Both the position numbers and the translations under genes were made by a program. Below, piece by piece: positions 1-13,856 of a DNA stretch of 13,856 nucleotides. The notes under the pieces are model-generated. The model was not told the origin of the DNA, did not search any database, and saw nothing but the letters and a program-made list of their open reading frames with translations. This stretch comes from Aquificota bacterium (GTDB lineage Bacteria > Thermosulfidibacterota > Thermosulfidibacteria > Thermosulfidibacterales > B14-G1). The stretch covers positions 1 to 13,856 of the forward strand of contig QMPS01000004.1 in NCBI GenBank assembly GCA_003648675.1. Reading direction: 5' to 3'. Numbering within the stretch: position 1 is the first letter of the stretch; the number at the start of each line of letters is the position of its first letter.

Positions 1-360
1 ACCTAACCCAATAGATATAAATACTTTTATCTTTTTGTGAGTTTTTTCTCTTATATCTCCTTGTTTGCCAGTGTGTTACGATTTTAGCTGTATTGAGTAT
101 CTAGGGGCTGTGCAACTGCACTGAATATTATAAACTGTGGATGAATTTTTAGATTTTTTGGTCATATGGGTCTTGACAAATCGTTTGATTAATGTCTAAC
201 TTTTCAAGGTCAATGATAGGACTTTTCAAGAGGAAGGGGGGTGAGAAGAGTGGAGGCTGCTGGGAGAAGTCCTTAGTTTTAGGGCAGTAAAAAGGTGATT
301 AGGAAGGTTGAGAGAGGGTAAGAGGTATCTAAAAAGTTTTTGGCTTTAGGAGGTGGAAAG
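1..360. other. AT-rich intergenic leader upstream of the SatP-type gene
   Basis: No convincing gene is visible in this stretch. The first 170 bases are AT-rich, with T-runs and a small palindrome at 110-121 (GTGCA, two bases, TGCAC). The clearest signal is the 20-base element at 172-191, which recurs upstream of the MFS transporter. From about 225 onward the + strand becomes very purine-rich, with several GGAGG/GGGGG patches. One patch precedes an 11-codon GTG-started frame (241-276) that I do not call. The long distance from the element to the transporter start implies a leader transcript of more than 100 nt if the element lies at the promoter. Confidence 0.6.
172..191 (+). promoter_or_regulatory. 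Shared 20-bp element, copy A (upstream of SatP-type gene)
   Basis: The sequence CTTGACAAATCGTTTGATTA matches the element at 3057-3076 at 19 of 20 positions, and both copies sit upstream of a carboxylate-transporter gene. It contains a consensus -35 hexamer (TTGACA at 173-178). It also has an inverted core, CAAA-NCG-TTTG, and a TTGAC/TTGAT direct repeat with a 12-base step. No good -10 lies 17 bases downstream (CTAACT). It could therefore be a -35 region of an activated promoter, an operator, or both. The shared location suggests co-regulation of the two transporters. Confidence 0.6.
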
Positions 361-936
361 ATGGCAGAATTTAGACCTTTGGCCAATCCTGCTCCTTTAG
401 GGCTGGGTGGCTTTGCTCTGACCACTTTTGTGCTCAACGTTCATAACGCTGGTATTCTAGCAGATGTAGGAACGGCCCTTCCTTTGGGGCTCTTCTATGG
501 TGGTTTGGCTCAGCTCTGTGCTGGTCTTCTGGAGTTCGGTACGGGTAATACCTTCGGGATGTGTGCTTTTGGGTCTTATGGTGCTTTCTGGATCTCTTTA
601 GCAACACTTATTTATTTCAAGGATAACAACGTCTTGCCAGGTTTCAAAGATTTTCACGGGGCTTTGCTGTGGACCCTCATTGCATGGACTATTTTTACTT
701 TCATCATGACCATAGCAACATTCCCCAAGGCCAAAGCCTTAATTGTCGTATTTGTGTCCCTGTTGATACTGTTTATCCTATTGGACATCCATGTGATAAC
801 TGGTAGTGCAGGTATTGGTCACTTTGCTGGCTGGGAGGGGATCTGGACGGCTTTCACCGCTTGGTATCTCATGGCGGCGGAGCTTATTAATCCTGCCTTT
901 GGCAAGGAAGTCCTGCCAATAGGAGCCCCTAAGTAA
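361..936 (+). CDS. SatP/YaaH (GPR1/FUN34) family acetate/succinate transporter
   Basis: This is an inner-membrane carboxylate transporter of the acetate uptake family; family members import acetate or succinate with protons or act as channels. The N-terminal signature is clear: [15 protein letters not shown] at residues 9-23, followed by about six hydrophobic spans and the family-like FGSYGAFW at 70-77. At 191 residues it has the usual family length. I chose ATG 361 because a strong AGGAGGTG site lies at 349-356; an upstream TTG at 340 would place that site inside the gene. The gene is preceded by a long leader with the shared 20-bp element and followed nine bases after its stop by a strong hairpin. 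Substrate choice (acetate, succinate or another short acid) cannot be read from the sequence. Confidence 0.9.
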
Positions 937-944
937 GGGTGTTG

Positions 945-992
945 GAGGTTGGGGAGGCAGGTAAAATGCTTCCCCAACCTCAATATTTTTCT
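945..992 (+). terminator. Terminator-like hairpin overlapping the next gene's start
   Basis: GAGGTTGGGGAGGCA (945-959) pairs with TGCTTCCCCAACCTC (967-981), giving a 15-bp stem with one G-T wobble around the loop GGTAAAA. AATATTTTTCT follows. This has the layout of an intrinsic terminator for the transporter gene. Unusually, the 5' arm contains the only good Shine-Dalgarno site (GGGGAGG, 951-957) for the next gene, and that gene's ATG (966-968) straddles the loop/stem edge. The hairpin may therefore act as a terminator, a leaky attenuator, or a lid on the ribosome site. Confidence 0.75.
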
Positions 993-1577
993 ATGAGAGG
1001 CCTGATCCTATACATAGGCTTTCCCCTTGGGGTGTTTTTGGTTCACTATCTCTTTTTGGGTGCTGTTGTGGGTCTTTCCTCCAAAAGGAGAGTGGTAGCC
1101 TTGTTGAACATGATTTTTTATCCCTTTTGCATGTCTCTTCTAGTTTCTGGCTTTTTTCTGTGGTTGTCTGGCAGAGACTATCGCTGTTTTATATCGTCTG
1201 TTGTGGCCGGAGTGGTTGGGTATTATTTCTCTCTGATTTTGGCTTTTGTTCCTTTCCTCGCCCCTTTGTTTAGGGAACTGGATATGGAGTTCCTTTTACT
1301 GGGAGTAGGTGCTGCCATGGGGATTCTTCATTCTTCCCCCCTTCAGTTTTTCAAAGCTTTGGGAGGGCTATTGGGTAGATACTCTTTCCCTTTGGTTTCG
1401 GTCTTCGTGGCTTCTCTGATAGCTTCCACTTTGGTTATGGATTTGATTTCTAGATCTGTGGTAGTAGGTTCTGAAAAAAGAGATATTCTAAAAAGTTTGG
1501 CTTGGGTGGTGAGTATTTCGGCTGGAGTGGTGGCGGTGCCTATAATTGTCTTTTTCCTCAGTTTAGGCGTCGCGTAA
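966..1577 (+). CDS. Unknown polytopic membrane protein
   Basis: I do not recognise this 203-residue protein. Hydrophobicity suggests five or six membrane spans, at roughly residues 12-38, 46-68, 74-100, 106-122, 139-162 and 174-201. Short basic loops (SSKRR at 38-42; SEKRDILK at 169-176) suggest orientation. No catalytic motif is visible. The start at ATG 966 is supported by GGGGAGG at 951-957, but both lie in the hairpin 945-981. An alternative is ATG 993, just after the hairpin, which lacks a ribosome site and would give 194 residues. It lies 29 bases after the SatP-type gene and just before another membrane-anchored protein, so the three may be one operon with reduced read-through. Confidence 0.7.
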   Translation: MLPQPQYFSMRGLILYIGFPLGVFLVHYLFLGAVVGLSSKRRVVALLNMIFYPFCMSLLVSGFFLWLSGRDYRCFISSVVAGVVGYYFSLILAFVPFLAPLFRELDMEFLLLGVGAAMGILHSSPLQFFKALGGLLGRYSFPLVSVFVASLIASTLVMDLISRSVVVGSEKRDILKSLAWVVSISAGVVAVPIIVFFLSLGVA

Positions 1578-1616
1578 TAACTCTTGTGGGGGTTGAGTGT
1601 GGGTTGGCTGGAGAGA

Positions 1617-2087
1617 ATGAAAGAGATGGACATCGTGAAGCTTAGAATTTTGGTTTTTACGCTTTTGGTGTTCTCTTTCCTCTTTGCTTTGGCTCTTTTG
1701 AAGATAGGAGCGGAGAGGCTAGGGCTCATCGGAGGTGTGCCGCCCCTTTTGAAGTTGGTGGAAGACAAGGAAATAGTGGTGAAGGGGGATGATATTGATG
1801 CCATCAACAAGAGTCTTGGTAAAAAAGTTGTAGTGGAAGATAGAATAAAGAGGGTTGATTCCTATCCCGACGAAGGACTCTGGGTAGTTAAACTGACTTA
1901 TATTTCAGTACCTTTAGGTGAGGAGCGCGTATGGGAGCTTAGGAAGAAGGGGATAGCCTTGGATAGCGTTGAAGGGATGGCGGTGAGAGTGGAAGGGGTT
2001 TTGAAAATTCATCCCATATATGGCTTGCAGCTTTCCCTATCTAAGAACTCCAACCTTAACTTTGTTACTGGCAGGGTGGGGCGCTAG
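1617..2087 (+). CDS. Membrane-anchored protein of unknown function, possible OB-like domain
   Basis: This 156-residue protein has one N-terminal hydrophobic span (about residues 8-30) and a soluble remainder of about 120 residues with alternating beta-type stretches: GKKVVVEDRIKRV at 68-80, LWVVKLTYISV at 88-98 and GMAVRVEGVLKIHPIYGLQL at 120-139. That pattern would suit an OB-like barrel, but I cannot assign a family. The span probably serves as an anchor or uncleaved signal. The start is uncertain. ATG 1617 and ATG 1626 both lack a well-spaced Shine-Dalgarno; GTG 1599 has GGGGGT at 1587-1592 and would add six residues; TTG 1584 is also open. It follows the membrane protein by about 40 bases and converges on hsp20, with 11 bases between the stops. 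Confidence 0.65.
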   Translation: MKEMDIVKLRILVFTLLVFSFLFALALLKIGAERLGLIGGVPPLLKLVEDKEIVVKGDDIDAINKSLGKKVVVEDRIKRVDSYPDEGLWVVKLTYISVPLGEERVWELRKKGIALDSVEGMAVRVEGVLKIHPIYGLQLSLSKNSNLNFVTGRVGR

Positions 2088-2098
2088 AGGCTAGTTGC

Positions 2099-2650
2099 TT
2101 ATTCTATAGGTATTTCCTTTCCTTTTTCTGCTTTTGGTATGACTATTTTTAGCGTTCCCCCTTCGAATTTAGCTTTAGCATTGTCTTGGTCCACTTCCAG
2201 AGGCAGCGGAATTCTTCTTAGAAAAGTGTCAAAATATCTTTCAAAACGATAGAGAGCTCTGTCTTCCACTTCCTTGAGGATTTTGTTCTTCCTCTCTCCA
2301 GAGATGGCGATTTCTCTCCTTTTTACTTCTAATTTAATCTCGTCCTTTTGGAAGCCTGGGATGTCGGCTAAGATCACCAAATTGTCTCCTTCTTCGTAAA
2401 TGTCGACCGGGGGAAAGGAAGGGACAGCTCCGAAGGGAATCTGCATAGGATCTAGACCATCAAAGTAGGTTGGAGACGGTTCTGTTCCGCCGAAGTAGGT
2501 GGGATACTGGCCACTCCAATCAAAGTAGTCAGGGGATGGTTCTGTTCCTCCAAAAACTTCTTGTGGCCTTTCAGGTCCTCCAAATGCCCATCTCATCTTC
2601 CATCCTGTTTTCCACTTTTCCCGTTCTCTTGCCCATCTTCTCATAGGCAT
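2099..2650 (-). CDS. Small heat-shock protein, Hsp20/alpha-crystallin family
   Basis: This is an ATP-independent holdase chaperone that binds unfolding proteins, normally as large oligomers. The alpha-crystallin domain runs from about residue 80 to 173: [21 protein letters not shown] at the start, FLRRIPLP at 143-150 and the hallmark GTLKIVIPK at 165-173. The C-terminal IPI (180-182) matches the I-x-I oligomerisation motif. The N-terminal arm is unusual. Residues 1-22 are basic and Trp-rich (W6, W13, W17, W21), and residues 23-82 form six ten-residue units. The start is supported by AGGAGG eight bases upstream on the minus strand. It is the only minus-strand gene here and is probably transcribed from its own promoter in the AT-rich region to its right. 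No CIRCE operator is visible. Confidence 0.93.
2405..2584 (-). repeat. Six in-frame 30-bp units coding a decapeptide array in Hsp20
   Basis: Residues 23-82 divide into [50 protein letters not shown] and [10 protein letters not shown]. Phe recurs exactly every ten residues at 23, 33, 43, 53, 63 and 73, and the best units share [10 protein letters not shown]. At the DNA level 2461-2494 and 2521-2554 match at 27 of 34 positions, with a 60-bp offset. This points to tandem duplication followed by drift, not chance composition. Outer units are more diverged, and the last merges into the alpha-crystallin domain. Confidence 0.8.
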
Positions 2651-3151
2651 AACTTTTCCCTCCTTTCCTTTAATAGTGGCCTCTATGCCCCACCGTATCT
2701 GTGTTTAGTATTAATAAATTAAAGATGTTTTAGGACTTTAGTAAGTGCAATCCATTTGTTTTATTTATTTCTTTCTTATTCCAGTTGTATTTTTTTCCTG
2801 CTTTTTTTGTGGTCCACTGTAGAGCAGATCCACGAGTACTTAGCGACCAGAATTAGTTTATGTTGGAAATTTTATTGTTTGGACAAAGCCCATTTTGTTT
2901 CGAAGCTTATTAATAAACTTTTATATATCGCTTATGTTTATTTAAACTAAAACTTTTTATGTTTAGTCTACATGGTGCTTAACATTCTGAAATATTGTAG
3001 TATATGGCTAATCTGACATGATTTTAATGTTGTCACTATAATTGTTGCCTACAGTACTTGACAAAGCGTTTGATTAGGTGTAAAGACTTTATACCAGCAG
3101 CAAAATGGCGTATTATTAATTCCGACGGGAAGGAGGTGGTAACGGAGGGAT
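2651..3151. other. AT-rich intergenic region between divergent hsp20 and MFS genes
   Basis: About 500 bases without a supported gene, clearly richer in A+T than the surrounding coding DNA. It should hold the hsp20 promoter (minus strand) near 2680-2760, where TAATACT-like hexamers occur but no confident -35 partner. It also holds the MFS promoter near 3057-3090. A 64-codon frame at 2756-2950 has a TTG start with no ribosome site and no recognisable product, so I do not call it. A loose inverted repeat, TGACA/TGTCA, lies at about 3014-3035. The stretch 3121-3150 turns purine-rich, with AAGGAGGTGG at 3130-3139. Confidence 0.55.
3057..3076 (+). promoter_or_regulatory. Shared 20-bp element, copy B (upstream of OFA-type MFS gene)
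   Basis: The sequence CTTGACAAAGCGTTTGATTA differs at one base from the copy at 172-191. The -35-like TTGACA is at 3058-3063, and 17 bases further on is TAAAGA (3081-3086), a poor -10. The palindromic core CAAA-NCG-TTTG is intact. The element lies about 140 bases before the transporter ATG and 76 bases before the possible leader ORF. Confidence 0.6.
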
Positions 3152-3217
3152 ATGAACAGAGGGTTTGAGGCTTCGGATTTTTTTGTAAAAATTTTTTGTA
3201 AGGGGAGGGTTTTATGA
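3152..3217 (+). CDS. Possible 21-residue leader peptide overlapping the MFS start
   Basis: ATG 3152 opens a 21-codon frame (starting MNRGFEASDFF) whose TGA (3215-3217) overlaps the ATG of the MFS gene as ATGA, a classic layout for translational coupling. A GGAGGG lies at 3144-3149, somewhat close to the ATG, and a stronger AAGGAGGTGG lies at 3130-3139, somewhat far. The frame contains an FF and a run of T-rich codons and has no recognisable homologue. It could be a chance frame, because the MFS gene has its own good site (AGGGGAGGG, 3201-3209). Confidence 0.35.
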   Translation: MNRGFEASDFFVKIFCKGRVL

Positions 3218-4467
3218 ATAGGTGGATTATTTGTTTGGCGGGGACCGGTATAAACTTGGTCCTTGGAGTGCTTTACTCCTGGAGTATTTTCGTTGTGCCC
3301 CTCCAGGAGAAATTTGGATGGAGCAGGGCAGACCTTACCTGGCCCTTCTCCGTCTCCATCTTGGTCTTTGCCGTTGTTATGGTGGCGGCAGGGAAGTGGC
3401 AGGACAAGGTGGGCCCCAGATTGGTGGCATCGGTTGGTGGTGTTCTGATGGGGATTGGTTATATTCTGAGTGGTTTTGTTTCCAGTCTTCCGGCTCTTAT
3501 CTTCACCTTCGGTGTCATAGCGGGCGCTGGCGTGGCCTGCGGTTACGTGACACCTATTGCTGCCACAGTGAAGTGGTTCCCTGACAAGAGGGGGTTGACC
3601 ACAGGGATCACCGTTTCGGGCTTTGGCTTTGGTGCTTTTGTTTTCACTCCCTTGGCCAGGAAACTCATTGTGGCTGTGGGCGTTATGACGGCTTTCAAGG
3701 TTTTGGGAGTGATCTTTTTGATTATTGTGGTGGCCTTGGCCCAGATTCTGAGGAACCCTCCTCCTGGTTACAAACCGGAGGGTTGGGAGCCTCCTGCTCC
3801 TACGGAGACTAAGAAGGTGGCTGTCAGAGATTGGACCCTTTCTGAGGCCATCAAGACATGGTCTTTCTGGTCTCTCTGGTTGGCTTACCTGGGCAACGCT
3901 GGTGTTGGACTCATGGTCATCTCTCTCATTGCTCCCTTGGCAAAAACTTATGGTATTTCTCAGGAGACGGCGGCCTTCCTCATTGGATTCCTCTCCATTT
4001 TTAACGGTTTAGGAAGGATTTTGGCTGGTTGGGTGTCTGATTTGATAGGCAGAAGGGCTGCCATGTTGGTATTCTTCAGTATTACTACTCTCATGTGCAT
4101 TACCATGGCTTTCACCAACATTGCGGGAACCACTGTGGGATACGCCTTGGCTCTTATGATCTTTGGTGCTTCTTACGGTTCTAACTTTGCCCTCTTCCCC
4201 GCAGCTACTGCTGATTACTTTGGCACCAAGAACTTGGGCAACTTGTACGCCGGTGTCTTCACTGCCTGGGGCTTTGCCGGTTTTGTTGGTCCCAGGTTTA
4301 TCAAGGCCAGGCTGCTCAAGAGCATTCCCAAGAAGCTAATGGCTCAAGGTATGCCCAAAGAGCAGGCTAACCTAGTGGCCTATAAGACGGCTTTTAAGGT
4401 GGCCATCGGTCTGGGTGTTTTGGCTGTGGTGATGTCCTTCCTCACCAGGCATCCTAAAGAGGATTGA
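3214..4467 (+). CDS. MFS transporter, OFA (oxalate/formate antiporter) family
   Basis: This is an inner-membrane major-facilitator carrier, probably for a small carboxylate; OFA members exchange or co-transport oxalate, formate, lactate or pyruvate-like acids. The 417 residues give about twelve spans. OFA features are clear: GVLYSWSIFVVPLQEKFGW at 18-36, the loop 2-3 motif GKWQDKVGPR at 60-69, WFPDKRGLTTGI at 121-132, NPPPGYKPEGWEPP after span six (181-194), and ATADYFGTKNLGNLYAGVFT with AWGFAGFVGP at 331-360. A short charged insert at about 361-385 (RFIKARLLKSIPKK and on) separates the last spans. The start at ATG 3214 has AGGGGAGGG just upstream. A hairpin terminator follows 28 bases after the stop. 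The substrate is not determinable here; the upstream element is shared with the SatP-type gene. Confidence 0.9.
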   Translation: MNRWIICLAGTGINLVLGVLYSWSIFVVPLQEKFGWSRADLTWPFSVSILVFAVVMVAAGKWQDKVGPRLVASVGGVLMGIGYILSGFVSSLPALIFTFGVIAGAGVACGYVTPIAATVKWFPDKRGLTTGITVSGFGFGAFVFTPLARKLIVAVGVMTAFKVLGVIFLIIVVALAQILRNPPPGYKPEGWEPPAPTETKKVAVRDWTLSEAIKTWSFWSLWLAYLGNAGVGLMVISLIAPLAKTYGISQETAAFLIGFLSIFNGLGRILAGWVSDLIGRRAAMLVFFSITTLMCITMAFTNIAGTTVGYALALMIFGASYGSNFALFPAATADYFGTKNLGNLYAGVFTAWGFAGFVGPRFIKARLLKSIPKKLMAQGMPKEQANLVAYKTAFKVAIGLGVLAVVMSFLTRHPKED

Positions 4468-4494
4468 TGCCTTTATCGTGAGTCTGTAATCTAA

Positions 4495-4525
4495 GGGGGC
4501 TGTGTAAATTGCAGCCCCCATTTTT
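4495..4525 (+). terminator. Rho-independent terminator after the MFS gene
   Basis: GGGGGCTG (4495-4502) pairs with CAGCCCCC (4512-4519) around a nine-base loop, followed by ATTTTTG. Only about nine bases separate the T-run from the ribosome site (GAGGAGG, 4534-4540) of the next gene, so no promoter fits between them. The next gene is therefore read through this hairpin or from a promoter inside the MFS gene. Confidence 0.85.
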
Positions 4526-4545
4526 GTGTAGAAGAGGAGGAGCCT

Positions 4546-5556
4546 TTGCGGTGTAGAATGGTCATGGCAACGGTTTTTTTGCTGGTTTTTGCTTTTAGTG
4601 GCTGGGCTGGTGAGTGGGTGTTGTTCACCCGTGAGAACACGGGACTTCCATCGGCTGCCGTTTGGGATCTTATGAAGGATGGCAGGGGTTGGTATTGGTT
4701 TGGCACGGGAGGGGGCATTGCCCTTTTTCGTCAGGGGAAGTGGGCCTTGTTCACTCCCAAGAACACCGAAAGGGCTCTCAAAGGTAAATCTGTGGTGAAG
4801 ATTTTCCAGGACACAGAGGGTGTCTACTGGTTTGCTACCCGAAGGAGTTTTATTGGAGGAGGGGGGGTGACCCGATATGACGGTAAGCACTGGCAGCTCT
4901 GGGATAAAGAGAGGACGGGTGGAGGGCTGCCCAGTGACTACGTGTGGGATATTGTGGAGGATTCCCAAGGGAGGCTCTGGTTTGCCACAGACAAGGGAGT
5001 TTCTTGTTACGACGGGGAGCGCTGGTATCTGTATAATAGAACCAATACGGGACTGGGGCTTCCAGGGGATTCCGTGTGGGACATCTTCGTAGATAAGGGG
5101 GGCGACCTTTGGTTTGCTACTGATAAGGGTGTCGGGTGGTTTAACGGTAAGGAGTGGAGGAATCTGACCAAGTTTAACAGTGGGTTGCCCCGGGCCAATA
5201 TATCCGTCGTCTTTCAGGATAGTGATGGTAATTTTTGGTTTGGCTCCAGGAGCGGTTTGTGGGGAGGAGGTGGACTCATCTTTTATGATGGCACCAAATG
5301 GAAGTTGTACACCAGAAAGAACACTCACGGGGGCCTGCCCCACAATGATATAAATGTCATATTCCAAGACAGCAATGGTGCTGTGTGGGTGGGGACCAGG
5401 AGAGGTGTGGCCAGGTTTCAAGGGGGGAAGTGGCAAGCCTTTCTGAAAAATGAACCTGTGTGGGACATTATGGAAGATGGGAAGAACCTTTTCTTTGCTG
5501 TTTCCCGGGGTGTGGCCGTTTTGGTGGGTGACTCTCCTCCCCCTTGGGGTAGATAG
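4546..5556 (+). CDS. Secreted seven-blade beta-propeller protein (two-component-regulator propeller repeats)
   Basis: The 336-residue protein begins with a signal peptide (basic MRCR, hydrophobic core 6-19, likely cleavage near WAG-E at 20-23), so it is exported. The rest is a series of propeller repeats of the kind found in the sensor halves of hybrid histidine kinases: VWDIxxDxxGxLWFATxxGVxxYDGxxW. Blade cores fall at WFGT 51-54, WFAT 95-98, WFAT 145-148, WFAT 189-192, WFGS 231-234, WVGT 281-284 and a degenerate FFAV 316-319, giving seven blades. No kinase, transmembrane or output domain follows. The TTG start at 4546 is chosen because GAGGAGG lies five bases upstream; ATG 4558 would be 17 bases away. 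It lies just after the MFS terminator and nine bases before a carbonic anhydrase gene. The ligand is unknown. Confidence 0.85.
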   Translation: MRCRMVMATVFLLVFAFSGWAGEWVLFTRENTGLPSAAVWDLMKDGRGWYWFGTGGGIALFRQGKWALFTPKNTERALKGKSVVKIFQDTEGVYWFATRRSFIGGGGVTRYDGKHWQLWDKERTGGGLPSDYVWDIVEDSQGRLWFATDKGVSCYDGERWYLYNRTNTGLGLPGDSVWDIFVDKGGDLWFATDKGVGWFNGKEWRNLTKFNSGLPRANISVVFQDSDGNFWFGSRSGLWGGGGLIFYDGTKWKLYTRKNTHGGLPHNDINVIFQDSNGAVWVGTRRGVARFQGGKWQAFLKNEPVWDIMEDGKNLFFAVSRGVAVLVGDSPPPWGR

Positions 5557-5565
5557 GAGGGAGTT

Positions 5566-6150
5566 ATGGATTTGAAAGAGAGGTTTGGGAAATTTGAGAA
5601 AGACTCTTACCCTTCTATGGCAGAGCTTTTTAAGAGGCTGGTGGAAGAGGGGCAGAAGCCCGGTATGATGATCATATCTTGTGCCGATTCCCGGGTGGTC
5701 CCTGAGCTCGTCACTTCCAGTCTTCCGGGGGAAATTTTTGTTATAAGAAACATAGCCAATATGGTTCCTCCGTATGATTCGGTGTTCAGTTCTGTACCTT
5801 CTGCCGTGGACTACGCCGTAGGGCACCTCAAGGTTTCCAAGCTGGTGGTACTTGGCCACTCCCAGTGTGGCGGTGTTAAGGCCCTTTTGGAGGGGGGCGT
5901 GGAAGGGCATCTGGGAAAGTGGCTTGAGCTTGGGAGAGAGGTCCTGGAACAGTTGGAAAGTAGGGAGTTTTCCTCTTTTGAGGAGAGACAAAGGGCGGCG
6001 GAGATAGTGAACGTGGAGGTTCAATTGGCCAGGTTGAAGGGGTATCCCTGTGTCCAAAAGGCTTTGGAGAGAGGAGAGTTGGTGTTGGAGGGTTGGTACT
6101 ATCAGTTGGTTCCTCCCTCGCTACTTCCTGTGGCCCTTTGGAAGTCTTGA
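5566..6150 (+). CDS. Beta-class carbonic anhydrase
   Basis: Interconverts CO2 and bicarbonate in the cytoplasm using zinc. The zinc and catalytic residues of the beta class are all present: C39-A-D41-S-R43, then H98-S-Q-C101-G-G. RNIANMVPPYD at 61-71 is the typical substrate-pocket stretch. At 194 residues it is a compact family member, and no signal peptide is seen. The ribosome site AGGAGGG lies just before ATG 5566, and only nine bases separate it from the propeller gene, so the two are co-transcribed. A strong terminator follows. The neighbouring OFA-type carrier raises the possibility of a link to formate/oxalate or bicarbonate metabolism, but that is inference from position. Confidence 0.95.
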   Translation: MDLKERFGKFEKDSYPSMAELFKRLVEEGQKPGMMIISCADSRVVPELVTSSLPGEIFVIRNIANMVPPYDSVFSSVPSAVDYAVGHLKVSKLVVLGHSQCGGVKALLEGGVEGHLGKWLELGREVLEQLESREFSSFEERQRAAEIVNVEVQLARLKGYPCVQKALERGELVLEGWYYQLVPPSLLPVALWKS

Positions 6151-6175
6151 TAAGGTCCTTAAAAGGGTTTTAGTG

Positions 6176-6200
6176 GGGAACGGGTTTTCCCCGTTCCCTC

Positions 6201-6206
<6 letters not shown>
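6176..6206 (+). terminator. Rho-independent terminator after the carbonic anhydrase gene
   Basis: GGGAACGGG (6176-6184) pairs perfectly with CCCGTTCCC (6190-6198) around a five-base loop, followed by TCTTTTTATTTA. It lies 25 bases after the stop and ends the propeller/carbonic anhydrase unit. Confidence 0.92.
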
Positions 6207-7590
<1,384 letters not shown>

Positions 7591-7593
7591 GCC

Positions 7594-8604
7594 ATGCGCA
7601 TCGGTGTGGTGGGCGGAGGTAGTTGGGGAACAGCCCTTGCCCAGCTCCTGGCGGGTAAAGGGTTTTCTGTGAAGTTGTGGGTGTTTGAGTCCCATTTGGT
7701 TGATGAGATAAACACGAAAAGGGAGAATATCCTTTACCTCCCGGGGGTTCCTCTTTCCTCCAGAATAGAGGCTACAAACCGTATGGAAGAAGTCTCGGAG
7801 GGGGTGGATATCCTGATCAATGTGGTTCCTACCCAGCATATCCGCTCCGTTTGGGCAAGGGTGGCGGACCGTGTGCCAAAGGTGCCTCTGGTGAGCGCTA
7901 GTAAGGGGATAGAGGTTTCCACTCTGAAGACAGCCGATCGGATCTTTGAGGACCTCATGGGGGAAGAGGTGCGTCAGCGCTGGGCCTGTCTCTCTGGCCC
8001 CAGTTTTGCTAAAGAGGTGGCTCAGGGGTTGCCCACGGCGGTGACAATAGCTGCCTGGGATGATCGTTTGGCCCAGGATGTGGCCCAGGTGTTCATGACC
8101 TCTAGATTCAGGGTGTATACCCATGATGACGTGGTGGGTGTGGAGCTGGGCGGTGCTTTGAAAAACGTGATTGCCATTGCCGCTGGGATTTGTGAGGGTA
8201 TGGGATTGGGACACAACGCCCGGGCGGCTCTGATAACTAGGGGACTGGCCGAGATGAGTCGCTTGGGGGTGGTCATGGGGGCTCGGCCCCTCACCTTTTT
8301 GGGGCTTTCGGGTATGGGTGACCTTGTGTTGACTTGTACAGGGGATTTGAGTAGAAACAAGACCGTTGGCTTCCGAATCGGGAAAGGTGAGAAACCCCAG
8401 AACATTATGAAGGGAATGTCCATGGTTGCCGAGGGAGTACCCACGGCAGCGGCGGTGGTCTCTCTAGCGGACAAATTGGGGGTGGAGATGCCCATCAGCA
8501 TCGAGGTTTACAGGATCTTGTATGAGGATAAGGATCCCGCTGAGGCCTTGGGTGGTCTCATGGAACGGGCTCCCCGGCCCGAGTTTTATTGGATCCAGAA
8601 GTAG
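7594..8604 (+). CDS. gpsA: Glycerol-3-phosphate dehydrogenase [NAD(P)+]
   Basis: Reduces dihydroxyacetone phosphate to sn-glycerol-3-phosphate, the backbone of phospholipids. The 336 residues match the family length. The Rossmann loop is GGGSWGTA at 7-14, SASKGIE is at 101-107, LSGPSFAKEVAQGLPTAV is at 133-150, the catalytic Lys190 lies in GGALKNVIAIAAG, and LSGMGDLVLTC is at 238-248, followed by SRN at 253-255. It starts three bases after the ahcY stop. Its product is a substrate for the next gene, pgsA, which explains their pairing. Confidence 0.97.
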   Translation: MRIGVVGGGSWGTALAQLLAGKGFSVKLWVFESHLVDEINTKRENILYLPGVPLSSRIEATNRMEEVSEGVDILINVVPTQHIRSVWARVADRVPKVPLVSASKGIEVSTLKTADRIFEDLMGEEVRQRWACLSGPSFAKEVAQGLPTAVTIAAWDDRLAQDVAQVFMTSRFRVYTHDDVVGVELGGALKNVIAIAAGICEGMGLGHNARAALITRGLAEMSRLGVVMGARPLTFLGLSGMGDLVLTCTGDLSRNKTVGFRIGKGEKPQNIMKGMSMVAEGVPTAAAVVSLADKLGVEMPISIEVYRILYEDKDPAEALGGLMERAPRPEFYWIQK

Positions 8605-8622
8605 GTTTCCAGGGGTAGAGAG

Positions 8623-9144
8623 ATGAACCTTCCCAATATCCTCACCGTATCTCGGATAGTCTTTGTGATTCCCATACTCCTGTGCCTCTCCTCTGCCAGG
8701 TTGGGATGGAATATTCTGGCAGCCTTTTTCTTCTTTTTGGCCTCCTTCACAGATCTGGCTGACGGTTTTATTGCCCGTTCCCGGGGTGAGGTGACCGCCT
8801 TGGGAAAGCTTCTGGATCCTTTGGCTGATAAGATTCTTCTCCTCAGTGCTCTCATTCCTTTGGTTGCCCTTGAAAGGGTACCTCCTTGGCTGGCGGTACT
8901 GGTGTTGGCTAGGGAGTTTGCTGTCACGGGGCTCAGGGGGATGGCTGCCCTTAAAGGCATATCCATGGGGGCTGGGGGAATGGGCAAGGCCAAAACTTTC
9001 TTGTACACCTTGGCTTTGCTCTGTTTGATGGTTCATCTCCAGGTTCTGGGGATGCTCATCCTTTTACTGGGTGTTGTGGTGGCCCTTTACTCGGCTTATG
9101 AGTATTTTGCAGAGCATAAGGACATATTTGCGCGGGAGGGTTAA
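8623..9144 (+). CDS. pgsA: CDP-diacylglycerol--glycerol-3-phosphate 3-phosphatidyltransferase
   Basis: Membrane enzyme that makes phosphatidylglycerol phosphate from CDP-diacylglycerol and glycerol-3-phosphate. The CDP-alcohol phosphatidyltransferase motif D-x2-DG-x2-AR-x8-G-x3-D-x3-D is complete at residues 44-69 (D44, D47, G48, A51, R52, G61, D65, D69). The remainder is several hydrophobic spans, and the length of 173 residues is typical. The N-terminal MNLPNILTVSRI is also characteristic of PgsA as opposed to phosphatidylserine synthase. The gene lies 18 bases after gpsA and its TAA abuts the metK ATG. Confidence 0.93.
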   Translation: MNLPNILTVSRIVFVIPILLCLSSARLGWNILAAFFFFLASFTDLADGFIARSRGEVTALGKLLDPLADKILLLSALIPLVALERVPPWLAVLVLAREFAVTGLRGMAALKGISMGAGGMGKAKTFLYTLALLCLMVHLQVLGMLILLLGVVVALYSAYEYFAEHKDIFAREG

Positions 9145-10305
9145 ATGATAAACGGTGGAAAGAGGATTCTCTTCACTTCTGAGTCGGTGACGGAGGGGCA
9201 TCCCGATAAGATCGCCGATCAGATTTCCGATGCCATACTGGATGCCATACTGGCCCAGGATCCCCAGGGCAGGGTAGCTTGTGAGACCCTGGTGACTACG
9301 GGTTTAGCTTTTGTGGCCGGAGAGATCACCACCAGCTGTTATGTGGAGATCCCTGACATAGTCCGGGAGACTATCAGGGACATAGGTTACACCAGAGCCA
9401 AGTTTGGCTTTGACTCCGAGACTTGTGCCGTCATCACCTCCATTCATGCCCAGTCTCCGGACATTGCCATGGGTGTGGACACTGGGGGAGCGGGGGATCA
9501 GGGCCTCATGTTTGGTTATGCTACCAAGGAGACGGATGTCCTTATGCCCATGCCCATAGTTTTGGCCCATCGTCTCTGTGAGAGGCTGGCAGAGGTGAGG
9601 CGCAAGGATATTCTGGATTATTTGAGGCCTGATGGTAAATCCCAGGTGACGGTGGAGTATGAGGATGGTAAGCCTGTCAGGGTAACTACGATTGTGGTTT
9701 CTGCCCAACATGCACCGGACATCACCTTGAGGCAGCTTAGAGAAGATATCATAGAGTACGTCATAAAGTCTGTTATCCCCTGTGAGCTTCTGGATGAGGA
9801 GAACATAGTCTACCACATTAACCCCACGGGCCGTTTCGTCATAGGTGGTCCTCAGGCCGATACAGGCTTGACGGGTCGTAAGATCATAGTTGATACCTAC
9901 GGGGGTTCAGCCCGCCATGGTGGTGGTTGTTTTTCGGGTAAGGACCCAACTAAAGTGGATCGTTCTGCATCTTATATGTGCCGCTATGTGGCCAAGAATT
10001 TGGTGGCGGCCGGACTGTGCGAACAGTGTGAGATCCAGGTGGCCTACGCCATAGGCGTGCCTCAGCCCGTTTCCATATGTGTGGACACCCGGGGCACAGG
10101 GGTCTTACCCGACGAGAGGTTGGCCCTTATAATTGAGAGGGTCTTCGACCTGACTCCCCAGGGTATCATTAAACATTTGGACTTGAGGCGTCCTATCTAT
10201 AAGAAGACAGCGGTGTATGGCCATTTTGGTCGCGAGCTGCCCGAGTTTACCTGGGAGCGGGTGGATATGGCCGAGACCCTCAGAAAAGAGGCGGAACTGG
10301 ATTAA
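9145..10305 (+). CDS. metK: S-adenosylmethionine synthetase
   Basis: Makes S-adenosylmethionine from methionine and ATP, releasing phosphate and diphosphate. The bacterial-type signatures are present: [19 protein letters not shown] at 12-30 (His19), [12 protein letters not shown] at 115-126 and [20 protein letters not shown] at 258-277. Length is 386 residues, as usual. The archaeal type of enzyme has a different sequence, so this supports a bacterial host. The ATG directly follows the pgsA TAA, with GGGAGGG just upstream. AhcY at the start of the same operon removes the by-product of SAM-dependent methylation. No SAM riboswitch is possible in the zero-length gap. Confidence 0.97.
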
Positions 10306-10313
10306 GGTGAGTT

Positions 10314-10757
10314 ATGGCTCGGGTAGTAGTGATCATGGGTAGCGAGTCAGATAGGCCTGTCATGGAGAAGGCCTTAGAGGTTTTGGATGGGGCAGGTGTG
10401 GATTACGAGGTGGCGGTTCTTTCGGCCCACAGAAACCCTAAAGAGCTGCAAGAGTATCTGCTGGGCTTGGAGGAAAAGGGTACTCAGGTGGTTATAGCCG
10501 GGGCCGGTTGGGCTGCCCACCTGGCGGGATTCATTGCCAGCCACACTTCCTTGCCAGTCATAGGTGTTCCCATCTCTTCTTCGCCTTTGAGGGGTTTGGA
10601 TGCCCTCCTTTCTACAGTCCAGATGCCCCCCGGTGTGCCCGTAGCTGCAGTGGCCATAGACTGTGCCAAGAATGGGGCATGGTTGGCCCTGAGGATTTTG
10701 GGGCTCCAGGATGAGAGGATAGAGGCATTTTTGAAAGAGAGAGTATCTTTTCCCTGA
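10314..10757 (+). CDS. purE: N5-carboxyaminoimidazole ribonucleotide mutase (PurE)
   Basis: Purine-synthesis enzyme that moves the carboxylate of N5-CAIR to give CAIR. MGSESD at 8-13, the catalytic-His segment LSAHR at 36-40, [13 protein letters not shown] at 61-73, LPVIGVP at 80-86 and [18 protein letters not shown] at 94-111 are the family blocks. Length is 147 residues, a standalone PurE. Two positions differ from the usual GAGGAAHLPGM: Trp66 replaces Gly, and Ala71 replaces Pro. No purK lies next to it, so whether it acts as the class I mutase or as a direct AIR carboxylase cannot be settled, although overall it looks like class I. It starts eight bases after metK. Confidence 0.93.
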
Positions 10758-10787
10758 GATTTGGATCTCGGGGTTTTCGGGGGGTGT

Positions 10788-11414
10788 ATGGGAGGGGTCC
10801 GGTATTTGGTCTGGAAGGAGGGGGGCGAGCTGCCTCAGGAGTTAGTTCTGCTTCTTCAGGCGAACGAGGTGGCGGTCATCCCCACTGATACCCTTTATGC
10901 TTTGGCGGCCCGGGCCTTTTCATCGGAGGCAGTAGAGAAGGTGTACAGGATAAAGGGAAGGGAAAGAAAAAAGGCTCTTTCCCTCTTTTTCGCTCGGGTA
11001 GAGGAGTTGGAGAGTCTTTTTCATCTCTCTCCCTTGGCCATGAGGTTGGCAGAGTGCTACTTGCCAGGCCCCCTTACTCTCGTTCTAAAGCCTAGAGTGG
11101 AGTTTCCTCCTCCTCTTTTGGGACCGGGGGGAGGTGTAGGGGTGAGGGTTCCTCAACATCCAATCCCTAGAATGTTGGTGGAAGCTTTAGGTGAGCCGGT
11201 CACTGCTACCAGCGCCAATGTGAGTGGTGAGAGGGATCCTCTCACCGTGGCAGATCTTCCTCCTAGGCTTTTGGAGGAGGTGAAGCTAGTGGTGGATGGG
11301 GGAAAGGCGAGGGGAGTGCCTTCCACAGTGGTGGACTTTACAGGGGATAGTCCCCGCATCCTTAGGGAGGGGGTTATTTCCTCCCGGAAGCTGGAGGAGA
11401 TATTCTATGGATAA
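10788..11414 (+). CDS. L-threonylcarbamoyladenylate synthase, Sua5/YciO/YrdC family
   Basis: Makes the threonylcarbamoyl-AMP used for the t6A37 modification of tRNAs that read ANN codons. Family blocks are visible: IPTDTLYALAARAF at 31-44, YRIKGRERKKALSLFF at 53-68, YLPGPLTLVL at 91-100, GVRVP at 118-122, TATSANVSG at 139-147, PSTVVD at 178-183 and ILREG at 191-195. At 208 residues it is the short TsaC/YrdC-like form without the C-terminal Sua5 domain. ATG 10788 follows a GGGGGG run; an upstream TTG at 10761 would add nine residues without a better site. The final eight bases overlap the next gene. Confidence 0.88.
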   Translation: MGGVRYLVWKEGGELPQELVLLLQANEVAVIPTDTLYALAARAFSSEAVEKVYRIKGRERKKALSLFFARVEELESLFHLSPLAMRLAECYLPGPLTLVLKPRVEFPPPLLGPGGGVGVRVPQHPIPRMLVEALGEPVTATSANVSGERDPLTVADLPPRLLEEVKLVVDGGKARGVPSTVVDFTGDSPRILREGVISSRKLEEIFYG

Positions 11415-12732
11415 AAAGAAGGCAGAAGGCCTTTATATTAAGGTTAGACCTGGGTCTAGGGCCCTCTATCACAGGGCGTGTCAGGTTATGGCGGGGGGGA
11501 TCTCCCATAATCTGCGTAGAGTTCGTCCTTTCCCCTTCTATGTACAGAGGGCGCGAGGTCCTTATCTCTATGATGTAGATGGCAATAAGTACCTGGATTT
11601 TTGGATGGGCCATTATGCCCACATTCTGGGTCACGCTTTTCCTCCGGTAGCTCAAGCCGTTTCGGACCTGGTTTCTGGGCGGGGGTATCACTTCGGCTTG
11701 GTTCATCGGGAAGAGGTGGAGCTGGCTGAGAGGGTGGTGGATCTGGTGCCCTGTGCTGAATCAGTGCGCTTCTGCACTTCTGGAACAGAGGCAGGGATGT
11801 ATGCCCTGCGACTGGCTAGGGCATATACAGGGAGGAGCAAAGTGGTGAAGGTCATGGGTGGGTGGCACGGCGCCTCCACAGACCTCACCTTTTACATCTA
11901 TCCCCCTTTCTCTGGAGCTGACAGTGAAGGGCTTCCTGTGGGCATGGAGGACCAAGTGATTCCTGCCCCTTTCAACGATTTGGAGGGTACTATAGAGGCG
12001 ATGGAGAGGGCAGGGGATCAGCTGGCTGCCCTCATAGTGGAGCCTGTGATAGGGGCTGGGGGATGTGTGCCTCCTAAAGAGGGCTATCTGGAGGGAGTGA
12101 AGGAGGAGTTAGATAAAAGGGGAGCTTTGCTCATTTTCGATGAGGTGATCACCGGTTTTCGTCTAGCCTTGGGCGGAGCTCAGGAGTATTTTGGTGTCAC
12201 TCCTCACTTGGTCACTTTGGGTAAGATTCTGGGAGGAGGCTTTCCCCTTGGGGCGGTGGCGGGTCCCAGGGAGATTCTCTCCCTTGCTGATGCTACAGGG
12301 GGCACGCCCAAGGTTCTGATAGGAGGAGGTACTTTCTCCTGCCATTCTGTCAGTATGGTGGCGGGTCTTAAGGTATTGGAGTACCTAGTGGACAACGCTT
12401 CGTGGCTTTATCCATTGCTGGAGGAGAGGGGCAAAAGGGTCCGTTCAGTGCTTGAGGACATCTTTCTGGCCCATGGGGTGAGGTGTCAGGTGACAGGTGT
12501 GGCTTCCCTCTTTATGGCCCATTTCCCCATGGGAGAGGTGGACCCCCAGGACCCTGCAGCTCTGGCCTTGGTCCAGGACAAGGAGAAAGAGATTCTTTTC
12601 CAGTTGTTGCTCGTGAACCGAGGTGTTTTTGTTATGCACGGGGGGGGCGCTGTTTCCCTGGCCCACACCGATGAGGTGCTGGACCACTACTTTCAGGCTG
12701 TCTCAATGGCTGTTGAGGAGATGGAGCCTTGA
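11407..12732 (+). CDS. Class III PLP aminotransferase, glutamate-1-semialdehyde aminomutase-like
   Basis: A fold-type I, PLP-dependent enzyme of 441 residues, closest in layout to HemL. PLP features are intact: SGTEA at 125-129, WHG at 153-155, IVEPVIGAGGCVPP at 210-223, LLIFDEVITGFRLALGGAQE at 241-260 (Asp245) and the Schiff-base Lys273 in TLGKILGGGFPLGA. Several HemL hallmarks differ: GSWGPMILGH is MGHYAHILGH here, SFGAPTE is HFGLVHR, the usual CYHGHAD is GWHGAST, and GTLSGNP is GTFSCHS. I therefore do not call it hemL; it may be an aminotransferase or aminomutase with another substrate. ATG 11407 has GGAGGAG upstream and overlaps the preceding gene by eight bases; it in turn overlaps the epimerase gene. 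Confidence 0.85.
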   Translation: MDKKKAEGLYIKVRPGSRALYHRACQVMAGGISHNLRRVRPFPFYVQRARGPYLYDVDGNKYLDFWMGHYAHILGHAFPPVAQAVSDLVSGRGYHFGLVHREEVELAERVVDLVPCAESVRFCTSGTEAGMYALRLARAYTGRSKVVKVMGGWHGASTDLTFYIYPPFSGADSEGLPVGMEDQVIPAPFNDLEGTIEAMERAGDQLAALIVEPVIGAGGCVPPKEGYLEGVKEELDKRGALLIFDEVITGFRLALGGAQEYFGVTPHLVTLGKILGGGFPLGAVAGPREILSLADATGGTPKVLIGGGTFSCHSVSMVAGLKVLEYLVDNASWLYPLLEERGKRVRSVLEDIFLAHGVRCQVTGVASLFMAHFPMGEVDPQDPAALALVQDKEKEILFQLLLVNRGVFVMHGGGAVSLAHTDEVLDHYFQAVSMAVEEMEP

Positions 12733-13676
12733 GAGTTTTTGTGACGGGGGCCACAGGTTTTGTGGGTAGTCACGTGGCTCAGGCCCTGGTGGATAGGGGA
12801 GATGAGGTGGTGGCCCTGGTAAGGGCCAGGAAAAGTTGGTTGGGAGAGATCCCTGGGGTGAAAAAGGCCCGGGGGGATGTGTTGGATGCCTATTCCTTGG
12901 CTGAGGCCTTCAGTTCTCCTTTTGATCTGGTGGTCCACTGTGCTGGACTCACCAGCGCTCCCAGAAACATGGACTACTACCGGGTGAACGCCTTGGGGAC
13001 TTACAACTTGGTAAGAGCTCTCAAAAATGCGCCCTGGCGACCTGGGCTGGTAGTGTATATTTCCAGCCTCGCGGCGGCAGGTCCGGGAGAAGTGAATGAA
13101 GAGTGCGAGGAGAGGCCCTTGACCCCTTACGGTGAGAGCAAGCTTTATGGAGAGTACTTCGTTGTGGATTCGGGCCTCCCCTGTCTTATCCTTAGACCAC
13201 CTGTGATTTTCGGTCCCCGGGACACGGATGTCCTGCAGTTCTTCAAACTCGTAAAGCGGGGATGGGCACCGGCTTTTTTCAGGAAAAAGCGGCTCAGCCT
13301 GGTCTATGTGAGGACACTAGTGGAGGCTCTCCTCTTTTTGTTGGAGAGGGGGGCGCAGGGCACTTATTTTGTGGCCGATGGCACCTTTTCCTGGTGGGAA
13401 GTGGCGGAGAGGGTTTCCAAGATTGTGGGCAAAAAGCTGAGGCCTTTCCCCTTGCCCCAGGGTTTTTTGATTCCTGTGGCCGGGGTTTCCCAGTTTTATC
13501 GTTGTCTCACGGGCAGGCCCGTTCTTCTGAGCAAAGAGAAGGTCCAGGAGATGCGCCAAGACGCTTGGGTGTGTGAAACTTCCCGTCTCTCTTCTATGGG
13601 GTTTGTTCCCTCCCTATCTCTGGATGAGGCTCTTCGAGAGACTCTGGAGTGGTACGAAGAGAAGGGCTACTTGTGA
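12729..13676 (+). CDS. NAD-dependent epimerase/dehydratase (extended SDR)
   Basis: A 315-residue extended short-chain dehydrogenase. The Rossmann loop GATGFVG is at 7-13, ARGDVLD at 47-53, VVHCAGLTS at 68-76, SS at 112-113, and the catalytic Y134-G-E-S-K138, followed by LRPPVIFGPRD at 155-165. The substrate is unknown; relatives act on nucleotide sugars, hopanoid precursors, sterols or flavonoid-like alcohols. The start is TTG 12729, overlapping the TGA of the aminotransferase gene as TTGA, with GAGGAG at 12716-12721. This is the only start giving the complete N-terminal beta strand MRVFVTGATG. It is the last gene of the operon, and the overlap suggests a functional pair with the PLP enzyme. 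Confidence 0.88.
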   Translation: MRVFVTGATGFVGSHVAQALVDRGDEVVALVRARKSWLGEIPGVKKARGDVLDAYSLAEAFSSPFDLVVHCAGLTSAPRNMDYYRVNALGTYNLVRALKNAPWRPGLVVYISSLAAAGPGEVNEECEERPLTPYGESKLYGEYFVVDSGLPCLILRPPVIFGPRDTDVLQFFKLVKRGWAPAFFRKKRLSLVYVRTLVEALLFLLERGAQGTYFVADGTFSWWEVAERVSKIVGKKLRPFPLPQGFLIPVAGVSQFYRCLTGRPVLLSKEKVQEMRQDAWVCETSRLSSMGFVPSLSLDEALRETLEWYEEKGYL

Positions 13677-13718
13677 TGTTCAATGTTCAAAGTTCAATGT
13701 TCAAGGTTCTATGTTGAG
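13677..13718 (+). repeat. Six tandem heptamers (TGTTCAA type)
   Basis: The run reads TGTTCAA, TGTTCAA, AGTTCAA, TGTTCAA, GGTTCTA, TGTTGAG, starting on the base after the SDR gene stop. The first base of each unit varies while GTTCAA is conserved in the first four. Read as protein in one frame it gives FNVQ-type nonsense peptides, a known source of false small ORFs. Confidence 0.85.
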
Positions 13719-13777
13719 TCAGGTTCGCTTTAGAGCATGGGCATTTAGTCTAGAGCTTAGAACTTTGAACGTTGAAC
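13692..13777. repeat. Inverted repeat built of GTTCAA heptamers
   Basis: The arm 13692-13713 and the reverse complement of 13756-13777 match at 19 of 22 positions, and every mismatch falls on the variable seventh base of the heptamer. The spacer is 42 bases. A further GGTTCAAG (reverse strand, 13791-13798) lies beyond. It resembles a dispersed intergenic palindromic element and could fold in RNA downstream of the long operon, but has no T-run for a classical terminator. Confidence 0.75.
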
Positions 13778-13856
13778 CCCGGGATCGGGCCTTGAACCCT
13801 ATATCCCAGGTAGGGTGAGGGGGTGCCTGGGGAAGCGGGCGGGATAGTTTCCCGAG
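13778..13856. other. GC-rich noncoding right edge
   Basis: No gene is supported before the window ends. The sequence becomes G-rich, with inverted pairs CCCAGG/CCTGGG (13805-13810 and 13826-13831) and CGGG/CCCG near 13840-13854. It might be the start of a structured RNA or the leader of the next gene, but it is cut off by the window edge and I cannot assign it. Confidence 0.3.

What the first reader, a model, noticed from the sequence alone, without database searches (positions are those of the whole stretch)
172..3076. One 20-bp element upstream of two different carboxylate transporters
CTTGACAAATCGTTTGATTA at 172-191 and the copy at 3057-3076 match at 19 of 20 bases, while the surrounding leader sequences do not align. 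The genes downstream belong to unrelated families (SatP/YaaH and OFA-type MFS), yet both families move small carboxylates. The element has a palindromic CAAA-NCG-TTTG core fused to a TTGACA hexamer, and neither copy has a good -10. That suggests an operator or activated promoter that defines a small carboxylate-uptake regulon.
Basis: partly seen in the sequence, partly recalled or inferred. Interest (0 to 1): 0.72.

Follow-up and report, generated by a model that had tools for sequence, protein, structure and literature searches.

The report
Shared operator-like promoter of two transporters
Two neighbouring genes for importing small organic acids (one acetate-type, one lactate-type) carry the same strictly conserved 20-base site inside their promoters in an uncultured bacterial lineage, which suggests that one still unknown regulator switches both; the arrangement is of an ordinary kind, but unusually small and clean.

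Summary
The 20-mers at 172-191 and 3057-3076 match at 19/20, are the only such pair in the window and the only copies in the held assembly at up to 3 mismatches. In relatives, CTTGACAAA-NN-GTTTGATTA stands before satP in 5 of 5 genomes of the family and before the MFS gene in 3 of 3 genomes of the genus. All 18 specified positions are invariant in the 8 copies; between genera the satP flanks are 34-37% identical, and the two centre bases vary. The five family genomes hold no one-mismatch version, and other TTGACA sites of the lineage lack the spacer sequence. TTGACA is the -35 hexamer; the rest fills the 17-bp spacer. Best reading: an operator buried in a sigma-70 promoter, shared by two transporters. 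Corrections: the MFS gene is SfMCT-like (L-lactate), not oxalate/formate-like; the 'CG' of the proposed core is not conserved; the regulon is two promoters 2.9 kb apart. Against: the same 20-mer occurs by chance elsewhere, in three unrelated organisms inside good promoters. The regulator is unidentified; repression versus activation is open. New member of a known kind, modest interest.

The parts
172..191 (+). Element copy 1, CTTGACAAATCGTTTGATTA, upstream of satP
173..178 (+). TTGACA, -35 hexamer of the satP promoter
   Evidence: TTGACA at a comparable place also before satP of G005, G006 and G008, two of which (G005, G008) lack the rest of the element
196..201 (+). Weak -10 candidate CTAACT at 17-bp spacing, preceded by TG one base upstream as in an extended -10 (195-200, TCTAAC, is the 4/6 alternative at 16 bp)
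   Evidence: TG conserved in the 5 satP copies
361..936 (+). satP, acetate uptake transporter (AceTr/SatP/YaaH family)
   Evidence: PF01184 141 bits; NF038013 172.9 against cut-off 50; PDB 5zug, 5ys3
939..1577 (+). Probable membrane protein of unknown family directly after satP, likely co-transcribed (by position)
   Evidence: no Pfam or NCBIfam match; similar ORF after satP in G001, G002, G003 by reading
1584..2087 (+). Second unknown ORF of the satP cluster
   Evidence: no Pfam or NCBIfam match; similar ORF in G001, G002, G003 by reading
3057..3076 (+). Element copy 2, CTTGACAAAGCGTTTGATTA, upstream of the MFS gene
3058..3063 (+). TTGACA, -35 hexamer of the MFS promoter
3081..3086 (+). Weak -10 candidate TAAAGA at 17-bp spacing
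   Evidence: 3/6; TAAAGA also in G001, TAATGG in G002
3214..4467 (+). MFS transporter of the SfMCT (L-lactate) type
   Evidence: NF049980 424.1 bits against cut-off 320; best solved relative 6g9x, 3.8e-71

Best explanation
The 20-mer is an operator embedded in a housekeeping (sigma-70-type) promoter. TTGACA serves as the -35 hexamer; AA-NN-GTTTGATTA, filling most of the 17-bp spacer, is read together with it by one DNA-binding regulator. The same site stands before the acetate-type satP cluster and the SfMCT-type lactate/monocarboxylate transporter, so one signal would switch both importers. Shown: position, orientation, strict conservation, restriction to these promoters in the family, and absence of the spacer motif from other TTGACA sites examined. 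Inferred: that a protein binds it; that this protein is a repressor covering -35 and spacer (somewhat more likely than an activator helping a weak -10); that the signal concerns small monocarboxylates.
For: 18 of 18 specified positions invariant in 8 copies (5 satP, 3 MFS) from 5 genomes; between genera the satP flanks are 37% (30 bases upstream) and 34% (26 downstream) identical, the MFS flanks within the genus 36% and 53%. In the five family genomes, ACAAANNGTTTGATTA gives exactly these 8 sites at 0 mismatches and none at 1. Of 175 distinct TTGACA sites in fetched DNA, the 8 score 11/11 in the spacer, one (inside a gene) 9, six 7, the other 160 six or fewer. G006 satP keeps a degenerate copy at the same place (3 mismatches; 1 of 200 shuffles as good). 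Both genes encode monocarboxylate-type transporters.
Against: No regulator found, and no family regulator gene seen with a copy in its control region. The dyad is imperfect: 5 of 8 position pairs, 2 expected (hand calculation, chance about 0.03). At 2 mismatches the family genomes hold 31 further sites against 22 for the reversed control, and in nine order genomes there are 12 further 3-mismatch sites against 2: a mild excess of look-alikes. The 20-mer with free centre also occurs in 19 unrelated records, three of them inside good TTGACA-17-TATAAT-like promoters (L072, L076, L078), so part of the sequence suits promoters in general. Within the genus the satP flanks are still 74-85% identical, so that comparison adds little.
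Confidence: 0.65

Rival explanations
1. Generic promoter: the motif is just a favoured -35/spacer sequence for sigma-70 promoters, with no dedicated regulator.
For: TTGACAAA recurs at other promoters (e.g. before one TetR group); 3 of the 6 unrelated hits outside ORFs lie in good promoters; a mild excess of look-alikes.
Against: The 43 other TTGACA sites with a -10 of at least 4/6 do not share the spacer; the spacer is conserved where the -10 is not; no 1-mismatch sites in five genomes.
Confidence: 0.15
2. Activator site: a positive regulator bound in the spacer or further upstream turns on promoters that are weak because of a poor -10.
For: -10 hexamers of at most 4/6 in the element-bearing promoters (recorded for all 8).
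Against: The spacer is 17 bp, not the 19-20 bp that MerR-type activators need (recalled; 19 bp for mer is in the abstract start of PMC11049809); an element covering -35 to about -17 would hinder sigma; the satP promoter of G008 without the element has only a 4/6 -10 too (my count).
Confidence: 0.25
3. The regulator is the TetR protein (group A) found in all five family genomes and not in the other four, encoded beside acetate-CoA ligase-like genes.
For: Of 19 groups formed from TetR, ArsR and GntR proteins it alone matches the element's distribution exactly. Neighbours carry CoA-binding/succinyl-CoA-ligase-like and ATP-grasp domains; in G001 also a lactate/malate-dehydrogenase-like protein (TIGR02717 matches lie below its cut-off).
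Against: Its own control regions lack the element (best 4-6 mismatches) and by eye carry another repeated motif around CCTTNCGAAAGG. The match is post hoc, in nine genomes.
Confidence: 0.1
4. The regulator is a TetR protein of group F type, whose own start region carries the palindrome TCAATCA-AACGAT-TGATTGA; the right half of the element read backwards (AATCAAAC) equals one half of that site.
For: AATCAAACGATT is shared, letter for letter, by the reverse complement of copy 1 and the group F site in G002, G007 and G008; the G008 site is within 3 mismatches of the element.
Against: Group F was found in G000, G002, G007 and G008 but not in G001, G003 or G004 (93-96% complete), which have the element; the other half differs; AATCAAACGA is not kept in most copies because the centre varies. 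Found by looking through 12 look-alikes, so selected after the fact.
Confidence: 0.05

Closest known systems
Operator overlapping the -35 and spacer of a sigma-70 promoter (classical repressor/operator pairs; recalled)
   Same: Site between and over core promoter elements, partial dyad, shared by genes of one function
   Different: Regulator unknown; only two targets; left half coincides with the -35 hexamer
LacI/CcpA-type operators with a central CG (recalled)
   Same: The window copies read CAAA-NCG-TTTG
   Different: The centre varies freely in relatives: no conserved central CG
Lactate regulators of the GntR/LldR type (recalled; GdhR control of an L-lactate permease gene seen as an abstract start, PMC6957213)
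   Same: Control of a lactate importer
   Different: No GntR orthologue common to the family: genus and sister-genus proteins fall in separate groups; operator form differs (recalled)
SfMCT L-lactate transporter of Syntrophobacter fumaroxidans (PDB 6g9x; PMC6573034, passages read)
   Same: Window MFS protein passes the equivalog cut-off; L28, Y119, N276, R280, Y331, F335 kept (my reading of the alignment)
   Different: L145 is F; H250 and D257 of the proton site are L and T
SatP/AceTr acetate transporters (PDB 5zug, 5ys3)
   Same: Family, length and N-terminal NPAPLGL motif
   Different: Embedded in a cluster with two ORFs of unknown family

Membership tests
sigma-70-type promoter | TTGACA hexamer | tested here: met
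   exact in all 8 copies
sigma-70-type promoter | Good -10 hexamer at 16-18 bp | tested here: inconclusive
   best 3/6 or 4/6 in the 8 copies; TG of an extended -10 in the 5 satP copies; G002 MFS has TATAAT at 15 bp (reading)
Operator of a small regulon | Conserved beyond flanks across species | tested here: met
Operator of a small regulon | Copies confined to promoters of functionally related genes | tested here: met
   8 of 8 exact sites in five genomes are before satP or the SfMCT-like gene; two-mismatch look-alikes: 22 of 31 inspected, 18 in ORFs, 1 overlapping an ORF end, 3 outside, none with a carboxylate transporter downstream by reading
Operator of a small regulon | Bound by a regulator | not testable with these tools
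   no binding data
LacI/CcpA cre-type site | Central CG | tested here: not met
   centres vary
CRP/FNR regulon | A CRP-type regulator in every genome with the element | tested here: not met
   G003 (96% complete) has no match over the PF13545 cut-off
GntR/LldR-type lactate regulon | GntR orthologue in all element-bearing genomes | tested here: not met
   none found in G000 (73% complete); separate groups in g1 and g2
MerR-type activation | 19-20 bp spacer | tested here: not met
   element-bearing promoters have 17-bp geometry, but the -10 is not certain
SfMCT L-lactate transporter | Score over the NCBIfam equivalog cut-off | tested here: met
   424.1 against 320 bits
SfMCT L-lactate transporter | Proton-site residues H250, D257 | tested here: not met
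   L and T in the alignment; roles from PMC6573034
Oxalate/formate antiporter | Score over the model cut-off | tested here: not met
   TIGR00890 259.6 against 374.85; TIGR04259 214.6 against 335

The most novel reading that the evidence does not exclude
A regulator not yet described controls, in the genus, exactly two promoters per genome through an operator whose left half has been merged with the -35 hexamer (ideal TAATCAAA-N3-TTTGATTA, left half reshaped to TTGACAAA), coupling acetate and lactate import as a minimal two-promoter regulon of this uncultured lineage.
Probability: 0.25. Interest if true: 0.45.

Novelty: new member of a known kind. Interest (0 to 1): 0.36.

Why it matters
It offers a testable control site for organic-acid uptake in a lineage seen here only as genome assemblies, and a clean case of a promoter spacer better conserved than its -10. 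It re-labels the second transporter as lactate-type, which makes joint acetate/lactate uptake the likely physiology. The principle (shared operator, small regulon) is textbook.

Tried and rejected
Scattered copies: rejected for the family. One search (nine order genomes, TTGACAAANCGTTTGATTA, up to 3 mismatches) gave 20 matches: the 8 satP/MFS sites and 12 at 3 mismatches; the reversed control gave 2. Of the 12, 9 lie in ORFs of at least 80 aa and 3 do not (G007:C12, G008:C59, G008:C160); the 4 in family genomes are among the 9, one of them (G004:C84) at the called start of its ORF. One search (five family genomes) gave 39 matches: 8 at 0, none at 1, 31 at 2 mismatches; 22 of the 31 were inspected: 18 in ORFs, 1 overlapping an ORF end, 3 outside. 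The other 9 had no locus and were not inspected. Of 14 look-alikes read, 12 lie in ORFs of at least 60 aa (one, L184, a doubtful 66-aa ORF between longer genes) and 2 at gene starts.

Wider genomes: one search found 24 loci for CTTGACAAANNGTTTGATTA; 5 are the four relatives, 19 unrelated. Of the 19, 13 lie in ORFs of at least 70 aa and 6 do not; three of the 6 had no downstream ORF of that size within 500 bases, the other three none resembling SatP or MCT by eye. An earlier count said 12 and 7; 13 and 6 is right. It also calls the weak matches chance inside genes, which is too sweeping: see above.

Ideal palindrome TAATCAAANNNTTTGATTA (nine genomes): the element sites themselves match at 3 mismatches; those at 2 mismatches inspected in the family (G000:C18, G001:C14) lie in ORFs. 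Most of the G005-G008 matches were not inspected.

Distant satP/MCT genes: 17 other upstream regions; G006 satP (3 mismatches) and G002 satP2 (4 mismatches; not seen in G001 satP2) each reached by 1 of 200 shuffles; the rest by 9 or more.

Regulator: PF00440, PF01022, PF00392 and PF13545 searched in nine genomes. One search grouped 42 of 42 TetR, 26 of 30 ArsR (four weakest dropped) and 7 of 7 GntR matches into 19 groups. Upstream regions of all 42 TetR genes were scanned. LysR, MarR, XRE, LacI, AraC and two-component families were not surveyed.

Leader ORFs: no peptide shared by all leaders. Rfam, gathering threshold: 0 matches in the window.

Literature: searches were read as listings and abstract starts; none of those listed describes this element. 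Only passages of PMC6573034 were read.
Full report
The held assembly (1.24 Mb, 241 contigs, 73% complete) has no third copy at up to 3 mismatches. Missing sequence could hide one, but G001-G004, 91-96% complete, show none either.

Relatives decide the question. Eight other genomes of the order are held. satP was found in G001-G006 and G008, not in G007 (71% complete); the G005 copy reads with one stop inside. Close relatives of the MFS gene were found in G001 and G002 (98 and 97% identical) and G005 (86%). The element TTGACAAA-NN-GTTTGATTA, always preceded by C, lies upstream of satP in G000, G001, G002 (one genus), G003 and G004 (sister genus), and upstream of the MFS gene in G000, G001 and G002. 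Anchored on TTGACA without gaps, the hexamer and spacer core are 100% identical in every comparison among these 8, while for satP between genera the 30 bases upstream are 37% and the 26 bases downstream 34% identical; for the MFS gene within the genus 36% and 53%. The two centre bases behave like flanks. Within the genus the satP flanks are still 74-85% identical, so the weight rests on the first two comparisons.

Outside the family the element fades. G006 satP keeps TTGACAAGCTGTTCTATTA at the same place (8 of 11 spacer positions). G008 and G005 satP and G005 MFS have a TTGACA upstream followed by other sequence. This fits TTGACA being a true -35 and the spacer motif an added feature under its own selection.

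The motif is not simply promoter sequence of this lineage. Among 175 distinct TTGACA sites in 523,023 fetched bases (overlapping loci, mostly family, some from the rest of the order), the eight element sites score 11/11 for the spacer, one site inside a gene 9, six 7, the other 160 six or fewer; the 43 others with a -10 of at least 4/6 show no such spacer. Without the first three bases, the motif gives the eight sites at 0 mismatches, none at 1 and 31 at 2 in the five family genomes, against 22 for the reversed control. So there are two targets in this genus and one in the sister genus.

Against this stand look-alikes. In nine genomes 12 further sites lie within 3 mismatches (control 2); 9 are in ORFs. 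A scan of the genome collection for the 20-mer with free centre gave 24 loci: five from contigs whose lengths and sites equal those of G001 (JAJSAC01, titled Thermodesulfobacteriota bacterium), G002 (JALUVF01), G003 (WFSL01) and G004 (WFSI01, both titled Aquificota bacterium), and 19 from unrelated organisms. Thirteen of the 19 are in ORFs; of the six others, L072, L076 and L078 have CATTAT, TATAAT and TATACT 17 bases after TTGACA (my reading). The sequence is therefore compatible with strong promoters in general; its strict conservation with a poor -10 is what sets this family apart.

The genes. SatP passes the cut-off of the acetate uptake family and matches solved SatP structures. The MFS protein passes the SfMCT L-lactate cut-off and falls below those of the oxalate/formate models; its best solved relative is SfMCT 6g9x (3.8e-71), ahead of the oxalate transporter 8hpj (2.3e-40). 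Reading the alignment with residue roles from PMC6573034 (passages), L28, Y119, N276, R280, Y331 and F335 are kept, L145 is F, and H250 and D257 of the proton site are L and T. A monocarboxylate is likely, lactate plausible, coupling uncertain.

How it most likely works. The site covers -35 to about -17. A regulator bound there would compete with sigma at the -35, the classical place of a repressor. The dyad is CAAA-N3-TTTG plus an outer T/A pair; positions 2-4 (TGA) do not pair with 16-18 (ATT), as expected if the left half had to remain a -35 hexamer while the right half keeps the regulator's preference. That is inference; no unconstrained palindrome was found before a family regulator gene among the sites inspected. 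A tandem reading (TTGA at 1-4 and 13-16) is as possible from sequence alone, and activation is not excluded.

The regulator. None is adjacent: upstream of satP in G001-G003 lie an acetyltransferase-like gene, argF and argG (reading); between the targets lie two unknown ORFs and an hsp20 gene on the other strand. One TetR group (A) has exactly the element's distribution and sits beside acetate-CoA-ligase-like genes, but its control regions lack the element. A second group (F) carries at its own start TCAATCAAACGATTGATTGA or close forms, sharing the half AATCAAAC with the element, but it was not found in three of the five element-bearing genomes. So a TetR-type reader is a reasonable lead, no more. 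GntR and CRP fail on distribution.

Verdict. A real, conserved, promoter-embedded operator-like site shared by two monocarboxylate importers: a new member of a known kind, with regulator and sign of control open.

Noticed in passing
window 235-241 and 3131-3137: A ribosome-binding-site-like stretch (AGGRGGT type) lies 42-54 bases after the element and 74-119 bases before the start codon in all 8 leaders, also by eye in satP leaders of G005, G006 and G008. Perhaps a 5' mRNA stabiliser or leader-peptide start.
   Followed up: partly
window 3105-3120 region; G001 and G002 MFS leaders: GCAAAATRGCGTATTATTAA-like block is almost invariant in the three MFS leaders downstream of the promoter; role unknown.
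   Followed up: no
window 939-2087: Two ORFs without Pfam or NCBIfam match follow satP and recur, by reading, after satP in G001, G002 and G003.
   Followed up: no
window 4546-5556: Protein of two-component-regulator-type propeller repeats (PF07494) without a kinase domain follows the MFS gene.
   Followed up: no
L054-L063, L207, L209, L210, L254 (TetR group F): A TetR gene in G000, G002, G007 and G008 has a near-perfect palindrome TCAATCA-AACGAT-TGATTGA just before or at its start, a likely self-operator.
   Followed up: partly
L038, L260, L265-L269 (TetR group A): TetR group A beside acetate-CoA-ligase-like genes has its own repeated motif around CCTTNCGAAAGG by eye.
   Followed up: partly
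L016, L023 (G001:C15): G001 has a second, incomplete relative of the MFS gene in two pieces with a stop inside.
   Followed up: no
L044, L045: A second satP gene (about 50% identical) in G001 and G002 lacks the element; its G002 leader has a look-alike with a longer centre (TTGACAAAATGTGTTTGTA).
   Followed up: partly
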